From Flavobacterium paronense (lineage in GTDB: Bacteria > Bacteroidota > Bacteroidia > Flavobacteriales > Flavobacteriaceae): a stretch of 64,000 nt of DNA. Each line of letters begins with the position of its first letter. Position 1 is the first letter of the stretch. This document shows positions 1-64,000 of the stretch, in pieces. Position numbers and translations under genes: made by a program. The notes below the pieces were generated by a model. It searched no databases, was not told the origin of the DNA, and was given only the letters and a program-made list of their open reading frames with translations. The stretch spans positions 868,001-932,000 of the forward strand of contig NZ_JAUFQN010000019.1 of NCBI RefSeq assembly GCF_030409795.1, in the 5' to 3' direction.

Positions 1-938
1 CAGAAGAAAAATACATTGATATAGTTGCAGCGCAACTTTCACTTCAGGCACATAAGTATGAAATGAATGCCAACTATTATTTTGAAGTATTGGAAAAAGC
101 CATTTGGCATTTTGAACATCCGCTAAATCATCCGAATACTATTGGGATTTATCTACTCAGTCAAGAAGCCAAAAAGCATGTTACTGTTTTATTGAGTGGA
201 GAAGGAGCTGACGAATGTTTGGCTGGCTACAGCCGATTTAGCAGAGCACTTCAATTCCCTTATTTTAAAAGAGAATTTTTAGGAGGCTTGAAACGAAATA
301 TCAAGTTTGCACTTGATTATTTGGGTTATTTTTTCAATCCAAATAAAAGAATGGTGATGGAAACCGCTTTCGGAAGTTTGACAACGGCCCATTCTTTAAA
401 ATCCAATTTCAATTTAAAAAGTGCTATAAATGATAGAGTGCAACTTTTAAAGAAACTAAACGGAAATACCAATCTCCGTCAAAGAAAATACGAATTACTT
501 ACTTATTTGCCCGATTTATTAATGCGTCAGGATAAAATGTCGATGGCACATTCTATTGAAAATCGTGTCCCGTTTTTAGATAACAATATGGTCACGACAT
601 CATTAAATATTCCAAGTGAATTATTGATTGGAAAGCATAATGGTAAAGACGAAAACAAAGTGTTACTAAAAGATATTTGTGCTTCAAAATTCGGCGAATC
701 ATTTGCGTATCGAGACAAAATGGGATTTGGAATTCCGTTGCAACATTTTTTCTCTTCATCCGTTTTTCAAGAAAAATGGAAGACGCAAGTAGCACCTGGA
801 ATTAAAAAAAGAGGGCTTTTTGAATTGAAAGAATTAAATTCTTGGGTTAATAATATTTCAAATGCATCGCCCGAACAATTAGATGCCATTTGGTTAATGC
901 TTGGTTTTGAACTTTGGGCACAACAGTATTTAGATTAG
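1..938 (+). CDS. asnB: Asparagine synthetase-type amidotransferase, C-terminal part (5' truncated by window edge)
   Basis: The frame is already open at base 3, so the start and the glutaminase half lie outside the window; about 311 codons are visible. What is seen is the ATP-pyrophosphatase (synthetase) half of a glutamine-hydrolysing asparagine synthase. It contains the family motif S-G-E-G-A-D-E followed by a G-Y pair, and the later stretch R-Q-D-K-M-S-M with E-N-R-V-P-F-L-D. Such enzymes adenylate a carboxylate and amidate it with glutamine-derived ammonia. In polysaccharide loci, homologues such as WbpS are thought to amidate sugar acids instead of aspartate. It is followed after three bases by an ATP-grasp gene. 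Function as a sugar amidotransferase is inferred from context only. Confidence 0.88.
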   Translation, partial: EEKYIDIVAAQLSLQAHKYEMNANYYFEVLEKAIWHFEHPLNHPNTIGIYLLSQEAKKHVTVLLSGEGADECLAGYSRFSRALQFPYFKREFLGGLKRNIKFALDYLGYFFNPNKRMVMETAFGSLTTAHSLKSNFNLKSAINDRVQLLKKLNGNTNLRQRKYELLTYLPDLLMRQDKMSMAHSIENRVPFLDNNMVTTSLNIPSELLIGKHNGKDENKVLLKDICASKFGESFAYRDKMGFGIPLQHFFSSSVFQEKWKTQVAPGIKKRGLFELKELNSWVNNISNASPEQLDAIWLMLGFELWAQQYLD

Positions 939-941
939 AAA

Positions 942-1952
942 ATGATAGCTATACACAACAATAAAGGTACCCATTTATTCCATTTTCGATGGATTGACTA
1001 TTGCGAAAAAAACAATATTCCATTCAAGTTGGTTAATTGCCATGACAATAATATTATACAGCAATTAGAAAATTGTTCGGTTTTAATGTGGCATTATCAT
1101 CAAGCTAGTCCAACCGATATTATCATGGCAAAATCATTGCTTTTTTCACTTGAACAAAGTGGTATGAAAGTATTCCCTGATTTTAATACGGCATGGCATT
1201 TTGATGATAAAGTAGCGCAAAAATATTTGCTGGAAGCGTTGCAAATTGATTTGGTTCCGACTTGGGTTTTTTATGATAAAAAAACAGCTAATGATTGGAT
1301 AGAAAAAACCTCTTTTCCTAAAGTTTTTAAGTTAAAGGGTGGAGCAGGCTCACAAAATGTGAAGTTAACCAAAACAAAAGAAGAGGCTAAATCTCTTGCC
1401 AACAAAGCATTTGGAAATGGATTTCCTGCATACGATGCATGGGGAAGTATTAAAGAAAGAATAAGACAATGGCGGTTAGGGAAAACTGATTTTTTTCATG
1501 TTGCCAAAGGTTTTGTCCGATTAGTCAAGCCACCTCGATATGCTAAAGTGATGGGTAAAGAAATAAACTATATCTATTTCCAAGAATTTCTCCCCAACAA
1601 CGATTCGGATACAAGAATTATTGTTATCGACGGAAAAGCATTTGCACTAAAAAGGATGGTTAGAACCAATGATTTTAGAGCTTCAGGAAGTGGTGATTTT
1701 AGATATGAAAGAGAGGTGTTTGATCCAAGATGTGTTGTGCTTTCTTTTGAATATACAAAAAAAATAAAGGCGCAATGTGTAGCTTATGATTATGTTTTCG
1801 ATAAAGAAAATAATCCAAAATTGGTTGAAATTAGTTATGGATTTGCTAATAAAGTTTATGATCCCTGCACCGGATATTGGGACGAACAAATGAATTGGCA
1901 CGAAGGACCATTTAATCCATATGGATGGATGGTAGATTTAATGCTTCGATAA
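942..1952 (+). CDS. ATP-grasp domain protein (RimK/glutathione-synthase-like)
   Basis: This 336-residue protein shows ATP-grasp features. A nucleotide-binding lysine lies in F-K-L-K-G-G-A-G-S at about residues 129-137. A D-T-R-I-I-V-I-D-G-K-A strand follows near 223-233, with a metal/phosphate-binding region around F-R-A-S-G-S-G-D-F (246-253). The family forms C-N or C-S bonds through acyl-phosphates, typically joining an amino acid or peptide to a carboxylate. It starts three bases after the AsnB-type gene, so the two are probably co-translated. They may both place amide-linked groups on a sugar acid, which is inference. The substrate cannot be read from the sequence, and no closely named family was recognised. 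Confidence 0.7.
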   Translation: MIAIHNNKGTHLFHFRWIDYCEKNNIPFKLVNCHDNNIIQQLENCSVLMWHYHQASPTDIIMAKSLLFSLEQSGMKVFPDFNTAWHFDDKVAQKYLLEALQIDLVPTWVFYDKKTANDWIEKTSFPKVFKLKGGAGSQNVKLTKTKEEAKSLANKAFGNGFPAYDAWGSIKERIRQWRLGKTDFFHVAKGFVRLVKPPRYAKVMGKEINYIYFQEFLPNNDSDTRIIVIDGKAFALKRMVRTNDFRASGSGDFRYEREVFDPRCVVLSFEYTKKIKAQCVAYDYVFDKENNPKLVEISYGFANKVYDPCTGYWDEQMNWHEGPFNPYGWMVDLMLR

Positions 1953-1968
1953 AAATGAAAAATAAAAA

Positions 1969-2138
1969 CAGTTGTTTTGGTATTCATTCTCTTCAAGCAG
2001 TATAAATTATTTAGACTATTCAGAAGATACCGATTTTATGTTAAATCCAGAATTATATAAAGAAACCGCCATTTAAACAACGATAGAGCTCTCATTCTTA
2101 CAGATAAGATTATCAAAAAAATTCTAGAAAATTTGTAG
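1969..2138 (+). pseudogene. Possible decayed gene remnant
   Basis: The gap after the ATP-grasp gene holds protein-like pieces in two frames. Bases 1969-2076 encode 35 codons ending in a stop, with a segment reading N-Y-L-D-Y-S-E-D-T-D-F and then L-N-P-E-L-Y-K. Bases 2061-2138 in another frame read R-A-L-I-L-T-D-K-I-I-K-K-I-L-E-N-L before a stop. Neither piece has a start codon or a recognisable domain. Compositions like this suggest the frameshifted end of a lost gene, perhaps a transferase, but the pieces are short enough to be chance. Confidence 0.25.
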
Positions 2139-2180
2139 AGCATGTTGTATTAGTTACAATTCACACTATTAAAAAAGTAA

Positions 2181-3272
2181 ATGATAGCTTCTAAAAAGAA
2201 AGTTTGCCTCGTTATTCCGTCACTCCATGCTGGTGGGATGGAGCGAGTTATGTCTGAACTTTTGAATGAATTTCATAAGGATACTTCTTTAGAATTACAT
2301 TTAGTTTTGTATGGTATAAAGCCTGAAATTTTTTATAAAATCCCAAATAACATATCTATTTACAAGCCCTCTTTTGTATTTGACAATCGTTATCGTTTTT
2401 ACTACACCATAAAAACGTTGCTTTTTTTACGGAAACAATTGAAAACTATTAATCCAAATACCATATTAAGTTTTGGTGAAATTTGGAACAATTTTGTCTT
2501 GATTGCTACACTAGGTTGTAAATTTCCGGTTTTTGTTTCTGATCGTTGTCAGCCTAATAAATCTTTAGGAAAGCTTCATGATTTTTTGCGTAAAAAATTA
2601 TACCCAAGAGCAGCAGGAATAATTGCTCAAACAGAAAATGCTAAAGCCGTTTTTGGAAAGTTGTATTCTAACAATAATATTGAGGTTATCGGTAATCCCA
2701 TAAGAGAGATAACTTCTACACAAGAAATTCAAAAGGAAAATATTGTTTTATCTGTGGGACGTTTAATTGCTTCCAAACATCACGATGTATTGATTCGTCT
2801 TTTTGTTGCTATGAAGCAATCTGATTGGAAGTTGGTTATTGTAGGCGACGATGCTATAAAACAACAAAATAAAATCAAATTGAAGCAGTTGATAGATTCT
2901 CTAGGTGCATCTGAATCAGTTATATTAGCTGGGAATCAAACAAATGTTGAACACTTTTATCTAAAGAGCAAGTTGTTTGCATTTACCTCAAGTTCAGAAG
3001 GATTTCCAAATGTTGTAGGTGAAGCACTTTCTTCAGGATTGCCCGTTGTGTGCTTTGATTCAGTTGCAGGTATTTCAGATATGATTGTTGATGGAGAAAA
3101 CGGCTATTTAATTCCACTTTTTGACAATGATTTATTTCAAGAAAAATTATCTTATTTAATAAAAAATGAAGCTGTTAGGTTGCAAATGTCCAGCCAAACA
3201 AAAACTTATATAGAGCGGTTTTCTAAAAAAAGCATATCACAAAAGTTTAAGGAATTCATATTAAAAGAGTAA
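2181..3272 (+). CDS. GT4-family glycosyltransferase
   Basis: This 363-residue GT-B enzyme opens with V-C-L-V-I-P-S-L and then H-A-G-G-M-E-R, the acceptor-side signature of GT4 enzymes. The C-terminal donor domain begins near S-V-G-R-L-I-A-S-K and carries an E-x7-E motif in S-E-G-F-P-N-V-V-G-E-A-L (about residues 273-284). It should transfer a nucleotide-activated sugar to a growing lipid-linked glycan on the cytoplasmic face of the inner membrane. The style resembles PglH/PglJ-type GalNAc transferases, but donor and acceptor cannot be assigned. Length is normal for the family. It follows a 228-base gap with possible gene debris. Confidence 0.9.
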   Translation: MIASKKKVCLVIPSLHAGGMERVMSELLNEFHKDTSLELHLVLYGIKPEIFYKIPNNISIYKPSFVFDNRYRFYYTIKTLLFLRKQLKTINPNTILSFGEIWNNFVLIATLGCKFPVFVSDRCQPNKSLGKLHDFLRKKLYPRAAGIIAQTENAKAVFGKLYSNNNIEVIGNPIREITSTQEIQKENIVLSVGRLIASKHHDVLIRLFVAMKQSDWKLVIVGDDAIKQQNKIKLKQLIDSLGASESVILAGNQTNVEHFYLKSKLFAFTSSSEGFPNVVGEALSSGLPVVCFDSVAGISDMIVDGENGYLIPLFDNDLFQEKLSYLIKNEAVRLQMSSQTKTYIERFSKKSISQKFKEFILKE

Positions 3273-3334
3273 TCAATATGAAGTCTCTTTTCTGATTTGT
3301 ATTACTTTTTATATTTCTGCTCAACTACAAAACA

Positions 3335-4507
3335 ATGACTAATTTATTTATATCCTTTATAAAAGTTTCTACTTTTTCAGGTCAAACTGCTTCAACAGAG
3401 TTGATCAAAAAAGTCTTGTCTGATGGTGACTATTCATTTCAACCAATTTATTTGTATCCTTTCAAAAGGACTCAAAAAAATGTTTTTTTATCTATTTTGG
3501 ACTGGATTTTTAAAACAATTTCTGTGACTCCTTCAGTAGTTAAATTACTTTTTTCTAAAAAACCCATATTGTATATTAATTTAGGGCAAGGTTATTTTTC
3601 TTTTTTTAGAGTATTGTGGTGGTATTTACCTATTCGATTACTTCGTTGGAATTTACCAGTTATATTTTCGTTGCACGGTCATTCATTTGTAAAATGGGAT
3701 ATTCAATCACCTAAGACCATTCTTTTCAAAAGAATTCTGAATTCAGCTAAAATAATAACAGTACTTGGGGATTCTCAAGCAGCATGTTTAGTCAAATTTG
3801 GAGTTATAAGAGATAAAATTAAATTTATTCCCAACACAATAGACTCTGAATTTATTCCACTCGAACAAATCTTAAAGAAACAAAAGCTAACAAATACACC
3901 TTTGCAGGTTTTATTTTTAAGTTTGCTGGTAGAGTCAAAAGGTTATCCGGAATATTTAGAAGCGTTGTACCATATAGCAAAGACGCAACCCCAGCTTAAA
4001 ATTAATGCCATACTTTGTGGTCCTATTACCAAAACTGCTTTTTGTACCCGATTTGCATTTGTTGAAGATGCAAAACACTGGATTGAGGACATGGTTGCTA
4101 AAATTAATGCAGTGCCAGATAGTCAAATAACAGTAAAATGGATTAATGGTGCGCGCGGAAAGGAAAAACAAGCTTTATATGATGTAGCACAAGTATTTGT
4201 GTTGCCAACAAGTTATCCAAATGAAGCCCAACCATTGGTTTTATTAGAAGCAATGGCTGCCGGATGTGCATTGATTACTACTGGTGTAGGAGAAATTCCC
4301 AGCACAGTTTCTCAAAACGAAGCTATAATTTTAAATCCAATCAATGCCTATACCATTGCAGATGCCATTGTGTCTTATGCTATTGATGAACAAAAAAGAA
4401 TTGATAAAGTTGTTTCGGGCTGGAATTTAGTGAATGATAAATTTAGTTTGAAGCTGTATAAAAAAAATTGGAGTCAATTATTTCAATCTTGTTATGAAAG
4501 AGACTAA
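3335..4507 (+). CDS. GT4-family glycosyltransferase
   Basis: This 390-residue protein is a GT-B fold transferase. Its N-terminal domain contains L-Y-I-N-L-G-Q-G-Y and S-L-H-G-H-S-F. The C-terminal domain has the E-x7-E donor motif in N-E-A-Q-P-L-V-L-L-E-A-M-A-A-G (about 292-306) followed by G-V-G-E-I-P. An internal W-x-N-G stretch near residue 268 is typical of loci where the enzyme reports on a membrane-bound acceptor. The next gene begins 14 bases before this one ends, so they are translationally linked. The sugar specificity is not readable. Confidence 0.9.
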   Translation: MTNLFISFIKVSTFSGQTASTELIKKVLSDGDYSFQPIYLYPFKRTQKNVFLSILDWIFKTISVTPSVVKLLFSKKPILYINLGQGYFSFFRVLWWYLPIRLLRWNLPVIFSLHGHSFVKWDIQSPKTILFKRILNSAKIITVLGDSQAACLVKFGVIRDKIKFIPNTIDSEFIPLEQILKKQKLTNTPLQVLFLSLLVESKGYPEYLEALYHIAKTQPQLKINAILCGPITKTAFCTRFAFVEDAKHWIEDMVAKINAVPDSQITVKWINGARGKEKQALYDVAQVFVLPTSYPNEAQPLVLLEAMAAGCALITTGVGEIPSTVSQNEAIILNPINAYTIADAIVSYAIDEQKRIDKVVSGWNLVNDKFSLKLYKKNWSQLFQSCYERD

Positions 4508-5699
4508 TTATAAACTTTTGCTCGTTTCTGTTTTTGGAAGAATTAATTCAGCTAGTAACGACAGAATTAATAGCTTACACGATTATCTTACTCTTGACAG
4601 AAAAGTCGTTACTACTGATTTTTCTCACAGAGATAAAGAATATAGAGCAACTAGTTCTCATAGGAATGTAGACTTTTTACATGTTTTACCTTATAAAAAA
4701 AATTTCTCTATTGCCAGAATTCTGAGTCATTGGAGTTTTGCTTTAAGATTGTTTTTTTATCTTCTGAAATATGGAAAGCAATATAATTTTCTTTATTGTG
4801 CTATTCCAACACCTTCATCTTCATTTGTGTGTGGTGTTTACAAAACATTTTTTAATAAAAAAATAATATTTATTGTAGATGTCATTGATATATGGCCGGA
4901 AGGTTTGATCCCTTTAAATAAAAATTATGCAGTTTTATCTCCTGTGTTGTATTTATGGAAGTTGCTTTCTATTTATTCGTATAAAAAGGCTGATATAATT
5001 TTAGCTGCTACAGATAGTTATATGAAACAAGCTTCTCGCTTTAATAGTAAAGCAAGAACCATTTGTATTCCTCTGGGAATTGATCATGATAATATACGCT
5101 CCTTGACTGCTTTGTCGAAAATAGAAAATCAAAAAGCATCCAATGAACTATGGTTATGTTATGCAGGAAATTTGGGGGCGAGTTATGATTTTGATGCTGT
5201 GATTGAGGCTGTTTCAAGCGTTTTAGCTACTTCTGGTCATTATAAAATTAAATTTATAATCATAGGAGGTGGAGATAAAGAAGCAGAATTAAAACAAAAA
5301 TTAGCGGTAACCTCCATTGATTATTTAATTACAGGTAATATTGAATATTCCGATTATTTGAAATTTTTGAGTTTTTGTGATATTGGTTTTAACGTTTATG
5401 TAGAAAATTCTGAGGTTATACAGAGTTATAAATTTAACGACTATGTGGTTTCGGGATTGTATATTTTAAATTCTTTAAAAGGTGAGACTGCTGACTTGAT
5501 AACTAATTATGGAATAGGAAGAAATCTTATCTCCTCAAATAAAGAATTATACTTTTCTTTGCAAGAAACTATTGATAATTGGAAAGTCCTCAGTCAAACA
5601 ATAGATATAAATTGTGAACGATTGATTAACGATGTTTTGGATAAAAAGAAAATTTACCCTAAGTTAGAACAACTTTTGTTGGATTTGGTTAAATTGTGA
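4494..5699 (+). CDS. GT4-like glycosyltransferase (WcaI/WbuB type)
   Basis: This 401-residue transferase carries the D-x-I-D-I-W-P-E-G stretch near residue 127-135 that marks the WcaI/WbuB group of GT4 enzymes, followed by a Y-K-K-A-D-I-I-L-A-A-T-D-S-Y block. The donor domain starts at L-C-Y-A-G-N-L-G-A-S-Y-D-F. The usual E-x7-E region is altered: V-E-N-S-E-V-I-Q-S-Y-K-F-N-D-Y-V-V-S-G stands where a K-x-x-E-Y-M-A-A-G-like stretch is common in this group. WcaI/WbuB enzymes add fucose-type sugars in known systems, but that assignment is only suggestive. It overlaps the upstream gene by 14 bases and precedes an initiating sugar transferase. Confidence 0.82.
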   Translation: MKETNYKLLLVSVFGRINSASNDRINSLHDYLTLDRKVVTTDFSHRDKEYRATSSHRNVDFLHVLPYKKNFSIARILSHWSFALRLFFYLLKYGKQYNFLYCAIPTPSSSFVCGVYKTFFNKKIIFIVDVIDIWPEGLIPLNKNYAVLSPVLYLWKLLSIYSYKKADIILAATDSYMKQASRFNSKARTICIPLGIDHDNIRSLTALSKIENQKASNELWLCYAGNLGASYDFDAVIEAVSSVLATSGHYKIKFIIIGGGDKEAELKQKLAVTSIDYLITGNIEYSDYLKFLSFCDIGFNVYVENSEVIQSYKFNDYVVSGLYILNSLKGETADLITNYGIGRNLISSNKELYFSLQETIDNWKVLSQTIDINCERLINDVLDKKKIYPKLEQLLLDLVKL

Positions 5700-5766
5700 A
5701 ATGAATATCGTTTGATGTAAATTGAAAAGGAGAAAAAAAAAGGAGTAGTGAGTTTGTTTTAAAGTT

Positions 5767-6360
5767 ATGTATAGATACTTTTTTAAGCGTGTTATTGATT
5801 TATTTATTGCCATTTTTGCATTTATTCTTGTAACACCTATATTATTTTTAACCTTTATATTAATAAAAATTGATTCAGAAGGACCTATATTCTTTTTACA
5901 AGAACGTTTAGGTGTTGACAAAAAGATTTTTAAAGTTATAAAGTTAAGAACGATGACAAACAAAAAGCGTGATTCGCACGTTCAGGTGTATGAAAATAAT
6001 CCGGAAGTTACCAAATTAGGTGTTTTTTTAAGGAGAACAAAAATTGACGAATTGCCACAAATTATAAATGTTTTAAAAGGCGATATGGCAATTGTAGGAC
6101 CTCGACCTTGTCTGCCTACAATTGAACATTTATTTGATGATAATACTCCAAAAAGATTTGAAGTGAGACCAGGTGTTACGAGTTTAGCGGGTGTTAGTGG
6201 CAGTATTTATTTGAGTTGGCCAGAAAAATGGTATTATGACAAAATTTATGTTGAGCGCTTGACATTTTTATTAGATATCAAAATCATATTTATGACAGCA
6301 TTAGTTGTAGTGGTTGGGGAAAAAAAATTTTTAAAAAGACCAGAATTGAAAAATAAATAG
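5767..6360 (+). CDS. PglC-type undecaprenyl-phosphate sugar-1-phosphate transferase (copy 1)
   Basis: This 197-residue monotopic phosphoglycosyl transferase should move a sugar-1-phosphate from a UDP-sugar to undecaprenyl phosphate, starting a lipid-linked glycan. A hydrophobic re-entrant helix spans about residues 7-34. The catalytic Asp-Glu dyad sits in K-I-D-E-L-P-Q (D94, E95), followed by K-G-D-M-A-I-V-G-P-R-P (104-114). The size matches the minimal PglC/PglB-type catalytic domain without the extra membrane domain of WcaJ. It is the first of three short copies in the window, followed four bases later by an acyltransferase. Its C-terminal part (S-L-A-G-V-S-G-S-I-Y) differs from the W-A-Q-V-N-G-R type of the other two copies. 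Confidence 0.93.
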   Translation: MYRYFFKRVIDLFIAIFAFILVTPILFLTFILIKIDSEGPIFFLQERLGVDKKIFKVIKLRTMTNKKRDSHVQVYENNPEVTKLGVFLRRTKIDELPQIINVLKGDMAIVGPRPCLPTIEHLFDDNTPKRFEVRPGVTSLAGVSGSIYLSWPEKWYYDKIYVERLTFLLDIKIIFMTALVVVVGEKKFLKRPELKNK

Positions 6361-6363
6361 TTT

Positions 6364-7311
6364 ATGGAAATTCGAGATTATAAAAAAGGGGATGAGATAG
6401 CCATTTTATCATTATTTGAAAAAGTGTTTAAGGTACCGATGAGTTTACCTTATTGGCAATGGCGTTTTGAAAATAATCCTGCAGGTCAGTATTTTATTAA
6501 ATTGATGTGGGATGGTGATTCATTGGTTGGTCATTATGCTGTTTCACCTGTTTACCTGTTGATTAATAATCAAAAATGCTTGACTACTTTGTCTATGACT
6601 ACCATGACACATCCTGATTATGCAGGGCGTGGTATTTTTAAGGATTTAGCAGTTGCCTTTTATGATCAGTTAGAAAACGAAAAAGGAGTAGTAGCTATTT
6701 GGGGTTATCCTAACAGCAATTCTCACTATGGATTTATCAAAAATTTGGGTTGGAAGGATTTATCGGTTGTACATTCTTTGTCAATGCCAACCACCAGTTT
6801 ATCTCCTAAATCCTCACCTAATGTGACATTGGTTCATAAATTTACTGATAAGCATGTAAAACAACTATCAGAATTTAGTCAATCCTTTGCTATTACAATT
6901 GATAGAGATCTTACTTACTTGAATTGGAGGTATGTGCAAAATCCTTCAAAAGCATATCGAATATTTGAATATGCTAATGACAAAAATGAAGGTTTTGTTG
7001 TAGTTAAAATACATCCTTCAGCAATAGTTCCGGATACTTGGGAAATTTATATTTTGGAATTGGGAATTAATGATATTTCCATTTTCGCAGAATTGTTTGA
7101 ACAAATAATTGCTTATTATGAAAAGCCAATTTCAAGAATAAATATTTGGATTTCTTTGTGGGATAAAAGACATATTCAGCTAGAAAAAATAGGATTTGCA
7201 CCTTTTGGGAAGCAAACTTTTTTAGGAGCCCGTTTTGAAGAGAACACACATGCTCTTGTTGGAGATTTTAAAAACTGGTATTATTCTTACGGAGATTCCG
7301 ACGTATATTAA
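6364..7311 (+). CDS. GNAT-family N-acetyltransferase
   Basis: This 315-residue protein has a GNAT N-terminal half. It opens with M-E-I-R-D-Y-K-K-G-D-E and has a Y-W-Q-W-R-F-E-N-N-P block at about 34-43. The acyl-CoA-binding region is seen as M-T-H-P-D-Y-A-G-R-G-I-F-K-D-L near 77-91. It would acylate an amino or hydroxyl group, probably on a sugar. The protein is long for a single GNAT domain, and the C-terminal half may be a second, degenerate GNAT fold. It overlaps no neighbour but runs to within 10 bases of the PIG-L deacetylase start, suggesting a deacylation/reacylation pair. The relation to the GNAT gene at 40626 is visible in the shared aromatic W-x-W motif. Confidence 0.8.
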   Translation: MEIRDYKKGDEIAILSLFEKVFKVPMSLPYWQWRFENNPAGQYFIKLMWDGDSLVGHYAVSPVYLLINNQKCLTTLSMTTMTHPDYAGRGIFKDLAVAFYDQLENEKGVVAIWGYPNSNSHYGFIKNLGWKDLSVVHSLSMPTTSLSPKSSPNVTLVHKFTDKHVKQLSEFSQSFAITIDRDLTYLNWRYVQNPSKAYRIFEYANDKNEGFVVVKIHPSAIVPDTWEIYILELGINDISIFAELFEQIIAYYEKPISRINIWISLWDKRHIQLEKIGFAPFGKQTFLGARFEENTHALVGDFKNWYYSYGDSDVY

Positions 7312-7321
7312 TTTTAAAAAT

Positions 7322-7987
7322 ATGAAAAAAATATTAGTTATTGCACCACATCCTGATGATGAGGTTTTAGGTTGTGGAGGAATTATAAAGAAATATGCTG
7401 CTGCTGGTAATTCAGTTTATGTTTTGATAGTTACGAGAGGAACTCCTAAATTGTATTCTGATGAAAAAATTAAAAATGTTAGAAATGAAGCGAAAAGAGC
7501 ACATGAAATCCTAGAAGTAAAAGAGACGCTTTTCTTCGATTTTATTGCACCTGATTTAGACATTACCTCACGAGCAGAAATCTCAAGAGCCATTGCAAAA
7601 GTTATACAAGAACTTCAGATTGAAGAATTGTATTTACCACATAGAGGAGATATTCATCATGATCACGGAATTGTATTTCATGCAGGTTTAGTAGCGGCAC
7701 GCCCAGTAAATAACTCTACAGTAAAAAGAATTTTCACTTATGAGACTCTTTCTGAAACGGAATGGGCAGCACCCTTTAGTGATGATGCTTTTATTCCAAA
7801 CCACTTTGTTAACATAGAAGCTCAAATGAAATCAAAGTTAGATGCGATGATTTGTTTTGGGACTCAAGTAAAATCTTTTCCAAGCACTCGTTCTTTAGAA
7901 ACAATTGAAGCATTAGCTAAGTATAGAGGTGCAACTGTTGGTTTTGCCAGAGCAGAAGCTTTTATGGTGATTCGAACTATTGAGTGA
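7322..7987 (+). CDS. PIG-L family N-deacetylase
   Basis: This 221-residue PIG-L/LmbE-family enzyme removes the N-acetyl group from a GlcNAc-type or related amino sugar using a metal ion. The defining A-P-H-P-D-D-E motif is at residues 8-14, and the second metal-binding cluster D-I-H-H-D-H lies near 109-114. I chose the ATG at 7322 because the family begins with K-K-I-L-V-I-A-P-H; a longer frame reaches back to 7235 but would overlap the GNAT gene. It lies directly after that GNAT gene, so the pair may swap one acyl group for another. Substrate is unknown. Confidence 0.9.
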   Translation: MKKILVIAPHPDDEVLGCGGIIKKYAAAGNSVYVLIVTRGTPKLYSDEKIKNVRNEAKRAHEILEVKETLFFDFIAPDLDITSRAEISRAIAKVIQELQIEELYLPHRGDIHHDHGIVFHAGLVAARPVNNSTVKRIFTYETLSETEWAAPFSDDAFIPNHFVNIEAQMKSKLDAMICFGTQVKSFPSTRSLETIEALAKYRGATVGFARAEAFMVIRTIE

Positions 7988-8094
7988 TCACAGTTCAAGT
8001 GTATAGGAATAATCAAAGTTTTACTAAAATAGCTAATATATTACAAGAGAATTCTTTAAATTATAAATCTGAAAACATAAAATTATTTAATTAA
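7984..8094 (+). other. Possible 36-codon ORF filling the gap between PIG-L and PglC genes
   Basis: A GTG-initiated frame overlaps the PIG-L stop by four bases and ends on the A of the next gene's ATG (TAATG), exactly filling the gap. Its content is protein-like, with V-Y-R-N-N-Q-S-F-T-K-I-A-N-I-L-Q-E-N-S. No domain or hydrophobic segment is seen. It may be a real tiny gene, a remnant of a lost gene, or chance in AT-rich DNA. Confidence 0.2.
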
Positions 8095-8699
8095 TGTACA
8101 ATTTTTTTTTAAAACAAGTAATTGATTTTTCTATCGCTCTTCTGGCTTTAATATTTATTTCTCCAGTTTTTATTGTGATAATGGTGGGCCTTTATTTTGC
8201 AAATAGAGGTAAACCTTTTTTTTATCAAGATAGGCCGGGAAAAAACAATCGTATTTTTACAATAATTAAATTTAAAACGATGAATGATAAAAAGGATAAG
8301 AATGGAGAATTATTGCCCGATTTTGATAGGTTAACTAAGTTAGGTGCTTTTGTTAGGAAATCATCATTAGATGAAATCCCTCAATTGATTAATGTTCTTA
8401 AAGGGGATATGAGTTTAATTGGACCTCGCCCGTTATTGCCGGAATATTTGCCTTTTTATAACGATATTCAAAAAAGGCGTCATGATGTAAAACCAGGAAT
8501 TTCGGGTTGGGCTCAAGTAAATGGACGAAATGCAATCAGTTGGGAGGATAAATTTAAATATGATGTTTGGTATGTTGACAATTGTTCTTTTTTATTGGAT
8601 TTAAAAATTTTTTGGATAACCTTTGTGAAGGTTTTTAAAAGAGAGGGAGTGAATATATATATTAACGAGACTGATTTGCCATTTCAAGGGGAAAAATAA
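8094..8699 (+). CDS. PglC-type undecaprenyl-phosphate sugar-1-phosphate transferase (copy 2)
   Basis: This is the second short initiating transferase, 201 residues. It has the N-terminal re-entrant helix at about 8-36, the lipid-facing N-R-G-K-P-F-F-Y-Q-D-R-P-G-K block (37-50), the catalytic dyad in S-L-D-E-I-P-Q (D93, E94), and K-G-D-M-S-L-I-G-P-R-P (103-113). The late motif G-W-A-Q-V-N-G-R-N is intact. PglC enzymes of this form use UDP-diNAcBac-like sugars, which fits the PglD/E/F-like genes next to it. It is clearly paralogous to the copy at 12607, and the two bracket the acyl cassette. It starts on the last base of a small upstream frame, and the following gene starts five bases after its stop. 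Confidence 0.94.
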   Translation: MYNFFLKQVIDFSIALLALIFISPVFIVIMVGLYFANRGKPFFYQDRPGKNNRIFTIIKFKTMNDKKDKNGELLPDFDRLTKLGAFVRKSSLDEIPQLINVLKGDMSLIGPRPLLPEYLPFYNDIQKRRHDVKPGISGWAQVNGRNAISWEDKFKYDVWYVDNCSFLLDLKIFWITFVKVFKREGVNIYINETDLPFQGEK

Positions 8700-8703
8700 A
8701 AAA

Positions 8704-9342
8704 ATGAAAAAAATAGCCATATATGGTGCAGGTGGATTTGGTAGAGAAGTTGCCTGTATGATTAATGCGATAAATGAACTAGAACCGAAATGGGATTTAG
8801 TTGGTTTTTTTGATGATAATCCTGCAACAAAAAAAAATAAATACGGAGAAATACTTGGTAATATTGATGTTTTAAATAATTGGGAAACCGAATTAAGTAT
8901 TGTTTTTTCAATTGCTAATCCATTAATTTTAAAAGAATTAGTTTCAAAAATCACTAATCTATTAATTGACTTTCCAAATATTGCAGCACCAAATGTCAAT
9001 TTTCTTGACAAGGAAACCCTAGAAATGGGAAAAGGAAATTTATTCTTTTTTGGAGCCCGTGTCAGTTGTGATGTTAAAATGGGTAATTTTAACATGTTAA
9101 ATGGTTTTGTTTCATTAGGCCATGATGTGCAGATTGGCGATTACAATATTTTAGGACCAATGGTAAGGATTTCAGGAAGTACAGTGCTTAAGGATTCTAA
9201 TTTTTTTGGTGTTCAATCCATTGCATTACAAGGAATAAAAATTGGAAGTAATATTAGAGTTGGAGCAAATAGTGTTTTAATTCGAAACACAAAAGACAAT
9301 AATTTATATGTTGGAAATCCAGCTAAATTGGTAAAATTTTGA
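8704..9342 (+). CDS. PglD/NeuD-like sugar O- or N-acyltransferase (left-handed beta-helix)
   Basis: This 212-residue protein has the two-part PglD layout. An N-terminal Rossmann-like nucleotide-sugar site reads I-Y-G-A-G-G-F-G-R-E (6-15), and a C-terminal hexapeptide-repeat beta-helix runs from about residue 105. The presumed catalytic histidine is H140 in V-S-L-G-H-D-V-Q-I-G. PglD acetylates the 4-amino group of a UDP-4-amino-4,6-dideoxy-GlcNAc. Because it is immediately followed by KAS III, ACP, KAS III and SDR genes, I infer that here it may use a longer acyl-ACP or acyl-CoA. It starts just after the copy-2 PglC gene and ends seven bases before the first KAS III gene. Confidence 0.88.
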   Translation: MKKIAIYGAGGFGREVACMINAINELEPKWDLVGFFDDNPATKKNKYGEILGNIDVLNNWETELSIVFSIANPLILKELVSKITNLLIDFPNIAAPNVNFLDKETLEMGKGNLFFFGARVSCDVKMGNFNMLNGFVSLGHDVQIGDYNILGPMVRISGSTVLKDSNFFGVQSIALQGIKIGSNIRVGANSVLIRNTKDNNLYVGNPAKLVKF

Positions 9343-9349
9343 TTCTATT

Positions 9350-10423
9350 ATGGCTTTTCAAAAAATAAAAAATGTAAAAATAGCTGGGATATCGGCTTGT
9401 GTTCCTGAAAATATAGTAGATAATGCTTCATCAAAAATCATAGGAGACGCCAATGAAATTCAAAAATTTATTGACGCAACCGGAATTGCAAAACGACACA
9501 CGGTTGGCAATAGTAAAATTTGCACCTCAGATTTATGTTTTCAAGCAGCAGAAAAACTTATTGAAGATTTGCAATGGTCAAAACAGGATATTGATTGTTT
9601 GATTTTTGTAACACAAACTCCAGATTACATTTTGCCAGCAACATCGTGCATTCTTCAGCATAGATTAGGTTTGACTACCGACTGTTTTGCTATTGATATT
9701 TCATTAGGATGTTCGGGCTGGGTATACGGATTAGCAACAATTTCTCAATTAGTGAGTTCAGGAAATTTTAAAAAAGGATTATTGCTTGTTGGAGATACTG
9801 TAACGGTTACAAAATCAGAACTTGACAAGAGTACGTTTCCGCTATTTGGTGATGCAGGTACAGCAACTGCACTAGAATTTAATGAAAATGCTCCTGAACT
9901 ATTTTTTCAAACATCAACAGATGGAAGTGGCTATCAATCCATAATTATAGAAGATGGTGGTTTTAGAAATTTCTTTACCAAAGAATCTCTCGAGGTAAAA
10001 GAAAGGGAAGAAGGTGTGTTTAGAAATAATTTGCAAAGCTATCTTAATGGTGCTGATGTTTTTATTTTTGGAATTACTAAAGCTCCGAAAAGCATTAATT
10101 CGTTGATTGAAAAATTTAATATCGACAGAGAAGAAGTAGATTATTTAATTATGCATCAGGCCAATAAACTGATGAATGATAAAATAAGAAAAAAAGTAAA
10201 TATTGATACCGAAAAAGTTCCTTATTCGTTTGATGAGTACGGAAACACTTCTTCAGCTTCAATACCTTTAACTATAGTTAGCCGATTAAATGAAAAAGTC
10301 TCAAATTCAAGTAATAAATTTATTGCCTGTGGATTTGGAGTTGGACTTTCATGGGGTTCTGTATATTTTGAAACGGATACTATAATATGCCCAAAAGTGA
10401 TTACATATAACTCAAATAATTAA
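9350..10423 (+). CDS. 3-oxoacyl-ACP synthase III (FabH-like), first copy
   Basis: This 357-residue condensing enzyme has the complete KAS III catalytic triad: Cys121 in S-L-G-C-S-G-W, His269 in I-M-H-Q-A-N, and Asn299 in Y-G-N-T-S-S-A-S-I-P. It should join an acyl starter to malonyl-ACP by decarboxylative condensation. Placed between a PglD-like acyltransferase and a dedicated ACP, it probably belongs to polysaccharide decoration and not housekeeping fatty-acid synthesis. It ends five bases before the ACP gene. A second, related KAS III follows the ACP. Whether it uses acetyl-CoA or a hydroxyacyl starter cannot be told. Confidence 0.92.
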   Translation: MAFQKIKNVKIAGISACVPENIVDNASSKIIGDANEIQKFIDATGIAKRHTVGNSKICTSDLCFQAAEKLIEDLQWSKQDIDCLIFVTQTPDYILPATSCILQHRLGLTTDCFAIDISLGCSGWVYGLATISQLVSSGNFKKGLLLVGDTVTVTKSELDKSTFPLFGDAGTATALEFNENAPELFFQTSTDGSGYQSIIIEDGGFRNFFTKESLEVKEREEGVFRNNLQSYLNGADVFIFGITKAPKSINSLIEKFNIDREEVDYLIMHQANKLMNDKIRKKVNIDTEKVPYSFDEYGNTSSASIPLTIVSRLNEKVSNSSNKFIACGFGVGLSWGSVYFETDTIICPKVITYNSNN

Positions 10424-10428
10424 GTAAA

Positions 10429-10653
10429 ATGGAACAGAAATTTTTAGATTTATTCAAAGAAACATTAGAAATAGAAGATAGAGAAATTGCTTTAACAGAC
10501 TCGTTCAGAAATTTTGACGAATGGGATTCTTTAGCGCTTTTATCAGTTATAGCAATGATTGACGAAGAATATGATGTTATTATTGAAAGCAAAGAATTTC
10601 AAAAGCTAACTACAATTGGAGAAGTTTTTAACTACATTCAATCTAATTCATAA
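10429..10653 (+). CDS. Acyl carrier protein
   Basis: This 74-residue acidic protein has the phosphopantetheine attachment motif D-S-L at residues 33-35 (Ser34) within E-W-D-S-L-A-L-L. That is the expected position for a stand-alone ACP, and the downstream helix E-E-Y-D-V-I-I fits too. It would hold the growing chain for the two flanking KAS III enzymes and the SDR. It sits five bases after one and 12 bases before the other. A dedicated ACP inside a glycan locus supports a special acyl chain. It differs from housekeeping AcpP-type ACPs in its divergent, less acidic helix II region. Confidence 0.93.
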   Translation: MEQKFLDLFKETLEIEDREIALTDSFRNFDEWDSLALLSVIAMIDEEYDVIIESKEFQKLTTIGEVFNYIQSNS

Positions 10654-10665
10654 AATAATTTAAAT

Positions 10666-11724
10666 TTGGCATTACTTAAATTCAACAATATTGGTATCAC
10701 CGGAATGTCGGCATGTGTTCCTAAAAACCGAATTGATAATTACGATTACACAACCTATTTTGATAAAGAGGATGTAAAAAATATTGTTGATAAAATTGGT
10801 ATTGAACAAAGAAGATTTGCAAGTGATGAGGTATGCGCTTCTGATCTTTGCTTTGCTGCCGCCGAAAAACTAATTTCAGATATGGATATCGATAAATCTG
10901 AAATTGATTTACTGATTTTTGTATCACAGACACCAGATTTTAGAATGCCTGCTACATCTGTTTTACTTCAAGACAGATTAGGATTGTCAAAACAAACTGC
11001 TGCTTTTGATTTAACTTTAGGTTGCTCTGCTTTTATTTATGCTTTATCAACTGTTTTTGCTTTTATGCAAGGCAAGAATTTTAGAAAAGCATTACTTCTT
11101 GATGGAGAAACTCGTTCCAGAATTTATTCACCAAAAGACAGAAAAACGGCGTTTCTATTTGGAGACGGCGGAGTAGCTGCCATTATTGAGAATAATGATA
11201 AGTTTAAAGAGAGTTATTTTTCCTTGAATTCGGATGGTTCAAAAGAAGAGTACATAAAAATAAAATCAGGAGGTTACAGAAACCCGAGTTCAATAGAATC
11301 TCTCACAGAAAAAGTTGTAGATGAGCATGGAAATATCAGAACAGATGAGCATGGATATATGTCTGGAGCAGATGTTTTTAATTTTGTTTTAGCTGAAATT
11401 CCATCCGATATAAAAAATATTTTAGCCTTTTCTGGAGTTGATAAAGAATCGTTAGATTTTATTGTTTTTCATCAGGCCAATAGTTATATGAACAATTATT
11501 TGGTTAAGAAATTGAAGATAGATAGCCAAAAAGCACCTACTTCACTTCAAAAATTTGGTAACACCTCGTCAGTTTCCATTCCTTTGACTATAGTTTCTGA
11601 ATTACAAAATCAGCTTCAGGATAGAAAAAAAGTACTTCTGTCTGGTTTTGGAGTAGGAATGAGTTGGGCTTCAGCTATTTTAGACTTTGAAGATTGTCAC
11701 ATTTCAGACCTAATCGAAATATAA
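10666..11724 (+). CDS. 3-oxoacyl-ACP synthase III (FabH-like), second copy
   Basis: This 352-residue KAS III is paralogous to the copy at 9350. Its triad is also complete: Cys120 in T-L-G-C-S-A-F, His269 in V-F-H-Q-A-N, and Asn299 in F-G-N-T-S-S-V-S-I-P. The start is a TTG at 10666; this fits the family's N-terminus (N-I-G-I-T-G-M-S-A-C-V-P), and the first ATG lies too far inside. Two condensing enzymes with one ACP suggest two rounds of chain extension, or two starters of different type. Its TAA stop overlaps the SDR start (TAATG). Insertions after residue 200 differ from the first copy, which may reflect a different substrate. Confidence 0.92.
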   Translation: MALLKFNNIGITGMSACVPKNRIDNYDYTTYFDKEDVKNIVDKIGIEQRRFASDEVCASDLCFAAAEKLISDMDIDKSEIDLLIFVSQTPDFRMPATSVLLQDRLGLSKQTAAFDLTLGCSAFIYALSTVFAFMQGKNFRKALLLDGETRSRIYSPKDRKTAFLFGDGGVAAIIENNDKFKESYFSLNSDGSKEEYIKIKSGGYRNPSSIESLTEKVVDEHGNIRTDEHGYMSGADVFNFVLAEIPSDIKNILAFSGVDKESLDFIVFHQANSYMNNYLVKKLKIDSQKAPTSLQKFGNTSSVSIPLTIVSELQNQLQDRKKVLLSGFGVGMSWASAILDFEDCHISDLIEI

Positions 11725-12470
11725 TGAAATATAATCCTTTTTCTCTTAGTGGTAAATTTATTCTGGTTACCGGAGCTTCTTCTGGTATAGGTAAAGTTGT
11801 AGCATTAGAATGTTCTAAAATGGGTGCCAATGTAATCATCACCGGAAGAAATAAAGAACGACTAAACGAAACATTTCAATCTCTCGAAAAGAACGAAAAT
11901 CACCTACTCATTGTTGCGGATTTGTCCAATAAAGAAAATTTAGATTCATTAGTTCTTCAGATTCCAAAATTAGATGGCATTGTTCATTGTGCGGCCATGT
12001 TGAAGAAAGTTCCATTTAAATTTCTTAATGAGAAATCCTGGGCCGAAACTATTGAAACCAATTTATATGCCCCGGCAATCCTTTCCCAATTGTTATTCAA
12101 AAACAATAAAATAAATTTAAACGCTTCTATAGTTTTTATATCTTCTATTGCTTCTAAAGTTGCTTCTTTTGGAAATATATCCTACATGGCTTCCAAAGGT
12201 GCAATAAATTCACTCTCAAGAGGAATGGCACTTGAACTTGCACCTAAAAAAATACGAGTAAATACGATAGAACCTGCACTTATTAAAACGAATTTAATTG
12301 GTTCTATTTTTTCTGATGAAGATTTGGAAAATTATTTAAAAAAGTTTCCATTAGGACGATTTGGTGAGCCAGAGGAAGTTGCTTATGCCGTTATTTATTT
12401 ACTCTCGGATGCTACTTCTTGGATAACCGGAACAATTATAACTATTGATGGTGGCGTTACCCTTAGGTAA
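11724..12470 (+). CDS. FabG-like short-chain dehydrogenase/reductase
   Basis: This 248-residue classical SDR has the NAD(P)-binding T-G-A-S-S-G-I-G motif (16-23) and the catalytic Ser140/Ser141, Tyr154, Lys158 set (Y-M-A-S-K). The ending I-T-G-T-I-I-T-I-D-G-G is typical of FabG. It would reduce the 3-oxoacyl-ACP made by the flanking KAS III enzymes to a 3-hydroxyacyl-ACP. I chose the ATG at 11724, which overlaps the upstream stop by one base; a frame from 11694 adds ten residues not typical of the family. No dehydratase or enoyl reductase follows, so hydroxyl groups would be kept in the product. Confidence 0.91.
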   Translation: MKYNPFSLSGKFILVTGASSGIGKVVALECSKMGANVIITGRNKERLNETFQSLEKNENHLLIVADLSNKENLDSLVLQIPKLDGIVHCAAMLKKVPFKFLNEKSWAETIETNLYAPAILSQLLFKNNKINLNASIVFISSIASKVASFGNISYMASKGAINSLSRGMALELAPKKIRVNTIEPALIKTNLIGSIFSDEDLENYLKKFPLGRFGEPEEVAYAVIYLLSDATSWITGTIITIDGGVTLR

Positions 12471-12512
12471 TGATGATTTAAGATATAAATTTGTCAGCCT
12501 AAGGAAATTTGT

Positions 12513-12614
12513 ATGAATAGAAAGCTAATAGAAAATTTACTTTTCACAGAAGATTTTTTTTATGAAGTCAAATTCTTAATTGCAATAGATTCGAAAAAAA
12601 TTAACCATGTATAG
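12513..12614 (+). other. Possible 33-residue ORF ahead of the third PglC gene
   Basis: An ATG-initiated frame reads M-N-R-K-L-I-E-N-L-L-F-T-E-D-F-F-Y and ends eight bases inside the next gene. It fills most of the 136-base gap after the SDR gene. No known domain is seen. It might be a remnant, a short leader, or chance. Confidence 0.15.
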
Positions 12615-13221
12615 AAATTATACTAAAAGAATTTTTGATATTTTTTTTTCAATATTTGGGATAATAGTTTTAAGTCCAATATTTTTAATAGTAACACTTT
12701 TATTGTTTTTTACAAATAGAGGCTTACCATTTTTTTTACAAAACCGTTCAGGAAAGCATGGTAAAATTTTTAAAATTATCAAATTTAAAACTATGAACAA
12801 TAATAGAAATTCTGATGGTGAATTATTACCTGATGAACTTCGAGTTACAAAAATCGGAATGTTTATTCGAAGGATTTCACTAGATGAAATTCCTCAATTA
12901 ATTAATGTTTTAAATGGCGATATGAGTATAGTTGGACCAAGACCTTTATTATCTGATTATTTCCATTTGTTTACTGATTTTCAAAATCGCAGGCATGAAG
13001 TTAAACCAGGAATAACAGGATGGGTTCAGGTTAATGGGCGAAATGCACTTTCTTGGAAAAAAAAATTTGAATATGACGTTTGGTATGTTGACCATGTTTC
13101 TCTGCTATTAGATTTAAAAATTATTTTTAAAACAGTTTTGAAAGTCTTTAAAAGTGACGATATTACTTCTGCTGATTCAGCTTCAATTGAACCTTTTCAA
13201 GGTTTTAATATTAAATATTGA
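12607..13221 (+). CDS. PglC-type undecaprenyl-phosphate sugar-1-phosphate transferase (copy 3)
   Basis: This 204-residue initiating transferase resembles copy 2 through nearly its whole length. It has N-R-G-L-P-F-F-L-Q-N-R-S-G-K at 37-50, the dyad D93-E94 in S-L-D-E-I-P-Q, and N-G-D-M-S-I-V-G-P-R-P at 103-113. The C-terminal motif reads G-W-V-Q-V-N-G-R-N in place of G-W-A-Q-V-N-G-R-N. It lies directly before the PglE-like aminotransferase (15-base gap), a typical pairing for diNAcBac-type pathways. Together with copy 2 it brackets the acyltransferase/KAS/ACP/SDR block, so one may be the older gene and the other part of an inserted cassette. Confidence 0.93.
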   Translation: MYRNYTKRIFDIFFSIFGIIVLSPIFLIVTLLLFFTNRGLPFFLQNRSGKHGKIFKIIKFKTMNNNRNSDGELLPDELRVTKIGMFIRRISLDEIPQLINVLNGDMSIVGPRPLLSDYFHLFTDFQNRRHEVKPGITGWVQVNGRNALSWKKKFEYDVWYVDHVSLLLDLKIIFKTVLKVFKSDDITSADSASIEPFQGFNIKY

Positions 13222-13236
13222 CAATAATAAATAAAT

Positions 13237-14373
13237 ATGAATAACTCAAAAATTTGGCTTTCTTCGCCTCACATGGGTGGAAATGAAAAAAACTTTGTAA
13301 AAGAAGCTTTCGATACTAATTGGGTTGCACCACTTGGACCAAATGTTACCGGTTTTGAACAAGATTTAGAAAATTATCTTGGACAAGAGCACTATGTTGC
13401 AGCTTTAAGTTCGGGAACAGCAGCTATCCATTTAGGATTAGTTTTGTTAGGTGTTACAGCTGGTGATGAAGTAATTTGTCAAAGTTTTACTTTTTCAGCA
13501 TCTGCCAATCCTATTGTTTATCTTGGCGCATCTCCAATCTTTATTGACAGTGAGACAGAAACTTGGAACATGTGTCCAATAGCACTTGAAGAAGCAATTA
13601 TTGATAGACTTAAAAAAGGGAAAAAACCAAAAGCAATAATTCCGGTTCATCTTTATGGAATGCCATTTAAAGTTGATGAGATTAGAAAAATTGCCGATAA
13701 GTATGAAATTCCAATTCTTGAAGATAGTGCAGAAGCATTGGGAAGTACATACAAAGGAAAAAAATGTGGCACATTTGGAGATATTGGAGTTTTATCATTC
13801 AATGGTAATAAAATTATTACTACTTCTGGTGGTGGTGCTTTGGTTACTCTTTCAAAAGGTGTAAAGGAAAAAACGGTTTATTTGGCAACCCAAGCCAGAG
13901 ATAACGAACCACATTATCAACATTCTGAAATTGGATACAACTATAGGTTAAGTAATATTTGTGCCGGAATAGGAAGAGGCCAAATGGAAATTTTAGAACA
14001 TCATGTTTCTTTGAGAAGGAGCATGCATCAGTTTTATTTGGATATTTTTAATACTATTGATTCTGTAACCGTATTTGATGAACCTAATTCTAATTATTTT
14101 TCTAATCATTGGTTAACATGTATTATTATAGATTCTAAAGTTTTGGGTAAAACTATCGAACAATTTCGGGTTGCTTTAGAAATGGAAAACATTGAGTCTA
14201 GGCCTTTATGGATGCCTATGCATTTACAACCCGTGTTTGAAAAGTATCCATATTATGGTTCAAATGTTGCCAATTTGCTTTTTCAAAATGGATTATGTTT
14301 GCCATCAGGTTCTAATTTAACGGAAAGTGATAAGCAAAGGATTACTGATGCAGTTCATCGGTTTTTTAAATAA
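13237..14373 (+). CDS. PglE-like UDP-4-keto-sugar aminotransferase (DegT/DnrJ/EryC1/StrS)
   Basis: This 378-residue PLP enzyme has the sugar aminotransferase layout, with the Schiff-base lysine at about K192 in S-F-N-G-N-K-I-I-T-T-S-G-G-G. The opening I-W-L-S-S-P-H-M-G-G-N-E and the L-E-D-S-A-E-A-L-G-S motif match PglE-type enzymes. These convert UDP-4-keto-6-deoxy-GlcNAc to the 4-amino sugar with glutamate. The next gene encodes the matching dehydratase. The product would be the acceptor for the PglD-like acyltransferase at 8704. It begins 15 bases after PglC copy 3. Confidence 0.93.
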   Translation: MNNSKIWLSSPHMGGNEKNFVKEAFDTNWVAPLGPNVTGFEQDLENYLGQEHYVAALSSGTAAIHLGLVLLGVTAGDEVICQSFTFSASANPIVYLGASPIFIDSETETWNMCPIALEEAIIDRLKKGKKPKAIIPVHLYGMPFKVDEIRKIADKYEIPILEDSAEALGSTYKGKKCGTFGDIGVLSFNGNKIITTSGGGALVTLSKGVKEKTVYLATQARDNEPHYQHSEIGYNYRLSNICAGIGRGQMEILEHHVSLRRSMHQFYLDIFNTIDSVTVFDEPNSNYFSNHWLTCIIIDSKVLGKTIEQFRVALEMENIESRPLWMPMHLQPVFEKYPYYGSNVANLLFQNGLCLPSGSNLTESDKQRITDAVHRFFK

Positions 14374-14440
14374 TTCTTTCTCATACAAAAAATAAAAGAT
14401 AAATTTAACCTAAATTTGGTAGTTATTTAAAAAACCAATT

Positions 14441-16393
14441 ATGATTCGATTTTTATTAAAAGAATTTAGAAAAACCATTTTCAATAGAAAGTTTACCAAT
14501 ATTGGGTATTTGCCCCGATGGATAATTTTTGCAATTGATGTTTTTATAGTATCTATTGCATGTCTTGTGACATATATTATTCTTTCAAGCATGAATGTTA
14601 AAACATATGATGCATTGAATGTTCTAATGCAGTATATTTTAGTAATATTTGTCAATGCTATGTCTTTTATCTTTTTCAGGACTTATTCAGGTATAATTAG
14701 ACATTCTACTTTTATTGATGGCGTAAAATTATTAATTGCAACTACTTCTTCTTTTGTTGTTTTAATGATTATTAATTATTCTTGTCAAATAATTATTGAT
14801 GTTAAATTATTTCTTTCAGCAGGTTTATTTATTACTTATGTAATATCTTTTTTGCAATTATTCTTATTTCGAATTCTAGTTAAGAATTTTTTTGAAGTCT
14901 ATATTCATTTGGGTGAAACTAAGCAATTAACTCGCGCAGTAATTTATGGTGCTGATGCTAATGCCATTTCGGTTGCCAATGCCTTAAAAACTGAAAAACC
15001 TTCACGCTTTAAAGTAGTAGCTTTTGTTGATAAATATAAACAAGTTAAAACTTCAAAGAGTATATTAGATTTACCTATCATTAATCAAACTAGAAAAATT
15101 CATGTAATTCTAAGATCTGTTAAGGCTGAGTCATTAATTATTGCCGAAAAAGGTTTAACAAAAGAAGATATAGTTGCTATAGTTGAAGAATGTTTAGAAT
15201 ATAACATAAAAGTTTACACTGTTCCATTGATAACAGATTGGGAAGATCAAAAGCAAATATCTAATCAATTAAAGAATTTTGCCATTGAAGATTTACTAAA
15301 CAGAAAACAAATTGTTTTAGATAACAATAAAATATCAGCACAGATAAAAGGAAAAACAGTAATGATAACTGGTGGTGCTGGTTCTATAGGAAGTGAAATT
15401 GTTAGGCAAGTAATTAATTTTAATCCTAAAAAAATATTGATTGTTGATCAAGCAGAATCTCCTTTGCATAGTTTGCATCTCGAAGTAGTTACAGAGTTGT
15501 CTAAAAATGTAAAAATTAAAACAATATTAGCAGATGTAAAAGATTATAATGCGCTTGAATCAGTTTTTGAAAAGTACAAACCTGATTTCGTTTATCATGC
15601 AGCAGCATATAAACACGTCCCGTTGATGGAAGAAAATCCATCACAAGCAATTTATACCAATGTAATTGGGACAAAAAATCTAGCCGATTTATCATCCAAA
15701 TACCTTGTTGAAAAATTTGTATTAATATCTACAGACAAAGCTGTAAATCCTAGTAGTGTAATGGGTGCTAGTAAGCGTATTGCAGAAAAATATGTGCAAT
15801 CATTAAATTATCATCTAGTAAATTCAAAGAAAAAAAATAACACTAAATTCATAACTACAAGATTTGGAAATGTTTTGGGTTCAAATGGTTCTATAGTTCC
15901 ATTGTTTACTAAACAAATTCAAGAAGGAGGACCAATAACAATTACACATCCCAAAATAATTAGGTATTTCATGACCATACCAGAAGCTTGTCAACTTGTA
16001 CTAGAAGCTGGTGCAATGGGGAATGGTGGTGAAATTTATATTTTTGATATGGGAGAACCTGTTAAAATTATCGATTTAGCAAAAAAAATGATTAGGTTGG
16101 CTGGCTATATTCCAGATAAAGATATTTACATTAAAATTATTGGATTAAGACCCGGAGAAAAGTTGTATGAAGAATTACTCAATGATACTTCAAAAACACT
16201 TCCAACGCACAATATAAAAATAATGATTGCGCAAGATACTATAGATGATTTTGAAGCAGTTAAAATAGCCATTACAGAATTAATTGCAACTGCTCAAAAA
16301 AAATCTAATCAAGACATTGTTGCAGTAATGAAAAAAATTGTTCCAGAATTTAAAAGTATGAATTCAGAATTTCAAGCTTTAGATGTCATGTAA
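14441..16393 (+). CDS. Membrane-bound UDP-GlcNAc 4,6-dehydratase (PglF/WbpM/CapD type)
   Basis: This 650-residue protein has N-terminal membrane segments (about residues 24-50, 64-80, 95-115 and 122-150), a CoA-binding-like middle domain and a C-terminal extended SDR. The NAD motif T-G-G-A-G-S-I-G-S-E lies near 310-319. The active site is S-T-D-K-A-V-N-P with M-G-A-S-K; the methionine in place of the usual tyrosine is characteristic of these membrane dehydratases. It forms UDP-2-acetamido-4-keto-6-deoxy-hexose, the precursor for PglE-like aminotransferases. Length is normal for PglF/WbpM. It lies just downstream of the PglE-like gene and feeds both the acyl cassette and possibly the NeuC-type enzyme. 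Confidence 0.94.
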   Translation: MIRFLLKEFRKTIFNRKFTNIGYLPRWIIFAIDVFIVSIACLVTYIILSSMNVKTYDALNVLMQYILVIFVNAMSFIFFRTYSGIIRHSTFIDGVKLLIATTSSFVVLMIINYSCQIIIDVKLFLSAGLFITYVISFLQLFLFRILVKNFFEVYIHLGETKQLTRAVIYGADANAISVANALKTEKPSRFKVVAFVDKYKQVKTSKSILDLPIINQTRKIHVILRSVKAESLIIAEKGLTKEDIVAIVEECLEYNIKVYTVPLITDWEDQKQISNQLKNFAIEDLLNRKQIVLDNNKISAQIKGKTVMITGGAGSIGSEIVRQVINFNPKKILIVDQAESPLHSLHLEVVTELSKNVKIKTILADVKDYNALESVFEKYKPDFVYHAAAYKHVPLMEENPSQAIYTNVIGTKNLADLSSKYLVEKFVLISTDKAVNPSSVMGASKRIAEKYVQSLNYHLVNSKKKNNTKFITTRFGNVLGSNGSIVPLFTKQIQEGGPITITHPKIIRYFMTIPEACQLVLEAGAMGNGGEIYIFDMGEPVKIIDLAKKMIRLAGYIPDKDIYIKIIGLRPGEKLYEELLNDTSKTLPTHNIKIMIAQDTIDDFEAVKIAITELIATAQKKSNQDIVAVMKKIVPEFKSMNSEFQALDVM

Positions 16394-16464
16394 TTTATTA
16401 TTATAAAAATTTACTGCAGGTTTTAATTTTTCTTAAATAATATAAAAAAGATAAAATCAAATTG

Positions 16465-16472
16465 TAGATTTG
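16465..16472 (+). promoter_or_regulatory. Candidate -7 promoter box (TAGATTTG)
   Basis: The octamer fits the Bacteroidota TAnnTTTG -7 element and lies 65 bases upstream of the Wza-like gene, after a 144-base gap following the dehydratase gene. No clear TTG -33 element is seen at the right spacing, so support is weak. Confidence 0.25.
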
Positions 16473-16537
16473 CTTTTTAAAATAAATAGCACAGGCAGCT
16501 GTCATTTTTACTACTAAATCAAAGATATTTATTACTT

Positions 16538-17296
16538 ATGTTAAAAAAAACGCTTCTACTACTTGTTGGTATTTTTATTATGCAATCTTGTGCTTCTAAA
16601 AAAAACATTCTTTATTACCAAGACATCAAAGACAGTTCACAAAATGCAATAAATTATGTATCTAACGAAATACAGGTTAATGATATCCTATATATTACAG
16701 TTGACGCATTGATTCCTGAATCAGCAAAACCTTTTAATTTGAATTTAAATAGTCCTACTCTAAATACACAAACAATTAAAATTCAAGGTTATTTAGTTTC
16801 TCAGCAGGGAACAATTACTTTTCCAATTTTAGGAGAATTAAAAGTTGCAGGCAAAAGCACTCTTGAATTACAACAAATGCTCACCAAAATATTGAATGAT
16901 AGAGGGTATATAAATGATGCAAATGTAAATGTTAGAGTAATAAATGGTAAAGTTACCGTTTTGGGCGAAGTCAATAATCCGGGAACTTATAGTTTTGATG
17001 AACAAAATATTTCACTAAATCAAGCTATTGGATATGCAGGCGATTTAACAATTAACGGTATAAGAAAAGATGTCTTATTGATTAGAGAAAACAACGGTAC
17101 TAGATCCTATATAAAATTAGATCTAACTTCTTCTAGTTGGTTCACAAGTCCTTACTACTATGTTAAACAAAATGATGTTATCATTGTTAATCCAAATGGT
17201 GCAAAAGTTATGACTTCAGGGTATTTAAGCAATATTGGAAGTATACTCAGTATAATGAGTATTGGAGTAACACTCTTTTTATTATTAAAAAAATAA
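16538..17296 (+). CDS. Wza-like polysaccharide export outer-membrane lipoprotein
   Basis: This 252-residue lipoprotein has a signal peptide ending in I-M-Q-S-C, with the lipidated Cys at residue 18. A Poly_export domain follows (V-N-D-I-L-Y-I-T-V-D near 46-55) and then an SLBB-type domain (G-K-V-T-V-L-G-E-V-N-N-P-G-T-Y at about 143-157). A C-terminal hydrophobic stretch (about 231-250) ends in K-K, as is common in Bacteroidota Wza homologues. It should form the outer-membrane pore of an exopolysaccharide export complex with the Wzc-like kinase six bases downstream. It is shorter than E. coli Wza, which is usual in this phylum. Confidence 0.93.
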   Translation: MLKKTLLLLVGIFIMQSCASKKNILYYQDIKDSSQNAINYVSNEIQVNDILYITVDALIPESAKPFNLNLNSPTLNTQTIKIQGYLVSQQGTITFPILGELKVAGKSTLELQQMLTKILNDRGYINDANVNVRVINGKVTVLGEVNNPGTYSFDEQNISLNQAIGYAGDLTINGIRKDVLLIRENNGTRSYIKLDLTSSSWFTSPYYYVKQNDVIIVNPNGAKVMTSGYLSNIGSILSIMSIGVTLFLLLKK

Positions 17297-17302
17297 TTTT
17301 TA

Positions 17303-19711
17303 ATGGAAAATTCGCAACTCGAACAAGAAAAGCAAAATAGTTTTGATTTTTTAGAACATTTTTTCTTATATCTACGCTATTGGCATTATTTTTTACTTTC
17401 TGTAATTGTTTGTTTTTTTATCGTTAAATATTATTTAAATCATACGGTTTCTATATATGAAACTAAAGCAAAAGTAAAAATTATTGATGACTCAAAGAGT
17501 GGTTTTACTTTACCTAATAGTCCTATTGCGCTATTTTCAAGAAATAAAGTTAACCTTGACAATGAGATCGAAGTTTTAAAATCCTACAGACTGTTAGAAC
17601 AAGTTTGTAAAAGTTTAAATCTTAATAATCAATATTATAATGTTGGGTACTTAAATAATATTGAGATATGGAAAAATAGGCCTTTTACTATTGATTGGTT
17701 AGAAGATGCTTCAAAAATGGAAAATAAATCAATTTCTTTTGAAATTGAAATAGCCAATAATGGATATAAGGTAATCACTTCCTCTTCATCAGCTTCAGCC
17801 AAAATCTATCCCTTTAATACAGTTCAGTATCTTGGAAATTTACCTTATAAATTATCCCTTAAAATTGGCACTGATTTAAGTATTATTGATGGTAGAAAAT
17901 TTTTAATAGTTCACTCTTCCACAGCATCAGTCGTATCAAATCTTTCAAGTAGCTTAAATATTGCCAATAGTAATAAAAACTCTGATATTTTAATTATATC
18001 ATTAGACGGAACTACTGTTGATAAATCTGAAGTTATTCTGAACGAAATAATTAACCAATTTGATGTTGATGGATTAAATGACAGAAGATTAGTTTCTCAA
18101 AGAACTATAGATTTTGTGAATCAACGATTTAAATCGTTAGAAAAACAGTTAGATTCTGTTGAAACCAATAAAGCAAACTACAAACGCAATAATGAATTAA
18201 CCTTTATTACTGCTGATGCAACAACGGCTACAAGTGGTAAAATTGTTGCTACAAGTGACGTTTTTGACGTAGAAACACAAATTGCGTTAGCAAAAGTTTT
18301 AGAACAAACTATTAAAGCGGATAAAAAACTGAACTTATTACCAGCCAATATAGGATTAACCAATAATGGTATTAATCAATTGATTTCTGATTTTAATGCT
18401 GCTGTTCTAGAACGAGATAGACTGTCGGTTAGTAGTGGCGTAAATAATCCGGGTATTCAATTCTTAAATAGTAAGTTAGCCAGTCTAAAATTAAACACTT
18501 TAGAATCTATAAAAGCGTATCAACAAGAGTTAGAAGTATCACTCTCCAAAAATAATTATATTAAAAAATCTTCGGATAATAAATTTAGTTCCATTCCCTA
18601 TAATGAAAAAGTATTAAGAGGGATTGAACGGCAACAAAATATTAAAGAGACTTTATATCTTTTACTCCTTCAAAAAAGAGAGGAAGCTGCTATAAATGTT
18701 GCTATTACTTCATCATCTATAAAGGTAATTGATTATGCTTTATCAAGTTCAAGTCCTATTTCTCCTAAAAAAGGAAATTTTTATTTAATAGCGCTACTAA
18801 TAGGATTATTGATACCTTTTTTAATTTTATATTTAAGTTTTTTACTTGATGATAAATTACATACTAAAGAGGATATTTTAAAATTAACAAAAAATAAAGT
18901 TATTCTTGCTGAAATACCACATATTATAACAGATGATAGAATAACAAGCAGTAATGATAGATCAATATTAGGAGAGTCTTTCAGAATTTTACGAACTAAT
19001 TTAACGTATATTTTTCCTTTGCAAAAAGAAAAATTAGCTCAGACAATAATGGTTACTTCCACCATTAAAGGAGAAGGGAAGACCTTTACAGCATTAAATT
19101 TATCTATTTCATTTTCAATAATGAATAAAAAGGTATTATTGATTGGTGCTGATATGCGAAACCCACAATTACACAATTATCTGACTTTTAAAAAGAATGA
19201 ACTTGGGCTCCAAGATTATTTGCATGATATTACAGTAGATTGGCATAGTACAGTTAAAAAAAGTCCATTAAATAACGGATTAGACATTATCTTGTCAGGT
19301 ACCATTCCACCAAATCCAGCCGAGTTATTATCTAATGGTAGATTAGACAAATTAGTCGCAGAAGCAAGAAATGAATACGACTATATTATTATAGATACAG
19401 CTCCAACACTTTTAGTAACAGATACATTAATAATATCTCAAATAGTTGACACTACATTATATGTTGTTAGAGCTGATTATACTCCTAAAAAGATATTAGA
19501 GTTTTCAGTGAATTTGAGTGAGAAAGGGAAATTAAAAAACTTGGCTTATGTTATTAATAATGTTGGTTCTAATTACAAAGGATACGGATACAGCTACGGC
19601 TACAATTATAAATATAACTACGCCTATGGGTATGGATATGGTTATGATAATGAAACAGGAACAAAGACATCCTTTTTTAAAAGATTACTGTCTAAATTTA
19701 AAAAGGGATAG
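17303..19711 (+). CDS. Wzc-like polysaccharide co-polymerase with BY-kinase domain
   Basis: This 802-residue inner-membrane protein has a Wzz domain between two membrane helices (about 31-50 and 493-515), a long periplasmic coiled region with the conserved S-P-I-S-P-K-K before the second helix, and a cytoplasmic tyrosine-kinase domain. The Walker A motif is T-S-T-I-K-G-E-G-K-T (about 588-597), and Walker A' is seen as L-I-G-A-D-M-R-N-P. The C-terminus holds 12 tyrosines in 24 residues (758-781), the autophosphorylation cluster. It controls chain length and drives export with the Wza-like protein. It runs tail to tail, two bases apart, with a PHP-type phosphatase gene that may reset its phosphorylation. 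Confidence 0.95.
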   Translation: MENSQLEQEKQNSFDFLEHFFLYLRYWHYFLLSVIVCFFIVKYYLNHTVSIYETKAKVKIIDDSKSGFTLPNSPIALFSRNKVNLDNEIEVLKSYRLLEQVCKSLNLNNQYYNVGYLNNIEIWKNRPFTIDWLEDASKMENKSISFEIEIANNGYKVITSSSSASAKIYPFNTVQYLGNLPYKLSLKIGTDLSIIDGRKFLIVHSSTASVVSNLSSSLNIANSNKNSDILIISLDGTTVDKSEVILNEIINQFDVDGLNDRRLVSQRTIDFVNQRFKSLEKQLDSVETNKANYKRNNELTFITADATTATSGKIVATSDVFDVETQIALAKVLEQTIKADKKLNLLPANIGLTNNGINQLISDFNAAVLERDRLSVSSGVNNPGIQFLNSKLASLKLNTLESIKAYQQELEVSLSKNNYIKKSSDNKFSSIPYNEKVLRGIERQQNIKETLYLLLLQKREEAAINVAITSSSIKVIDYALSSSSPISPKKGNFYLIALLIGLLIPFLILYLSFLLDDKLHTKEDILKLTKNKVILAEIPHIITDDRITSSNDRSILGESFRILRTNLTYIFPLQKEKLAQTIMVTSTIKGEGKTFTALNLSISFSIMNKKVLLIGADMRNPQLHNYLTFKKNELGLQDYLHDITVDWHSTVKKSPLNNGLDIILSGTIPPNPAELLSNGRLDKLVAEARNEYDYIIIDTAPTLLVTDTLIISQIVDTTLYVVRADYTPKKILEFSVNLSEKGKLKNLAYVINNVGSNYKGYGYSYGYNYKYNYAYGYGYGYDNETGTKTSFFKRLLSKFKKG

Positions 19712-19713
19712 TA

Positions 19714-20451
19714 TCAAAAATTAAAAAAATAATTATTTTGAAAAATTGGAGATAAGTATTCATAGTCTTTCAAAATAATTTTTTTTTGCAAAGCTTCTAG
19801 GTGCCGATTATGATGTACATCAGAACCAACAAAATCTATTAAGCCTTCTTTTAATAATGAATTTGAAACTTTTGCAACATGACTGCCATAATAGCCTGTT
19901 GCGGAAAGTAGATTTAATTGAAATAAACAGCCAATATTTTTTAATCTTTTGTATTCCTGCATTGAATGATGGTAGAAACTATACCTTTCAGGATGTGCTA
20001 ATATAGGTTGATAGCCGCAGTTTTGTAATTCATATAAAATATCGTGCAACTGAATAGGAGGGCTTAAATATGATACTTCTACTAACACATAATTTTCTTT
20101 TAATGTTAATAGTTTTTCATTTTTGATTAATTCTCTAAATTCTGCATCTATCATATATTCTGCAGCAGCTTTGAGATGACTATCAATATTTGGAACTTTT
20201 AATTCATTAACTGTAGTAGATAGCTTTTCATTTATTGAAGTTGTTGTGTTCTTCCATACGTCACTCATTATGTGAGGAGTGGTGATAAATTTACTGAATC
20301 CCATTTCTTTCAGTCCCATTATTAGATTTTCAGTATCATTTAAAGTAACTGCACCATCATCAATCCCAGGTAGCAAATGAGAATGAATATCTACATAATT
20401 ACTCGGAATTAAATCACACAAGTAAGGCTTTTGTTTGAAAAAATGAATCAA
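19714..20451 (-). CDS. CpsB/CapC-type PHP tyrosine-protein phosphatase
   Basis: This 245-residue metal-dependent phosphatase has the PHP motif D-I-H-S-H-L-L-P-G-I-D-D-G-A (21-34), further metal ligands in T-P-H-I-M near residues 58-62, H-P-E-R-Y near 153-157, and G-S-D-V-H-H-N-R near 214-221. Such enzymes dephosphorylate BY-kinases of the Wzc/CpsD type. It is the only - strand gene inside the polysaccharide locus and is convergent with the Wzc-like gene. The frame opens with TTG at 20451; no ATG lies upstream in frame or near the N-terminus, and the family begins close to here. The divergent region next to it serves the ABC exporter. Confidence 0.92.
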   Translation of the reverse strand: MIHFFKQKPYLCDLIPSNYVDIHSHLLPGIDDGAVTLNDTENLIMGLKEMGFSKFITTPHIMSDVWKNTTTSINEKLSTTVNELKVPNIDSHLKAAAEYMIDAEFRELIKNEKLLTLKENYVLVEVSYLSPPIQLHDILYELQNCGYQPILAHPERYSFYHHSMQEYKRLKNIGCLFQLNLLSATGYYGSHVAKVSNSLLKEGLIDFVGSDVHHNRHLEALQKKIILKDYEYLSPIFQNNYFFNF

Positions 20452-20562
20452 AATGAAGTGTTTATTTGGTATAAAAATAATAAATAATAATCTATTATTT
20501 GACTTAATTAACTAATGCAAAATAAATAGGTACAATTCTTTTTTATAGGATACTCTAATTTA

Positions 20563-20570
20563 TATATTTG
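20563..20570 (+). promoter_or_regulatory. Candidate -7 promoter box (TATATTTG) for the ABC exporter operon
   Basis: In the 150-base divergent gap, this octamer fits the TAnnTTTG element of Bacteroidota promoters. It lies 31 bases ahead of the Wzm-like start, leaving room for a short leader. A clear -33 TTG is not seen. Position at a strand switch makes a promoter likely here. Confidence 0.4.
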
Positions 20571-20601
20571 CAGGTGTCAAAAAATAAATTTATAAGCTGT
20601 A

Positions 20602-21456
20602 ATGGAAAATAATAATCAATCTCAGGAATGGGATTTAATTATAAAAGGGAATACCTCGCTTTTTGACGTTCGACTTAAGGATGTTTGGCATTACAGAGAT
20701 TTATTATTTTTGTTTGTCAAAAGAGATTTCGTAACTGTTTATAAGCAAACAATTTTGGGACCATTATGGTTCTTTTTACAGCCATTATTGACAACCATAA
20801 CTTTCACAGTTATTTTTGGATCTATAGCGCAGTTATCTACTGATGGTGCTCCAAAAATTATTTTTTATATGGCAGGTATCACATTGTGGAATTATTTTTC
20901 AAATTGTCTAACTTCTGTGGCTGGTGTTTTTACTACTAATGCTAGTATTTTTGGAAAAGTATACTTTCCAAGATTAATAATGCCTCTTACCATAGTGATA
21001 TCTAATTTAATGAAGTTTGGAGTTCAATTTTTATTATTTCTTTGTTTTTTAACTTATTTTGTTATCAAAGGGCAAATCCATCCTAATTTATATATTCTTA
21101 TAATGCCCTTAATTATCCTATTGATGGCGTTAATCTCAATGGGTATTGGATTAGTTTTATCTGCAATGACTGCAAAATATAAAGATTTAACTCAGTTGAT
21201 TACTTTTGGCGTACAATTGTTTATGTATGTTACTCCAGTGATATATCCGAGCTCTTCGATACCTGTTGATTATAAATGGATAGTTAATTTAAACCCCTTA
21301 GTAAGTTTGTTTGATTATATGCGCTTTGCCTATTTAGGAATTGGCCAATTTTCAGTATGGTCATTAGTTTATCCCACACTTTTTTCTTTTGCAATTTTAG
21401 CACTTGGAATATTGGTATTTAATAAATCACAAAAAACGTTTATAGATACAGTTTAG
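20602..21456 (+). CDS. Wzm-like ABC transporter permease for polysaccharide export
   Basis: This 284-residue protein has the ABC2 permease layout of Wzm/TagG/KpsM. A soluble N-terminus with L-I-I-K-G is followed by the W-x-Y-R-D-L-L-F-L-F-V-K-R-D amphipathic segment, the Y-K-Q-T-I-L-G-P-L-W coupling region (48-57), and six membrane helices. The extracellular loop motif T-P-V-I-Y-P-S-S-S-I-P is typical. It flips a finished lipid-linked polysaccharide across the inner membrane with the ATPase encoded 10 bases downstream. Presence of this pair implies an ABC-dependent O-antigen or capsule. Confidence 0.94.
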   Translation: MENNNQSQEWDLIIKGNTSLFDVRLKDVWHYRDLLFLFVKRDFVTVYKQTILGPLWFFLQPLLTTITFTVIFGSIAQLSTDGAPKIIFYMAGITLWNYFSNCLTSVAGVFTTNASIFGKVYFPRLIMPLTIVISNLMKFGVQFLLFLCFLTYFVIKGQIHPNLYILIMPLIILLMALISMGIGLVLSAMTAKYKDLTQLITFGVQLFMYVTPVIYPSSSIPVDYKWIVNLNPLVSLFDYMRFAYLGIGQFSVWSLVYPTLFSFAILALGILVFNKSQKTFIDTV

Positions 21457-21466
21457 AAACTGATAG

Positions 21467-22747
21467 TTGAGAATGAGTAGAGTAGTAATAAAAGCAGAAG
21501 ATATTTCTAAACAATACAGATTAGGGCTGGTAGGAACAGGAACCGTTCGTGATGATTTGAAACGTTGGTGGTACAATGTTCGTGGTAAAGAAGATCCATT
21601 TTTAAAAATTGGTGATGCAAATGATCGTTCTACTAAATCTGAAAGTGATTATGTGTGGTCTTTAAAGCATATTAACTTTGAAGTAAATGAAGGAGATTCT
21701 GTGGGCATAATCGGTCGTAATGGTGCTGGTAAAAGTACTTTGTTAAAAATATTAAGTCAAGTAACCCAACCTACCACTGGGCGAATTTATACCAAAGGAC
21801 GTATAGCCTCATTATTGGAAGTTGGTACAGGATTTCATCCAGAGATGACAGGAAGAGAAAATATATATCTTAATGGCGCCATTTTGGGAATGAGAAAGCA
21901 TGAAATTACCCGAAAGTTTGATGAAATTGTTGCATTTTCTGGTGTCGAACGTTATATTGATACACCAGTAAAAAGATATTCTTCTGGAATGTATGTGCGC
22001 TTGGCTTTTGCTGTTGCTGCTCATCTGGAATCTGAAATTTTAATTGTAGATGAAGTTCTCGCAGTTGGTGATGCTGATTTTCAGAAAAAATGTTTGGGCA
22101 AGATGAATGATGTTAGCAAAGGAGAAGGCAGAACAGTTTTATTTGTTAGTCATAATATGGCTGCTGTGAAAAGTTTGTGTACAAAAGGAATCGTTTTGGA
22201 GAATGGAGGAGTTGTGTTTGATGGTGCTATAGAAGATAGTGTCAATAGATATATAGCAATAGATCAGTTAGATGATGTCAATCCTAAATTTTTTGATAAT
22301 GCTTCTCCTAAATATGGAAATTCTCTTGTAAGATTAAATTCTGTCGAAATTGTATCAAGTTCAAAAGAAACTTACTACACTATAACAGAAGGGTTGTTAG
22401 TTAAAATGAGTTTCTGTACTTTTAAAGACATTGAAAACTTTAATTTGGCTATTAATTTTAAATCGCTTACCGACGATGTTGTTATATTTAGTCAAATAAC
22501 ACCAGTTAGATTCTCTCGTCAAGGCACTTATATTTCAGAATTAGTCATACCAGCAAATTTTTTAAATAGTAAAATGTATTGTATTGATTTACATTTTGTA
22601 AGTAATAACAAATCACTTTTAACAATTGCTAATATTGTTAATTTAGAGTTAGTTGATTTTAGAGATGGTATTAATTACTACGGTGAGTGGTCAGGATATG
22701 TTAGACCTAATCTAAAATTTGATTTTAGTAACAAAAATGTCAAATAG
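21467..22747 (+). CDS. Wzt-like ABC transporter ATP-binding protein with C-terminal extension
   Basis: This 426-residue ATPase has Walker A G-R-N-G-A-G-K-S-T (about 83-91), a signature Y-S-S-G-M-Y-V-R-L-A-F-A (about 172-183), Walker B I-L-I-V-D-E-V-L-A-V-G-D and the V-S-H-N-M switch. After about residue 255 it continues for 170 residues with a beta-rich domain like the Wzt C-terminal domain. In E. coli O8/O9a that domain recognises the chain's terminal modification before export. A second in-frame ATG lies at 21473. The extension suggests the polymer carries a non-reducing-end cap, perhaps set by one of the many methyltransferases here. Confidence 0.94.
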   Translation: MRMSRVVIKAEDISKQYRLGLVGTGTVRDDLKRWWYNVRGKEDPFLKIGDANDRSTKSESDYVWSLKHINFEVNEGDSVGIIGRNGAGKSTLLKILSQVTQPTTGRIYTKGRIASLLEVGTGFHPEMTGRENIYLNGAILGMRKHEITRKFDEIVAFSGVERYIDTPVKRYSSGMYVRLAFAVAAHLESEILIVDEVLAVGDADFQKKCLGKMNDVSKGEGRTVLFVSHNMAAVKSLCTKGIVLENGGVVFDGAIEDSVNRYIAIDQLDDVNPKFFDNASPKYGNSLVRLNSVEIVSSSKETYYTITEGLLVKMSFCTFKDIENFNLAINFKSLTDDVVIFSQITPVRFSRQGTYISELVIPANFLNSKMYCIDLHFVSNNKSLLTIANIVNLELVDFRDGINYYGEWSGYVRPNLKFDFSNKNVK

Positions 22748-22785
22748 GAAATAAAAAAGAAATAATAATTCAACAAGAGAAAAAA

Positions 22786-23526
22786 ATGCTACATAAGATT
22801 ATAAATATTTTTAAAAACAAATCAAACGAAAAGATTTTAAGTGATAGTATCAAAGAGATACATTCTCAAATTCCACAGGATTTTGGTGGAGGATGTAGTC
22901 ACCATAAAGCACTTTTGATGGGTTTGGTTATTAGTGAATTTAATTTAAAAAACAGTGCTGACATTGGAGTTTATAGAGGAAGATCTCTTTTTCCACAAGC
23001 AATAGCTCATAAATTACACACGAAGGGTTTAGTATATGGAATTGATCCCTATAGTAATGAAGCGGCAGTTCAGAATGATCGTCCCGATTTACAAGAGCAA
23101 CTGGATGAGTTTATTACTGTAACCGATTTTCAAAAATTATATGATGATGTGTCAAATCTTATCAAAAAAAATGAGTACCAAAATAATTGTGTATTAGTTA
23201 GGAAAAAATCATCTCAAGCTGCCATTGATTTTAAAGCTAGTAATACTAAATTTGGATTAGTTCATATAGACGGAAATCATGACACTAAATTTGTAATGGA
23301 AGACGTTGCTAATTATTTTCCATTATTAGATGATAAAAGTTTTATAGTTTTGGATGATATTTCTTGGGACTCTGTTCAGCCAGCGTTTACTTTGTTAAAT
23401 AAAGAAATGATATTTATAGACAAGCTTATTAATGAAACTAACGATTTTGCGCTTTTTGGAAAAGGAATTTCTAATGAAGAAATACTACTACTCAAAGAGA
23501 TTTTTAAGAAAATCAAAAAAAAATAG
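22786..23526 (+). CDS. Class I SAM-dependent methyltransferase (Methyltransf_24/CmcI-like)
   Basis: This 246-residue protein has a Rossmann methyltransferase motif I in S-A-D-I-G-V-Y-R-G-R-S (about 57-67). Typical late motifs are L-V-H-I-D-G-N-H-D-T-K and F-I-V-L-D-D-I-S-W-D, as in the Methyltransf_24/CmcI group. It probably methylates a sugar hydroxyl of the glycan. It directly follows the Wzt gene after 38 bases, which fits a role in a chain-terminal or repeating modification read by Wzt, though that is inference. The acceptor is unknown. Confidence 0.83.
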   Translation: MLHKIINIFKNKSNEKILSDSIKEIHSQIPQDFGGGCSHHKALLMGLVISEFNLKNSADIGVYRGRSLFPQAIAHKLHTKGLVYGIDPYSNEAAVQNDRPDLQEQLDEFITVTDFQKLYDDVSNLIKKNEYQNNCVLVRKKSSQAAIDFKASNTKFGLVHIDGNHDTKFVMEDVANYFPLLDDKSFIVLDDISWDSVQPAFTLLNKEMIFIDKLINETNDFALFGKGISNEEILLLKEIFKKIKKK

Positions 23527-23544
23527 AATCGTAAAATCAGCAAA

Positions 23545-24774
23545 ATGTCCAATGTAATAAATAAGGTCAAATCATTTTTTAACACAATAAGAAGAAATAA
23601 GATTAATAATTTTTATTGTTACAAAGGATTTAAGAAAGTTGATTTATTAATTTACGACGATATATTTCCACACCCTGTCTCTGGTTTTCGTTATGAAGAG
23701 TTTACTGTTTTGTTATCAAACATTGTAAATTCTAAAATAATTATGACGAATAATGCTTATCCTATCGTCAAAACTCCAATTAAAGAACATAAGCAACATT
23801 TAAATGACTTTCTTCAATTTAATAAACAATTAAAAAATAAATTAAAATTTAAAAAAGGACTTGTTAATATTAATGCGAAGCTTTTTTATTGTGTTTTTAT
23901 AAATAATATTTTTGCTAATTTAACATGGTTAGAAAAATATAAAATTCCATTTATATTCACATTATATCCAGGAGGAGGATTTGAGGTAGATGATGTCGCT
24001 AGTAATAAAAAATTAAAGAAAGTATTTGGGTCTAGCATGTTCAGAAAAGTTATCGTGACACAACAGTATACAAAAGATTATTTGCTTAGTAATAATTTTT
24101 GTAAACCAGAAGCAATAGAATTTATTTTTGGTGGTGTTGTACCTCAAATTTCTATACAAAAAGATATTACAGATAGAAAAAGTTATTTACTTAAAAAGGA
24201 AACATTTGATGTGTGTTTTTGTGCCGCAAAATACACTGCAAGAGGTGAAGATAAGGGATATGATGTTTTCATAGAATTTGCTCATAAAATGGCTGCGAAT
24301 TTTGAATTTATTCGCTTTCACATAATTGGAGGTTTTTCGGAAAATGATATAGACGTAAGTCTGATTAAAGATAAAATCCAATTTTATGGATATCAAAAGT
24401 TTGCAGAATTGAGTACTATTTATAAAACAATGGATGTATTAATCTCCCCAAATAAACCTTTTTTTCTTGGTAAAGGAGCTTTTGATGGCTTTCCATTAGG
24501 AACCGTTATTGAAGCAGCTTTGAATGGTGTTGTTACAATAATTTCTGATGAACTTAAGCAAAATAGTATTTTTGTTCCAGATGAAGAATTAATTATAATT
24601 GATAACAAATCCAGTTCGATTGAGAAAGAAGTTATTGATTTGATTCATAATCCTAAAAAATTAAATTTAATCTCTGAAAATGGTCGAAAAAAGTTCATGA
24701 AAATATATTCAAATGAAATACAAATGAAACCTAGAATTGAATTATTGAGAAAAGAAATAGAAAAATATAAATGA
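23545..24774 (+). CDS. GT4-like glycosyltransferase
   Basis: This 409-residue GT-B protein starts its fold with V-D-L-L-I-Y-D-D-I-F-P-H-P and includes F-T-L-Y-P-G-G-G-F-E. The donor domain starts near F-D-V-C-F-C-A-A-K-Y, then H-I-I-G-G-F-S, and the catalytic region is G-A-F-D-G-F-P-L-G-T-V-I-E-A-A-L-N-G (about 311-328). In the usual E-x7-E motif the first glutamate is an aspartate here. The C-terminus is a normal GT4 helix. Specificity is not readable. Its last codons overlap the next gene's start (ATGA). Confidence 0.85.
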   Translation: MSNVINKVKSFFNTIRRNKINNFYCYKGFKKVDLLIYDDIFPHPVSGFRYEEFTVLLSNIVNSKIIMTNNAYPIVKTPIKEHKQHLNDFLQFNKQLKNKLKFKKGLVNINAKLFYCVFINNIFANLTWLEKYKIPFIFTLYPGGGFEVDDVASNKKLKKVFGSSMFRKVIVTQQYTKDYLLSNNFCKPEAIEFIFGGVVPQISIQKDITDRKSYLLKKETFDVCFCAAKYTARGEDKGYDVFIEFAHKMAANFEFIRFHIIGGFSENDIDVSLIKDKIQFYGYQKFAELSTIYKTMDVLISPNKPFFLGKGAFDGFPLGTVIEAALNGVVTIISDELKQNSIFVPDEELIIIDNKSSSIEKEVIDLIHNPKKLNLISENGRKKFMKIYSNEIQMKPRIELLRKEIEKYK

Positions 24775-25847
24775 TAAACGTAACCAAAACTTTTTTACCG
24801 CCCATAGAAGATTACAATAATCAGGTGCAACGTGCTTGGGACAATCAATGGTTAACCAATCGTGGTGAATTGGTTTTGGAGTTAGAAGAAAAACTTAAAA
24901 AGTACTTATCAGTTTCTAATATTATCATTACTACGAATGGTACAATTCCATTGCAAATTGCTTTGAAGTTATTAGGAAATAATGGAGAAATAATCACAAC
25001 GCCTTTTTCTTATGTTGCCACTACAGCAGCCATAGTTTGGGAAAATTGCACCCCTGTTTTTGTTGACATTCATCCAGACTATTTGACCATTGATGAAACT
25101 AAAATCGAAGCGGCTATAACCAATAAAACAACAGCTATTTTAGCCACCCATGTTTTTGGAAATCCCTGTAATGTAGAAGCAATTGAAGTTATCGCAAGAA
25201 AACATAACCTAAAAGTTATTTATGATGCTGCTCATTGTTTTGGAGTTGTTTTTAATGGTAAATCTATTTTTGATTATGGTGATGTAAGTACTTGTAGTTT
25301 TCACGCTACTAAGTTATTTCATACTGCCGAAGGTGGCGCGATGTTTACCAATGATGTTGATCTGCAGCACAAATTATTTTATAGTCATAATTTTGGACAC
25401 AATGGTCCTTTGGACTTTCACGGAATGGGAATTAACGGGAAAATATCTGAATTACAGGCAGCCATGGGATTAGCAGTTTTTCCATACATGGAAACAATAC
25501 TTAGTGATAGAAAAAAAATAGTAGATTATTACAATCAACACCTTAATTTTTCAAAACTGCAAGCTATAAAAATAAGAAATAGCACGAATTGGAATTACAG
25601 TTATTATCCAGTAATTTTTGAAAGTGAAGAACAACTTTTACTAGTTGAAAAAGAGTTGAATGATCATCAAATCTCACCGAGACGTTATTTTTGTCCGTCT
25701 TTGAATACAATTGATTACGTAAATGGGGAATCTATGCCCATTTCAGAAAGTATCGCTAAAAGAGTTTTATGTTTACCTTTATACGCAGGATTACCACTAG
25801 TTGATTTAAACAGAATTGTTGTACTTATTAATAAAAAATTATGTTAG
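24771..25847 (+). CDS. Sugar aminotransferase (DegT/DnrJ/EryC1/StrS family, second copy)
   Basis: This 358-residue PLP enzyme has its likely Schiff-base lysine at about K181 in F-H-A-T-K-L-F-H-T-A-E-G-G. The opening I-N-V-T-K-T-F-L-P-P with Q-W-L-T-N-R-G resembles aminotransferases such as VioA/FdtB that act on dTDP-keto sugars, but no dTDP-sugar genes are in the window. It differs clearly from the PglE-like gene at 13237. It overlaps the next gene, a NeuD/VioB-like acetyltransferase, by seven bases, so the pair most likely makes an N-acetylated amino sugar. Its keto-sugar source must come from elsewhere or from the PglF-like enzyme. Confidence 0.9.
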   Translation: MINVTKTFLPPIEDYNNQVQRAWDNQWLTNRGELVLELEEKLKKYLSVSNIIITTNGTIPLQIALKLLGNNGEIITTPFSYVATTAAIVWENCTPVFVDIHPDYLTIDETKIEAAITNKTTAILATHVFGNPCNVEAIEVIARKHNLKVIYDAAHCFGVVFNGKSIFDYGDVSTCSFHATKLFHTAEGGAMFTNDVDLQHKLFYSHNFGHNGPLDFHGMGINGKISELQAAMGLAVFPYMETILSDRKKIVDYYNQHLNFSKLQAIKIRNSTNWNYSYYPVIFESEEQLLLVEKELNDHQISPRRYFCPSLNTIDYVNGESMPISESIAKRVLCLPLYAGLPLVDLNRIVVLINKKLC

Positions 25848-26488
25848 TAATAGGAGCCAAAGGTTTTGCTAAAGAAGTTTTGGAAGTGCTACACCAATCA
25901 AACCAATTGGAAAACTTAGTTTTTTATGATGATGTAAATGTTGATATTCCAGAGGAACTATTTAGACAGTTTCCAGTCATGAAATCAGAAGATGTCGCAG
26001 CAAATTATTTTAAAACCGTTAGCTGTAAATTCTCTATTGGTATTGGAAATCCTGTTTTAAGAAAAAAACTGTATGATAGATTTGTCACTTTGGGAGGAGA
26101 ATTCACATCAACTATTAGTCCTTTGGCAACAATTGGAAGTTTTGATGTAAAGATTGGAGATGGGTCAAATGTACTTTCAGGTGCTGTATTTTCTAATGGA
26201 AGTGAACTAGGAAAAGGTTGTATTGTATATTACAATTCTATAATTACCCATGATTGTATTGTTGGAGATTTTGTAGAAATTTCACCCGGAGTAATATTGT
26301 TAGGTAGAAGTACGATAGGTTCATATTCTCAAATTGGTGCTAACACAACCATTTTGCCAGATATCAAAGTAGGTAAAAATGTTATTATTGGTTCTGGCTC
26401 TGTCGTGACCAAAGACCTTCCTGATAATTGTGTAGCAGTTGGAGTTCCTGCAAAAATTATTAAAGCGTTAAGTCCCTTAGAATTTTAA
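25841..26488 (+). CDS. NeuD/PglD-like sugar acetyltransferase
   Basis: This 215-residue enzyme has the short Rossmann-like N-terminus M-L-V-I-G-A-K-G-F-A-K-E (1-12) and a C-terminal left-handed beta-helix of hexapeptide repeats. A candidate catalytic histidine sits in S-I-I-T-H-D-C-I-V-G (about residue 138). It should acetylate the amino group made by the aminotransferase it overlaps. It is similar in layout to the gene at 8704, but its neighbourhood lacks an ACP, so acetyl-CoA is the likely donor. It ends one base before a GT2 gene. Confidence 0.88.
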   Translation: MLVIGAKGFAKEVLEVLHQSNQLENLVFYDDVNVDIPEELFRQFPVMKSEDVAANYFKTVSCKFSIGIGNPVLRKKLYDRFVTLGGEFTSTISPLATIGSFDVKIGDGSNVLSGAVFSNGSELGKGCIVYYNSIITHDCIVGDFVEISPGVILLGRSTIGSYSQIGANTTILPDIKVGKNVIIGSGSVVTKDLPDNCVAVGVPAKIIKALSPLEF

Positions 26489-26489
26489 A

Positions 26490-27410
26490 ATGAAACAACA
26501 GCCAACGGTTAGTGTTTGCATGATTACGTATGGACACGAGAAATTTATAGCAGAAGCTATAAACAGTGTCTTGATGCAAGAGTGTGATTTTGACGTTGAG
26601 TTAATTATTGCTAACGACTGTTCCCCAGACCAAACAGACCAAGTCATTCAAAATAGTATTGCAAACCATCCTAAAGCTTCTTGGATTAGATACTTTAAGC
26701 ACGATAAAAATTTAGGAATGATGTCTAATTTTATATTTGCGCTACAACAATGTAAAGGAGATTATATTGCGCTCTGTGAAGGAGATGATTATTGGACTGA
26801 TTCGAGTAAATTACAAAAACAAGTTGATTTTTTGAAAGCTAATTTGGATTATGTTATTCATAGTGCTGCAGCTCAAATTTTAAATAAAAACAAATTCGCT
26901 AATGAATACATCGGCTTAGATACTTTATCCAAGAGCTTTACAGTAGAAAATTTTCACAAAAAAAATCATCTGGTTACTTGTACTGTAATGTTTAGAAACT
27001 GTGTCAAAAATTTTCCAAATGACTTTTATGATATTACTTTTGGAGATTGGTATTTGTATGTATTGTTATTAAAAGAGACAAATTTAAAGGCATACCGGTC
27101 TACAGAAATTTTTTCTATTTACAGAATGCATTCTAATGGGTTCATGAATAGTTTGTCATTAATAAATAAATATGAATTACATATCAAACAAATAGTTTAC
27201 ATAAAAAAAATTCTTCAATATAAAGGTTTTTCAAGTGACGTAGCAAAAGTCTTAAATTGGTACAGTTCTGAAAAGTTTAGAATTGAATTGGAAAATAAAA
27301 GCTATTTTTCATCCATTAAAACTTTTTTATACAATTTGTATTTAATTAAATTTAATATAGCATTTAGACCTTATTTGGGGACTATAAAGAAGTTAATTTT
27401 TGTAAAATGA
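26490..27410 (+). CDS. GT2-family glycosyltransferase
   Basis: This 306-residue GT-A enzyme begins with the nucleotide-binding V-S-V-C-M-I-T-Y-G-H-E, then I-I-A-N-D-C-S-P-D, and has the metal-binding acidic motif C-E-G-D-D-Y-W near residue 94-100. The pattern is common in transferases that add hexose or HexNAc to O-antigen units. The C-terminal tail is basic and hydrophobic, consistent with membrane contact. It overlaps the next GT2 gene by four bases, so these are co-translated. Confidence 0.92.
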   Translation: MKQQPTVSVCMITYGHEKFIAEAINSVLMQECDFDVELIIANDCSPDQTDQVIQNSIANHPKASWIRYFKHDKNLGMMSNFIFALQQCKGDYIALCEGDDYWTDSSKLQKQVDFLKANLDYVIHSAAAQILNKNKFANEYIGLDTLSKSFTVENFHKKNHLVTCTVMFRNCVKNFPNDFYDITFGDWYLYVLLLKETNLKAYRSTEIFSIYRMHSNGFMNSLSLINKYELHIKQIVYIKKILQYKGFSSDVAKVLNWYSSEKFRIELENKSYFSSIKTFLYNLYLIKFNIAFRPYLGTIKKLIFVK

Positions 27411-28249
27411 ACAGTACAGTTTCAGTAATAATTCCTTGTTATAACCAAGCACATTTTTTATCAGATGCTTTACATTCAATATTGGAACAAACCTATAATA
27501 ATTGGGAGTGCATTATTGTGAATGACGGAAGTCCTGATAATACAGAAACAATTGCTCAAGATTGGTGCAAAAAAGATGACAGATTTAAGTATTTATATAA
27601 AGAAAACGGTGGTTTAAGTAGTGCGAGAAACTATGGAATTAATGTTGCTAAAGGAGAATATATAGTAACATTAGACGCTGATGATAAGTATGAAAAAACT
27701 TTTTTAAGTAAAGGCGTTGAAATATTAGACAATAATAAAAAAATAGGAGTAGTTAGTAGTTGGGGTTACCGTTTTGTGGGAACTGTGTATTCTGAACTAT
27801 TCAAGCCTGATGGTAAAAACTTAAATGATTTCCTTTTTAAAAATGCAGCTATCGGTACATCACTTTTTAGAAAACAATGTTGGATTGAAGTGCAAGGATA
27901 TGATGAAAATATGAAAAGAGGATACGAAGATTGGGAATTCTACATTCGCGTTGGGAAAAAGGGTTGGGAAATAAAAATAATCGAAGAACCCTTATTTTTT
28001 TATCGTCAGAATCCTGTTTCAATGAGAGCAGCAGCCGTTAGTAATTTTGATAAAGAAATCCGGCTTTACATTTTCAAAAAACATAAAGAACTATATCAAA
28101 ACCATTTTGATGAGACGATAGAGTTCTTATTGAACAGTATAGCATTTAATAAAAAAAATGAGTTGAAACGAATAAATTCCATAGACTTTCGATTAGGGAA
28201 TACTATCCTAAAACCATTCAGATTCTTAATGAAGATTATAAAAAAATGA
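27407..28249 (+). CDS. GT2-family glycosyltransferase
   Basis: This 280-residue GT2 enzyme has V-S-V-I-I-P-C-Y-N-Q-A (5-15), V-N-D-G-S-P-D-N (about 41-48) and the metal site T-L-D-A-D-D-K-Y (about 88-95). The acceptor side shows the R-G-Y-E-D-W-E-F motif (about 168-175) that provides the catalytic base in many GT2 proteins. It overlaps GT2 genes on both sides by four bases. Sugar specificity is unknown. Confidence 0.93.
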   Translation: MNSTVSVIIPCYNQAHFLSDALHSILEQTYNNWECIIVNDGSPDNTETIAQDWCKKDDRFKYLYKENGGLSSARNYGINVAKGEYIVTLDADDKYEKTFLSKGVEILDNNKKIGVVSSWGYRFVGTVYSELFKPDGKNLNDFLFKNAAIGTSLFRKQCWIEVQGYDENMKRGYEDWEFYIRVGKKGWEIKIIEEPLFFYRQNPVSMRAAAVSNFDKEIRLYIFKKHKELYQNHFDETIEFLLNSIAFNKKNELKRINSIDFRLGNTILKPFRFLMKIIKK

Positions 28250-29172
28250 AGCCGATTGTCTCAATTATAATGGCAACCTACAATAGAGCACACTTTATAG
28301 TAGAAACCTTAACTTCAATACAAAATCAAACTTTTCAGGATTGGGAATGTATTATTATTGATGATGGAGGAACAGATAACACAGAAGAGGTCATTAATGA
28401 TTTTTTAGATAAGGATAAAAGGTTTCGATTCTTAAAAAGAACAGCAGATTATCAAAAAGGATTACCTGGCTGTAGAAATTACGGATTGGATTTAGCCACA
28501 GGAAAATACGTTATTTTCTATGACGATGACGATATTGTTCATCCACAAAATCTAGAATTGTGTACCAAAGAATTGGATAAAAACCCTATTTCATTTTGCA
28601 GATATGAAAGGGCAGCATTTTCGGGTGATTTTGATTATGCATTTGATTTATCAACTCAATATGAATCGTTCTATATTGATAAAAATGATATCGAAGCACT
28701 ATTAAAAAATGAGCTTCCATTCAATTCCTGTGCTGTAATGTGGAAGAAAGATTGTTTCAACGAAAATAAATTTGTTGAACATTTAATGTATGCCGAAGAA
28801 TGGGAACTTTATTCCAGAATATTATCAACGGGTGTAATCGGAATTTCAATCGAGAAAATACTTTTTTTCGGAAGAAAACATACTAATTCAAACACAGGTG
28901 AATTCTATTCGGATAATCCAGTGCGGAGAAAATCTTATGCAGACGCAATACTTTTAGTAGTCAAAAACCTCAAGGAAAAAAAGTTACTAAATTATTCTTT
29001 GAAGCGTTATTTCATTAGTATATCATTTAAACTTAAAGAATTTAATTTATACAAGAGGTTAATTGATACTTTTGAATTTACTACTTTTGAAAAACTAAAA
29101 TGGCAGTGGTTTTATTTCGTGTTACCTTTAAGATTGAAATTTACCAAAATAAAAAATGCAGCGATTAAATAA
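28246..29172 (+). CDS. GT2-family glycosyltransferase
   Basis: This 308-residue GT2 enzyme has V-S-I-I-M-A-T-Y-N-R-A (5-15), I-D-D-G-G-T-D-N-T (about 39-47), a run of aspartates F-Y-D-D-D-D-I-V-H-P (about 91-100) at the metal site, and a later Y-A-E-E-W-E-L-Y acceptor motif. It is the third in a co-translated GT2 trio (26490-29172), which would add consecutive sugars. A 10-base gap separates it from the epimerase gene. Confidence 0.93.
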   Translation: MKPIVSIIMATYNRAHFIVETLTSIQNQTFQDWECIIIDDGGTDNTEEVINDFLDKDKRFRFLKRTADYQKGLPGCRNYGLDLATGKYVIFYDDDDIVHPQNLELCTKELDKNPISFCRYERAAFSGDFDYAFDLSTQYESFYIDKNDIEALLKNELPFNSCAVMWKKDCFNENKFVEHLMYAEEWELYSRILSTGVIGISIEKILFFGRKHTNSNTGEFYSDNPVRRKSYADAILLVVKNLKEKKLLNYSLKRYFISISFKLKEFNLYKRLIDTFEFTTFEKLKWQWFYFVLPLRLKFTKIKNAAIK

Positions 29173-29182
29173 CTAGATTTTC

Positions 29183-30136
29183 ATGACATTTGACAACTCA
29201 AAAATATTAATTACAGGCGGTTTTGGCGCATTAGGACTAAATCTAATTCAATACCTAAAAGAAAATTTTAATTGCTCTATTCACATTATAGACAACTTTA
29301 GTGCAGGACATATTAATTTCTCAAATGATTATGAGTTCACCTACATTGATATTGGCAATACCGAAAAAGTAAATTCTTTTTTTAGCAATTATAAACCAAA
29401 TTATATATTTCATTTAGCTGCACATTTTGCTAATCAAAACTCTGTCGACCATCCTTTGTCTGATATAAATACCAATATCGTTGGATTGGTAAATTTGTTT
29501 GAAACCCAAAAGAATAACACAGAACTCAAAAAAATACTATTCGCAAGTTCAAGTTGTGTTTATGGAAATCACGAAATAATGTCTGAAGAAATAAATGTTT
29601 CTCCTTATGACACACCATACGCCATCAACAAGTACGTTGGTGAGTTGTATGCAAAATATTATTCAGAAATTCACAATATTCCAGTAGTTAGTGTTAGGAT
29701 TTTTAACAGTTTTGGACCAGGAGAAATGTCGGGAAATTACAGAAATGTAGTACCCAATTTTATTCATAAAGCACTATTGAATCAACCAATTTATATTACC
29801 GGAACAGGAAACGAAACCCGAGATTTCACCTATGTTTTAGATACGGTACATTTAATAGTAAAACTAGCTACTTCCGAATTTTATCAAGCTGAAATATTCA
29901 ACGGCGGCACTGGAAATAAATTGAAAATTATTACGTTAGCTCAAAAAATCATCGAGTTAACGAATTCAAAATCAGAAATAATATTTACCGAACCAAGAAA
30001 TTGGGATCATGTAAAAGACAGATGTTCTAATATAGAAAAATCACAAAAACTACTCGATTACAATCCAAATTATGATTTTGAACTCGGATTAATCCATACT
30101 ATTAATTGGATAAAAGCCAAACTACAAATTACCTAG
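29183..30136 (+). CDS. NAD-dependent sugar epimerase/dehydratase (extended SDR)
   Basis: This 317-residue extended SDR has the NAD motif T-G-G-F-G-A-L-G (11-18), S-S-S-C-V-Y-G with the catalytic serine, and Y-A-I-N-K (catalytic Tyr and Lys) about residues 146-150. The late motif T-R-D-F-T-Y-V-L-D-T is typical of nucleotide-sugar 4-epimerases and 4,6-dehydratases. It probably interconverts UDP- or dTDP-sugars for the locus. Exact reaction cannot be read. The next gene starts 11 bases downstream. Confidence 0.9.
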   Translation: MTFDNSKILITGGFGALGLNLIQYLKENFNCSIHIIDNFSAGHINFSNDYEFTYIDIGNTEKVNSFFSNYKPNYIFHLAAHFANQNSVDHPLSDINTNIVGLVNLFETQKNNTELKKILFASSSCVYGNHEIMSEEINVSPYDTPYAINKYVGELYAKYYSEIHNIPVVSVRIFNSFGPGEMSGNYRNVVPNFIHKALLNQPIYITGTGNETRDFTYVLDTVHLIVKLATSEFYQAEIFNGGTGNKLKIITLAQKIIELTNSKSEIIFTEPRNWDHVKDRCSNIEKSQKLLDYNPNYDFELGLIHTINWIKAKLQIT

Positions 30137-30147
30137 TGAGCAATTCA

Positions 30148-31398
30148 ATGAAAAAAAAAATTATTTTTATTGCAGAATCCATCAACGTTAATGATAGTAG
30201 CTGTACAAAATGTAATGTAGCGCTAATACAAAACATGGCTTCAATCGGACACGAAGTTATAGTTTACCATTATACAAGAAGACCGATTCATATTGATAAC
30301 ATTGATTGCAGACCAATAAAAGAAATTAAATGGAGCGTAAATTATATTTTAAGTAAAAGCCAAGCGGTCTTTCAAAGAACCTTTGAAATTTACGTCCATC
30401 ATTTTTTTGAAAAAATATTTGGTTTCTCTTTTACGCTTTTCAACGATGTAAATTCTATCAAACGAACTATAAAAGAAGTCATAAAACTAAACCCTGATTT
30501 GATTGTTACCGTTAGTAAAGGAACAAGTTTTAGACCACACTACGCCATGCTTTCCTTCCCGGAAGTTCATCATAAATGGCTGGCAAATATTCACGATCCA
30601 TATCCTTTTCATTTTAATCCAAGACCTTATAATTGGGTTGAATCTGGTTATGCCAAAAAAGAAAAATGGTTCGGACAAGTAGCAGAAAAAGCTAAATATG
30701 CTTCTTTTCCAAGTCAACTTTTAAAAGAATGGATGGGAAGCTATTTCCCAAATTTTTTAAAATCAGGAGTAGTAATTCCGCATCAAATCAGTGAACAAAA
30801 AAGAAGCGATGCCGTTTTGCCTGATTTTTTTAACGCTTCCAAATTCAATTTACTTCATGCGGGTGTATTAATGAGACCAAGATCTCCAAAGGGATTATTA
30901 GAAGCTTATTCACTGTTTCTAAAAAATACGCCATCAGCACAAAATGATTCCGCACTTTTATTATTAGGACCAGTCTATGAATCACATATTGGTTTAATGG
31001 AAGATTATGCTAAAGATTCAACTACTATTTTTGTACAACCTTATCACATTCCGTTTGATCTAATATACAAACTGCAAAAACAAGTTTCTGTTAATATTAT
31101 TTTAGAAGCAAAATCGGAAATAAGTCCTTTTCTTCCGGGTAAGTTTCCTCATTGTATAGATGCTAATAAACCATTATTACTTTTGTCTCCCTATTACAGC
31201 GAAACAAAACGATTGTTGGGAAATGATTATGAATTTTGGGCTGAAATTGATGATGTAGAAGCTATTACAAGTCATATTCAAAAAATGTACACTAGTTGGA
31301 AAAACGATAAAGCTAATTTTCTTCTAAATCGAAAAGATTTAATAGACTATTGTTCGGAAAGTCATCTTATAAAAGTTATGGATGAATTGTTATCATGA
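30148..31398 (+). CDS. GT4-like glycosyltransferase
   Basis: This 416-residue protein is a GT-B type transferase with I-I-F-I-A-E-S-I-N-V at the start and a cysteine-bearing S-S-C-T-K-C-N-V segment. The Rossmann halves include H-K-W-L-A-N-I-H-D-P-Y-P-F-H and the C-terminal domain opens at L-L-H-A-G-V-L-M-R-P-R-S-P-K-G. A classical E-x7-E is not obvious; F-L-P-G-K-F-P-H-C-I-D-A-N-K-P stands where the sugar-binding loop is expected. I chose the ATG at 30148, just after the epimerase stop; an in-frame start at 30106 would overlap that gene by 31 bases. It overlaps the next gene by four bases. Confidence 0.8.
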   Translation: MKKKIIFIAESINVNDSSCTKCNVALIQNMASIGHEVIVYHYTRRPIHIDNIDCRPIKEIKWSVNYILSKSQAVFQRTFEIYVHHFFEKIFGFSFTLFNDVNSIKRTIKEVIKLNPDLIVTVSKGTSFRPHYAMLSFPEVHHKWLANIHDPYPFHFNPRPYNWVESGYAKKEKWFGQVAEKAKYASFPSQLLKEWMGSYFPNFLKSGVVIPHQISEQKRSDAVLPDFFNASKFNLLHAGVLMRPRSPKGLLEAYSLFLKNTPSAQNDSALLLLGPVYESHIGLMEDYAKDSTTIFVQPYHIPFDLIYKLQKQVSVNIILEAKSEISPFLPGKFPHCIDANKPLLLLSPYYSETKRLLGNDYEFWAEIDDVEAITSHIQKMYTSWKNDKANFLLNRKDLIDYCSESHLIKVMDELLS

Positions 31399-32300
31399 GC
31401 CAAATTAAAGTATCATTCTTAATTTCAACCAAGAATCGTTGTGAAGATTTACTGCTAACCTTACATAAAATAAAGCATTTATTTGGTAGTAATGTTGACT
31501 GTGTTGTTTTTGATGATGGTTCGACGGATACTACATTTGAAAAAACCAAAACCATGTTTCCTGAAGTAGTTTTGCTTCGGAATGAGGTTTCCAAAGGTTA
31601 CATTTATTGCAGAAATAAAATGCTTAATCAAACCAAAGCCGATTTCGCAATTTCACTTGATGATGACGCCCATTTTTTAACTGAAAACCCTTTAGAAATT
31701 ATTCAAAATTATTTTTCAGAAAATAAACATTGCGGATTGATTGCTACTAGAATATTTTGGAATACATCCGAAAACAAAAATAGTAACACCAACGAAATTC
31801 CGGAAAAAGTAAAAGGGTTTGTAGGTTGTGGTCACATTTGGCGAATGAAGGCATGGCGAGAAATTCCAAATTATCCCGAGTGGTATGAATTTTATGGCGA
31901 AGAAAATTTTGCTTCTCTACAACTTTTGAAAGCGAAATGGGAAGTGCACTATGTTCCGCAAATTTTCGTACAACACCGCGTTAATTTAAAAAACAGAACG
32001 CAAACCAACAATGATTTTGCCTTTCGATACAGAAGGTCATTGCGAGCAGATTGGTACAATTATTTTCTTTTTTTTCCAATGAGTAAAATTCCAAGAAGAA
32101 TAATGTATTCAATTGGAATGCAAAGTGTGAAAATCTTTAAAGGGAATTTAAAAGTAGTTTCTCCTTTGTTTAGGGCAATTTTTGACCTAATTATTGCTGC
32201 ACCAAAATTGATATCCAACAGAAATGCTTTAAGCTCAGAAGAATATAGCGATTACCTCAAATTAAACGAAACAAAAATATATTGGAAACCAGAAAAATAG
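31395..32300 (+). CDS. GT2-family glycosyltransferase
   Basis: This 301-residue GT2 enzyme starts with V-S-F-L-I-S-T-K-N-R-C-E-D, followed by F-D-D-G-S-T-D (about 40-46) and the metal site S-L-D-D-D-A-H-F (about 88-95). The acceptor-side motif is F-Y-G-E-E-N-F-A (about 165-172). It resembles enzymes that add rhamnose-like or HexNAc residues, without a firm assignment. It directly precedes the nonulosonic acid genes, with a 30-base gap before neuB. Confidence 0.92.
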   Translation: MSQIKVSFLISTKNRCEDLLLTLHKIKHLFGSNVDCVVFDDGSTDTTFEKTKTMFPEVVLLRNEVSKGYIYCRNKMLNQTKADFAISLDDDAHFLTENPLEIIQNYFSENKHCGLIATRIFWNTSENKNSNTNEIPEKVKGFVGCGHIWRMKAWREIPNYPEWYEFYGEENFASLQLLKAKWEVHYVPQIFVQHRVNLKNRTQTNNDFAFRYRRSLRADWYNYFLFFPMSKIPRRIMYSIGMQSVKIFKGNLKVVSPLFRAIFDLIIAAPKLISNRNALSSEEYSDYLKLNETKIYWKPEK

Positions 32301-32330
32301 TTATTTTTACTTCCATTACAACCTATTTTA

Positions 32331-33338
32331 ATGAACCATAAACCGTATTTAATTGCTGAAATTGCGCAAGCTCACGATGGAAGTTTGGGTATTCTCCATT
32401 CCTATATTGATGCTGTTGCTAAAACAGGCGTTCAGGCTATAAAATTTCAAATGCACATAGCGGAAGCTGAAAGCAGCATTCATGAGCCTTTTCGAGTAAA
32501 ATTTTCCAAAGAAGATGCAACGCGTTACGATTATTGGAAACGAATGGAATTTTCATTGGAACAATGGAAAGATATCAAAAAACATTGTGATGAAGTAGGT
32601 TTGGATTTTATTTGTTCCCCTTTTAGTAATCTTGCTGTTGATTGGTTAGAAGAAGTTGGTGTTCATACCTATAAAATAGGTTCGGGTGAAGTAAATAATT
32701 TACTGTTGTTGGAAAAAATTACAAGAACTGCTAAACCAATTATCATTTCCTCAGGAATGAGCAGCTTTGCTGAATTAGATAAAACAGTAGCATTTTTGAA
32801 AAGTAAAAACGCCAAGTTTTCTATTTTGCAATGCACGACTGCTTATCCAACAATGCCAAAACAATATGGATTGAATGTTATCAATGAATTGAAAGAACGT
32901 TACAAGGTTCCGATAGGTTTTTCAGATCATTCGTCAAAGATTGCTACCGGAATTGCCGCTGTTGCAACTGGTGCTGAAATTTTAGAATTTCATGTGGTCT
33001 TCCATCGCGATATTTTTGGTCCGGATGCAGTTGCGTCTTTAACTATCGAAGAAATCAAACAGTTGGTCGAGGCAGTAACTGAGATTTATTTAGCAAAGCA
33101 GAATCCAATCAATAAAAACGATAACAATGCTTTCAAAGAACTAAAATCTATCTTTGAAAAATCATTAGCCATCAATAAAGATTTACCAATTGGGCACACT
33201 ATTACTTTTGAAGATTTAGAAAGTAAAAAACCAAAAGGTTTTGGTATTCCAGCTCAAAATTTTGCAGCAGTTATTGGCAGAAAATTGAGTAACAACAAAT
33301 CCAAATGGGATTTCTTGAATGAAGAAGATTTAGCATGA
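32331..33338 (+). CDS. neuB: NeuB-family nonulosonate synthase (sialic/legionaminic acid synthase)
   Basis: This 335-residue enzyme condenses phosphoenolpyruvate with a six-carbon amino sugar to make a nine-carbon nonulosonic acid. The TIM-barrel core shows I-A-E-I-A-Q-A-H-D-G-S (8-18), I-K-F-Q-M, C-S-P-F-S-N and Y-K-I-G-S-G-E. A C-terminal SAF/antifreeze-like domain runs from about residue 275, with A-V-I-G-R-K-L. Length fits NeuB/LegI. It overlaps neuC by four bases. Sialic versus legionaminic acid cannot be separated by eye; the PglF/E/D-like genes elsewhere in the locus favour legionaminic acid. Confidence 0.93.
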   Translation: MNHKPYLIAEIAQAHDGSLGILHSYIDAVAKTGVQAIKFQMHIAEAESSIHEPFRVKFSKEDATRYDYWKRMEFSLEQWKDIKKHCDEVGLDFICSPFSNLAVDWLEEVGVHTYKIGSGEVNNLLLLEKITRTAKPIIISSGMSSFAELDKTVAFLKSKNAKFSILQCTTAYPTMPKQYGLNVINELKERYKVPIGFSDHSSKIATGIAAVATGAEILEFHVVFHRDIFGPDAVASLTIEEIKQLVEAVTEIYLAKQNPINKNDNNAFKELKSIFEKSLAINKDLPIGHTITFEDLESKKPKGFGIPAQNFAAVIGRKLSNNKSKWDFLNEEDLA

Positions 33339-34495
33339 GTACAACCAGAAAAATAGCTGTTGTTATTACAGCCAGACCATCTTATAGCCGTGTAAAAACG
33401 GTTTTGACTGCCATTAAAAAGCATCCTGAATTAGAACTCCAACTAATAGTAGCAGCATCTGCTTTACTAGACAGGTATGGAAGTGCAGTTAATTACATTG
33501 AAAAAGATGGATTTGAAATTGCCGCCAAAGTTTTTAATGTTTTAGAAGGTGAAAATCTAACTGCAGCAGCAAAAACTACGGGTATCGGAATTCTTGAATT
33601 GTCCACAGTTTTTGATAATCTCCGACCGGATATTGTAGTCACTGTTGCCGATCGCTTTGAAACGATGGCGACTGCTATTTCAGCTTCTTATATGAACATC
33701 CCGTTGGCTCACATTCAAGGTGGAGAAGTAACGGGAAACATTGACGAAAAAGTGCGTCATGCCATCACAAAATTAGCGGATTATCATTTTGTAGCCTCAG
33801 AGAATGCCAGAGACAGAGTAATTCAGTTAGGAGAAAATCCAGCGATGGTTTTTAATACGGGTTGCCCTTCTATTGATATAGCTAAAGAAATATTAAATAC
33901 GACTTCACTAACTTTCAATCCCTATGAAAAATATGGAGGTGTTGGTTCTCAACCTAATTTAGATAACGGTTATCTTGTGGTGATGCAGCATCCGGTAACA
34001 AATGAATACCAAGATTCTAGAAAACATATCGAAGCAACCTTGCGTGCCATACAAAATAGTAATAAGCCAACGCTGTGGTTTTGGCCCAATGTTGATGCTG
34101 GTGCTGATGGAACTTCATCTGGAATTCGTTCTTTCAGAGAACAATATAAAATGGAGAATGTGCATTTTTTTAAAAACATGGATGGAAACGATTTTTTAAG
34201 CTTGTTGCATAATTCGTTATGTTTAGTAGGAAATTCAAGTGTTGGTATTCGTGAGTGCAGCTATCTTGGTGTTCCAACAGTGAATATTGGTTCGAGACAA
34301 AACCGCCGTGACCGTGGTAAGAATGTTCTAGATGTTTCCTATGATGAAAACGATATTGCTGCTGCAATAAATACTATTTTAGAAAAAAATTCTCGCGAAA
34401 CGTCCCAAGTTTATGGTGGCGGTGATGCGGGTGAAAGAATAGCTAAATTATTAAAAGAGTTGCCTTTACAGTTTCATAAAACAATTACTTATTAA
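33335..34495 (+). CDS. neuC: NeuC/LegG-type hydrolysing UDP-HexNAc 2-epimerase
   Basis: This 386-residue GT-B-like epimerase carries I-T-A-R-P-S-Y-S-R (11-19), V-A-D-R-F-E-T (about 106-112), H-I-Q-G-G-E-V-T-G-N-I-D-E and V-G-N-S-S-V-G-I-R-E. It hydrolyses UDP-GlcNAc, or UDP-2,4-diacetamido-2,4,6-trideoxyglucose in the legionaminic route, to give the free 2-epimerised sugar for NeuB. It is co-translated with neuB through a four-base overlap. The two together are a complete entry into nonulosonic acid synthesis. Confidence 0.94.
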   Translation: MSTTRKIAVVITARPSYSRVKTVLTAIKKHPELELQLIVAASALLDRYGSAVNYIEKDGFEIAAKVFNVLEGENLTAAAKTTGIGILELSTVFDNLRPDIVVTVADRFETMATAISASYMNIPLAHIQGGEVTGNIDEKVRHAITKLADYHFVASENARDRVIQLGENPAMVFNTGCPSIDIAKEILNTTSLTFNPYEKYGGVGSQPNLDNGYLVVMQHPVTNEYQDSRKHIEATLRAIQNSNKPTLWFWPNVDAGADGTSSGIRSFREQYKMENVHFFKNMDGNDFLSLLHNSLCLVGNSSVGIRECSYLGVPTVNIGSRQNRRDRGKNVLDVSYDENDIAAAINTILEKNSRETSQVYGGGDAGERIAKLLKELPLQFHKTITY

Positions 34496-34525
34496 TAATA
34501 TAACTTTATTAAAAGTTAAAAAAAT

Positions 34526-35401
34526 ATGATGATTAGAAAGTTGCAGTTTTACAGATTAAATCTAAAAAATACAATAAAAATATTTTATTTCCTTTTCTGT
34601 AGATTTTTTAAAAGAAATATCACTGATGAACAGAATCAATTATATAACTTTTATTTTCACCTAATTCGCTATAATGGTTATTTAAAGAAAGAAGATAAAG
34701 ACTATTTCACTTCCTTTTATCCTACTTTAGACATTACGATTCGTGTTAGAAAAAGAACATCCAGCGATTTAAGAATTTTTGAACTTATTTTTTATTATCA
34801 AGAATATAAAGAAGTTGTAGCTACTTTTAAGAAGTATTTTAGCAATGATAATGCATTGAATATTATTGATGCAGGAAGTAATATAGGTTTGGCTTCGGTC
34901 TATTTTTCTAAGCATTTTCAAAATAGTAGTTTAATTGCCATTGAACCCGACACGGCTAATTTTAATAATTTAGTCTTTAATTTGGATAACAATGGCTTGC
35001 AAAACAGCTTTAAAATTAAAGGCGGACTTTGGAGTAGTAATACAAATCTAAAAATCATTGCTGATTTTAGAGACAAGCAAGATTGGTCTTTTAGAGTAGA
35101 AGAGACAGTTGAAGAAAGCGATGTTAAAGCTTATTCCGTCCAATATCTAATGAAACAATATAATTTTGATACAATAGATATATTTAAAATTGATATTGAA
35201 GGTTCTGAAAAAGAAATTTTTACTAATCCTAAATCAGATACTTCTTTTTTGTCAATTACCAAATGCATAGTAATTGAAATACATGATGAATTTGATTGTA
35301 GAGAAGATATTTATAAAGTATTGACTAATTATAATTTTGAATTTCATCAGCACGGTGAACTTACTGTTGGGATAAATAAAAATTTAAAGGAATTATTTTG
35401 A
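34526..35401 (+). CDS. FkbM-family methyltransferase
   Basis: This 291-residue protein carries the FkbM methyltransferase domain in its second half. Motif I reads I-I-D-A-G-S-N-I-G-L-A-S (about 113-124), then L-I-A-I-E-P-D-T-A-N-F, and F-K-I-D-I-E-G-S-E-K-E (about 214-224), which is the family hallmark. It is expected to O-methylate a sugar of the glycan. The N-terminal 100 residues are basic and include a hydrophobic patch. It sits between neuC and neuA, so the nonulosonic acid cassette is not contiguous. A second ATG follows the first immediately. Confidence 0.9.
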   Translation: MMIRKLQFYRLNLKNTIKIFYFLFCRFFKRNITDEQNQLYNFYFHLIRYNGYLKKEDKDYFTSFYPTLDITIRVRKRTSSDLRIFELIFYYQEYKEVVATFKKYFSNDNALNIIDAGSNIGLASVYFSKHFQNSSLIAIEPDTANFNNLVFNLDNNGLQNSFKIKGGLWSSNTNLKIIADFRDKQDWSFRVEETVEESDVKAYSVQYLMKQYNFDTIDIFKIDIEGSEKEIFTNPKSDTSFLSITKCIVIEIHDEFDCREDIYKVLTNYNFEFHQHGELTVGINKNLKELF

Positions 35402-35457
35402 GCTTCTGTTGATAGGATTAAATAGTATTACAACATAATAACCAAAAAAATAGAAAA

Positions 35458-36264
35458 TTGATTTCAATACTAATAAGAAATAAAAACGAAGGAGTTGCAT
35501 TAGAAAGAGCTTTGCAAAGTATAAAAAAGCAAAACTTTACGGTTCCTTATGAAATTGTTTTAATTGATGACAATTCATCTGATAATTCCGTATCAATTGC
35601 TCAAAAGCATGGTTGTCAAGTTGTTCAATTAGACAAAAAATTCACTTATGGCTATGCAATCAATTTTGGTGTTAAACAGTGTCAATATGATATTATAGTT
35701 TTATTGAGTTCACACAATATCCTCTTATCAAACGATTTCCCCGAAAAATTAATTAGTTATTTTGAAGATAAAAATGTTGCTGCGGTTCGTTGTACACCTG
35801 TTGCAAATAGTAAACAAGTAGAACAATCCTTAAAAAGTAGTCTGTCTATAACTAAAGAAAATTATGACCATAAAAAAGATTGGCAAAATTTAATAATTGC
35901 CAATTGTTCTGCCATAAGAAAATCAGTTGCAATCGACTTATTGTTTAATGAAGCAATACGTTCTAATGAAGAAAAACTCTGGTCGTTAGATGTCATCGAA
36001 AAAGGGTTTACTATTATTTCTAATGTTCCTTGTTATTATTTGTACAACAAAAAAAACAATTACAAAGCTGAAGTTCGAGATGTAATTTCTAAATATCAAA
36101 TAGATGGAATAAAACCAATAAGCTTGAGTTATTATTTTTTAAATTTAATTAAGTCTTTTCCATGGGCTTTTAAAATAGCTTTTACTAATTGGTTTACCAA
36201 TATTAAGATGAGGACTAGCATATTAAAAGCAACTTTCAAATATAGTAAGGGTCAATATAAATAA
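35458..36264 (+). CDS. GT2-like glycosyltransferase lacking a clear DxD
   Basis: This 268-residue protein has a GT2 front end: S-I-L-I-R-N-K-N-E-G (3-12) and L-I-D-D-N-S-S-D-N-S (about 38-47). Where the metal-binding DxD should be it reads V-L-L-S-S-H-N-I-L-L-S (about 81-91), with no paired acidic residues. Such S-x-H variants occur in some GT2 branches, so it may still be active. The frame begins with TTG at 35458, preceded by a 56-base gap; no suitable ATG exists. It lies just before neuA, making it one candidate for a nonulosonate-linked transfer step. Confidence 0.83.
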   Translation: MISILIRNKNEGVALERALQSIKKQNFTVPYEIVLIDDNSSDNSVSIAQKHGCQVVQLDKKFTYGYAINFGVKQCQYDIIVLLSSHNILLSNDFPEKLISYFEDKNVAAVRCTPVANSKQVEQSLKSSLSITKENYDHKKDWQNLIIANCSAIRKSVAIDLLFNEAIRSNEEKLWSLDVIEKGFTIISNVPCYYLYNKKNNYKAEVRDVISKYQIDGIKPISLSYYFLNLIKSFPWAFKIAFTNWFTNIKMRTSILKATFKYSKGQYK

Positions 36265-36269
36265 TTTAA

Positions 36270-36968
36270 ATGATTTCAATTTTAGCAGTAATCCCGGCTC
36301 GTGGAGGCTCAAAAGGTGTTCCCAGAAAAAATATAAAATTACTTGGAAATATTCCTTTAATTGAATATACAATCCATTCTGCGAAAGAATCCAAACTGTT
36401 AACACAAATAGTAGTTTCAACCGAAGATGAAGAAATAGCCATTGCTGCTGAAATTTCAGGTTGTAAACCACCTTTTTTAAGACCAACAGCGTTGGCTCAA
36501 GACAAATCAACCTCGCTAGAAGTTGTTCAACATGCGATTGCTTTTTTTGAATCTCAAAATGTTTTCTTTGATGCCGTTTGTTTATTACAACCTACAAGCC
36601 CTTTTAGAGAAAGAGGGTTTATAGACAAAGCCATCCAAAAGTTTATCGAAAGCAAAGCTGATTCTTTAGTGAGTGTTTTACCTATTCCACAGGAGTACAA
36701 TCCGCATTGGGCTTTTGAAGAAAACGAAAATGGATTGCTAAAAATTGCTACAGGTGAAGCACAAATAATTTCTAGAAGACAAGATTTGCCAAAAGCTTTT
36801 CATCGTGACGGTTCTCTATATATTACCAAAACAACAGTAATCAAAAATGATTCTCTTTATGGAAAATCTGTCGCTTATATAGAAAGCAATCCGGAATTTA
36901 ATGTCAATATTGATACCATGAAAGATTGGGAAAAAGCAGAACACCTTTTAAAAAACTTTAAAAATTAG
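36270..36968 (+). CDS. neuA: CMP-nonulosonic acid synthetase (acylneuraminate cytidylyltransferase)
   Basis: This 232-residue enzyme has the CTP-binding signature I-P-A-R-G-G-S-K-G-V-P-R-K-N (7-20), then L-L-Q-P-T-S-P-F-R, and the substrate motif F-H-R-D-G-S-L-Y. It activates the nonulosonic acid made by NeuB/NeuC as its CMP form. It is separated from them by an FkbM methyltransferase and a GT2 gene. The short length fits LegF/NeuA enzymes without an extra domain. Together with neuB and neuC it completes the route to CMP-NulO. Confidence 0.94.
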   Translation: MISILAVIPARGGSKGVPRKNIKLLGNIPLIEYTIHSAKESKLLTQIVVSTEDEEIAIAAEISGCKPPFLRPTALAQDKSTSLEVVQHAIAFFESQNVFFDAVCLLQPTSPFRERGFIDKAIQKFIESKADSLVSVLPIPQEYNPHWAFEENENGLLKIATGEAQIISRRQDLPKAFHRDGSLYITKTTVIKNDSLYGKSVAYIESNPEFNVNIDTMKDWEKAEHLLKNFKN

Positions 36969-36975
36969 TATTACT

Positions 36976-37626
36976 ATGTCTAATCAAAATGTTGCCGTAG
37001 CTACCTATAAATATTTCTCTGATTTAGAGGGTAATCAATGTATTGCTACTGAGTTTGCTTTAAAAATCATATTAAAATTGGTAAAAAATTATAAAGCTAA
37101 AAATATTTTAGAACTTGGAGTTGGAATTGGATGTATCTCTTTTTGTGTTATGAAGTTGTCAAGTGATAATAATTTAAACATAAATTATGTAGGAACAGAA
37201 TCAAATGAGTTTTGTTTGAAAGTATTGCCTAATTATTTAAAAGAACATTATACTAAAATTCAACTTTTTGCTGAACTCAAAGACGTTAAATCAATTGAGA
37301 AGTTTGAAATCATTATAATTGATGGCAAAGACGAGAATATCAAAGAGGTTGAAAGTTTGATTGCTACTAACGGAATAATTATTATTGAAGGTGATAGAAT
37401 TCCACAATTAAATATCATTAGAGAGACTTTTCCAAAATCAATTTATACGAGAGTAATTTCTAATAGCAGAAACCCTAATTATGGACCAATTCCATCAACT
37501 CATTATTCTGGAGGTGTCCAATTAATTTTTGTTGATCCGAATTTTAAGCAAAAATTAGATTACTGGTTTTATAAAACTAGAACGGCTCTTTATTATAAAA
37601 TAAGAGCATTTAAAAAAGAGGCCTAA
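36976..37626 (+). CDS. Rossmann-fold methyltransferase-like protein
   Basis: This 216-residue protein has an SAM-binding-like motif I-L-E-L-G-V-G-I-G-C-I-S-F (about 42-54) and a later I-I-I-I-D-G-K-D-E-N stretch. The C-terminus holds N-P-N-Y-G-P-I-P-S-T-H-Y-S-G-G-V-Q. It looks like an O-methyltransferase-type fold, but no specific family was recognised. It lies seven bases after neuA and 19 before the AsnB-type gene, so it probably belongs to nonulosonic acid or neighbouring-sugar modification. Confidence 0.65.
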   Translation: MSNQNVAVATYKYFSDLEGNQCIATEFALKIILKLVKNYKAKNILELGVGIGCISFCVMKLSSDNNLNINYVGTESNEFCLKVLPNYLKEHYTKIQLFAELKDVKSIEKFEIIIIDGKDENIKEVESLIATNGIIIIEGDRIPQLNIIRETFPKSIYTRVISNSRNPNYGPIPSTHYSGGVQLIFVDPNFKQKLDYWFYKTRTALYYKIRAFKKEA

Positions 37627-37645
37627 TTTATTTATTGCAAAGAAT

Positions 37646-39340
37646 ATGTGTGGAATAATTGGAATTGTAGGTGATAAAGCTAATGCGACCACTATTTTGC
37701 AAATGTTGGATGTTCAAAAACATCGTGGCCCAGATTTCATGGATTATTATTGTGAGAAGGAAAAAATAGCTTTAGGTCACAACCGATTGAGTATTATTGA
37801 TTTGTCCAGCAATGCCAACCAACCGTTTACTAGTGATTGTGGAAATTATGTTTTAGTGTTTAATGGTGAAATTTATAACTATATTGAGCTAAGAAACGAA
37901 CTTCAAAATAAATATTCTTTTAGAACACAATCAGACACCGAAGTTTTATTGAACAGTTATAAAGAATGGGGAGAAAGTTGTTTGGATAGATTTAATGGTA
38001 TGTTTTCCTTTGCTATTTGGAATATAAAAGAGCAAACACTTTTTGCCGCCAGAGATCGATTTGGTGTTAAACCATTTTATTATTATTTTGATCATTCCAA
38101 TTTTTATTTTGCTTCCGAAATCAATACTATTTTTGCTGCTGGAGTTTTAAAGAATACTGATGATAAAGTTTGGCTCAATTTTTTTTCCGAAGGAAGTTAT
38201 GGTTTGCCCAATGAAACTTTTTGGGAAAATATAAAGCAATTGCCAGGCGGCCATTTTTTGACTTTGAAGAATGAGGCACTCCAAATTAAAAAGTGGTATT
38301 TTTTTGAAGACCGGATTTTAAAATTGCAATCTCAGTTTCAAGTAAACGAAGAAGAATATATCACCAACTTACTTTTAAAAGCCATTAATTTACGTTTCAG
38401 AGCCGATGTTCCAGTCGGTTTTAATCTTAGTGGCGGTTTAGATTCTAGTACCCTTTTAGCGCTGATTGACCAGCAAGCTATTGATAAATCTTCAGTTGAA
38501 GCTTTTACGTTTATAACTAACGATGACAGATATGACGAATTGTTTTGGGTAAAAGCCATGTTGAAAGACAGACCTTATCCTCTTAACGTTTGTCCAATTT
38601 CTGCCGATGAAATTCCAGCACTTTCCTTAAAGATGTCAATACACCAATTGGAGCCTTATGGTGGAATACCAACAATTGCTTACTCTAAAATATTTCAAGC
38701 AGCAAGACAAAAAGGAGTGAAAGTATTACTAGATGGTCAAGGCTCAGATGAAGCATGGGCGGGTTACGACTATTACACAAATAATTCTCAAAACATTATT
38801 CAAGGAGTCACCAATTCACCTTTTAGAACTAAGGTTCTCGATACAGATTTTGCTAAAAATTATGTCAAAACAATTTATCCAAAACCTTTTGATGATGATT
38901 TATTAAACCTTCAATACCGTGATTTGTTTTATACAAAAATTCCACGTGCTTTAAGGTTTAACGACAGAGTTTCAATGTTGTATGGAACAGAATTGCGGGA
39001 ACCATTTTTAGATTATGAATTGGTAGAATATGTATTTAGCCGACCAATTGATTTTAAAATTAAAGATGGTGTTCAAAAATGGATGCTACGCAAAATTGCT
39101 AAACGGTTTTTGCAAAAAGATTTAGTTCTGGCACCTAAAAGACCTTTACAAACACCACAGAGAGAGTGGCTTTCGGAAGATTTAAAAGATTGGGTTCGTG
39201 CAGAAGTAGAAATTTTATATGCTAATAATTGGTTCAATAAAAAAGAGATGGAAACCGAACTTGATTTATTTTTCAAAGGAGATACTCAAAGTAGTTTTCA
39301 TATTTGGCAATGGATTAGTGCGGCTCAAATTTTAAAATAA
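37646..39340 (+). CDS. asnB: Asparagine synthase (glutamine-hydrolysing)-type amidotransferase
   Basis: This 564-residue full-length enzyme has the N-terminal class II glutaminase with catalytic Cys2 (M-C-G-I-I-G-I-V-G), H-R-G-P-D and the N-G-E-I-Y-N motif. The ATP-PP loop S-G-G-L-D-S-S-T lies near 262-269, followed by D-G-Q-G-S-D-E-A-W-A-G-Y and L-R-E-P-F-L-D. It should amidate a carboxylate with glutamine. Inside a nonulosonic acid/polysaccharide locus it more likely acts on a sugar acid or installs an amide, like WbpS, than on aspartate; this is inferred. A partial second AsnB-type gene lies at the left edge of the window. It is followed by a 362-base gap with gene debris. Confidence 0.92.
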   Translation: MCGIIGIVGDKANATTILQMLDVQKHRGPDFMDYYCEKEKIALGHNRLSIIDLSSNANQPFTSDCGNYVLVFNGEIYNYIELRNELQNKYSFRTQSDTEVLLNSYKEWGESCLDRFNGMFSFAIWNIKEQTLFAARDRFGVKPFYYYFDHSNFYFASEINTIFAAGVLKNTDDKVWLNFFSEGSYGLPNETFWENIKQLPGGHFLTLKNEALQIKKWYFFEDRILKLQSQFQVNEEEYITNLLLKAINLRFRADVPVGFNLSGGLDSSTLLALIDQQAIDKSSVEAFTFITNDDRYDELFWVKAMLKDRPYPLNVCPISADEIPALSLKMSIHQLEPYGGIPTIAYSKIFQAARQKGVKVLLDGQGSDEAWAGYDYYTNNSQNIIQGVTNSPFRTKVLDTDFAKNYVKTIYPKPFDDDLLNLQYRDLFYTKIPRALRFNDRVSMLYGTELREPFLDYELVEYVFSRPIDFKIKDGVQKWMLRKIAKRFLQKDLVLAPKRPLQTPQREWLSEDLKDWVRAEVEILYANNWFNKKEMETELDLFFKGDTQSSFHIWQWISAAQILK

Positions 39341-39382
39341 ACGTATTATGAGAATAGTTACCAGTACTAAATTTTTTAAAGT

Positions 39383-39498
39383 ATGATTACTCATTCAAGC
39401 CATGTAACTAAAGGCAATTTAGGAAATCAGCTTTTTCAAATTGCGTCATTATTGATTTAGTAAAAAAGTATTCACTTCTTTTAAAATACATTGTTTAG
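39383..39498 (+). pseudogene. Remnant of a GT11-type (alpha-1,2-fucosyltransferase) gene
   Basis: In the 362-base gap 39341-39702, an ATG at 39383 opens a frame reading V-T-K-G-N-L-G-N-Q-L-F-Q-I-A-S before a stop at 39460. G-N-L-G-N-Q-L-F-Q is the N-terminal hallmark of GT11 fucosyltransferases. After a one-base frame change at about 39449-39451 the sense continues I-I-D-L-V-K-K-Y-S-L-L-L-K-Y to a stop at 39498. The rest of the enzyme, normally about 280-300 residues, is missing. A 12-codon frame just upstream (39348-39386, starting M-R-I-V-T-S-T-K-F-F) may be another gene stub. Bases 39499-39702 hold no gene, only a TATATTTG octamer at 39629-39636 that could serve the next gene. Confidence 0.65.
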
Positions 39499-39702
39499 AT
39501 TAGTAAAGGTACTATCTATAGCTTATTAGTTACTATCAAACATCTATTCAGAGTTAATTTGAAAATATGTAAAAAAGTCAATCAGAAAAGAATAACATAA
39601 ACCCATGAAAATTGACTTTGATTACTTTTATATTTGCTGAAAAATAAGCATATTTGGATGTTCTATTTAGAACAAAATGCATAACAAAAAAAATATTTTC
39701 CA

Positions 39703-40626
39703 ATGCTAACAGTCAGCAACTACCATTATATTAGAGAAGATTTTAGCGCACCATTTCCAAGTATATTTGGAATAACCCCAAATCAATTTGAAAACCAATT
39801 AGTTGAGTTGAGTAAATTAGGTGAATTTATCAGTCAACAAAAACTCATTCAAGAAATTGATGCCATACTAAGTTCTGATTTAAATTATATTTTAATCACC
39901 TTTGATGATGGTTTAAAAGAACAATTTGAAATCGCTAAACCAATTTTAGATAAACTAAATATTCCAGCTATTTATTTTGTAAACTCCTTAAATTATATTG
40001 AAAAAAAGGTTTCACTTGTGCACAAAATACATTTACTGCGCTCACGAATTTCGTCTAAAGCTATATTGAATTGTATTCAAAATGAGTTTTCATCAGAGGT
40101 CATCCATTTGACAACAACAGAAAAAAACAAAGCGGAATTACATTATAATTATGATGATAAGGAAAGTGCTCATTTGAAGTATTTGTTAAATTTTAAATTG
40201 TCATCAGACCAAACCACTAAAGTCATAGATACCTTGTTTTTTTTAAATTTTGATACTAACGAAGTAGTTTCAAATTTATATATGAGTGCTGATCAACTGC
40301 AAGAATTATCAAGAATGAATATGTTGGGAAGTCACACCCACAGCCATTTTGCATTGGGATTATTAGCTTCCGATGAAATTGCAACTGAAATAGCAACAAC
40401 CAAAGAATTTATTGATAATTTTGAGCATGATAATCAACATGCCATCAGTTATGCTTATGGAAGTGCTGAAGCATGCCAAAATCCTGTTCAAACTATTGCA
40501 AAACAGCATGGATATACAATTGGATTTACCATGGAAAGAGGAATTAATGATTTCACAGCTAATAAATTACTTTTAAAAAGATTTGATTGTAACGATTTAC
40601 CTGGAGGAAAAAATTATACAAAATAA
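39703..40626 (+). CDS. Polysaccharide deacetylase family protein (NodB domain)
   Basis: This 307-residue protein has the NodB motifs: I-T-F-D-D-G-L at about 65-71 (catalytic base and metal Asp) and G-S-H-T-H-S-H (about 207-213, metal histidines). The stretch S-Y-A-Y-G-S-A near 245-251 fits motif 3. It would remove N- or O-acetyl groups from a carbohydrate. There is no signal peptide, so it probably acts in the cytoplasm on a lipid-linked or nucleotide sugar. It ends on the base where a GNAT acyltransferase gene begins, repeating the deacetylase/GNAT pairing seen at 6364-7987. Confidence 0.9.
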   Translation: MLTVSNYHYIREDFSAPFPSIFGITPNQFENQLVELSKLGEFISQQKLIQEIDAILSSDLNYILITFDDGLKEQFEIAKPILDKLNIPAIYFVNSLNYIEKKVSLVHKIHLLRSRISSKAILNCIQNEFSSEVIHLTTTEKNKAELHYNYDDKESAHLKYLLNFKLSSDQTTKVIDTLFFLNFDTNEVVSNLYMSADQLQELSRMNMLGSHTHSHFALGLLASDEIATEIATTKEFIDNFEHDNQHAISYAYGSAEACQNPVQTIAKQHGYTIGFTMERGINDFTANKLLLKRFDCNDLPGGKNYTK

Positions 40627-41459
40627 TGACTACAAGAGAAGCATCAATAGAGGATTGGGATAAACTTTTAGTATTTTTTAAAAAAATTTATCGCGAAAAT
40701 CACCCTTTATGTAACAAAGCGTTTTGGAATTGGCAATATGGGAATGAGCAATTTGGAAGATCATTTATATGTTTGAATGAAAGAGATATAGTTGTTGGTC
40801 ATGTAGGTGCTAATTTTGGCGGAAATCTGGCTTGGATTATCAATGTATATTTAGATGAAGAGTGTAGGGGTAAAGGTATTTTGGGTAAATTATACGATTT
40901 AGCAAGAAATTATTATCCATTAGCAGCAACTGCAGCAAACAAAGCCGGATTGGGTTTGTATCAAAATATGAGATGGATTAGATACCACGATTTAGTGCGC
41001 TTTGTAAAAATTAACCCAAATATTTCTAATGGTACTCTGGAAAATGTTTGTGTTGCTAAGTCAATTAATGTTGCTAATTTATCATACAAAGGAACGCACT
41101 ATTTTGAGCAACCTTCATTAGATGGCATAAAACTCCCAGATGGCTCGACAGCGATTAGTCAACCCAATGTTGCTGGACTAAGGGTAGTTGACATTGAGGA
41201 TATTAATCAACTAGAAGAAAAAAGTTGGGAATTAGGATACAATTGGATGGATTACATCACTTCGTGGAATGATTTAAAAACACGACAGCTAGAAAGTAGA
41301 GGTTGGGTTATTGATCACCAAAGTGTTGTGCCTTGGCGACTGAATCCTATTGAAAAAGATTACTTTTGCGACATAACATTTCTTTCAGAAACCCATTTGG
41401 ATAACAACTTTATTGTGCATCGTTCTTTTTCTGATCACGGTAGGATTGGAAGTTTATAA
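40626..41459 (+). CDS. GNAT-family N-acetyltransferase
   Basis: This 277-residue GNAT protein opens with M-T-T-R-E-A-S-I-E-D-W and has an aromatic block A-F-W-N-W-Q-Y-G-N-E (about 32-41). The acyl-CoA site is seen as Y-L-D-E-E-C-R-G-K-G-I-L-G-K-L (about 77-91). The aromatic motif matches that of the GNAT gene at 6364, so the two are probably the same subfamily. It shares its first base with the stop of the deacetylase gene, so both proteins are made together and may exchange an acyl group on the same sugar. The acyl donor and sugar are unknown. Confidence 0.82.
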   Translation: MTTREASIEDWDKLLVFFKKIYRENHPLCNKAFWNWQYGNEQFGRSFICLNERDIVVGHVGANFGGNLAWIINVYLDEECRGKGILGKLYDLARNYYPLAATAANKAGLGLYQNMRWIRYHDLVRFVKINPNISNGTLENVCVAKSINVANLSYKGTHYFEQPSLDGIKLPDGSTAISQPNVAGLRVVDIEDINQLEEKSWELGYNWMDYITSWNDLKTRQLESRGWVIDHQSVVPWRLNPIEKDYFCDITFLSETHLDNNFIVHRSFSDHGRIGSL

Positions 41460-41463
41460 ACTA

Positions 41464-42861
41464 ATGATGAAAGAAAAAATATTTATACTATTGCCCGATG
41501 GTCTTGGATTGAGAAATTTTGGCTACACTGATTTTTATAAAAAAGCGGCCGATAAGAATTTTGAAATTATTTTCTGGAATATTACACCATTTCCTTTAGC
41601 CGATATGGGTTATCCAGAATTAAAAATTAGCAATGCTAAAATTCATCCACTCACCGATATATATAAAAAGGCAAAAGTTCAGGTTGAGTTTAATTTGAAT
41701 ATTAAAAGAACTAAAGATAAAATCTACAACAGGTATAGATTTCCTTTTTCATACAGCACCATTAAAAATGCTACGAAAAGTATACTTGTAAATTCGGTAA
41801 CTTTCACCCATTCGACAAAATGGGGACTATTAAGAATCAGGAGGAAGATAAATGAAAATGAAAGAAAAACACATTATTATCATCAAAGTTTAGCTACTTT
41901 AGAAAAGGAAAAACCCGCAATGGTTTTTTGTACAAATCAAAGGCATATTACAACTGTTGCACCACTTCTTGCAGCAAAAGATTTGGGAATTCCAACAGCA
42001 ACATTTATTTTTTCTTGGGATAATTTGCCCAAAGCAACTATGGTTGTTGAGACAGATTATTATTTTGTATGGAGTGATTATATGAAAGAAGAATTACTCT
42101 TTTATTATACTTACATAAAACCGGAACAAATAGTTGTTACCGGAAGTCCGCAGTTTGAAACGCATTTTGATAAAAATAACTTGCTAACCAAAGAAGCTTT
42201 TTTTATGCAAAATGATTTAGATTTAGCTAAAAAATATGTTTGCTTTTCAGGTAATGATGAAACTTCAAGTCCTGATGATCCAAAGTATTTGGAAGATATT
42301 GCAAAAGCAGTCAAGAAGTTAAATGAACAAGGAAACAATCTTGGGGTTATATTTAGAAGAAGTCCTGTTGATTTTTCAGGCAGATTTGATTTTATTAAGG
42401 AAAAATATAAGGAAGAAGTAACTTTTATAGAACCTCTTTGGAAGTCTTTATCAACAGCATGGGATTCCATTTTGCCTACAATTGAAGATAATGTATTATT
42501 TTCAAATTTGGCTGAGCATACTGAATTAGTCCTTACTATCGGTTCTTCAACAGTTTTTGATTTTATTGCACATAACAAGCCAACGGCCTATTTAAAGTAT
42601 AATCAGCAAGAACAATTAAATGTAAAGTGGGATATATATAAATGTTATGGTTTTGTTCATTTTCGTTCCATGCCATCCCAAGAGGTCGTTTTTTGGATTA
42701 ACAATCCCGAAGAAATGGCGACAGCTATTTTAAATGCTATGTCAAAAAACGAAAAAATCTTAAGGCAAGCAGGAAAATGGTTTGAAAAAATAAATCAAAA
42801 TCCACCACAATTAGCTTCTGAGAGAATTTGGAATGCTATTGATAAAATAATTAAAAATTAA
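41464..42861 (+). CDS. Putative GT-B fold glycosyltransferase, family unclear
   Basis: This 465-residue protein looks like two Rossmann-like halves. The first holds M-V-F-C-T-N-Q-R-H and F-I-F-S-W-D-N-L-P; the linker has V-T-G-S-P-Q-F-E; the second has C-F-S-G-N-D-E-T-S-S, V-I-F-R-R-S-P and L-T-I-G-S-S-T-V-F-D-F-I-A-H-N-K-P. The last motif resembles the substrate loop of CDP-glycerol glycerophosphotransferase-like and NeuC-like GT-B enzymes. I could not place it in a CAZy family. As no classical sialyltransferase is seen, it is a candidate nonulosonate transferase (inference). I chose the ATG at 41464; a longer frame from 41413 overlaps the GNAT gene. Confidence 0.6.
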   Translation: MMKEKIFILLPDGLGLRNFGYTDFYKKAADKNFEIIFWNITPFPLADMGYPELKISNAKIHPLTDIYKKAKVQVEFNLNIKRTKDKIYNRYRFPFSYSTIKNATKSILVNSVTFTHSTKWGLLRIRRKINENERKTHYYHQSLATLEKEKPAMVFCTNQRHITTVAPLLAAKDLGIPTATFIFSWDNLPKATMVVETDYYFVWSDYMKEELLFYYTYIKPEQIVVTGSPQFETHFDKNNLLTKEAFFMQNDLDLAKKYVCFSGNDETSSPDDPKYLEDIAKAVKKLNEQGNNLGVIFRRSPVDFSGRFDFIKEKYKEEVTFIEPLWKSLSTAWDSILPTIEDNVLFSNLAEHTELVLTIGSSTVFDFIAHNKPTAYLKYNQQEQLNVKWDIYKCYGFVHFRSMPSQEVVFWINNPEEMATAILNAMSKNEKILRQAGKWFEKINQNPPQLASERIWNAIDKIIKN

Positions 42862-42863
42862 TT

Positions 42864-43427
42864 ATGGAAAAGAGTTTACTATTGTCAGACTTTAAAAGAT
42901 ATAATTTTTCTAAAATTAATTTTAGTACCCTTTTCAAGGTTTTTATTTTGCATTCTATACCAGGTTTGAAATTCATTACTATTTTTAGAGCAACACAACA
43001 TTACAGAAGAAAAAATAGGCTATTGTTTTATTTTTTCTATTTATGGTTACGAAGATTAAAAGTAAAGTATGGTTTTGATATTTCGTATCGAACTCAAATT
43101 GGAAAAGGATTTTATATAGGTCATTTCGGAAATATAGTTATTCATGGTGATGCAGTTATTGGTGAAAACTGCAATATCTCACAAGGAATAACTATTGGTG
43201 TTAGTAATTATGGAGAAAAAAAAGGAGTGCCAACTATTGGGAATCATGTTTTTATTGGCCCAAATGCCGGTGTTTTTGGTAATATTACCATCGGAAATAA
43301 TGTAGTTATTGGTGCCAATGCAGTTGTAACCGATAGTATTGCTGATGGCAAAACCATTTTAACTGCAAGTACTATAATTTTAGATAAAGATTTATCACCC
43401 TATTATATTCAAAATCCATCGCAATAA
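42864..43427 (+). CDS. Serine acetyltransferase-like hexapeptide acyltransferase
   Basis: This 187-residue protein has a hydrophobic/basic N-terminal half (W-L-R-R-L-K-V-K-Y) and a hexapeptide beta-helix with I-G-H-F-G-N-I-V-I-H-G and I-S-Q-G-I-T-I-G-V, the CysE-type catalytic pattern. In glycan loci such proteins O-acetylate sugars (for example WcaB/WcaF type) and do not make O-acetylserine. It starts two bases after the GT-B gene's stop. Target sugar unknown. Confidence 0.87.
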   Translation: MEKSLLLSDFKRYNFSKINFSTLFKVFILHSIPGLKFITIFRATQHYRRKNRLLFYFFYLWLRRLKVKYGFDISYRTQIGKGFYIGHFGNIVIHGDAVIGENCNISQGITIGVSNYGEKKGVPTIGNHVFIGPNAGVFGNITIGNNVVIGANAVVTDSIADGKTILTASTIILDKDLSPYYIQNPSQ

Positions 43428-43452
43428 TTTTAAAACAAATAAAGCCAATTCA

Positions 43453-44436
43453 ATGTCATACGATTCTTTGCTTCCATTGCACAAAAAAATACAATCGCCA
43501 CTTTCTGTTCAAAAATTTCAAGAAAGAGTGAATATTGTATTTCATGATTTCGAAGCCGCACATTATGACAAGATGCACTCAGATATGTGGGGAAGTCTTC
43601 AAGAACAAATCAACTTATTAGTTGACGATTTGTTTGCTTATGAAGATATAAAAAGTCATAAACTTAGCTTATTAGATATTGGATGCGGAACCGGATTGAG
43701 TACACAAATTTTATTAAATTCAAAACTAGGTGAGCATATTGAGGAAATTACACTCTTGGATACATCATCGAACATGTTAAAATTTGCAGAAGAAAAAGCA
43801 AAGACATGGCAAAAAAAATATAAAACAGTAAACGCTTATCTTTCTGAATTAGATGAAAAATTTGATGTGATTATTATTTCCTCAGTACTTCATCACATTC
43901 CGGATTTAGACGTTTTTTTACAACAAGTTAATGGAGCTTTAAATCACAAAGGACTACTAATACACATTCAAGATCCTAATGGCGACTTCCTGAATGATGC
44001 TGAATATAATGCTAGAAAAAAGCAATACGAGAAAGAGCTTGATTTGATTCCAAAAAAGAAAAAAATAAAAGATTATTTGCCTAAAAAAATTATAAAGTCA
44101 ATTAAAAGATTACTGAATCGAAAAGATTATATCGATTCAATAAATGATAAGCTATTGGCCGAAAGCATAATCAAAAAACGAATGACTGCTGATGAGATTT
44201 GGAGTGTAACAGATATACATGTTGAGACAAAAAATGACACTTTAAATAAAGGAATTTCTTTGGATTATCTTAAAAAGCAATTGCCTAATTTTGAATTAAT
44301 AAAAATGCGCTCCTATTGTTTTTTTGGTGTATTAAAAAGTGATTTAATTGACAGTTATAAAGAAAAAGAATCTAAATTTATAGCTGAAAATCAAGTGAAT
44401 GGCAGAAATATTTCTTGCATTTGGATAAAAAAATAA
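43453..44436 (+). CDS. Class I SAM-dependent methyltransferase
   Basis: This 327-residue enzyme has motif I L-L-D-I-G-C-G-T-G-L-S (about 74-84), an acidic motif II T-L-L-D-T-S-S-N-M and I-I-I-S-S-V-L-H-H-I-P (about 140-150). The C-terminal half is lysine-rich and may bind an acidic lipid-linked acceptor. It likely methylates a sugar. It ends four bases before a GT4 gene. Confidence 0.9.
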   Translation: MSYDSLLPLHKKIQSPLSVQKFQERVNIVFHDFEAAHYDKMHSDMWGSLQEQINLLVDDLFAYEDIKSHKLSLLDIGCGTGLSTQILLNSKLGEHIEEITLLDTSSNMLKFAEEKAKTWQKKYKTVNAYLSELDEKFDVIIISSVLHHIPDLDVFLQQVNGALNHKGLLIHIQDPNGDFLNDAEYNARKKQYEKELDLIPKKKKIKDYLPKKIIKSIKRLLNRKDYIDSINDKLLAESIIKKRMTADEIWSVTDIHVETKNDTLNKGISLDYLKKQLPNFELIKMRSYCFFGVLKSDLIDSYKEKESKFIAENQVNGRNISCIWIKK

Positions 44437-44440
44437 CTCA

Positions 44441-45595
44441 ATGAATATTGCTTTTCTAACCGCTGAATTTCCACATTCAAAAACTGGTTTTGCCGCCGGA
44501 ATTGGGACAAGTATAATGAATTTGATTAAAGGATTACAACAAGAAGGACACCAAATTTCCGTATTGATTTATGGGCAAAATAAGGACGAAAAGTTTATTG
44601 ACAATGGGGTTTTTTTTTATAAAATAAAAAATATAAAACTAAAAGGACTATCAAGATTCTTAACCCAAAAGAAAATAGAAAAGTTACTAAATACGTTAGT
44701 TAAACAAAACAAAATTGACATTGTAGAAGCTCCAGATTGGACGGGAATCACCTCCAATATTAGACCAAAATGTCCAATGGTTATAAAGCTTCACGGATCT
44801 GACACTTATTTTTGTCATTTAGACAATCGACCAGTTAAGTTTTGGAATAAATTTCATGAAAAAAAAGCATTACAAAATGCTGATGCTTTGCTGTCCGTTA
44901 GTCAATATACAGCAAATTTAACCAAAGAATTATTCTCATTGCAACGTGATTTTACAGTTATTCCTAATGGCATTGATATTACTAACTTTACTGCAGAAAG
45001 TACTTCTAAAGTTCAAGAGAATACTATTTTATATTTTGGAACCTTAATAAGGAAAAAAGGACTTTTAGAATTGCCTTTGATTTTTAATGAAGTATATAAG
45101 ATTAACAATCAGGCAAAATTAATTTTGATTGGACGTGATGCTTCCGATATTATTTCCGGAAATACATCAACTTGGACAATGATGCAATCTTTATTTGACC
45201 AAAATGCACTGAAAAATGTAAACTATATTGGAAGTGTTCCTTATGATGAAATTAAAGAACATATTAGTTCGGTAGCTGTTTGCGTTTTTCCAACTTTTGC
45301 CGAAGCATTACCCGTTTCCTGGATAGAAGCTTTGGCGATGCAAAAAGCTATTGTGGCTTCAGATATTGGTTGGGCAACTGAAGTGATTAATGATGAGGTT
45401 AACGGATTTTTGGTTAATCCGACAAATCATAAGGCTTATGCAGAAAGAATTTTAGAATTGCTCGAAAATATGGAGTTAAGAAACCAGTTTGGTATCGAAG
45501 CCAGAAAAACGGTGATAGAAAAATTTAGTATTGAAGTAGTGTCAAAGCAAAGTGCCGACTTTTATCAAAAAATAAGCAAGAACAATAGTAAATGA
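44441..45595 (+). CDS. GT4-family glycosyltransferase
   Basis: This 384-residue GT4 enzyme starts with M-N-I-A-F-L-T-A-E-F-P and G-F-A-A-G-I-G-T-S, has I-K-L-H-G-S-D-T-Y-F, and carries the donor motif E-A-L-P-V-S-W-I-E-A-L (E-x7-E, about 288-298). I-L-Y-F-G-T-L-I-R-K-K-G marks the start of the donor domain. Specificity is not readable. It overlaps the next gene by four bases. Confidence 0.93.
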   Translation: MNIAFLTAEFPHSKTGFAAGIGTSIMNLIKGLQQEGHQISVLIYGQNKDEKFIDNGVFFYKIKNIKLKGLSRFLTQKKIEKLLNTLVKQNKIDIVEAPDWTGITSNIRPKCPMVIKLHGSDTYFCHLDNRPVKFWNKFHEKKALQNADALLSVSQYTANLTKELFSLQRDFTVIPNGIDITNFTAESTSKVQENTILYFGTLIRKKGLLELPLIFNEVYKINNQAKLILIGRDASDIISGNTSTWTMMQSLFDQNALKNVNYIGSVPYDEIKEHISSVAVCVFPTFAEALPVSWIEALAMQKAIVASDIGWATEVINDEVNGFLVNPTNHKAYAERILELLENMELRNQFGIEARKTVIEKFSIEVVSKQSADFYQKISKNNSK

Positions 45596-47133
45596 TTATT
45601 TTTTATCACAACAAGTATACAATAACCGAAATAGTTTCAACCGAAACTGGTAATTTTTCGAATCAAATTAATCGAAATATTGTGACTGCCTTATTTGATT
45701 TTGCTACAAAATTTAAAGATGAAATACTGGTTTGGTGTCACGAAAGTGAGAAAGATAATTTAAATGTGACAGAGATTCAGCATTTATTCCACCATAAAAA
45801 ATTTCTTTTCTCTTATAATTCTTCAAACTATTTTGATAACCAATTAGGTTACATCGAAGATTCGCTATACATCAAGATTAACAAAGAAGTTAACTACGCT
45901 ACTTGGCAAATGAGTAGCCGTGTTGGTGCCATTCACGCAATGGTTTTAAACGCTTGTAAAGATGATTTAAAGGCGGAAAATAATTTTGATTATTTCCTAA
46001 ATTCCTTTGCCAAAAGAGCAATGGCTAATGGACTTTTCTGTTATTCTCAACCCAAATTGCTTATCCATAAAAGTGCTTTGAATGAAGTGCCACAATCCAA
46101 TCTTTATGAGCTGTTTAAGTTCACTAAACAGCATTACAAAGCGCGATGGATTTTCCTTTTGTTTTTTAATTTGATGCTTTTTGAAAAGAAGTTTCCAGTA
46201 TTGCCATTTCTAAATTCTTTGTTTTATAAGAGAAGGAAAATTAATCTGGAAGTGCTGAATCAAATTCCGTTAGAATCGAATAAAAAGCTTGTTGAACATG
46301 GAACCTTAGATGTTTTAATTCCAACTATTGGACGAAAAGAGTATCTATTGAATGTTCTCAATAATTTGGCTGCACAAACTTATTTGCCACAAAATGTAAT
46401 TATAATTGAACAAAATCCAGAAGATAATAGCCAATCTAATTTAGATTTTATTCAAAATCAAAAATGGCCATTTGTTGTAAAACATCATTTTACACATCAA
46501 GCTGGAGCTTGTAATGCCAGAAATATTGGTTTGTCATTGATTGAAAGTGAATTTACTTTTATGGCAGATGATGATATTGTGTTCGAAAATAATTTACTCG
46601 AAGAAGCGATAAAAACTTTTAAACAAACGGGCAACGAAGTTTTTTTAGTGGCATGTCATTTAAAATCTCAGACCATTGTTCCTCAATTGCCTTTACAATT
46701 TCCTGTTTTTGGTGCCGGACATGCTTTTGTTAAATCATCTTGTATCAAAAAATTAAAATTTACTATGGGATTTGAATTTGGCTTTGGTGAAGATGCCGAT
46801 TTTGGAATGCAATTACGAAATAAAGGTTTTGATGTTTTATATATTTCTACCCAAACTATTTTGCATTTGAAAGCACCAATGGGAGGTTTCAGAACCAAGC
46901 CCATTTTGAAATGGCAAAACGATGCTATTACACCTAAACCATCGCCAACAGTAATGTTATACAGATTATTATATGACACAAAAGAGCAAACCCGAAATTA
47001 TAAATCGACACTTTTTATAAAGAATTTGAATAGTAATTTTTTCTTAAATCCATTTAAGTATGTAAAAACATTCAAGCAAAAATGGAATAGAAGTGTCTAT
47101 TGGGCGAATGTTTTAAACAAACAACAATCATGA
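45592..47133 (+). CDS. Two-part protein: unknown N-terminal half plus GT2 glycosyltransferase domain
   Basis: This 513-residue protein has a clear GT2 domain from about residue 238, with L-D-V-L-I-P-T-I-G-R, then Q-A-G-A-C-N-A-R-N-I-G-L and the metal site M-A-D-D-D-I-V-F-E (about 324-332). The later G-F-G-E-D-A-D-F-G-M motif is typical of GT2 acceptor loops. The first 230 residues match no family I recognise; they contain L-V-W-C-H-E-S-E and Q-M-S-S-R-V-G-A-I-H-A-M, and a hydrophobic stretch near 185-200. It may be a second, degenerate transferase or a protein-binding part. It overlaps neighbours on both sides by four bases. Confidence 0.85.
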   Translation: MIIFYHNKYTITEIVSTETGNFSNQINRNIVTALFDFATKFKDEILVWCHESEKDNLNVTEIQHLFHHKKFLFSYNSSNYFDNQLGYIEDSLYIKINKEVNYATWQMSSRVGAIHAMVLNACKDDLKAENNFDYFLNSFAKRAMANGLFCYSQPKLLIHKSALNEVPQSNLYELFKFTKQHYKARWIFLLFFNLMLFEKKFPVLPFLNSLFYKRRKINLEVLNQIPLESNKKLVEHGTLDVLIPTIGRKEYLLNVLNNLAAQTYLPQNVIIIEQNPEDNSQSNLDFIQNQKWPFVVKHHFTHQAGACNARNIGLSLIESEFTFMADDDIVFENNLLEEAIKTFKQTGNEVFLVACHLKSQTIVPQLPLQFPVFGAGHAFVKSSCIKKLKFTMGFEFGFGEDADFGMQLRNKGFDVLYISTQTILHLKAPMGGFRTKPILKWQNDAITPKPSPTVMLYRLLYDTKEQTRNYKSTLFIKNLNSNFFLNPFKYVKTFKQKWNRSVYWANVLNKQQS

Positions 47134-48125
47134 ATTTTACATTAATAGTTTGTACTTATATGCGTCCGGTTGCGTTGATGACCTTATTACAATCAGTGAA
47201 GGAACAAACGCTTTATCCCAACGAAATTCTGATTATTGACGGCTCCACAAATAGTGATACTGCTCTTATATTAGAAACTAATCAATTTCAAAATCTCAAG
47301 TATTTTAGGGCTCCACCTGAACATCGTGGTTTAACCAAGCAAAGAAATTATGGGATTGCCAGAGTTAATCATTCAACTGATGTTATTTGTTTTCTGGATG
47401 ATGATATAGTTTTAATCCCTAATTATTTTGAAAATTTACTAAAAACCTATCAATCGCATCCTGATGCATTGGGAGTTGGCGGTTTTATTATTGATGACAC
47501 TATATCTTGTGAATATGTGGGTGAGAATTATAAACCAACGATTAAGGAATTTTATTTTGATGGATGGAAGCGCAAAGAGGGAAGTCGATTTGTAATGCGA
47601 AAGAGATTTGGTTTAGACAGCGATTGTCCACCGGGATTTTCCAGTTTATACTCACACGGTCGCAGTGTTGGTTTTTTGCCTCCAAGCGATAAGGTTTATG
47701 AAGTCGAACAATTAATGGGTGGAGTTTCCTCTTTCAAAAAAAATGTTTTTGAAACCTTACAATTTTCTACTTATTTTGAAGGATATGGCTTGTATGAAGA
47801 TGCTGATTTTTCGATTAGAGTAGCCAAAAAAGGGAAATTATATCTAAATACAACGGCAAAGTTATATCATTATCATGATGCTTCAGGAAGACCTAATAAG
47901 TATCAATATGGTAAAATGGTGGTGCGAAATGGATGGTATGTTTGGCGAACCAAAAACCCAAAACCGTTATTAAATGCAAAGATCAAATGGCATTCGATAA
48001 CCATACTTTTGACAATGGTTAGATTTAGCAATACCTTTACAAAAAATAAAAGAAAAGAGGCTTTTACCGAAGCTTTTGGAAGAACAATAGGCTGGCTTAG
48101 TTTATTATTTAATAAACCAAAATAA
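47130..48125 (+). CDS. GT2-family glycosyltransferase
   Basis: This 331-residue GT2 enzyme begins with T-L-I-V-C-T-Y-M-R-P (4-13), has I-D-G-S-T-N-S near 41-47 and the metal site C-F-L-D-D-D-I-V-L-I-P (about 87-97). The acceptor loop is G-L-Y-E-D-A-D-F-S-I. I chose the ATG at 47130 in an ATGA overlap with the upstream stop; a frame from 47100 adds ten residues of no GT2 type. It is paired with the preceding GT2-containing gene. Confidence 0.92.
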   Translation: MNFTLIVCTYMRPVALMTLLQSVKEQTLYPNEILIIDGSTNSDTALILETNQFQNLKYFRAPPEHRGLTKQRNYGIARVNHSTDVICFLDDDIVLIPNYFENLLKTYQSHPDALGVGGFIIDDTISCEYVGENYKPTIKEFYFDGWKRKEGSRFVMRKRFGLDSDCPPGFSSLYSHGRSVGFLPPSDKVYEVEQLMGGVSSFKKNVFETLQFSTYFEGYGLYEDADFSIRVAKKGKLYLNTTAKLYHYHDASGRPNKYQYGKMVVRNGWYVWRTKNPKPLLNAKIKWHSITILLTMVRFSNTFTKNKRKEAFTEAFGRTIGWLSLLFNKPK

Positions 48126-48139
48126 AGAAAAAGTAAAAA

Positions 48140-48988
48140 ATGGCACACTATAACACATGCAAAGTTTGTGAAAGTAACATTAAAATAGTTAACGAAAAGT
48201 ATAATTTAGGACAGTGTGATAACTGTAAATTAATTTTTTGCTTGACCATTTTTTCTCAGGATGAATTTATAAAAGTTTATGACGAGTTATATAATAAGGC
48301 AGATACGCATTATAAATACCATTCGGTTGTAGAATACAATAGGCTACTGGAAAACAAAAAAATCAAAGTTGGTTTTCACCGGGCCAAACTTTTAAAAAAG
48401 TATGTTTTAAATAACCAATGTAAGTCGGTTTTAGAAATAGGAAGTGGTGTTGGTTTGATAGGCTCTTACATTCGGAAACATGATGACCGTATTAATTATT
48501 TGGGAATTGAAATCGATAAAGAGTCCTTTGATAAATCACAGACTTTAGGGCTAAATACCATAAATGATGATTTCAAAGCAATGGAAAAAATCAAAGAATC
48601 TTTTGATGTAATAATGCTTTGGGAAGTTTTGGAACACCTTCAGGATTTAAAGGTGTTTATTGATTTGGCAAATAAAAGACTAAATAAAAACGGTAAAATA
48701 ATTCTTTCCGTACCAAACTATGATAAAATTTATAATTATCCGAATAGAAAGAAAGATGTCATTTTTCAAGACTTACCGCCAATTCATTTAAACTTCTTTA
48801 CAAAAGAAAATATCGTTACTGTTTTTGAATTCAATCACTTTAAAGACTGTATTGCAACAGTTAAGAAATTCCCATATATTAATTTGAAAAGAATAGGTTT
48901 TTATACAGAATTTATAAAAGCGTTGTTTAATAAATATAATGGTTCTACTCTTTACTTTATTGGTAGCAAAAAAGATGATTTAAAATAA
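48140..48988 (+). CDS. Class I SAM methyltransferase with N-terminal zinc-ribbon-like cysteines
   Basis: This 282-residue methyltransferase has two CxxC pairs at its N-terminus (C7, C10 and C26, C29), which probably bind zinc. The SAM motif I follows as V-L-E-I-G-S-G-V-G-L-I-G (about 98-109), then M-L-W-E-V-L-E-H-L (about 156-164). The layout of a zinc-binding head and a methyltransferase core is seen in sugar C-methyltransferases of the TylCIII type, although those are longer; O-methylation is equally possible. It is followed by a GT4 gene after four bases. Confidence 0.87.
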   Translation: MAHYNTCKVCESNIKIVNEKYNLGQCDNCKLIFCLTIFSQDEFIKVYDELYNKADTHYKYHSVVEYNRLLENKKIKVGFHRAKLLKKYVLNNQCKSVLEIGSGVGLIGSYIRKHDDRINYLGIEIDKESFDKSQTLGLNTINDDFKAMEKIKESFDVIMLWEVLEHLQDLKVFIDLANKRLNKNGKIILSVPNYDKIYNYPNRKKDVIFQDLPPIHLNFFTKENIVTVFEFNHFKDCIATVKKFPYINLKRIGFYTEFIKALFNKYNGSTLYFIGSKKDDLK

Positions 48989-48992
48989 ATCT

Positions 48993-50090
48993 ATGAAAAC
49001 TATACTTATTGCACATAATTATAGTGAGACTTCATTCTCTGCGATGAGTTTTCATTTTGCCCATCATTTGGCCAATTTGGGACACAAAGTTGTTTTTATA
49101 TCTCATAAACCATACTTCTCTGAAAAACAAATTATAAAAACAGAAAAAGGTGAAATCAATTTGTTTTCGTGGTCATCTGAAGACAGACCAACTTCTTTTT
49201 CTGATTTTATTTGGTTCTACAAAATCTATAAGCAATATAAGCCCGATTTAGTAATTGGGCACTTTGTGGGAAGTAATATCAGCATTCTTGTTTCCAAAAT
49301 ACTTTCTTTTGGCAGGGTAAAAACTTTTGAATATTATCACACGTTGTCAGACCAAATTCTAACAGATTTAAAGAAAGTCTCTCTAAAGCAGAAACTATTT
49401 TTTTTCAGAAAAAGAATATTCTATAAACTATTTTGTGACCAGCTTGTTTGTCCGTCTCAATTAGCTAAAGAAGATTTAGAGTTGTTTTTCGGTGTTACTA
49501 ATAGTTTTGTTTTGCTAAATCCAATGACAGATAGGTTTACTGAAAAGAAAACCCTCTCAAAAGATTCAATTACAATTTCATTCTTAGGCAGATTTGATCC
49601 ATCAAAAGGAATAATTGATTTAATTGAGGCTTTTTTAAAATATAAAGACAAAAATCCAAGTTCAAAGATTATTTTAAACATCGCCGGCGCAGGAAGACAA
49701 GCTGCTGAAATAGAAAAATTAGCTAAAAAAAGTGAAGCAATACAGTTTATAGGTTTTTTAGAATACGATAAAATAGATTCTTATTTAAACAATGCTAACT
49801 TTACAATTATACCTTCAAAATTCGATAATTTACCAACTGTTGGTTTAGAATCTTTAATGAACCAAACTCCTTTGCTCATTTCCAACAATACAGGCTTGAC
49901 ACATTATTTAGTTGATGGAAAAGATTGCTTTAAATTTGACCCAACTGTTGAATCTATGATGGATTTGTTTAAAAAAGTTGAAGACAATTTTGATTGTTAC
50001 ACACAAATGAGTACTGAAGCAAGGGCATCATTTATAGATAAATTTAGTATCCAACGTTATAATGAAAACTTCAGTAACAAAATTTTATAA
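48993..50090 (+). CDS. GT4-family glycosyltransferase
   Basis: This 365-residue GT-B enzyme starts M-K-T-I-L-I-A-H-N-Y-S-E, with F-E-Y-Y-H-T-L-S near 110. The donor domain shows F-L-G-R-F-D-P-S-K-G (about 193-202), and the sugar-binding motif P-S-K-F-D-N-L-P-T-V-G-L-E-S-L (about 272-286) has Asp in place of the first Glu. Specificity unknown. A 108-base gap with a good promoter candidate follows. Confidence 0.9.
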   Translation: MKTILIAHNYSETSFSAMSFHFAHHLANLGHKVVFISHKPYFSEKQIIKTEKGEINLFSWSSEDRPTSFSDFIWFYKIYKQYKPDLVIGHFVGSNISILVSKILSFGRVKTFEYYHTLSDQILTDLKKVSLKQKLFFFRKRIFYKLFCDQLVCPSQLAKEDLELFFGVTNSFVLLNPMTDRFTEKKTLSKDSITISFLGRFDPSKGIIDLIEAFLKYKDKNPSSKIILNIAGAGRQAAEIEKLAKKSEAIQFIGFLEYDKIDSYLNNANFTIIPSKFDNLPTVGLESLMNQTPLLISNNTGLTHYLVDGKDCFKFDPTVESMMDLFKKVEDNFDCYTQMSTEARASFIDKFSIQRYNENFSNKIL

Positions 50091-50110
50091 AATATGCTAC
50101 TGTATTATTG

Positions 50111-50141
50111 TTGGCATTTATAACATTTAGCAATATATTTG
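50111..50141 (+). promoter_or_regulatory. Candidate internal promoter (TTG and TATATTTG boxes)
   Basis: In the 108-base gap upstream of the methyltransferase gene at 50199, a TTG at 50111-50113 and a TATATTTG at 50134-50141 are 20 bases apart. They match the Bacteroidota -33 (TTG) and -7 (TAnnTTTG) promoter elements and their usual spacing. Transcription would start about 50 bases before the ATG. It is the best promoter match seen in the window. Confidence 0.45.
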
Positions 50142-50198
50142 CTACCACTTTAGAAAAAAAATTTCTATCAAATTCTTTTCTATTACCTTAAAAAAACT

Positions 50199-51014
50199 AT
50201 GAAGACACAAGAAGAAATTATTGAAATCAATAAAAGACAAAAAGATTTTTATAATTATAAAAGCGGTAAGAAAAATTTGCCAACACAAATGTGGTATTAT
50301 TTCAGAGAAAAAACGTTAAAAAAAATCCGCAAAGATATTGGTATTCTTAACGAATCTTATGAAATTCATAAAACGTGGTTTGGTGATTTATCGAATAAAA
50401 AAGTGTTGGATTTAGGTTGTTTTGCTGGAAATCACTGGAGTATGTATTTAGCTGAACATAGTAAGAAGTATATTGCTTTAGATTTGAGTGATGTGGCAAT
50501 TGCAAGTCTGGCGGAAAGATTAAAATCTTTACCCAATGCAGAAGCTCTGGCTGCCGATTTTCTTTCTGAAGAATTTGCTGAAAAAGATTTTGATATTATT
50601 TATGCTTATGGTGTCTTGCATCATTTTCAAAATCCAGATGTGTTAATAGCCAAACTCGATGAAAAATTGGCGCCAAATGGCGTAATTATAAGTTATGATC
50701 CTTTAGAAACTAGTTTGCCTATAAAAATCATGAGAGTTATGTATCGTCCATTTCAATCGGATAAAGATTGGGAATGGCCATTTACAAAAAAGACCTATTT
50801 TAAATTTGCCAAAACTTTTACTATTGTTGAGCGTCATGGATTATTAGGTCAAGCAAAATGGTATTTTATAATGAATTTTATTCCATTTATGTCTGAAGAA
50901 AAAAAGCAAAGCATTGGAAAAAAATGGCATAAAAAAGATTGGAATAAATCTGCAACGTCTGATAGTCATATGTTTAAATGTATGCATTTGACCATGTTAA
51001 TGCAAAAAAAGTAA
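50199..51014 (+). CDS. Class I SAM-dependent methyltransferase
   Basis: This 271-residue protein has SAM motif I V-L-D-L-G-C-F-A-G-N-H-W (about 68-79), Y-I-A-L-D-L-S-D-V-A (motif II), and I-I-Y-A-Y-G-V-L-H-H-F (about 130-140). It likely modifies a sugar or a lipid-linked intermediate. It may start a separate transcription unit from the promoter-like boxes just upstream. It ends six bases before a GT4 gene. Confidence 0.9.
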   Translation: MKTQEEIIEINKRQKDFYNYKSGKKNLPTQMWYYFREKTLKKIRKDIGILNESYEIHKTWFGDLSNKKVLDLGCFAGNHWSMYLAEHSKKYIALDLSDVAIASLAERLKSLPNAEALAADFLSEEFAEKDFDIIYAYGVLHHFQNPDVLIAKLDEKLAPNGVIISYDPLETSLPIKIMRVMYRPFQSDKDWEWPFTKKTYFKFAKTFTIVERHGLLGQAKWYFIMNFIPFMSEEKKQSIGKKWHKKDWNKSATSDSHMFKCMHLTMLMQKK

Positions 51015-51020
51015 ATTGAA

Positions 51021-52139
51021 ATGAAATTTGCCATAATAACTCATGTCATTCATGGTAAAGTTTCAGACAAGTATTTTGGTTATGAGCCTTATGTTCGCGA
51101 AATGAACTTATGGATAAAAAATGCTTCTGAAGTCTTAATTGTTGCACCTTTGCATTCAAATTTCAAAAGTCCTATTCAAGAGTTTTATCAGCATGATAAA
51201 ATAGTATTTACTGTTGTTCCTAGTTTTGATGTTTCGAGTTTAAAAAATGCACTATACTCTCTGATGGTTATACCTTCTGTAGTTTTGAAAATATATCAAA
51301 CTATGAAAAGTGCCGACCATATTCATTTGCGTTGTCCCGGAAATATTGGTTTGTTAGGTTGCTTGGTTCAAATTCTTTTTCCATCAAAATCCAAAACAGC
51401 AAAGTACGCTGGAAATTGGGATTCAAAAGCAAAACAACCGTTTAGTTATCGTCTTCAAAAATGGATTTTAAGCAATACGTTTTTAACCAAAAACATGCAG
51501 GTTCTGGTTTATGGCGAATGGGAAAATAGCACTAAAAATATCAAACCTTTTTTCACTGCAAGCTATTTTGAAAAAGATAAAATTGAAGTGAAACCTAGAG
51601 AATTGGAAGGTAAAATTTCATTTCTGTTTGTAGGAACACTTTCAAATGGCAAGCAACCTTTGTATGCCATTCAATTAGTGGAGCAGCTACATAAGAATGG
51701 TAATAATGTTCAATTAATACTGTTTGGTGAAGGAAGAGAAAGGACTATACTTGAGGATTACATATCAAGGAATAAGTTAGAAAACTATATTTTTATTTTA
51801 GGGAATCAAAGCCAAGAGACTATTAAAAAGGCTTACTGTGAAAATCATTTTGTAATTTTACCATCATTGAGCGAAGGTTGGCCAAAAGTTGTTGCTGAAG
51901 GAATGTTTTGGGGTTGTTTGCCTGTAGCTTCCAATGTTTCATGTGTTCCTAATATGCTTGGAAATGGAGATAGAGGTTTGCTTCTTGATTTTAAATTAAA
52001 TAATGATGTGAAAAGCATCGAATCAATTCTAAAAGATAATAATTTGTATCGGAACAAAGTTAATAATGGAATTAAATGGTCAAGACAGTTTACTATGGAT
52101 GTTTTTGAATCTGAAATTAAACTGCTTTTAAAATCATGA
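51021..52139 (+). CDS. GT4-family glycosyltransferase
   Basis: This 372-residue GT4 enzyme has H-L-R-C-P-G-N-I-G-L-L-G in its N-terminal half, the donor domain start S-F-L-F-V-G-T-L-S-N-G-K-Q (about 195-207), and the motif S-E-G-W-P-K-V-V-A-E-G-M-F-W-G (E-x7-E, about 288-302). Donor and acceptor are unknown. It overlaps the following GT4 gene by four bases. Confidence 0.92.
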   Translation: MKFAIITHVIHGKVSDKYFGYEPYVREMNLWIKNASEVLIVAPLHSNFKSPIQEFYQHDKIVFTVVPSFDVSSLKNALYSLMVIPSVVLKIYQTMKSADHIHLRCPGNIGLLGCLVQILFPSKSKTAKYAGNWDSKAKQPFSYRLQKWILSNTFLTKNMQVLVYGEWENSTKNIKPFFTASYFEKDKIEVKPRELEGKISFLFVGTLSNGKQPLYAIQLVEQLHKNGNNVQLILFGEGRERTILEDYISRNKLENYIFILGNQSQETIKKAYCENHFVILPSLSEGWPKVVAEGMFWGCLPVASNVSCVPNMLGNGDRGLLLDFKLNNDVKSIESILKDNNLYRNKVNNGIKWSRQFTMDVFESEIKLLLKS

Positions 52140-53209
52140 GAATAGTTCAAATTATTGATTCATTAGAAATTGGCGGTGCTGAAAAAATGGCTATCAATTA
52201 TGCCAACGCACTTTATGGAAATATTGAATTTTCGGGTTTAGTTGCTACAAGAGCCGAAGGAAATCTGAAAAATCAGTTAAAAAAATCAGTTTCTTATCTT
52301 TTTCTGCAGAAAAAATCTACTTTAGATTTTGGTGCTGTGCTTAGATTAAAAAGATATTGTAAAGAAAACAAAGTTGACTATCTTCAACCTCATAGCAGTT
52401 CCTATTTCATAGCATTATTGGTTAAGTTTTTTTATCCAAAAATTAAAATAATATGGCATGACCACAATGGATTGAGTGAGTTTATCAGTTCAGAAAAATC
52501 TTTAGCCTTGAAAATTGCCTCTTTTTTTTTCAAAGGAATTATTGTGGTAAATTACAAGCTTAAAGATTGGGCAGAAAAAGAGTTGAATTGTAAAAAAGTA
52601 ATTTATTTGCCAAATTTCACAACCATCGATAGTTTAGAAAGTGTAGAAACTATCTTGAAAGGTGAACGTGGAAAAAGAATTTTATGTTTGGCTAATTTAA
52701 GAGATCAAAAAAATCATTTTCTTCTATTAGATGTTGCTGAAAAACTGAAGAAAACTAATCCTGATTGGACATTTCATTTGGTAGGAAAGGATTTTGAAGA
52801 TGAATATTCAAAACAGATAAAAAAGTTAATTTTAAATAAAAGTTTAGAAAACAATGTTTTTATTTATGGATCTAAAAATGATGTAAAAAACATTATAAAT
52901 CAATCGAATATTGCTATTTTAACTTCAAAATCAGAAGGTTTGCCAGTCGCTTTAATCGAATATGGATTATTGAAAATGCCAGTTGTGTCAACAAAAGTTG
53001 GAGAAATTCCGTTAGTTATTAAAGATAGCGTCAATGGATTTATTGTTAATGTAAATGATGTTGATTTATTTTGTCAAAAGTTGTTACTTTTAATACAAGA
53101 TGAAAATTTACGGGTTCAGATGGGGAATTCTTTATATGAAACTATTATTCGAAACCATTCGGAAAAAGGTATTGTTGCTAATTATTTAAATTGGGTTTTA
53201 AGCCTCTAG
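52136..53209 (+). CDS. GT4-family glycosyltransferase
   Basis: This 357-residue GT4 enzyme has the classical opening I-V-Q-I-I-D-S-L with E-I-G-G-A-E-K (11-17), I-W-H-D-H-N-G near 105, and C-L-A-N-L-R-D-Q-K-N-H at the donor domain. The motif is S-E-G-L-P-V-A-L-I-E-Y-G-L (E-x7-E, about 266-278). It is co-translated with the GT4 gene before it and stops two bases before the Wzy-like gene. Confidence 0.93.
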   Translation: MRIVQIIDSLEIGGAEKMAINYANALYGNIEFSGLVATRAEGNLKNQLKKSVSYLFLQKKSTLDFGAVLRLKRYCKENKVDYLQPHSSSYFIALLVKFFYPKIKIIWHDHNGLSEFISSEKSLALKIASFFFKGIIVVNYKLKDWAEKELNCKKVIYLPNFTTIDSLESVETILKGERGKRILCLANLRDQKNHFLLLDVAEKLKKTNPDWTFHLVGKDFEDEYSKQIKKLILNKSLENNVFIYGSKNDVKNIINQSNIAILTSKSEGLPVALIEYGLLKMPVVSTKVGEIPLVIKDSVNGFIVNVNDVDLFCQKLLLLIQDENLRVQMGNSLYETIIRNHSEKGIVANYLNWVLSL

Positions 53210-53211
53210 AT

Positions 53212-54552
53212 ATGAACGAAAGAAAATATATTATTTTAATTCTTTTTCATGTTATCATTGGTGTTTTGGTATACTTTATTAGGCCACTGTCTATGATGTA
53301 TGCTGTCTGTATTCCTGCATTAGGTCTTTACTATGTTATGAAAACACAAAACCGTAACAATGAAGTATTACTTGTTGCTGCTTATATTGTTGGAAGCGAG
53401 GTTTTTTTGAGGATGACAGATGCGAATTTACTCTATGAATCATCAAAGTACGGGGTAATGATATTCTTGGCTTTAGGAATGTATTATAGTGGGTTTTCAA
53501 AGGATTCAGTGCCTTTTTGGATATACTTATTGTTACTATTACCAGGCGTTTTTGTGGCCACTGAAACATTAAATATTCGGACCGACATAAGAAAGGCTAT
53601 TGCTTTTAATATATCCGGACCAGTTTGTCTTGGGATTGCTGCTATTTATTGTTTTAATCGAAAAATCTTATTGTCTCAACTTAATAATGTGTTATTATCA
53701 TTAGGATTACCCATATTTTCCACCACAGTCTATTTAATTTTATACACTCCAAATTTGAAGGAAATACTAACAGGTACAGGTTCAAACAACGAAACCTCAG
53801 GAGGATTTGGACCAAATCAAGTTGCTACTTTGTTAGGTATTGGGATGTTTGTTTTTTTTTCCAGATTACTTTTAGAGTCAAAATCAAAATTGATGTTTGC
53901 TGTGAATTTAATTATACTATTTAATATTACATACAGAGGCTTGGTTACTTTTTCTAGAGGTGGTATGGTAACAGGTTTTATTATGATAATAATATTATTA
54001 TTTTATTTATTTCTGAAAACAAAAGGTCACGGACGGTATAACCTTTTTCGTTTATTTATTTTTTTATCGGTTGCTTTTTTTATGACTTGGCTATATACTT
54101 CAAATCAAACGGGAGGATTAATCAATAAGCGATACGCTAATCAAGATGCTGCAGGAAGAGAAAAAGAAAGTCAATTAACTGGAAGAGAAAAAATATGGGA
54201 TGGCGAAATTGATGATTTTCTTGAAAATCCAATATTTGGAGTAGGAGTTGCCAAAGCTTTAGAAATTCGAACAGTAGAAACAGGCGGACTTACTATTGCT
54301 TCTCACAGTGAAATTTCAAGAACACTCGCAGAACATGGAGCTATGGGTATTATTGCTTTATTGATAGTATTTTTTACACCTATTTTTTTATTTTTGGACA
54401 ACAAACAAAATATATATGCTTTTTGCTTTATTTTATTTTGGTTACTAACAATTAATCATGCTGCAATGCGAATTGCTGCACCAGCTTTTGTATATTCGTT
54501 ATCGTTATTAAAAGTTTTTACAGCTGAAGAACCTTCTTTACATAGGGAATAA
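53212..54552 (+). CDS. O-antigen polymerase/ligase-like membrane protein (Wzy/WaaL family)
   Basis: This 446-residue integral membrane protein has about ten hydrophobic helices and the Wzy_C/O-antigen ligase features. These are T-F-S-R-G-G-M-V-T-G before a helix, and the periplasmic loop with T-G-R-E-K-I-W-D and N-P-I-F-G-V-G followed by S-H-S-E-I-S-R-T-L-A-E-H-G. It either polymerises repeat units or joins glycan to a carrier. It is the only such protein in the window and no Wzx flippase accompanies it. I chose the ATG at 53212; an in-frame TTG at 53191 would overlap the upstream gene. The next gene's frame opens inside its 3' end. Confidence 0.9.
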   Translation: MNERKYIILILFHVIIGVLVYFIRPLSMMYAVCIPALGLYYVMKTQNRNNEVLLVAAYIVGSEVFLRMTDANLLYESSKYGVMIFLALGMYYSGFSKDSVPFWIYLLLLLPGVFVATETLNIRTDIRKAIAFNISGPVCLGIAAIYCFNRKILLSQLNNVLLSLGLPIFSTTVYLILYTPNLKEILTGTGSNNETSGGFGPNQVATLLGIGMFVFFSRLLLESKSKLMFAVNLIILFNITYRGLVTFSRGGMVTGFIMIIILLFYLFLKTKGHGRYNLFRLFIFLSVAFFMTWLYTSNQTGGLINKRYANQDAAGREKESQLTGREKIWDGEIDDFLENPIFGVGVAKALEIRTVETGGLTIASHSEISRTLAEHGAMGIIALLIVFFTPIFLFLDNKQNIYAFCFILFWLLTINHAAMRIAAPAFVYSLSLLKVFTAEEPSLHRE

Positions 54553-55534
54553 ATTATCCGATCATGGTTATACATCTACTTCTATTGAAACATTAGGAAC
54601 GTTTTTAGAAGCTGAGGGTTTTCATGTATATTATGCTTCGTCAAAAAAAAATAAAATTTGGCGCATGATTGAGATGATTAGTATGACACTCAAATATGCT
54701 AAAAAAGTTGATTATGTATTAATTGACACCTATAGTACTAATAATTTTTGGTATGCCTTTATCATTTCTCAACTGTGTAGGATTCTTAATTTAAAATATA
54801 TTCCCAAACTTCATGGAGGTAATTTACCTAGTAGGATTATAAGAAGTAAATTTTTTTCAAGCTTGATTTTTAAAAATGCATACATAAATATAGCACCATC
54901 TTATTATTTATTAGAAGCTTTTAAAAAAAGTGGGTATACCAATTTAAAATACATTCCCAATACTATTGAAATACAATTATATCCTTATTCACCAAAAGAA
55001 TTTAAAACACCAAAAATTCTTTGGGTAAGGTCATTTGCAAAAATTTACAATCCTTTAATGGCTGTTAAAGTATTTATGAAAATAAAGGGTGTTTTTCCAG
55101 ATGCCAAAATTTGTATGGTTGGCCCTAAAAAAGATGATAGTCACGCGAAAACATTAAAATACGTTAAAAAAAATAATATTGAAGTTGTTTTTACAGGTAA
55201 ATTATCAAAGGAAGAATGGATTGATCTATCAAAAGAATATAATATTTTTATAAATACAACCCATTTTGACAATACACCTATCAGTGTTATCGAAGCTATG
55301 GCTTTAGGTTTACCCGTTGTATCAACTAATGTTGGTGGAATACCTTATTTATTAGAACATAATGTTAATGCACTTTTAGTAAACGACGATGATATTGATG
55401 AAATGACCAATCAAATTAATCGACTTTTCACGGAACCAAATTTGGCAAATAATTTATCTGAAAAAGGGAAAGAATCTGTTGAAAGTTTTGATTGGGAAAT
55501 AGTCAAAAAGCAATGGATAGAATTACTTGTTTAA
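54524..55534 (+). CDS. GT4-family glycosyltransferase, probable CTG start inside wzy-like gene
   Basis: The first ATG (54665) lacks the N-terminal Rossmann strand that GT4 enzymes need. The same frame is open back to a stop at 54509-54511, and the extra codons read like a GT4 start: K-N-L-L-Y-I-G-N-K-L-S-D-H-G-Y-T. No ATG, GTG or TTG lies in that stretch, but a CTG at 54524 sits just before it. With that start the protein is 336 residues, a normal length. The donor motif D-N-T-P-I-S-V-I-E-A-M-A-L-G has Asp for the first Glu. It would overlap the Wzy-like gene by 29 bases, so coupling or frameshifting is possible. If the CTG is not used, 54665 is the fallback start. Confidence 0.75.
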   Translation: MKNLLYIGNKLSDHGYTSTSIETLGTFLEAEGFHVYYASSKKNKIWRMIEMISMTLKYAKKVDYVLIDTYSTNNFWYAFIISQLCRILNLKYIPKLHGGNLPSRIIRSKFFSSLIFKNAYINIAPSYYLLEAFKKSGYTNLKYIPNTIEIQLYPYSPKEFKTPKILWVRSFAKIYNPLMAVKVFMKIKGVFPDAKICMVGPKKDDSHAKTLKYVKKNNIEVVFTGKLSKEEWIDLSKEYNIFINTTHFDNTPISVIEAMALGLPVVSTNVGGIPYLLEHNVNALLVNDDDIDEMTNQINRLFTEPNLANNLSEKGKESVESFDWEIVKKQWIELLV

Positions 55535-55582
55535 AAGGTAATTTTAGTAACTTGCGACTTCAAAATTGTTTTTATAAAAAAA

Positions 55583-56977
55583 ATGAACAAGTACAAGGAT
55601 ATACATTTTGAAGTTTCAGAAAGGAAAGTTCTTTTACGAATTTTTGATGTGATTTTTGTGCTACTTTCTTTGTATTTGGTTGGTGTAGTTTTCAAATTCA
55701 ATTATTTTAATATTTCTGCAACCAATTTTTATTGGACAATAGTTTTAGGCGTTTATTTGAATTTTATAGGTTCTGTTTTTGAAATGTATAATTTGCAAGT
55801 TGCCAGCAATCAGTTTCAAATTATAAAAAGCATAATTCTTACTTCATCAATAACAGTTTTGGTGTATTTGTTAACGCCAGTTTATACTCCGATTCTTCCA
55901 ACCAACCGTCTTCAAATTCTCATTTTTTACATTGCTATTTTTATAGCATTGTTTACATGGAGAATGATTTATGTACGGTTTTTTGCTTCTAATAGGTTTT
56001 CAAAAAAAGTCATTCTTATTTGTGATAAGGAACAACTTAAAGAATTGGTTTTTGCTCTTGAAAGTGCTGATCCTCATTATAGAGTTTTAGGTTTTGTAAA
56101 TTCTGATAGTGCTGATAAAAAAGCTAGTGATAATCTAAAAATAAAGAATATTGAAATTAGCAATCTTGAAGAATTTGTTAAAAAAAATTCAATATCAGAA
56201 ATAGTAATTGCGTCTCAAAAAACAGATGGAATAACCGTTAATCTCTATAATCAATTGATTCATTTATTAGAAAATGGTTATATCATAAGGGAATATACTC
56301 AAGTTTATGAGAGTATTACCCAAAGAATTCCTGTGCAATATGTATCACGAGATTTCTACCGTTATTTTCCATTTAGCAGAAGCAATCAAAATCATTTTTA
56401 CTTGATTATGGTGCGTATTTTTGAGATACTAATTTCACTAATTGGATTGTGCATTGGGTTACTTATTTTGCCGTTAATTTTGATTGGAAATGTTTTTGGA
56501 AACAGGGGTAAATTATTCTATACTCAGGAACGAGTTGGTAAAAATGGCGAAATTTTTAACATTGTAAAATACCGAACAATGGTAAAAAATGCAGAAAAAG
56601 GAGGCGCCGTTTTTGCCACAACAAATGACAGCAGAGTCACACCATTTGGAAAAATAATGAGAAAGTCACGAATGGACGAAATACCTCAATTTATCAATAT
56701 TCTTAAAGGCGATATGGCAGTAATTGGACCAAGACCTGAGCGCCCGGTTTTTGTTAACGAAATTGCCGAAGTGATGCCGTTTTATGAAACACGTCATGTC
56801 ATAAAACCTGGATTGACGGGTTGGGCACAAGTTAATTATTCTTATGGCGAAACTATAGATGATAGTTTAATTAAACTTCAATATGATTTGTATTATATCA
56901 AGCACAGAAGTATTTTTCTTGACGTCAATATCATATTTAAAACACTAAGTACCGTTTTACTTTATCGCGGACAATAG
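55583..56977 (+). CDS. WcaJ-type undecaprenyl-phosphate glucose/galactose phosphotransferase
   Basis: This 464-residue polyprenyl glycosylphosphotransferase has four N-terminal membrane helices (about 18-38, 48-66, 80-100, 110-128), a CoA-binding-like domain (141-250) and a C-terminal catalytic domain with its own membrane helix (about 270-297). The catalytic dyad is D365-E366 in R-M-D-E-I-P-Q, followed by K-G-D-M-A-V-I-G-P-R-P. It starts an exopolysaccharide by moving hexose-1-phosphate to undecaprenyl phosphate. It is the fourth initiating transferase in the locus and the only full-length one. Its 3' end overlaps the convergent DUF4105 gene by 21 bases. Confidence 0.94.
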   Translation: MNKYKDIHFEVSERKVLLRIFDVIFVLLSLYLVGVVFKFNYFNISATNFYWTIVLGVYLNFIGSVFEMYNLQVASNQFQIIKSIILTSSITVLVYLLTPVYTPILPTNRLQILIFYIAIFIALFTWRMIYVRFFASNRFSKKVILICDKEQLKELVFALESADPHYRVLGFVNSDSADKKASDNLKIKNIEISNLEEFVKKNSISEIVIASQKTDGITVNLYNQLIHLLENGYIIREYTQVYESITQRIPVQYVSRDFYRYFPFSRSNQNHFYLIMVRIFEILISLIGLCIGLLILPLILIGNVFGNRGKLFYTQERVGKNGEIFNIVKYRTMVKNAEKGGAVFATTNDSRVTPFGKIMRKSRMDEIPQFINILKGDMAVIGPRPERPVFVNEIAEVMPFYETRHVIKPGLTGWAQVNYSYGETIDDSLIKLQYDLYYIKHRSIFLDVNIIFKTLSTVLLYRGQ

Positions 56978-58075
56978 TTTGAGTGGATTTCTACTATTCA
57001 ATTTCAATAAAATATACAGATTGGCAATCATAAAGGGAAGCATAATCATTACATGTGGTTTTGTTAACATCATTATACTGTAAATTAATAGCAAAACTAA
57101 TAATGTAACATTCAGCTTTTTCAAAAAGTTAACTTTAACAAACGGAATTAAAAGAAATAACGGATTAAAGAGCAACGTATTGTAATTCCAAAGTAATTCC
57201 TGATGTTGAGAATATAAACCAATCAGGCATAGAAAAAGACCCAAAATCCCACTAACAAAAAGATAGCCTTTAAATAAAAATCGGTTGTTAATGAATATCA
57301 AAATCAAAAGAATTACACAGATTAAGTAAATGCTGTTGAAAAACGAAAATTGAGGATTAACCGAAACGCCTTTTACGACAATTTCTTTTTTTGAAACCAA
57401 TGGTTTTCCATTAATGGTTGCTTTATCTAAACTATGTAGTAATTCTATTGGAAGAAATAATTTGACTGCATCTCGGTCGGTTTTGGCACCAAAAACAATA
57501 TTAATTCCTAATTTGTACCAAAAATAATTCTCAAAATAAGGATACAAAAGTGTTCTGTAACTAATCGATTTATCATCTACTTTTTGAATTTTTTCAGTGC
57601 CAAACAACCCATTTATTTTATTGACCACCATTGAGGTACAGTTTCTGTCGATAAATTTATAAGTATAACTTTTTTCGTCTGAGAGTAACGATTTATTTAG
57701 TGCGTCAAACAGTTCTTGTTTCTTTGTTAAAGGTAAGTTTAATGTTTGCTCAATAACTTGTCTTCTGTCTAATTTGTATTCAAAAACAAAATCATCATAA
57801 GAAGTGACGTTCATAAAATATTGTAAATCGCCTTTTACAAATTTGAAATAGAAATTTTCGGTTCTAAAATCAAAATAACCATAATTATATACAACGTCAA
57901 GCGCATTATTTGGGTCTGTAATTCTAAGTGCGGTGTGCCCAAAAGTAGAATATAATTCCTCACCTCGGTCACAGGTAAAAATGCTAACTGTGGCTTCTGG
58001 AGAAAGTGGTGGACTTTGCGAAAATGCAATTAAACCATATAAAAGAAAAGAAAAAGAAAGAATTTTTTTGAACAT
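56957..58075 (-). CDS. DUF4105 (lipoprotein N-acyltransferase Lnb-like) membrane protein
   Basis: This 372-residue protein has an N-terminal signal peptide (about 1-19, ending in F-S-Q-S), a DUF4105 domain with C-D-R-G-E-E-L-Y-S-T-F-G-H-T-A-L-R (about 35-51) and D-R-N-C-T-S-M (about 143-149), and several C-terminal membrane helices. The conserved Cys and His match the periplasmic domain type found in the lipoprotein acyltransferase Lnb; catalysis here is unproven. It is the first gene on the right not devoted to glycans, and it is likely co-transcribed downstream of the PorV/PorQ-type gene, with a five-base gap. Confidence 0.85.
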   Translation of the reverse strand: MFKKILSFSFLLYGLIAFSQSPPLSPEATVSIFTCDRGEELYSTFGHTALRITDPNNALDVVYNYGYFDFRTENFYFKFVKGDLQYFMNVTSYDDFVFEYKLDRRQVIEQTLNLPLTKKQELFDALNKSLLSDEKSYTYKFIDRNCTSMVVNKINGLFGTEKIQKVDDKSISYRTLLYPYFENYFWYKLGINIVFGAKTDRDAVKLFLPIELLHSLDKATINGKPLVSKKEIVVKGVSVNPQFSFFNSIYLICVILLILIFINNRFLFKGYLFVSGILGLFLCLIGLYSQHQELLWNYNTLLFNPLFLLIPFVKVNFLKKLNVTLLVLLLIYSIMMLTKPHVMIMLPFMIANLYILLKLNSRNPLKLLSAIK

Positions 58076-58080
58076 AAGTT

Positions 58081-59178
58081 TTATCTAAAAATACTCAAAT
58101 CTACTTTAACAGAAAAAATATTAGAGTATAATGCCGCACTTTGATCACCCAAATCAGTTAAAGCATAATCAATTTGAATTCCTTTATATTTAAACCCCAA
58201 ACCAATATTAGGCTGAAAATTAATTTTATTTGAACCATCAATTTGTTCTACATTTTGAAAATTTCCGACACCGGCGCGGAGAAAAACCAAATCGGTATAG
58301 CCAAATTCAAGTCCGAGTGCCGGGTCAATACTAAAGGCACTGTTAGAAATAATATCGTTGGTTTCGGCAAATTGCATATTTAAATTTACAGCTGCAAGCA
58401 GTGAATAATCAGAGTGAAATTCAAATTTCTTAGATATACCAAGTTGCGCTTTTGGAAAAGTAATTTCGGTACTTTCAGGTGGATCTTGATTTTGTCCGGC
58501 TACAGCATCTTTTATTTCGTTGTATTTATCTTCATCGATTGCCCAAATGTTGTAAGTTGTCGTAATATCACGAAGCATTACTCCATATTGCCAATCGTTA
58601 CTTTCGTATTGCAATCCAAAATCAAATCCAAATCCCCAGGAACTTGCAAATTCTCCAATAACTCGGCGGATAATTTTGGCATTTACGCCATATTGTAAGC
58701 CTTCAATTAATGTTGGACGCCTCGCATACGAAAATGTCAATCCGTAATCAGCAGTTGAGAAAAGACTGATTCGGTTGTAGTCAATATTTCCTTCGCTGTC
58801 AATAAGTTGTGTTGTGTTTAAGATGTCATCTACTCCGAAACGAATTAAAGAAATTCCCCAAGCGCTTCGGTCGTCTATCTTTTTGGCGTAAGCCGCATAA
58901 TCATATTGGGCAATGTTGGCAAAATAGCTTGCGTGCATCAGTGCAACTTCACTATCTTCAATTTTTAATATACCTGCTGGATTCCAATAACCTGAGTTCA
59001 CATCGCCAGTAGCAGCAGTTACTGCATTTGACATTCCCAAAGCATCAGCATCAACCCCAATATTCATAAATTCATTAGAATATTTTCTAACTGATTGAGC
59101 ATGAGTGATTATGCTAAATAAAAGCAGTAGAATAGCAATTGTTTTTTTCAAGGCAATTTTTCTTTTTACAAATATCAA
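58081..59178 (-). CDS. PorV/PorQ-family outer-membrane beta-barrel protein
   Basis: This 365-residue protein has a signal peptide (cleavage near T-H-A-Q-S at about 26-30), followed by the family opening N-I-G-V-D-A-D-A-L-G-M-S-N-A-V-T-A and Y-W-N-P-A-G-I. Alternating hydrophobic beta strands run to the last residue, with the C-terminal strand V-D-L-S-I-F-R. PorV and PorQ belong to the type IX secretion system or related outer-membrane functions in Bacteroidota. Exact paralogue is unclear. It precedes the DUF4105 gene on the same strand. Confidence 0.85.
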   Translation of the reverse strand: MIFVKRKIALKKTIAILLLLFSIITHAQSVRKYSNEFMNIGVDADALGMSNAVTAATGDVNSGYWNPAGILKIEDSEVALMHASYFANIAQYDYAAYAKKIDDRSAWGISLIRFGVDDILNTTQLIDSEGNIDYNRISLFSTADYGLTFSYARRPTLIEGLQYGVNAKIIRRVIGEFASSWGFGFDFGLQYESNDWQYGVMLRDITTTYNIWAIDEDKYNEIKDAVAGQNQDPPESTEITFPKAQLGISKKFEFHSDYSLLAAVNLNMQFAETNDIISNSAFSIDPALGLEFGYTDLVFLRAGVGNFQNVEQIDGSNKINFQPNIGLGFKYKGIQIDYALTDLGDQSAALYSNIFSVKVDLSIFR

Positions 59179-59224
59179 ATAAAAATCTCTAATATAAAAC
59201 GTAGAAAGGGTTAACTTATTGTAT

Positions 59225-59232
59225 TAGATTTG
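59225..59232 (+). promoter_or_regulatory. Candidate -7 promoter box (TAGATTTG) for pssA
   Basis: This octamer in the 85-base divergent gap fits the TAnnTTTG element and lies 31 bases upstream of the pssA ATG. A matching -33 TTG is not obvious. Being at a divergent gene pair supports a promoter in this gap. Confidence 0.35.
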
Positions 59233-59263
59233 TAATTCTTTTTTAAAAGCAAATTGAATTTAT

Positions 59264-60010
59264 ATGAAAATTAAAGCACTGATTCCCAATTTATTTACGA
59301 TGTTAAATTTATTTAGTGGCTGTGTGGCTTTGGTAATGGTTGCAGATTATAAATTTGATTGGGCATTTTACTTTGTATGCCTTGGAATTTTTTTCGACTT
59401 TTTCGATGGTTTTTTTGCCCGAAAGTTTGGAGTCGCAGGACCATTAGGCGTTCAGTTAGATTCGTTGGCCGATATGGTTACCAGTGGTTTAGTTCCCGGA
59501 TTTGTGATGTATCGATTGATGGCTTTTAGTAAAGAGTTTATGTCAGTAACTGTTGGTGTCGGTGCATTTGATTATTATAAACTATATTTTTTAGGATTTA
59601 TAATAACGCTTGGAGCCTGTTATCGATTGGCTAAATTTAATATTGATGAAAGACAATCCGATTCTTTTATTGGTTTGCCAACACCGGCTAATGCTCTTTT
59701 TATTACCAGTCTTCCTTTAGTGATAACTGCTTATGAGCATAACCAGCAATTAGTTGAACTTTTTATCAATAAGACTTTTTTAGTAGCAATAACTTTAATT
59801 AGCGCTTATGTAATGAACGCCGAAATTCCATTATTTTCCTTGAAGATTAAGAATTTCAGTTTTGCTAAATACAAATTACAGATTTTCTTTTTGGTGCTAT
59901 CCATTTTGTTATTGTTTTTCCTTCAGATACTAGCAGTTCCGTTGATAATTATAATTTATGTTTTACTCTCGGTATTCAATAATATAGTCAACAAAAAGGC
60001 TTCCGTTTAG
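59264..60010 (+). CDS. pssA: CDP-diacylglycerol-serine O-phosphatidyltransferase
   Basis: This 248-residue membrane enzyme has the CDP-alcohol phosphotransferase motif D-G-x2-A-R-x8-G-x3-D-x3-D, here F-F-D-G-F-F-A-R-K-F-G with P-L-G-V-Q-L-D-S-L-A-D (about 47-70). It makes phosphatidylserine from CDP-diacylglycerol and serine, the step leading to phosphatidylethanolamine. Six or more hydrophobic helices follow. It stands alone on the + strand, with a strong terminator after it. Confidence 0.94.
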   Translation: MKIKALIPNLFTMLNLFSGCVALVMVADYKFDWAFYFVCLGIFFDFFDGFFARKFGVAGPLGVQLDSLADMVTSGLVPGFVMYRLMAFSKEFMSVTVGVGAFDYYKLYFLGFIITLGACYRLAKFNIDERQSDSFIGLPTPANALFITSLPLVITAYEHNQQLVELFINKTFLVAITLISAYVMNAEIPLFSLKIKNFSFAKYKLQIFFLVLSILLLFFLQILAVPLIIIIYVLLSVFNNIVNKKASV

Positions 60011-60051
60011 AAAGCTAAACCCCAATTTTTTTTCAATTTTTCTAAAAAAAA

Positions 60052-60100
60052 TACCGCAAATTCGCAAATTCCTTTTTGAATAATTTGCGAATTTGCGGTA
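60052..60100. terminator. Bidirectional terminator, perfect 19-bp inverted repeat
   Basis: Arms at 60052-60070 (taccgcaaattcgcaaatt) and 60082-60100 are exact reverse complements, with an 11-base loop. Runs of A and T flank the hairpin on both sides. It lies between convergent pssA (+) and lptB (-) and should stop transcription from either direction. Confidence 0.85.
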
Positions 60101-60117
60101 AATTTACTTTTAACGGT

Positions 60118-60861
60118 TTATTTAAAATCCAATTTTTTTTTACGCAACTCAAAGTTTTGACCGAGATATACTTTTCTAACCATTTCGTCGGCAGCTAATT
60201 CTTCCGGAATTCCGGCCTTTAAAATTCCACCTTCAAACATTAAGTATGTTTTATCCGTAATAGCCAACGTTTCCTGAACATTGTGGTCTGTAATTAAAAT
60301 TCCGATATTTTTGTTCTTCAATTGTGCAACGATACGTTGAATATCTTCAACCGCCACTGGGTCAACACCGGCAAATGGCTCATCGAGAAGTATAAATTTT
60401 GGATCAGTAGCCAAAGCTCTAGCGATTTCGGTTCTTCGTCTTTCACCACCCGAAAGCAAATCACCACGATTGGTTCGGATGTGTTCCAATCCGAATTCAG
60501 CAATTAAGCTTTCCATTTTTGCAATTTGCTCTTCTTTGGTATGCTTGGTTAATTGCAAGACGCTTAATATGTTATCTTCTATACTCAATTTTCTAAATAC
60601 AGAAGCTTCTTGTGCTAGATATCCAATTCCGTTTTGGGCACGTTTGTACATTGGATATTCTGTGATATCTAAATCATCGAGAAATATTTTTCCCGAATTT
60701 GGTTTAACCAATCCAACAATCATGTAAAAAGAAGTTGTTTTCCCGGCACCATTCGGACCTAAAAGCCCTACGATTTCACCTTGATTTACTTCCACAGAAA
60801 TACCTTTGACAACACTTCTGCCTTTATAGGTTTTGACTAAATTTTCAGCTCTTAATTTCAT
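60118..60861 (-). CDS. lptB: LPS export ABC transporter ATP-binding protein
   Basis: This 247-residue ATPase has Walker [10 protein letters not shown] (36-44), the Q-loop L-A-Q-E-A-S-V-F, the signature L-S-G-G-E-R-R-R (about 137-144), Walker [14 protein letters not shown] and the switch histidine in T-D-H-N-V. The G-E-R-R-R signature and A-G-V-D-P are typical of LptB. It powers lipopolysaccharide extraction from the inner membrane with LptF/G/C, which are not in this window. Its ATG context is an isolated gene after the AhpD-like gene (74-base gap). Confidence 0.94.
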
Positions 60862-60935
60862 TTTTAGACTTCTTAGATCATTAGATTTTTAGACAAATTA
60901 ACGAATAAACAACTATCCAATTTACCTTTTAACAA

Positions 60936-61286
60936 TTATTTGGATGTTTCTTCTAGCGCTTCCCAAAATTCATAAGCTCTTCTCAAATGCGGAATTACTA
61001 TAGTTCCACCAACTAAAGTGGCAATTCCCATAGTTTCCATCATTTCTTCTTTGGTAATGCCTTCTTTATAACTTGTTTCCAAATGGTATTTGATGCAATC
61101 ATCACAACGCAAAACGGTTGAAGCTACAAGTCCGAGAAGTTCTTTTGTCTTTACATCAAGCGCACCTTCAGCATACGCATTGGTATCTAAATTGAAAATA
61201 CGTTTTACAATTTTATTATTGTCAGCCAATAATTTTTCGTTCATTTTAGAACGGTATTCATTAAATTCTTCAACTAGTTTGCTCAT
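60936..61286 (-). CDS. Carboxymuconolactone decarboxylase family protein (AhpD-like)
   Basis: This 116-residue protein has the C-x2-C-x3-H redox motif C61-D-D-C64-I-K-Y-H68 of AhpD-like proteins and the helix K-E-L-L-G-L-V-A-S-T-V (about 49-58). These proteins act as alkylhydroperoxidase partners or disulfide reductases. Its start overlaps the end of tatC by 17 bases, so it belongs to the kdsD-tatC transcription unit. True substrate is unknown. Confidence 0.9.
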   Translation of the reverse strand: MSKLVEEFNEYRSKMNEKLLADNNKIVKRIFNLDTNAYAEGALDVKTKELLGLVASTVLRCDDCIKYHLETSYKEGITKEEMMETMGIATLVGGTIVIPHLRRAYEFWEALEETSK

Positions 61287-62091
61287 CTTTCTTTTTCTTT
61301 TTTTCTACCACCGCCGAAATCCAAATACATCCTTCATAAATTATCAGCATCGGTACGGCAACGGTTATTTGACTTACTACATCGGGCGGTGTAACGATTG
61401 CAGCAATAATTAATATAATTACAATAGCATATTTTCTGTATTTCCTTAAGAAACTCGGACCAACTAATCCTAATTTAGTTAGGAAGTAAATGATAATTGG
61501 TAATTCAAAATATAATCCACTAGCTATAACAGCAGTTTTGACCATACTTACGTAAGAATCTATATTAAATTGATTTTTTACAACACTACTTATTGAGAAT
61601 GTTGCCAGAAAATTTACAGACATAGGAACAATCACAAAATAGCCGAAAAGTACCCCTAAGAAGAACAAGATAGAAGCTACGAAAATGAAAAGTTTGGCGC
61701 TCTTTCTTTCCTTTTCATACAAAGCAGGACTAATAAATTTCCAAAATTCCCAGAGAATATAGGGGAATGCCAAAATAAACCCAGCAGTTATACAAACCCA
61801 AACAAAAATATTTACCTGACCTTCCATCTCAGTATTTTGAATAATGAAATTGAGTTCGGTAATGCATATACTATCAGCAAAACCAAGGTAATGTGAAGCT
61901 TCGCAAAAAAAGCGATAGGTAATAAAACTTGGATCGGTTGGTCCGAAAATTAAATCACTAAATATATAATCAGCAAAAAAATACGATACAATAGCCATAA
62001 TAACTACGGCAGCCGAACTTCTTACCAATAACCATCTTAATTCTTCCAGATGATCTAAGAATGACATTTCATTGAGTGCTTTTTTTGCCAT
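61270..62091 (-). CDS. tatC: Sec-independent protein translocase subunit TatC
   Basis: This 273-residue inner-membrane protein has the TatC start M-S-F-L-D-H-L-E-E-L-R-W (9-20), the twin-arginine signal-binding region, then F-P-Y-I-L-W-E-F-W-K-F-I-S-P-A-L (about 110-125) and six membrane helices, ending in a lysine-rich cytoplasmic tail. It recognises twin-arginine signal peptides. It starts on the stop base of kdsD and overlaps the AhpD-like gene at its end, so all three are co-translated. An insertion of about 40 residues in the first periplasmic loop is typical of Bacteroidota. Confidence 0.95.
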   Translation of the reverse strand: MAKKALNEMSFLDHLEELRWLLVRSSAAVVIMAIVSYFFADYIFSDLIFGPTDPSFITYRFFCEASHYLGFADSICITELNFIIQNTEMEGQVNIFVWVCITAGFILAFPYILWEFWKFISPALYEKERKSAKLFIFVASILFFLGVLFGYFVIVPMSVNFLATFSISSVVKNQFNIDSYVSMVKTAVIASGLYFELPIIIYFLTKLGLVGPSFLRKYRKYAIVIILIIAAIVTPPDVVSQITVAVPMLIIYEGCIWISAVVEKKKKKDEQTS

Positions 62092-63056
62092 TATACGATG
62101 CCTTCTTTTAAAATGTCATGTAAATGAATTACCCCTTTATAGTCACCGTTGTCAACAACAACTAGTTGCGTAATCGAAAAGTCTTCTAGTATATTCAGTG
62201 CATCACTAACCATATCGGTTGATTTTATGGTTTTTGGATTTTTAGTCATTATGTCTTGAGCGGTTAAACCTGAAATGTTTTCTGTTTTATTCAACATTCT
62301 TCTGATATCTCCGTCCGTTATAATTCCGATAACCTTTTCATTTTCAATAACGGCGGTAACTCCAAGACGTTTTTCTGATATTTCGTGAATTGCACTTTTA
62401 ACGCTTGAATCAGGAGCAACTACAGGTCTGTGTGTAGCGTCAAGCATATCACCAACACGGAGTAATAACTTTTTGCCCAAAGCTCCACCGGGATGGTATT
62501 TAGCAAAGTCTTCTGCAGTAAAATTTTTCATTTCCATCAAACAAACTGCAATAGCATCACCCATAACTAATTGAGCTGTTGTGCTATTGGTCGGAGCCAA
62601 ATTAATCGGACAAGCTTCTGTTTCTACATAAGTGTTCAAAACAAAATCGGCTTCTTTTCCTAAAAAAGAGGTTGTATTTCCGGTGATGGCAATCAGTTTA
62701 TTTCCGAATCGCTTTAGTAACGGAACCAAAACTTTAATCTCCGGACTGTTGCCACTTTTTGAAATGCAAATTACAACATCACCAGGTTGCACCATACCTA
62801 AGTCGCCATGAATAGCTTCTGATGCATGAAGAAAAAGGGAAGGGGTTCCAGTAGAATTTAAAGTTGCAACAATCTTTTGGGCTATGATAGCACTTTTACC
62901 AATTCCGGTTACCACTAAACGACCATTTGAATTGAATATGATTTCAACTGTTTTTACAAAGTTGTCATCTAAAAATGCAACAAGTTTTGCAATAGATTCA
63001 CTTTCGGACAAAATTGTTTTTTTTGCCGAAGCCAAAACGGTATCTTTATTTATCAA
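62091..63056 (-). CDS. kdsD: D-arabinose 5-phosphate isomerase (KpsF/GutQ family)
   Basis: This 321-residue protein has an N-terminal SIS sugar-isomerase domain (V-T-G-I-G-K-S-A at 50-57, T-G-T-P-S-L-F-L-H-A-S-E-A-I-H-G at about 70-85, C-I-S-K-S-G-N-S) and two C-terminal CBS domains (from about residue 205). It makes arabinose 5-phosphate for Kdo, the sugar joining lipid A to the core. It shares its last base with the first base of tatC. An 86-base divergent gap separates it from recQ. Confidence 0.93.
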   Translation of the reverse strand: MINKDTVLASAKKTILSESESIAKLVAFLDDNFVKTVEIIFNSNGRLVVTGIGKSAIIAQKIVATLNSTGTPSLFLHASEAIHGDLGMVQPGDVVICISKSGNSPEIKVLVPLLKRFGNKLIAITGNTTSFLGKEADFVLNTYVETEACPINLAPTNSTTAQLVMGDAIAVCLMEMKNFTAEDFAKYHPGGALGKKLLLRVGDMLDATHRPVVAPDSSVKSAIHEISEKRLGVTAVIENEKVIGIITDGDIRRMLNKTENISGLTAQDIMTKNPKTIKSTDMVSDALNILEDFSITQLVVVDNGDYKGVIHLHDILKEGIV

Positions 63057-63103
63057 AATTGTAACAATATAAAATTTGTATGTATGAAAGAAAGTCTTAT
63101 CTT

Positions 63104-63111
63104 TATGTTTG
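63104..63111 (+). promoter_or_regulatory. Candidate -7 promoter box (TATGTTTG) for recQ
   Basis: The octamer fits TAnnTTTG and lies 31 bases upstream of the recQ ATG in the divergent gap. A TTTG at 63075-63078 could be the -33 element but its 25-base spacing is long. Confidence 0.35.
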
Positions 63112-63142
63112 CAAATTTATGTAAAAATACCATTAACAGAGA

Positions 63143-64000
63143 ATGAATTTAAACGAAATTGACATTCACAAAGAATTAAAAAAATATTTTGGTTTCAACC
63201 AATTTAAGGGATTACAAGAACAAGTTATAAAAAGTATTATTACTCAAAATAATACTTTTGTTATTATGCCTACTGGTGGCGGAAAGTCATTATGTTATCA
63301 GTTGCCTGCATTAATTCAAGAAGGAACTGCTATTGTTGTTTCACCGCTTATCGCTTTAATGAAAAATCAAGTAGATGCTATCCGAAGCTTATCTTCAGAA
63401 AATGGAATTGCACATGTATTGAATTCTTCTCTAACCAAAACAGAAATAAATCAAGTTAAAAAAGATATTACTTCAGGAATTACTAAATTATTATATGTAG
63501 CACCCGAGTCATTAACTAAAGAGGAATATGTTGAATTCCTTCAAAATGTAAAAATTTCTTTTGTTGCCATAGACGAAGCGCATTGTATTTCAGAATGGGG
63601 ACACGATTTCAGACCTGAATATCGAAATTTAAAAGCCATAATCAAATTAATTGGTGATGTTCCTGTTATTGGTTTGACAGCAACGGCTACGCCAAAAGTG
63701 CAGGAAGATATTCTTAAAAATTTGGATATGTCCGATGCCACTACTTTTAAGGCATCTTTCAATCGCCCCAATTTATTTTATGAAGTACGCACCAAAACAA
63801 AAAATATAGAATCGGATATCATTCGTTTTATAAAACAGCATAAAGGTAAATCAGGAATTATCTATTGTTTAAGCCGTAAAAAGGTGGAAGAAATAGCCGG
63901 AGTATTGCAAGTAAACGGAATTTCAGCCGTACCATATCATGCAGGTTTAGATGCGAAAACAAGAGCTAAACATCAAGACATGTTTCTTATGGAAGATGTT
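63143..64000 (+). CDS. recQ: ATP-dependent DNA helicase RecQ, N-terminal part (3' truncated by window edge)
   Basis: The first 286 codons are visible and the frame is open at the right edge. The protein starts M-N-L-N-E-I-D-I-H and shows motif 0 F-G-F-N-Q-F-K-G-L-Q-E-Q, Walker A M-P-T-G-G-G-K-S (about 50-57), the DEAH box I-D-E-A-H-C-I-S-E-W-G-H-D-F, the T-A-T-A-T motif and the second RecA domain beginning with G-I-I-Y-C-L-S-R-K-K. RecQ unwinds DNA in recombination and replication repair. The RQC and HRDC domains would be outside the window. It is unrelated to the polysaccharide locus. Confidence 0.95.
   Translation, partial: MNLNEIDIHKELKKYFGFNQFKGLQEQVIKSIITQNNTFVIMPTGGGKSLCYQLPALIQEGTAIVVSPLIALMKNQVDAIRSLSSENGIAHVLNSSLTKTEINQVKKDITSGITKLLYVAPESLTKEEYVEFLQNVKISFVAIDEAHCISEWGHDFRPEYRNLKAIIKLIGDVPVIGLTATATPKVQEDILKNLDMSDATTFKASFNRPNLFYEVRTKTKNIESDIIRFIKQHKGKSGIIYCLSRKKVEEIAGVLQVNGISAVPYHAGLDAKTRAKHQDMFLMEDV

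Follow-up and report, generated by a model that had tools for sequence, protein, structure and literature searches.

A candidate two-round acyl synthase for a sugar side chain in a glycan locus of Flavobacterium paronense

RESULTS

A nine-gene cassette with two KAS III enzymes

We analyzed a window of 64,000 nucleotides from Flavobacterium paronense and propose that positions 8704 to 12470 probably encode a small fatty-acid/polyketide line of two rounds, dedicated to building the acyl group at N4 of a QuiNAc4N-type sugar, with one KAS III enzyme (KAS_B) acting before the other (KAS_A). This reading draws on sequence comparison and on analogy with published systems. The two-round interpretation is already in print for Flavobacterium psychrophilum; what we add here is the comparative assignment of enzymes to rounds.

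The cassette consists of nine genes, all on the forward strand, with coordinates as given in a preliminary description of this DNA and Pfam families that match its assignments. It begins with PglC1 (8094 to 8699), a phosphoglycosyl transferase (PF02397) with a D93-E94 motif. This gene is followed by a PglD-like N-acyltransferase (8704 to 9342; PglD_N and hexapeptide), KAS_A (9350 to 10423; ACP_syn_III N and C; C121/H269/N299), a dedicated acyl carrier protein (ACP) of 74 amino acids (10429 to 10653; PP-binding; Ser34 in DEWDSL), KAS_B (10666 to 11724; ACP_syn_III N and C; C120/H269/N299; TTG start), and an SDR that is a probable 3-oxoacyl reductase (11724 to 12470; SDR family; Y154 and K158). 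Further downstream are PglC2, a second phosphoglycosyl transferase (12607 to 13221; PF02397), a PglE-like aminotransferase (13237 to 14373; DegT) predicted to convert a UDP-4-keto sugar to a UDP-4-amino sugar, and a PglF-like UDP-GlcNAc 4,6-dehydratase (14441 to 16393; PF02719 [Polysacc_synt_2] and CoA_binding_3). The genes had been described as spaced by a few bases, which holds for the first six (4, 7, 5, 12, and -1 bp) but not for the SDR-PglC2 and PglE-PglF gaps (136 and 67 bp); the PglC2-PglE gap is 15 bp. The most likely start of the SDR is ATG at 11724, which overlaps the KAS_B stop (TAATG); TTG at 11694 is less likely.

Both KAS III genes are complete, as had been claimed, and each encodes a full Cys-His-Asn triad, which is conserved in 5/5 KAS_A and 21/21 KAS_B sequences. 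The presence of the active-site Cys in both enzymes led us to reject a type II PKS KS/chain-length-factor pair. The preliminary description also stated that the cassette has no dehydratase or enoyl reductase. As to the first, no FabA/FabZ-type acyl dehydratase appears in the family matches listed for these nine proteins (for the SDR, the best 25 of 236 families). As to the second, among its best 25 of 236 families, the top Pfam model for the SDR is PF13561, an SDR model with the description enoyl-ACP reductase.

Several of the proteins fall short of the cutoffs of specific family models. The PglD-like protein contains PF17836 and PF00132, with the His of the His-acid motif at H140 in LGHDV, and scores 143.5 bits against TIGR03570, below the cutoff of 160.8. 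The best NCBIfam model for the PglE-like protein is LegC-type (380.3 bits versus a cutoff of 420); therefore, PglE names a role here rather than a model-level assignment. For the broad KAS III model NF006829 (cutoff 249), KAS_B passes at 255.4, indicating that it has not diverged far from ordinary KAS III enzymes, and KAS_A fails at 236.1.

The cassette enzymes resemble housekeeping FabH in their KAS III family membership, their Cys-His-Asn triad, and probably their use of malonyl-ACP as extender, but they lack Trp32 and are embedded in a glycan operon. That they are spare housekeeping fatty-acid genes located there by chance is very improbable despite their FabH-family membership and the NF006829 score of KAS_B, because two FabHs elsewhere in the genome score above the TIGR00747 cutoff of 292.1 bits (378.4 and 351.6), the cassette pair scores below it (225.9 and 203.8), and the operon with ACP, SDR, and PglD-like gene is conserved across several Bacteroidota families.

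Published systems with similar gene content

The preliminary description mentioned that F. psychrophilum O-polysaccharide carries a 3,5-dihydroxyhexanoyl amide on QuiNAc4N, and this precedent is real. Cisar et al. 2019 (PMC6519341) report the amide, seen by NMR and designated R1 on Qui2NAc4N, together with a gene set (wfpB to wfpG plus pglE and pglF) that has the same content as the cassette: a PglC homologue, two KAS, one ACP, a ketoreductase, a PglD homologue, PglE, and PglF. From this content those authors predicted the same pathway; their text places wfpC, wfpE, and wfpF adjacent to each other, and the likeness to the cassette that we draw concerns gene content. An exact-match search for the F. 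psychrophilum control primer printed in Rochat et al. 2017 (PMC5601056) gave no match in 398 genomes of the genus or in 63 KAS-positive genomes (sets of 11 and 52), which overlap with the former; such a search is no proof of absence. The F. psychrophilum locus differs in also containing genes (rml and fln) that serve a Rha-FucNAc-Qui2NAc4NR unit (PMC6519341). In the scanned or read part of the window and its upstream genes, no gene bears an rml or fln name. The upstream stretch, read by eye, contains other amino-sugar genes (FdtA-like, formyltransferase, and DegT), and the remaining sugar genes in the scanned or read portion of this glycan locus are not the ones that have been named in F. psychrophilum. 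By analogy of gene content, the acyl group in F. paronense is probably C6.

A one-round counterpart is the viosamine island of Pseudomonas syringae (vioS, acp, vioR, and vioB), for which passages of PMC3927599 describe one KAS III, an ACP, a ketoreductase, and an acyltransferase, a 3-hydroxy-1-oxobutyl amide at N4, and the loss of modified viosamine upon deletion of the reductase. This island and its homologues in Pseudomonas aeruginosa PAK share with the cassette the combination of KAS III, ACP, ketoreductase, and acyltransferase, together with the role, proposed for the cassette, of decorating a 4-amino-4,6-dideoxy sugar with a hydroxyacyl amide. The island differs from the cassette in having one KAS III rather than two, a C4 acyl group, dTDP-activated Qui4N, and a flagellin glycan as its destination (PMC3927599).

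The proposed sugar-building and lipid-loading steps of the cassette are like those of Campylobacter jejuni PglF/PglE/PglD/PglC, which lead to N,N'-diacetylbacillosamine. In C. jejuni, PglD uses acetyl-CoA and, to our knowledge, no ACP or KAS is involved. Unlike the enzyme proposed here, C. jejuni PglD N-acetylates its substrate, as noted in PMC6519341.

One-KAS and two-KAS loci

We collected related loci by their similarity to KAS_B, so the counts below are biased, and placed their KAS III sequences in a tree of 73 rows, which leaves out L006 and contains one very long branch (L075). The KAS_B clade comprises 21 loci (support 100/100), 5 with KAS_A and 16 without it within the sequence covered, two of the latter (L058 and L083) being cut by contig ends. 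All five KAS_A rows in the tree lie beside a KAS_B. In a wider set, a second KAS is present in 21 of 24 clusters with an A-type KAS; the three that have none count against the roles proposed here, and of these L105 (59% to KAS_A) is cut off at the end of a 3.9-kb contig, and L090 and L106 look complete. Within the KAS_B tree the five two-KAS rows are ungrouped, yet a single clade is not rejected (p-AU 0.448).

The order PglC-PglD-KAS_A-ACP-KAS_B-SDR recurs in four other loci (L050, L051, L057, and L060, from a Flavobacterium MAG, an unclassified Bacteroidetes MAG, Ferruginibacter, and Imperialibacter), which indicates that it is more than chance. Most relatives have a PglC-like gene directly before the ACP or PglD. 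In 12 of the 16 one-KAS loci PglC directly precedes the ACP, so the two-KAS layout can be read as the one-KAS layout with PglD-KAS_A inserted at that point. L060 retains a PglD of the one-KAS type downstream of its SDRs; it has two of these, neither in the two-KAS SDR group, which counts against the proposal.

The PglD-like proteins divide in the same way. In a quick tree of 39 rows, the proteins adjoining KAS_A in the five two-KAS loci, that of F. paronense included, form one group (support 97), and all 15 one-KAS loci with data carry a member of another (support 100). Among the loci compared, KAS number and acyltransferase clade change together, and such a switch of clade between one- and two-KAS loci is what a difference in chain length would predict. 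Because KAS_B often occurs without KAS_A, KAS_A in the tree always lies beside KAS_B, and the PglD clade differs, we consider that KAS_B is probably the starter and KAS_A the enzyme of the second round, which would have entered between PglC and ACP together with an acyltransferase of its own.

Residue patterns in the KAS III clades

We compared residues at FabH positions in tables of 75 rows, 11 of which (FabHs and ungrouped KAS) lie outside the groups; L098 alone represents the organism's own FabHs, L097 being absent. Position 36, on a surface that binds CoA, is Arg in E. coli FabH and in the own FabH. It is Lys in 21/21 KAS_B and 23/23 clade C sequences, the clades able to stand alone (basic in 44/44), and is not basic in any of the 16 grouped A-type rows or the four clade D rows, the clades that are usually partnered (20/20). 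This pattern was noticed after the fact, and L084, a looser stand-alone relative of KAS_B, runs contrary to it with Ser. Position 151 is Arg in 21/21 KAS_B and Lys in 5/5 KAS_A; we rejected it as a role marker, since clade C is mostly Lys (18/23) and clade D is Arg (4/4).

DISCUSSION

The earlier proposal of a two-round synthase for a sugar side chain gains support, by analogy and comparison, from the F. psychrophilum gene content, the P. syringae one-round analogue, the switch of PglD clade, and the presence of separate FabHs. In the sequence of steps that we favor, housekeeping enzymes would supply holo-ACP and malonyl-ACP. KAS_B, which stands alone in one-KAS cassettes, would condense acetyl-CoA with malonyl-ACP to acetoacetyl-ACP, and the SDR would reduce this to 3-hydroxybutyryl-ACP. 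KAS_A, with all five of its rows beside KAS_B, would use that product as a primer for a second malonyl unit, and a second reduction by the SDR would yield 3,5-dihydroxyhexanoyl-ACP. Judging from their families, PglF and PglE would make UDP-QuiNAc4N, the PglD-like enzyme would then transfer the acyl group to its N4, and PglC1 would load the acylated QuiNAc4N-type sugar phosphate onto the lipid carrier.

The same machinery, working in the same order, could instead make another product from a branched, propionyl, or carboxylated KAS_B starter, or leave one keto group unreduced. We consider this unlikely, although two observations point toward it: the cassette in the window has only one SDR, and all 21 KAS_B sequences have lost Trp32 and have an invariant Arg at FabH L142, which counts against the proposal above. 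A tunnel Arg (R147) occurs in BioZ, a FabH relative that uses glutaryl-CoA, in passages of PMC8024396 that give no clear residue correspondence to the KAS_B pocket. In BioZ, R147 is separated from Cys115 by 32 positions, and in KAS_B the distance from the Cys to R150 is 30; at +32, Arg is found in 19/21 KAS_B and likewise in E. coli FabH (R144), so the comparison says little. Against this alternative, the product in F. psychrophilum, where the gene content is the same, bears two hydroxyls and ends in a methyl (PMC6519341).

It is quite unlikely that one condensation is enough, with the KAS III pair forming a heterodimer or offering alternative starters and the amide being C4 (3-hydroxybutyryl). 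In its favor, P. syringae needs no more than one KAS III for its C4 amide (PMC3927599), and KAS_B occurs alone in most loci of its clade. Against this, both enzymes keep their full triads, the acyltransferase clade changes with KAS_A, and in the published case two KAS genes accompany a C6 acyl group (PMC6519341).

The F. paronense cassette belongs to a known type, to which the reading of KAS_B as starter and KAS_A as extender would add a chain-length rule. A title- and abstract-level search of the literature, which is a weak one, found neither this role assignment nor a comparison of one- and two-KAS loci. The KAS pairs of other loci are different, and in some of these loci a Rieske oxygenase or an AMP-ligase is present as well. 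We tentatively suggest, at somewhat less than even confidence, that glycan loci of Bacteroidota have, next to PglC, a combinatorial slot for acyl synthases. Starters of clades B and C, with a basic residue at position 36, would give C4 when alone; extenders of clades A and D, without that residue, would add a second round; and the extender would bring a chain-length-matched acyltransferase, with PglD-KAS_A as one insert. A Rieske oxygenase, or an AMP-ligase plus a second ACP, would widen the chemistry.

Serotype depends in part on the N-acyl groups that O-antigens and capsules carry, and accounts of how bacteria assemble the unusual ones are mostly predictions. If the starter/extender reading is true, sequence would be enough to predict the length of the side chain, from how many KAS III genes there are, their clades, and the clade of PglD; the five genes would also form a very small polyketide line with two rounds, easily reconstituted. 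If the combinatorial slot is real, gene content could reveal which acyl group a surface sugar bears.

Gene content and precedents

Gene calls and family profile matches confirmed, in both position and family, all nine genes that the preliminary description had placed in the cassette, which is real and conserved. The core of six genes (PglC1, PglD-like, KAS_A, ACP, KAS_B and SDR) spans 8094-12470 of the window, with KAS_A at 9350-10423 and KAS_B at 10666-11724, and its intergenic gaps are 4, 7, 5 and 12 bp, followed by a 1-base overlap of KAS_B and SDR (TAATG). Because of this overlap, the SDR most likely starts at the ATG at 11724. Past the core, spacing is 136 bp from SDR to PglC2, 15 bp from PglC2 to PglE and 67 bp from PglE to PglF. 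KAS_A and KAS_B share 147 identical residues over 358 aligned positions, and both have the Cys-His-Asn triad. The GC content of the cassette (0.318) is nearly equal to that of the window (0.309), therefore the cassette is inconspicuous by composition. The window sits on a 3.2-Mb contig of a 3.64-Mb assembly that is 99.44% complete and 9.66% contaminated.

Cisar et al. (2019; PMC6519341) describe, for two strains of F. psychrophilum, an O-polysaccharide with a 3,5-dihydroxyhexanoyl amide on Qui2NAc4N; they assign wfpC and wfpE as KAS, wfpD as ACP, wfpF as reductase, wfpG as PglD homologue and wfpB as PglC homologue, along with pglE and pglF, and propose that the acyl group is made much as in type II fatty acid synthesis. 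As those authors made the same pathway assignment, the two-round synthesis suggested in the preliminary description was already in print (PMC6519341). Our comparison with the wfp set is at the level of gene content. In Yamamoto et al. (2011; PMC3927599), a one-round analogue (vioS, acp, vioR and vioB) gives a 3-hydroxy-1-oxobutyl amide, and modified viosamine is absent upon vioR deletion.

Distribution of one-KAS and two-KAS cassettes

The KAS_B query matched 64 of 398 genus genomes at E <= 1e-50. Twelve of these 64, counting the F. paronense genome, carry a close relative (at least 62% identity), and the remainder carry more distant KAS III. In a family sample, 12 of 299 genomes matched, again with F. 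paronense included, and a scan of named genomes with KAS_B gave 26 loci. Three named loci duplicate genus genomes, and each was counted once. The resulting locus set was collected through KAS_B similarity, which biases the counts, and includes some short contigs. Among the 12 close genus genomes, KAS_A adjoins KAS_B only in F. paronense; the contig of genome G646 stops inside KAS_B. Genome G659 (locus L105) has a 59% KAS_A relative, then ACP, at the end of a 3.9-kb contig.

We classified KAS genes in 68 loci, constituting 69 clusters. The strict KAS_B clade has 21 rows (tree support 100/100). KAS_A is present in five of them (the window and loci L050, L051, L057 and L060) and absent from the available DNA in 16, two of which (L058 and L083) are truncated where their contigs stop. 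In 12 of the 16 one-KAS loci (L052-L056, L061, L076, L078 and L080-L083), PglC is directly followed by ACP and then KAS_B, with SDR and PglD-like genes next where the contig reaches; L056 is exceptional in that ACP and KAS_B are separated by approximately 0.9 kb to which no gene was assigned, and KAS_B and SDR by a small ORF. A 101-aa ORF separates PglC from ACP in L077, and the upstream layout of L058, L059 and L079 differs from that of the 12 typical loci. The two-KAS layout matches the one-KAS layout except that PglD-KAS_A is inserted after PglC, ahead of ACP. The KAS_B tree is compatible with either gain or loss of KAS_A: it does not unite the five two-KAS rows, and an AU test does not reject their forming one clade (p-AU 0.448). 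Four further clusters (L111, L113, L114 and L122) combine a B-like KAS with one KAS under the 38% identity limit.

Predicted roles of the two KAS III

A KAS III found with or without a partner should be able to start a chain, and one found only beside a starter is likely an extender; by this occurrence argument, KAS_B is likely the starter and KAS_A the extender. In the wider set, 21 of the 24 clusters with an A-type KAS also contain another KAS: B-type in 6 (one loose), C-type in 13 and other types in 2. The exceptions are L105, at a contig end, L090 and L106. C-type KAS occur alone in 11 clusters, with A-type in 13, with D-type in 7 and with another C-type in 1; D-type occurs alone in one cluster (L112). 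A point against the proposed reading is that KAS_B scores above the cut-off of the broad KAS III model NF006829 and so is not far from ordinary KAS III.

Position 36 (E. coli FabH numbering), which together with positions 32 and 151 we take to contact CoA, is Arg in E. coli FabH and in the F. paronense FabH (L098). It is Lys in all KAS_B (21/21) and C-type (23/23) rows and non-basic in all KAS_A (5/5), further A-type (11/11) and D-type (4/4) rows, a pattern spotted post hoc, once the clades were drawn. Ungrouped rows that fit are L070 (Lys in one KAS, Ala in its A-type partner) and the A-type rows of L062 and L065; L084 and L090, each with a lone KAS that has Ser and Thr, respectively, contradict it. 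Trp32 is missing from the KAS_A, KAS_B, A-type, C-type and D-type groups. Position 151 was rejected as a role marker, since its residue does not separate the roles. Arg at the position of FabH Leu142 (KAS_B residue 150, window 11113) is a signature of the KAS_B clade, found in 21/21 rows and in none of the A, C and D sets; clade C has Tyr in 23/23.

In a quick tree of 39 rows, the five two-KAS PglD proteins encoded next to KAS_A group together (support 97) and adjoin two proteins (98) whose cassettes, in Bacteroides and Parabacteroides, likewise contain an A-type KAS. A PglD from every one-KAS locus with data (15/15) belongs to another group (support 100), which also includes two extra PglD proteins, one encoded downstream of the SDRs in L060 and one upstream of PglC in L057, as though left over from one-round cassettes. 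Three extra PglD-like genes, two in L052 and one in L056, fall outside the one-KAS group, and L051 has an additional one of a third kind. SDRs follow cassette type in four of five two-KAS loci, with those of the window, L050, L051 and L057 grouping (99) in a quick tree; both L060 SDRs fall within the one-KAS SDR group (85), as does one from L093.

Surrounding locus and other acyl cassettes

The locus around the cassette is a glycan cluster. Among the window genes scanned, glycosyltransferases, a GNAT, a PIG-L deacetylase and another PglC-like gene lie upstream, polysaccharide export and chain-length proteins are encoded at 16538-19711, and NeuB, UDP-GlcNAc 2-epimerase and cytidylyltransferase genes lie further downstream. 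By-eye reading of the 19.5 kb upstream found a putative Wzx, a Wzy-like protein, DegT aminotransferases, an FdtA-like protein and a formyltransferase. Three PglC-type initiating transferases fall inside 7.5 kb (5767, 8094 and 12607). The PglC-like, GNAT (PF13527) and PIG-L deacetylase genes just 5' of the cassette (5767-7987) are possibly a deacetylate-and-reacylate set for a different sugar. At 63-1952, a 291-aa asparagine-synthase domain protein without an amidotransferase match adjoins a RimK-like ATP-grasp protein, a pair with a possible part in amide decoration of the glycan.

A second, unlike acyl cassette adjoins glycosyltransferase-like genes elsewhere in the F. paronense genome (L009, C19:28000-47000; 8106-15172, - strand), in the order AMP-ligase, GNAT, ACP, KAS III, PglD-like, ACP, KAS III, SDR and metallo-beta-lactamase-fold protein. 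Both of its KAS lack a basic residue at position 36. It would perhaps load an activated acid onto ACP, then extend it; its relatives are L115, L121 and L123. Rieske-type oxygenase genes (PF00355 and PF00848) lie amid the KAS III, ACP and SDR genes of four Flavobacterium acyl cassettes (L085, 10167-11252, -; L088, 9924-11009, +; L091, 10642-11718, +; L095, 5428-6522, -), which suggests that the acyl chain of the sugar is tailored oxidatively. The family assignment covers these four genes; other loci have genes of equal size in comparable positions. The L095 cassette, with several KAS III, also encodes an AMP-binding protein (PF00501; 2141-3370, -). L111 (4702-6123 and downstream), L113 and L114 are two-KAS III cassettes with AMP-ligase-like and MBL-like genes, labels taken from weak BLAST matches only; the gene upstream in L111 is an MBOAT O-acyltransferase, and L113 and L114 have a same-size gene.

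Overall, gene content and comparative analysis indicate that the F. paronense cassette most likely encodes an acyl synthase that works in two rounds to supply the N4 group of a QuiNAc4N-type sugar. This kind of cassette is already published; what is added here is a comparative role assignment for its two KAS III, which is testable.
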